DNA of 6,405 bases, from the NCBI GenBank assembly GCA_030609125.1, contig JAUWCW010000118.1:1-6405 (forward strand). Reading direction: 5' to 3'. A model generated the notes under the pieces. It saw only the letters and a list, made by a program, of their open reading frames with translations. It did no database searches and was not told the origin of the DNA. Each line of letters opens with the position of its first letter. Within the stretch, counting starts at the first letter, position 1. The stretch comes from JAUWCW01 sp030609125 [NCBI: Candidatus Rokuibacteriota bacterium]. Its GTDB lineage: Bacteria; JAUVQV01. Below are positions 1 to 6,405 of the stretch, piece by piece. Position numbers and translations under genes: made by a program.

Positions 1-213
1 CAACCACGTAACAAGAAGGGTAAGTCTGCAAAAGGGGGAAATAAAGAGGGGACAGGGAGACACCCCGGAGGTCCCGCGGGAACAGCCCGGACAGCGCAGG
101 GGGCCGTCGGCGCTTGACAGCGACCGACTGAGCTAGCACCTTTACTGTAGAGGGTTCCAGCCGGAGAAGAGAGTTCCGACAAATCCTTGCACTGCCCCGG
201 GAGGTGGCGGCAG
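1..213. other. Leader region upstream of the suf operon, no recognisable gene
   Basis: No supported gene lies here. Two + frames are open from the left edge: one to a TGA at 115-117 (38 codons, rich in Gly, Lys and Arg) and one to a TAG at 134-136 (44 codons). Either could be the tail of an upstream gene, but neither has recognisable content, so neither is called. The stretch holds a 10-base perfect palindrome TCCCGCGGGA (72-81), a TTGACA box (114-119), a near-palindrome (139-153) and the ribosome binding site of sufC (GGGAGGTGG, 199-207). The composition is G-rich on the + strand. I see no T-rich terminator. Confidence 0.5.
114..153 (+). promoter_or_regulatory. Possible promoter/operator region of the suf operon
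   Basis: A perfect TTGACA (114-119) is followed by no good -10 box at 16-18 bases. The best candidate, TTTACT at 141-146, sits at an over-long 21-base spacing, so an activator or a different sigma factor may be needed, or the box may be chance. Overlapping the would-be -10/start region is a 15-base near-palindrome, CCTTTACTGTAGAGG (139-153). Six of its seven arm pairs are Watson-Crick and the seventh is G-T. It could be a repressor operator for an Fe-S or redox regulator. I cannot match it to a known IscR or SufR site. Confidence 0.3.
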
Positions 214-969
214 ATGACGGATCCGATCCTCGAGGTCAGCAATCTCAGCGTCGTCGTCGGGCGGAAAAAGATACTCAACGAGGTTTCGCTGTCGATCGGC
301 GCGGGCGAGGTTCACGTTCTGCTGGGACCCAACGGCAGCGGCAAGACCACGCTCCTCATGGCCGTCATGGGCATGCCGGGCTACCGCGTCACCGGCGGCA
401 GCATCGTGCTGAGAGGCCGGGAGATCACCGGCATGGGGACCGACGAGCGCTCCCGGGCCGGTATCGCGCTGGCCTTCCAGAAACCGCCCCCCGTGCGGGG
501 CGTCACCCTGAAAGCCCTGGCGGAGTCCCTTCTCGAGGCGAAGGCGGGCGGCAACGGCACGGTCCGCTCCCTCGCGGAGAAGGTCCGCCTGCGGTCCTGT
601 CTGGACCGTGAACTGAACGTCGGACTCTCCGGGGGAGAGCTCAAGCGCTCCGAGATGTTCCAGCTCCTGTGCCTCGAGCCGGAGCTTTCACTCTTTGACG
701 AGCCGGAGTCGGGCGTCGATCTCGACAACATCTCCGTGGTCGGCGAGGCCATGCGCTCCATACTGGGCATGGGCAAGGAGCGGTCCCGCAAGGCTGGCCT
801 CATAGTAACCCACACCGGCCACATCCTCCGCTATGTCCCGGCCGACGCCGGTCACGTTCTCATGGAGGGCTCAATCGTCTGCCGGGGCCATCCGCAGATA
901 CTCTTCGAGGACATCAGGAAGCACGGCTTCGAGGGATGCCGGTCATGCCGCCACTGCCGGTCTATCTGA
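214..969 (+). CDS. sufC: SufC-family Fe-S cluster assembly ATPase (minimal SUF/SMS type)
   Basis: This is an ABC-type ATPase of 251 residues, the usual SufC length. It should dimerise with SufB in the cytosol and use ATP hydrolysis to drive the scaffold changes that allow Fe-S cluster formation. The sequence shows Walker A GPNGSGKT (38-45), Q-loop Gln89, signature LSGGE (138-142), Walker B with Asp162-Glu163, D-loop SGVDLD (166-171) and switch His200. The SGVDLD segment and the LSGGELKR form are typical of SufC rather than of transport ABC proteins. There is no membrane partner, and sufB follows directly. The ATG at 214 is chosen because GGGAGGTGG precedes it by about 6 bases; a TTG at 187 in the same frame lacks such a site. 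Oddity: the C-terminus carries a CxxCxxC motif (Cys242, 245, 248), absent from E. coli-type SufC as I know it. The absence of sufD, sufS and sufE nearby fits the two-component SMS system. Confidence 0.93.
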   Translation: MTDPILEVSNLSVVVGRKKILNEVSLSIGAGEVHVLLGPNGSGKTTLLMAVMGMPGYRVTGGSIVLRGREITGMGTDERSRAGIALAFQKPPPVRGVTLKALAESLLEAKAGGNGTVRSLAEKVRLRSCLDRELNVGLSGGELKRSEMFQLLCLEPELSLFDEPESGVDLDNISVVGEAMRSILGMGKERSRKAGLIVTHTGHILRYVPADAGHVLMEGSIVCRGHPQILFEDIRKHGFEGCRSCRHCRSI

Positions 970-2195
970 AAGAGTGCGCCGGGAGGGCGGAAAAGGCGCG
1001 GAACCGGGCGGCGCCCCTGGGGCCGAACCTCGACCTGGGGCGCTACCGGGCGGAACCCCACGGAGAGAGCCCCCCCCGGAAGCTCGACGATCAGGTCCTC
1101 CGCGAGGCGGCGCTCTCGGCCGGGGTGGACCTTTCCGAAGAAAACCGGGGCGGCACCTACCTGCAGGTCGATCACTCGGTTCTCTGCCGAAACGTTAGGG
1201 AGGCCTGCGAGGGACAGGTGGAGATCTCCCCCGTAGCGGAGGCGCTGGAAAGGGATCCCCGGGCGGAGGAATACTGGTGGAAGGCGGTGGCGGTCGACAG
1301 CGACAAGTACACCGCCTACACGGCTCTCCAGGCGCCGAAGGGATATTTCATCCGCATCCTGCCGGGCTGCCGCGTCGACCTCCCGCTGCAGACCTGCCTC
1401 CTCCTCGCCGCGGAGGGCAGCATCCAGGACGTTCACAACATCATCATTGCCGAAGAAGGTTCGACGGCGCAGGTCATCACCGGGTGTGCCGTGCACCCGT
1501 CGGCGAAGAAGGGCCTGCACCTGGGAGTCAGCGAGTTTTACATCGGCAGGGGAGCCTCCCTGACCTTCACCATGATTCACAGCTGGTCCGGCGGCATCGA
1601 CGTCCGCCCCCGCTCGGCGGCCGTGGTCGAGGAGGAGGGCACCTTCGTCTCCAATTACATCCTCATGAGGCCCGTGCGCTCCCTCCAGATGTACCCCGTC
1701 ACCACCCTGAGGGGCGCCCGGTCGCGGAGCCGCTTTCAGGCCATTGTCATGGGGACGGGCGACTCCCGGATTGACATCGGCAGCCGGACCGTACTCGAGG
1801 GCAAGGCCTGCCGCTCTGAAACCCTCTCCCGGGCCATCGCCTGCGGCCGTTCTTCAATCACGGTCCGGGGTCAGCTGACGGCGCGCACCGACGACTGCCG
1901 CGCCCACCTGGAGTGCCGGGGCATGATAGCCTCCGGAGAGGCGCGCCTGCGGGCCGTGCCGGAGCTGGATGCCGAAGGGGTGCCGCGGGCGGAGTTGAGC
2001 CACGAGGCGGCCATTTCACCGATAGCCGAGGAAGAGGTGGCCTACCTCATGTCCCGGGGCATGACGAGAGAGGAGGCCCTTTCAGCCATCACCCGCGGTT
2101 TCCTCAATGTCGCACTCATGGGACTTCCGCCCGCGCTGCAGGGCTGCGTCGAAGAGCTCATGGCGGTAACGCCGGCGGAAGGGTCGCGTCTCTGA
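945..2195 (+). CDS. sufB: SufB-type Fe-S cluster scaffold protein (SufBD superfamily, SMS-like)
   Basis: This is the scaffold subunit on which Fe-S clusters are built, partner of the SufC encoded just upstream. From the ATG at 945 it has 416 residues, shorter than E. coli SufB (about 495) and closer to the short SufB/SmsB proteins of anaerobes and archaea. The C-terminal beta-helix core is clear. LECRGMI holds Cys324, which aligns by eye with the essential E. coli SufB Cys405. LSHEAAIS holds His353-Glu354, aligning with the HE pair that includes Glu434. The tail, with a VAYLMSRGMTREEA segment, is typical of the family's SufC-contacting end. It overlaps sufC by 25 bases. GAGGG (931-935) is 9 bases before ATG 945 but touches the alternative ATG at 936, so 945 is preferred; the difference is three residues. 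It has no FAD-binding or SufS/SufE partner nearby. Because no sufD exists here, a SufB homodimer is expected (inference). Confidence 0.92.
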   Translation: MPPLPVYLKECAGRAEKARNRAAPLGPNLDLGRYRAEPHGESPPRKLDDQVLREAALSAGVDLSEENRGGTYLQVDHSVLCRNVREACEGQVEISPVAEALERDPRAEEYWWKAVAVDSDKYTAYTALQAPKGYFIRILPGCRVDLPLQTCLLLAAEGSIQDVHNIIIAEEGSTAQVITGCAVHPSAKKGLHLGVSEFYIGRGASLTFTMIHSWSGGIDVRPRSAAVVEEEGTFVSNYILMRPVRSLQMYPVTTLRGARSRSRFQAIVMGTGDSRIDIGSRTVLEGKACRSETLSRAIACGRSSITVRGQLTARTDDCRAHLECRGMIASGEARLRAVPELDAEGVPRAELSHEAAISPIAEEEVAYLMSRGMTREEALSAITRGFLNVALMGLPPALQGCVEELMAVTPAEGSRL

Positions 2196-2210
2196 GAGGT
2201 CGAGGTGAAT

Positions 2211-3200
2211 ATGACGAAAACGGTACCGGCGGCGGCTGACGGGGTTCCGGCCGGCGCCGAAGCCCTGAAGACGCGGATTCGGGAGCTCCTCGGCGACACC
2301 CGGGTGCCTGAAACGATCCGGGTGGTCCGGGACACCAGCAACTTCCTGAACATCGAGCACGGAGACGTTATCCTGCTGTCGGGACGTCACTATCTGGTCC
2401 GCGGAAACGAGCGGGAGGGGCGCTTCGGTCTCGACGAAGAGCCGAAGTTCTGGGTCAAAAGGGCTATCGACCTGGCAAGCGGCGACGTCAAGATCATAAA
2501 GCTCTGCTTCACGGAGAACTTCACCTTCAGCGTCGGTGACATGGCCTTCGACTTTTTCAGGAGCCCCGGCAAGGAAGCGCGCCTCCTGGACAGGGTCAGG
2601 GGACACACAGGATTCATGCAGGGCTTTTCCGTCCGGGACACGGCGGACAACGTGGTGCGGATCATCGAGTTCATCCACGGGGAGACCCTCCACCAGCGCG
2701 TGATCTCCCTGGCTGAAAATCACGAGCGCTACTACCGCGAGTCCTTTCCGGAGATCTTCAGGAACTTTCAGGGGCTGGTGGAAGCCATCCTCTTTCTGCA
2801 CCGTGCGGGGGAGAAGCACGGCGACATCAGGAGGGACCACGTACTGATAGAGAGGGAGACCGGCCTCTACCGCTGGATCGACTTCGATTTCAACTTCCAC
2901 AGCCCATCCAACCCCTTCGGCTATGATCTCTTCGGCCTCGGAAACGTCCTGGCCTTCCTCGCCGGGGGAGGCGACCTGCTGGTGAACGACTTGAGGCGGG
3001 ACCGCCCGGAACTTTGCGAGTCCCTCGTGCCGGGAGACCTGAACATCGTTTTCCGCAACCGCGTCGTCAACCTGCGCAAGGCCTACCCCTACCTGTCGGA
3101 GGATCTCAACAACGTGCTGCTGCGCTTCTCGCGGGCGGCCGAGGTCTATTACGAGAGGACCGACGAGCTGCTCGAGGATCTCTCGGCGGTGGTTCTCTGA
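2211..3200 (+). CDS. Atypical Ser/Thr protein kinase-like protein
   Basis: This is a 329-residue soluble protein with a divergent eukaryotic-type kinase fold. Visible landmarks are: a beta3-type Lys in KIIKLCF (Lys97); a candidate C-helix Glu in KEARLLDRV (Glu122); a hinge-like IIEFIHGETL (about 151-160); a catalytic loop HGDIRRDHVLI with Asp205; a metal-site IDFDF (Asp224); and YDLFGLGNVLAFLAGG (Asp239 onward), matching the subdomain IX helix. Differences from standard kinases are HGD instead of HRD, His in place of the catalytic-loop Asn, DFD instead of DFG, and no clear glycine-rich loop. DFD-like metal motifs also occur in RIO and aminoglycoside phosphotransferase families, so the substrate could be protein or a small molecule. 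There is no transmembrane segment or sensor domain. The first 50 residues are of unknown role. The ATG at 2211 follows GAGG (2202-2205); a GTG at 2205 is an alternative. It starts 15 bases after sufB and ends 13 bases before the usp gene, so it is very likely co-transcribed with both. Confidence 0.8.
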   Translation: MTKTVPAAADGVPAGAEALKTRIRELLGDTRVPETIRVVRDTSNFLNIEHGDVILLSGRHYLVRGNEREGRFGLDEEPKFWVKRAIDLASGDVKIIKLCFTENFTFSVGDMAFDFFRSPGKEARLLDRVRGHTGFMQGFSVRDTADNVVRIIEFIHGETLHQRVISLAENHERYYRESFPEIFRNFQGLVEAILFLHRAGEKHGDIRRDHVLIERETGLYRWIDFDFNFHSPSNPFGYDLFGLGNVLAFLAGGGDLLVNDLRRDRPELCESLVPGDLNIVFRNRVVNLRKAYPYLSEDLNNVLLRFSRAAEVYYERTDELLEDLSAVVL

Positions 3201-3213
3201 AAGGAGCGGAGGA

Positions 3214-3696
3214 ATGAAAACCGGCAGCAAGGAGAGAAGGGACGGAGGGGACCGCCACCTGCTGGTGGCGGTGGATCAGTCCGCCAGTTCCGAGAAGGCC
3301 GTTTTCTACGTGGCCGATTTTCTCGGTGGTCTTTCAGGGTTCCGGGTCACCCTGCTGCACATCCTGGCGGTGCCCCAGGAGGACATCTTCGCGACGGAGG
3401 CGGAGAGCGCCTCCTGGCGGCGGGAGCATGAAGAGGAAGCGCGACGTTTCCTCGGCCGTTACCGTCTCATCCTCACGGAATCCGGATTTTCGGAGGAGCG
3501 GGTCGCGACCAGGGTCCTCGCCCGTGAAGGGGCAACCGTCTCGGACGTCATTCTCGAGGAACACCGGAAGCTGGGGTCCTGCACCATCGTGCTCGGACGC
3601 GGGGGCAAGAGCCGGAAGGAGGAGTTTCTCTTCGGCAGCGTCAGCAACCGCATCGTACACCAGGCCCAGGGCTGCTCGGTCTGGATCATAGAGTAG
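3214..3696 (+). CDS. Universal stress protein (UspA family, ATP-binding type)
   Basis: This is a single-domain UspA protein of 160 residues, probably a cytosolic dimer. The N-terminal strand and nucleotide-site Asp are seen in LLVAVDQSASSEKA (Asp21). The ATP motif G-x2-G-x9-G-S is exact: Gly128, Gly131, Gly141, Ser142, in GRGGKSRKEEFLFGSVS. This places it with the ATP-binding (UspFG/MJ0577-like) subgroup rather than the UspA subgroup that does not bind ATP. The N-terminal 12 residues are a charged, probably flexible extension. The region 55-78 is rich in Glu and Arg and helical. AAGGAG (3201-3206) lies 7 bases before the ATG. As last gene of the suf-kinase operon, it may sense ATP level or be a target of the kinase-like protein; that is inferred from position only. 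Usp proteins are phosphorylated in some bacteria, but no specific site can be claimed here. Confidence 0.9.
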   Translation: MKTGSKERRDGGDRHLLVAVDQSASSEKAVFYVADFLGGLSGFRVTLLHILAVPQEDIFATEAESASWRREHEEEARRFLGRYRLILTESGFSEERVATRVLAREGATVSDVILEEHRKLGSCTIVLGRGGKSRKEEFLFGSVSNRIVHQAQGCSVWIIE

Positions 3697-3712
3697 AGCC
3701 TTGTCTCGGCTC
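3696..3712 (+). terminator. Weak terminator-like hairpin after the usp gene
   Basis: A 5-base stem GAGCC (3696-3700) pairs with GGCTC (3708-3712) across a 7-base loop. It begins at the last base of the usp stop codon and is followed by ATTTCT, a weak U-run on the transcript. It is in the right place to end the suf-kinase-usp operon, but the stem is short and the tail poor. Confidence 0.3.
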
Positions 3713-3744
3713 ATTTCTACAACACTTGGGATTCTCTCCAATTA

Positions 3745-3768
3745 CCCATGTCTCCGCAAAGAGACGGG
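3745..3768. other. Stem-loop in the convergent spacer
   Basis: GTCTC (3750-3754) and GAGAC (3761-3765) pair around the loop CGCAAA. The stem is extended by CCC (3745-3747) with GGG (3766-3768) after a two-base AT bulge. It lies midway between two converging genes, about 55 bases beyond the antiporter stop, and could help end transcription from either side. Neither side has a clear run of T, so an intrinsic terminator is not proven. Confidence 0.35.
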
Positions 3769-3823
3769 CGGTGAGAAGAACCACCACGAGGTGAAGAAAG
3801 AAAGTGTGGACTTCCATGGACAG

Positions 3824-5803
3824 TTACGCGCCGCTGAAAAGGGCGCGCACCTTCGCCAGGAGGTCGGGAGCGCCGATGAGATACAGGATGTCGGCGGGCC
3901 GCAATACGACATCGGCGCCGGGATTTGTAATAGTGCTCTCCCCCCGGCGGATGGCCATGACTGTTACTCCGTGCTTCTTCCTCAGCTGGAACTCGGCGAG
4001 AGTTTTGCCGGCCAGGGGCGCGTTCTCGTCGAGGCGCACGGTAATGAGGTCGGCATCGGGGAAGTATCGCTTGAGATCCATCAACGGCGTCGCTTCGCTG
4101 GAGAGGTTCCGGAACATCTTGTACCCGTCGGTGCGAACCTGGGCGATCAGCTTTTCAATCTCGTCCCGGGGAACGAGGTATCTTGAGAGGACCCGGGAAA
4201 AAATTTCGACGGATGTCTCGAACTCTTCGGGGATGACCTCGTCCGCCCCCAGGCTGCGGAGCTCCTTCACTTCCTGGACGTACCTGGTCCGCACGATGAG
4301 GCACGCACCCGGGTTCAGGTGGTGGACTATCGACGTTATCCGCCGGGCCGCCGCCGGGTCGTTGATGGCGACGACGACGACTCGGGCCGCCTCGATGCGG
4401 ACGTGCTCCAGAACGTTCTCCTGTGATGCGTCGCCGTGAAACACCGGCTCTCCCCGTGCCCTGGCGGCCCTGGCCAGATCGGGAGAGATCTCGATGCACA
4501 CATAGGGGATGCCGGTGATCCTGGCCGTCTGTGCCACGTTGCTCCCGTTGACCCCGAGGCCGATTATCACGAGATGGCGCTCCAGGTCGGCCTTCACCGC
4601 CGGCTCTCCCTTTCCCCTTTTTCGGCCGATCCGGCCGGCGAGGGGGATTCGGGAAGCCAGGTCCGCGACACGGGGGGCGGCCTCCATGATGAAAGGTGTC
4701 GCCGCCATCGTCAGCACGGAAACGGCAAGAAAGAGATGGTACCGCCCTTCGAGCAGCCCGTACTCAAGCCCGACCTTGGAGAGAATGAAGGAAAACTCTC
4801 CCACCTGGCACAGGGCCAGGCCCGTCAGGACGGAGGTGCGGACAGGATAGCGCAAAACCAGGGAAACGGCCGCCGCCACGGCAGCCTTCAGGACCAGGAT
4901 GGCGGCGACAAGGAGGGCAACCTCCACGGGCCGGCTGATAATGAGAGCCGTGTCGAAGAGCATCCCCATGGACACGAAGAAGAAACTCGTGAAGACGTCC
5001 CGGAAGGGGAGGATGTTGCCGAGGGCGTAGTGACTGTACTCCGATTCCGAAATGACGAGGCCGGCCATGAAGGCGCCCAGGGCGAGAGAGAGGCCGACGC
5101 TCGATGTGAGCCAGGCGACGGCGAGGCAGAGGGTGACGATGGTGAGCAGGAAGATCTCCCGGCTGCGGGTCCGCGCCGATTGCCGGAGCAGCCGCGGGAC
5201 GAACCACTTGGCGCCGGCAAAGACGACCACCATTACGCCCCCCGCCTTGACGGCAAAGGCGAGGAGAAACTCGTTGATATTCCCCGCCTCCCCCGCCAGC
5301 AGAGGGGTGAGGAGCATCATCGGGACGATCACGACGTCCTGAAAGACGAGGATTCCCAGGCTCGTTCGCCCGTGAGGGCTGTCGATCTCCCCACTCTTCT
5401 GCAGCAGGCGAAGCACGATGGCGGTGCTCGACAGGGAGAAGAGAAAGCCGAAGAAGATCGCCTCGTTGGCGGGGAGGTCCAGGGCCCTCGCCCCGGCGTA
5501 CACGCCCGCGGTGGTCAAGACCACCTGCAGCGAGCCTCCCAGCAGCACCGCCTTGCGGATCTCGAGCAGCCGCTTGAAGGAAAACTCTATGCCGATGGTG
5601 AACAGAAGCAGGATCACGCCGACCTCGGCCAGGATCTCGACTTCGTGCTGGGACTGGACCAGTCCCAGCCCGTAGGGGCCGGCCAGGGCGCCGGTGACGA
5701 GGAAGCCCACCAGCGCCGGAATCCTGAGCCGGTGGCAGAGGAGTAAGATGGCCACGGAGAGGCCGAATATTATTACGATGTCATTGAGAAGCTGGATTTC
5801 CAT
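3824..5803 (-). CDS. CPA2-family cation/proton antiporter with RCK_N and RCK_C domains (KefB/YbaL-like)
   Basis: This is an inner-membrane monovalent cation (probably K+)/H+ antiporter of 659 residues. The first ~380 residues hold about 12-13 hydrophobic helices of the Na/H exchanger fold. Landmarks are LLLFTIGIEFSFKRL (about 65-79), LVFQDVVIVPMM with Gln155-Asp156 (the QD ion site of KefC-type antiporters), and SESEYSHYALGNILPFRDVF (about 252-271). A basic linker follows, then an RCK_N (TrkA-N) Rossmann domain with GLGVNG (415-420) and Glu438 at the end of strand 2, which favours NAD(H). An RCK_C (TrkA-C) domain covers about 585-655. KefC's regulatory loop reads HALESDIEPF; here it is HYALGNILPF, without the acidic pair, so KefC-style glutathione gating is unlikely. 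The ATG at 5803 has a weak GAGAG site about 7 bases upstream; an in-frame TTG at 5818 is possible. No kefF/kefG partner is adjacent. The gene is divergent from the cytochrome gene and convergent with the usp operon. Confidence 0.92.
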   Translation of the reverse strand: MEIQLLNDIVIIFGLSVAILLLCHRLRIPALVGFLVTGALAGPYGLGLVQSQHEVEILAEVGVILLLFTIGIEFSFKRLLEIRKAVLLGGSLQVVLTTAGVYAGARALDLPANEAIFFGFLFSLSSTAIVLRLLQKSGEIDSPHGRTSLGILVFQDVVIVPMMLLTPLLAGEAGNINEFLLAFAVKAGGVMVVVFAGAKWFVPRLLRQSARTRSREIFLLTIVTLCLAVAWLTSSVGLSLALGAFMAGLVISESEYSHYALGNILPFRDVFTSFFFVSMGMLFDTALIISRPVEVALLVAAILVLKAAVAAAVSLVLRYPVRTSVLTGLALCQVGEFSFILSKVGLEYGLLEGRYHLFLAVSVLTMAATPFIMEAAPRVADLASRIPLAGRIGRKRGKGEPAVKADLERHLVIIGLGVNGSNVAQTARITGIPYVCIEISPDLARAARARGEPVFHGDASQENVLEHVRIEAARVVVVAINDPAAARRITSIVHHLNPGACLIVRTRYVQEVKELRSLGADEVIPEEFETSVEIFSRVLSRYLVPRDEIEKLIAQVRTDGYKMFRNLSSEATPLMDLKRYFPDADLITVRLDENAPLAGKTLAEFQLRKKHGVTVMAIRRGESTITNPGADVVLRPADILYLIGAPDLLAKVRALFSGA

Positions 5804-5826
5804 GGCAGCGGCTCTCAAACAATTCC

Positions 5827-5841
5827 AGACCGATGTGGTCT
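5827..5841. promoter_or_regulatory. Operator-like dyad AGACC-N5-GGTCT
   Basis: This is a perfect 5-base inverted repeat with a 5-base spacer (GATGT). Its last base overlaps the first base of the + strand TTGACA box, and it also falls in the expected 5' leader of the antiporter mRNA. It is therefore placed to bind a regulator of the cytochrome promoter or to block elongation toward the antiporter. Short dyads occur by chance, so confidence is low. Confidence 0.25.
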
Positions 5842-5870
5842 TGACAGAGAATAATCAATAAACATATATA
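5841..5870 (+). promoter_or_regulatory. Sigma70-like promoter toward the cytochrome gene
   Basis: A perfect -35 box TTGACA (5841-5846) is followed after 18 bases by TATATA (5865-5870, 4 of 6 matches to TATAAT) in a strongly AT-rich stretch. The start point would be near 5877, giving an unusually long leader of about 245 bases before the cytochrome ATG. Confidence 0.5.
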
Positions 5871-5880
5871 GTCAATGGAC

Positions 5881-5908
5881 ATTATAGGATATTGGCTTGT
5901 GCTTTCAA
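5881..5908 (-). promoter_or_regulatory. Sigma70-like promoter for the antiporter gene
   Basis: On the minus strand TTGAAA (5908-5903, 5 of 6 matches) is followed after 16 bases by a perfect TATAAT (5886-5881). Transcription would begin near 5874, about 70 bases before the antiporter ATG at 5803. It faces and overlaps the + strand promoter, with predicted start points only a few bases apart. Confidence 0.55.
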
Positions 5909-5980
5909 GGAAATCCCAATACGGTCTCAAGGCGGCGCCGTTTCTGGACAGGGAGGAGCGAGATTGTCAGAGAACTCGAT

Positions 5981-6000
5981 GGGACGATTGCACCTGTCCC
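5981..6000. repeat. Short inverted repeat in the cytochrome leader
   Basis: GGGAC (5981-5985) and GTCCC (5996-6000) can form a 5-base stem with a 10-base loop. Read on the minus strand, the right arm continues as GGGGACAGG, a 9-mer that also occurs at 48-56. It could be an mRNA stem in the long leader or a remnant of a dispersed repeat. Nothing decides between these. Confidence 0.25.
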
Positions 6001-6122
6001 CTGCGTGAGTGCCACTTCGTACCATACTTGTAATATGTGCCAGGATGACGAGAAGTGCGAGATTGAGGCTGGGATTCGCGGTGCGGCAAGGTGAGTGTCT
6101 GGTCCACGAGGGAGGGTGAAAA

Positions 6123-6405
6123 ATGCACACGGCCCATGTTCTTCCGCGTACGTTCGTTGCTCTGCTTGTCATTGGACTTTTGTTCCTTCCCGACCACTCC
6201 TCTGCCCTCCCGGCCGCGGAACGTTTTTCTGAAAGGGATGAAGCGTGCCTCCACTGCCACACCGACCCCGGGCTGGTCGAGGGGCCTGAAGGTAGGGAGC
6301 CGCTTCCCCCCGGTATCGACCGCGGCGAATATACCGCTTCGCCCCACCGCGCCCTCGGCTGCGGCGCTTGTCACAGCGAAGCGTCGGCGGAAACTCATCC
6401 GGGCA
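6123..6405 (+). CDS. Multiheme c-type cytochrome, N-terminal part (cut by window edge)
   Basis: The frame is open from the ATG at 6123 to the end of the window, giving 94 complete codons and no stop, so only the N-terminus is visible. Residues 1-31 look like a Sec signal peptide: a basic Arg9, a hydrophobic core FVALLVIGLLFL (11-22), then a small-residue region with possible cleavage near SSA (26-28) or LPA (29-31). Two haem c attachment motifs follow, CLHCH (42-46) and CGACH (80-84). His75 and His92 are possible distal ligands. The spacing and the EYTASPHRALGCGACH wording resemble periplasmic multiheme cytochromes of sulfate- and metal-reducing Desulfobacterota, with more haems expected downstream. 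GGAGGG (6111-6116) lies 6 bases before the ATG. The likely role is periplasmic electron transfer; the redox partner cannot be named from this fragment. Confidence 0.85.
   Translation, partial: MHTAHVLPRTFVALLVIGLLFLPDHSSALPAAERFSERDEACLHCHTDPGLVEGPEGREPLPPGIDRGEYTASPHRALGCGACHSEASAETHPG

What the first reader, a model, noticed from the sequence alone, without database searches (positions are those of the whole stretch)
214..3696. Minimal SufC-SufB scaffold in one operon with a kinase-like protein and an ATP-binding Usp
Seen: four same-strand genes with a 25-base overlap or gaps of 13-15 bases. Known: SufBC without SufD/S/E is the SMS type of Fe-S assembly found in anaerobes and archaea. Inference: the kinase-like protein and Usp could couple Fe-S scaffold activity to energy or stress state, a control layer I do not know to be described for SMS systems.
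Basis: partly seen in the sequence, partly recalled or inferred. Interest (0 to 1): 0.62.

Follow-up and report, generated by a model that had tools for sequence, protein, structure and literature searches.

The report
Kinase–stress-protein pair beside minimal SUF
A little-studied bacterial protein kinase and its own private universal stress protein form a conserved two-gene unit in many anaerobes; here the pair merely happens to sit behind a minimal iron-sulfur assembly operon, so it is probably a stress switch in its own right and not a controller of iron-sulfur assembly.

Summary
In detail: sufC, sufB, a kinase-like gene and a Usp gene lie on one strand with the overlap and gaps described. 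SufCB fits the known SUF-like minimal system (SMS); SufC carries an SmsC-type C-terminal Cys-x-x-Cys. The proposed Fe-S control layer is not supported: sufB lies beside the kinase in 0 of 80 named kinase loci; 10 of 18 chosen kinase genomes, the sister genome included, had no match to the window's SufB; 0 of 43 SufB loci had the kinase within about 1.5 kb. Against this, SufB and kinase co-occur mildly at genome level in Desulfobacterota (odds ratio 2.7).

What is conserved is the kinase–Usp pair: 73 of 80 named loci; 31 of 35 Nitrospirota and 44 of 49 Desulfobacterota kinase genomes. The Usp belongs to a distinct subfamily ('S/T-x-x-E-E-F' inside the ATP motif), 36 of 37 carriers having the kinase. 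The kinase keeps its catalytic residues but scores below known family cut-offs. Best reading: a dedicated kinase/ATP-binding-Usp pair, Usp as substrate or sensor (inferred), joined to sufCB in one lineage. My searches found no paper describing such a pair.

The parts
214..969 (+). sufC / smsC: ABC-type ATPase of the SUF-like minimal system
   Evidence: ABC_tran 6e-22; TIGR01978 sufC 193 bits, cut-off 212.8; a SufC match lies in the fetched stretch of 41 of 43 SufB loci
937..948 (+). codons of the SufC C-terminal C242-x-x-C245, inside the sufC/sufB overlap; both Cys codons overlap the two candidate sufB ATGs (936, 945)
   Evidence: sequence; CxxC in the last 35 residues of 36 of 39 SufC relatives
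945..2195 (+). sufB / smsB scaffold (alternative start 936)
   Evidence: SUFBD_core 4.4e-37; only SUFBD match in the genome
2211..3200 (+). divergent protein-kinase-like enzyme (alternative start GTG 2205)
   Evidence: Pkinase 2e-4, below cut-off; AF2 model pLDDT 89, pTM 0.87; kinase fold, PknB Z 17.7, rmsd 3.6 over 226 residues; catalytic residues invariant in 136 paired sequences
2817..2825 (+). catalytic-loop H205-G206-D207 (HGDIRRDH motif; residue numbers from GTG 2205)
   Evidence: H205, D207, R209, D211 and H212 in 136 of 136
2880..2888 (+). metal-binding D226-F227-D228 (WIDFD motif, DFG-like)
   Evidence: D226 and D228 in 136 of 136
3214..3696 (+). partner universal stress protein with ATP-binding motif G-2x-G-9x-G-S
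   Evidence: Usp 7e-18; AF2 pLDDT 85; MJ0577- and TeaD-like fold
3595..3639 (+). Usp residues 128-142, ATP loop carrying the subfamily signature S/T133-x-x-E136-E137-F138 before G141-S142
   Evidence: S/T133 in 135, E136 in 131, E137 in 134, F138 in 132 of 136; low-confidence, possibly flexible stretch 132-139 in the model

Best explanation
Two separate units share one strand here. Unit 1 (214-2195) is a SUF-like minimal system, SmsC-SmsB, a scaffold for Fe-S clusters. Unit 2 (2211-3696) is a conserved, self-contained gene pair: a divergent protein-kinase-like enzyme with intact catalytic residues and a dedicated ATP-binding Usp of a distinct subfamily. Most likely the two proteins work on each other: the Usp binds ATP through the G-2x-G-9x-G-S loop, and the kinase recognises the S/T-x-x-E-E-F segment of that loop, phosphorylating it (S133 the leading candidate) or being switched by it, so that energy or stress state sets the phospho-state of the Usp. 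Shown: linkage, co-occurrence, conserved active-site residues, folds as predicted. Inferred: physical contact, direction of the phosphotransfer, the site, and the downstream effect. The sufCB linkage was seen in this one genome only and gives at most co-expression.
For: Usp directly follows the kinase in 73 of 80 named loci (3 of the 7 misses have 139 bases or fewer left on the contig). Group surveys: 31 of 35 kinase genomes among 245 Nitrospirota and 44 of 49 among 297 Desulfobacterota have it within 600 bases on the same strand. In 3 of the 44 the Usp is upstream, so it is not simply frozen order. The next most common neighbour family in the cluster analysis occurs in 11 loci, at scattered positions and strands. 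Partner-type Usp (at least 119 bits) occurs in 37 of 297 genomes, 36 of them with the kinase, Fisher p 3e-34 (not corrected for shared ancestry). The own genome's ten other fetched Usp loci score 49 bits or less and lack the EEF motif. Paired distances: Spearman 0.79, n=136, best of 500 permutations 0.15. K99, E124, H205, D207, D226 and D228 in 136 of 136. Precedent: SaUspA is phosphorylated in vitro by kinase ArnC and stimulates PP2A, with binding enhanced by ATP (PMC7693658, passages).
Against: Some kinases have no adjacent Usp: L013/L015 and the L121, L122, L124 group, L056, L059, G187, G359, G319, G419, G454 and four of 11 genes in the broad survey; 15 of 151 distinct kinases in all. One clade has D in place of S142 in the ATP motif (8 of 136; loci). 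S/T at position 133 is also common in ordinary Usps (recalled), so it is not a specific acceptor. No contact, phosphorylation or transcript data exist. Correlated distances and co-occurrence also follow from shared descent. The kinase has a short activation segment and His where the catalytic loop usually has Asn, so its substrate could be a small molecule. SufB is enriched in kinase genomes in Desulfobacterota (28 of 49 against 81 of 248, p 0.002), which the 'accident' reading must put down to lifestyle or ancestry.
Confidence: 0.65

Rival explanations
1. One reading: the kinase and Usp form a control layer for the SufBC scaffold, coupling Fe-S assembly to energy or stress state.
For: In the window the four genes lie within 15 bases of each other or overlap and can be one transcript. 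SufC is an ATPase, so an ATP-sensing partner is conceivable. SufB is mildly enriched in Desulfobacterota genomes that have the kinase: 28 of 49 against 81 of 248, odds ratio 2.7, p 0.002, uncorrected for ancestry.
Against: sufB near the kinase in 0 of 80 named loci; no match to the window's SufB in 10 of 18 chosen kinase genomes, including the sister genome, nor in 21 of 49 Desulfobacterota kinase genomes; 0 of 43 SufB loci carry the kinase within about 1.5 kb. The genome also has an IscU-type scaffold elsewhere.
Confidence: 0.08
2. The Usp is not the substrate but the sensor subunit: ATP- or AMP-bound Usp binds and switches the kinase, which phosphorylates other proteins.
For: Usp keeps the ATP-binding motif in most members (G141 136 of 136, S142 127 of 136). 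SaUspA activates phosphatase PP2A and binds it better with ATP (PMC7693658, passages). Both gene orders occur.
Against: The D142 clade may have lost ATP binding yet keeps the pair. Nothing shows contact.
Confidence: 0.3
3. The kinase acts on a small molecule (APH/Kdo-kinase-like chemistry) and the Usp binds the product or cofactor.
For: HGD-xxx-DH and IDFD with a short activation segment resemble small-molecule kinases (motif likeness recalled); one of 44 members matches Kdo kinase at 5.5e-4.
Against: 34 of 44 members match Pkinase at E up to 0.01; structural top hits are PknB, Stk1 and GAK, though unlisted families are not excluded.
Confidence: 0.2

Closest known systems
SUF-like minimal system SmsC-SmsB (Methanocaldococcus jannaschii, PMC12192291; passages read)
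   Same: two-gene CB arrangement, C-terminal Cys-x-x-Cys of SmsC, no second SUFBD gene in the genome
   Different: below curated NCBIfam cut-offs; the upstream SufC Cys (C223) does not align by eye with Mj C218; lies in a bacterium that also has an IscU-type gene
SaUspA with kinase ArnC and phosphatase PP2A, Sulfolobus acidocaldarius (PMC7693658; passages read)
   Same: an ATP-binding Usp that is a kinase substrate in vitro and touches Ser/Thr phospho-signalling
   Different: no dedicated, genetically linked kinase is reported in the passages read; relevance of the phosphorylation called unknown there
M. tuberculosis Rv2623 phosphorylated at Thr237, read by Rv1747 (as cited in PMC7693658, passage)
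   Same: phosphorylated ATP-binding Usp
   Different: two-domain Usp (recalled); partner is an FHA-domain transporter
Hanks-type bacterial kinases such as PknB and Stk1
   Same: overall fold (Z 17-18 over about 226-228 residues), catalytic Lys, Glu and Asp residues
   Different: about 20% identity over the aligned part; HGDIRRDH and IDFD motifs, short activation segment, conserved N-terminal DT-x-F...GDV block; Pkinase score below cut-off

Membership tests
SUF-like minimal system (SMS) | adjacent smsC-smsB genes | tested here: met
SUF-like minimal system (SMS) | no second SUFBD gene (no SufD) | tested here: met
   1 PF01458 match in own genome, 92% complete
SUF-like minimal system (SMS) | Cys-rich C-terminal region of SmsC with CxxC | tested here: met
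   C242-x-x-C245 at the window SufC end; also in 36 of 39 relatives; feature from PMC12192291 passages
SUF-like minimal system (SMS) | curated models NF052511 SmsB / TIGR01978 SufC over cut-off (a naming aid, not a biological definition) | tested here: not met
   150 of 650 bits and 193 of 212.8 bits; the models do not name it, so I claim 'SMS-type', not a named SmsB
SUF-like minimal system (SMS) | no sufS, sufE or sufA in the operon | tested here: inconclusive
   none in the window, but the contig begins at base 1, upstream unseen; sufS not searched genome-wide
Protein kinase (Hanks-type / protein-kinase-like) | catalytic Lys, Glu, catalytic-loop Asp and DFG-like Asp | tested here: met
   K99, E124, D207 and D226 in 136 of 136; roles assigned from motif position (recalled)
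Protein kinase (Hanks-type / protein-kinase-like) | kinase fold | tested here: met
   AF2 model pLDDT 89; VIA-align Z 17.7 to PknB, 226 aligned, rmsd 3.6
Protein kinase (Hanks-type / protein-kinase-like) | Pfam Pkinase gathering score | tested here: not met
   21.2 of 31.7 bits; 34 of 44 relatives match at E up to 0.01
Protein kinase (Hanks-type / protein-kinase-like) | phosphotransfer to protein | not testable with these tools
   needs biochemistry
Universal stress protein, ATP-binding type | Usp domain over cut-off | tested here: met
   66 bits, cut-off 24
Universal stress protein, ATP-binding type | G-2x-G-9x-G-S/T motif | tested here: met
   G128-R-G-G131-x9-G141-S142
Universal stress protein, ATP-binding type | ATP binding measured | not testable with these tools
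   needs biochemistry

The most novel reading that the evidence does not exclude
A dedicated kinase-Usp signalling pair, not described in the papers my searches found, in which the kinase reads or phosphorylates the ATP-lid loop (S/T-x-x-E-E-F) of its own Usp, so that nucleotide occupancy and phosphorylation of one small protein are coupled: a portable energy/stress switch spread among Nitrospirota, Desulfobacterota and rarer phyla.
Probability: 0.38. Interest if true: 0.68.

Novelty: new variant of a known kind. Interest (0 to 1): 0.46.

Why it matters
Universal stress proteins are widespread and few have a known partner or biochemical role; the SaUspA paper says only a few responsible kinases were identified (PMC7693658, passage). 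A Usp subfamily that nearly always travels with its own kinase gives a concrete partner, a candidate site and cultured hosts (for example Desulfosarcina alkanivorans, L054) in which to ask what Usp phosphorylation does. It also clears a false lead: the pair is not a general controller of SMS Fe-S assembly.

Tried and rejected
Defence-system reading: PADLOC hits to MkoA and PD-T4-6 are weak (best 5e-6, 23 bits) and confined to the kinase core; Usp has none. Kinase–Usp fusion: the longest open frame looked at (L159, 683 aa) is a GC-rich extension ahead of the kinase, not a Usp fusion; a Usp lies about 1.1 kb upstream there. Other long frames had Usp in a separate ORF. tRNA or Rfam element in the window: none found. 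Larger conserved neighbourhood: apart from kinase and Usp, the most common neighbour family occurs in 11 loci at scattered positions and strands. The first ORF-cluster count gave 68 adjacent pairs of 85 loci, window included; tblastn and HMM counts replaced it, because ORF picking had dropped real Usps. Families not listed by VIA-align are not excluded.

Full report
What is there. The window is one whole contig of a 2.3-Mb, 376-contig draft genome. On the plus strand it carries sufC (214-969), a sufB-type gene (945-2195), a kinase-like gene (2211-3200) and a Usp gene (3214-3696), with a 25-base overlap and gaps of 15 and 13 bases. A Kef-type antiporter follows convergently and a cytochrome gene is cut by the contig end. 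All four genes have high third-position GC, 0.81-0.86.

The Fe-S half. SufC and SufB match ABC_tran and SUFBD_core and score below the curated NCBIfam cut-offs for SufC, SufB and SmsB. The genome has one SUFBD gene, so no SufD was found, and one IscU-type gene elsewhere (its neighbourhood is). SufC ends with C-R-S-C near its C-terminus, matching the Cys-enriched C-terminal region reported for SmsC (PMC12192291, passages); 36 of 39 SufC relatives examined have a C-x-x-C in their last 35 residues. So the SMS label is reasonable. The two CxxC codons sit in the gene overlap and share bases with the two possible sufB start codons (sequence).

The kinase half. A scan of contigs of 84,980 species' genomes with a five-sequence kinase alignment gave 305 relatives, of which the best 80 were kept, mainly from Nitrospirota and Desulfobacterota by their record titles. 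Usp follows the kinase on the same strand within 400 bases in 73 of 80; three of the seven misses run off the contig. SufB is found in 0 of the 80; 58 of them hold at least 2.5 kb upstream of the kinase. The hits called SufC are distant (24-32% identity) and read as generic ABC ATPases.

Because those 80 were the best matches, I surveyed evenly drawn genomes of two phyla (named here from the record titles of their centres, Candidatus Magnetobacterium casense and Desulfosarcina alkanivorans). Nitrospirota: 35 of 245 have the kinase. 27 of the 30 loci fetched and 4 of the 5 further genomes have adjacent Usp, 31 of 35 in all; three lack it, and in G187, whose kinase is split over two contigs, none lies in the 1.5 kb after the C-terminal piece. 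Desulfobacterota: 49 of 297 have the kinase. 36 have Usp within 600 bases on the same strand, 33 downstream and 3 upstream, and 8 more have a divergent Usp found on closer look: 44 of 49. One more (G446) has it 1.1 kb upstream; G319, G359, G419 and G454 have none adjacent. A broad draw gave 8 of 386 genomes with 11 kinase genes, 7 with Usp within 600 bases and 4 without; in three genomes of one family one copy has a Usp and the other does not. The surveys overlap: G816 and G088, and G024 and G357, give matches at identical places, and L122 lies in the genome of L013. Over the loci held, after removing 18 identical kinases and pieces under 250 residues, 136 of 151 were paired.

Specificity. The partner Usp is its own subfamily. 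In 297 Desulfobacterota, 37 genomes have a Usp of at least 119 bits against its profile, and 36 of these have the kinase; at 100 bits it is 40 of 52. The window genome has 13 Usp domain matches; the ten other Usp loci fetched score 49 bits or less, one with no match, and none has the E-E-F signature. Kinase and Usp distances correlate (Spearman 0.79, n=136; permutation maximum 0.15), which shared descent alone could also give.

Structure and motifs. The kinase model (pLDDT 89, pTM 0.87) has a kinase fold: PknB Z 17.7. K99, E124, H205, D207, D226 and D228 are invariant in 136 sequences. The catalytic loop reads HGDIRRDH, with His where the usual Asn stands (family knowledge, recalled), and only about a dozen residues separate D228 from the invariant D241. 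The Usp model (pLDDT 85) resembles MJ0577 and TeaD; its 132-139 loop is low-confidence and holds S/T133, E136, E137 and F138, each conserved in at least 131 of 136.

Reverse test for sufCB. The window's SufB has a match in 109 of 297 Desulfobacterota genomes. Of 43 SufB loci fetched (13, the 30 best) none has the kinase in the fetched stretch, up to about 1.5 kb each side; one has an unrelated, low-scoring Usp (L185, 32 bits). Ten of 18 kinase genomes that I chose have no match to the window's SufB at E 0.001, including sister G001; a more distant SufB could be missed by this single-sequence search. Against my reading, kinase and SufB co-occur more than expected in Desulfobacterota: 28 of 49 kinase genomes against 81 of 248 others, odds ratio 2.7, p 0.002, with no correction for ancestry. 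In the 5 of these 28 genomes where both lie on one contig they are 154 kb to 1.26 Mb apart; the other 23 have them on different contigs. I read this as shared lifestyle or ancestry, but it was not tested.

Interpretation. Conservation attaches the kinase to the Usp, not to sufCB. I take the sufCB linkage as a lineage-specific placement of the pair behind smsCB, giving co-expression at most; an assembly error in a draft genome is not excluded. The likeliest working model is a dedicated kinase–Usp pair, the Usp as substrate (S133 loop) or as nucleotide sensor. The nearest precedent is SaUspA, phosphorylated in vitro by ArnC and an activator of PP2A (PMC7693658, passages).

Literature. Searches gave no listing that describes a linked kinase–Usp pair or a Usp/kinase link to SufBC; one search listed only 15 of 170 papers and 10 of 11. 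I read only passages of three papers (PMC12192291, PMC8401546, PMC7693658); the library lacks most subscription journals, so this is weak evidence of absence.

Noticed in passing
934-969: The SufC CxxC Cys codons (937-939, 946-948) overlap the two candidate sufB ATGs (936, 945): cluster-ligand codons and the partner's start codon share bases. Overlapping sufC/sufB open frames also appear in many relatives, whose starts were not examined.
   Followed up: partly
L249-L251, L253, L255-L258: Divergent partner Usps keep S/T-x-x-E-E-F but have G-D instead of G-S/T at the end of the ATP motif, suggesting lost or altered ATP binding while still paired with the kinase.
   Followed up: partly
L013, L015, L121, L122, L124: Some Nitrospirota have the kinase without adjacent Usp; in L013 and L015 an isocitrate-dehydrogenase-like gene follows (name from sequence, recalled).
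   Followed up: no
L217, L218 (G359, G395): Partner-type Usp (178 bits, EEF motif) without a kinase alongside; G359 has the kinase on another contig, G395 had no kinase match.
   Followed up: no
G025, G726, G864 (loci L242-L247): Genomes of one family carry two kinase copies, one with Usp and one without; in L242, L244 and L247 the Usp domain sits in the C-terminal part of a longer open frame.
   Followed up: no
L038, L040, L048, L049, L051, L052, L073: In these seven loci the pair is followed by an aroB-like gene and a RibD-type reductase-like gene on the same strand (clusters 22 and 16; names recalled from the sequences).
   Followed up: partly
G061-phylum survey: Genome-level enrichment of SufB among kinase-bearing Desulfobacterota (28 of 49 against 81 of 248) without any gene linkage seen; cause unknown.
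   Followed up: partly
3824-5818 (-): Kef/CPA2-type antiporter with TrkA_N and TrkA_C domains, convergent to Usp.
   Followed up: no
6123-6405 (+): Start of a probable multihaem c-type cytochrome (CxxCH motifs; weak Cytochrome_C7 match), cut by the contig end.
   Followed up: no
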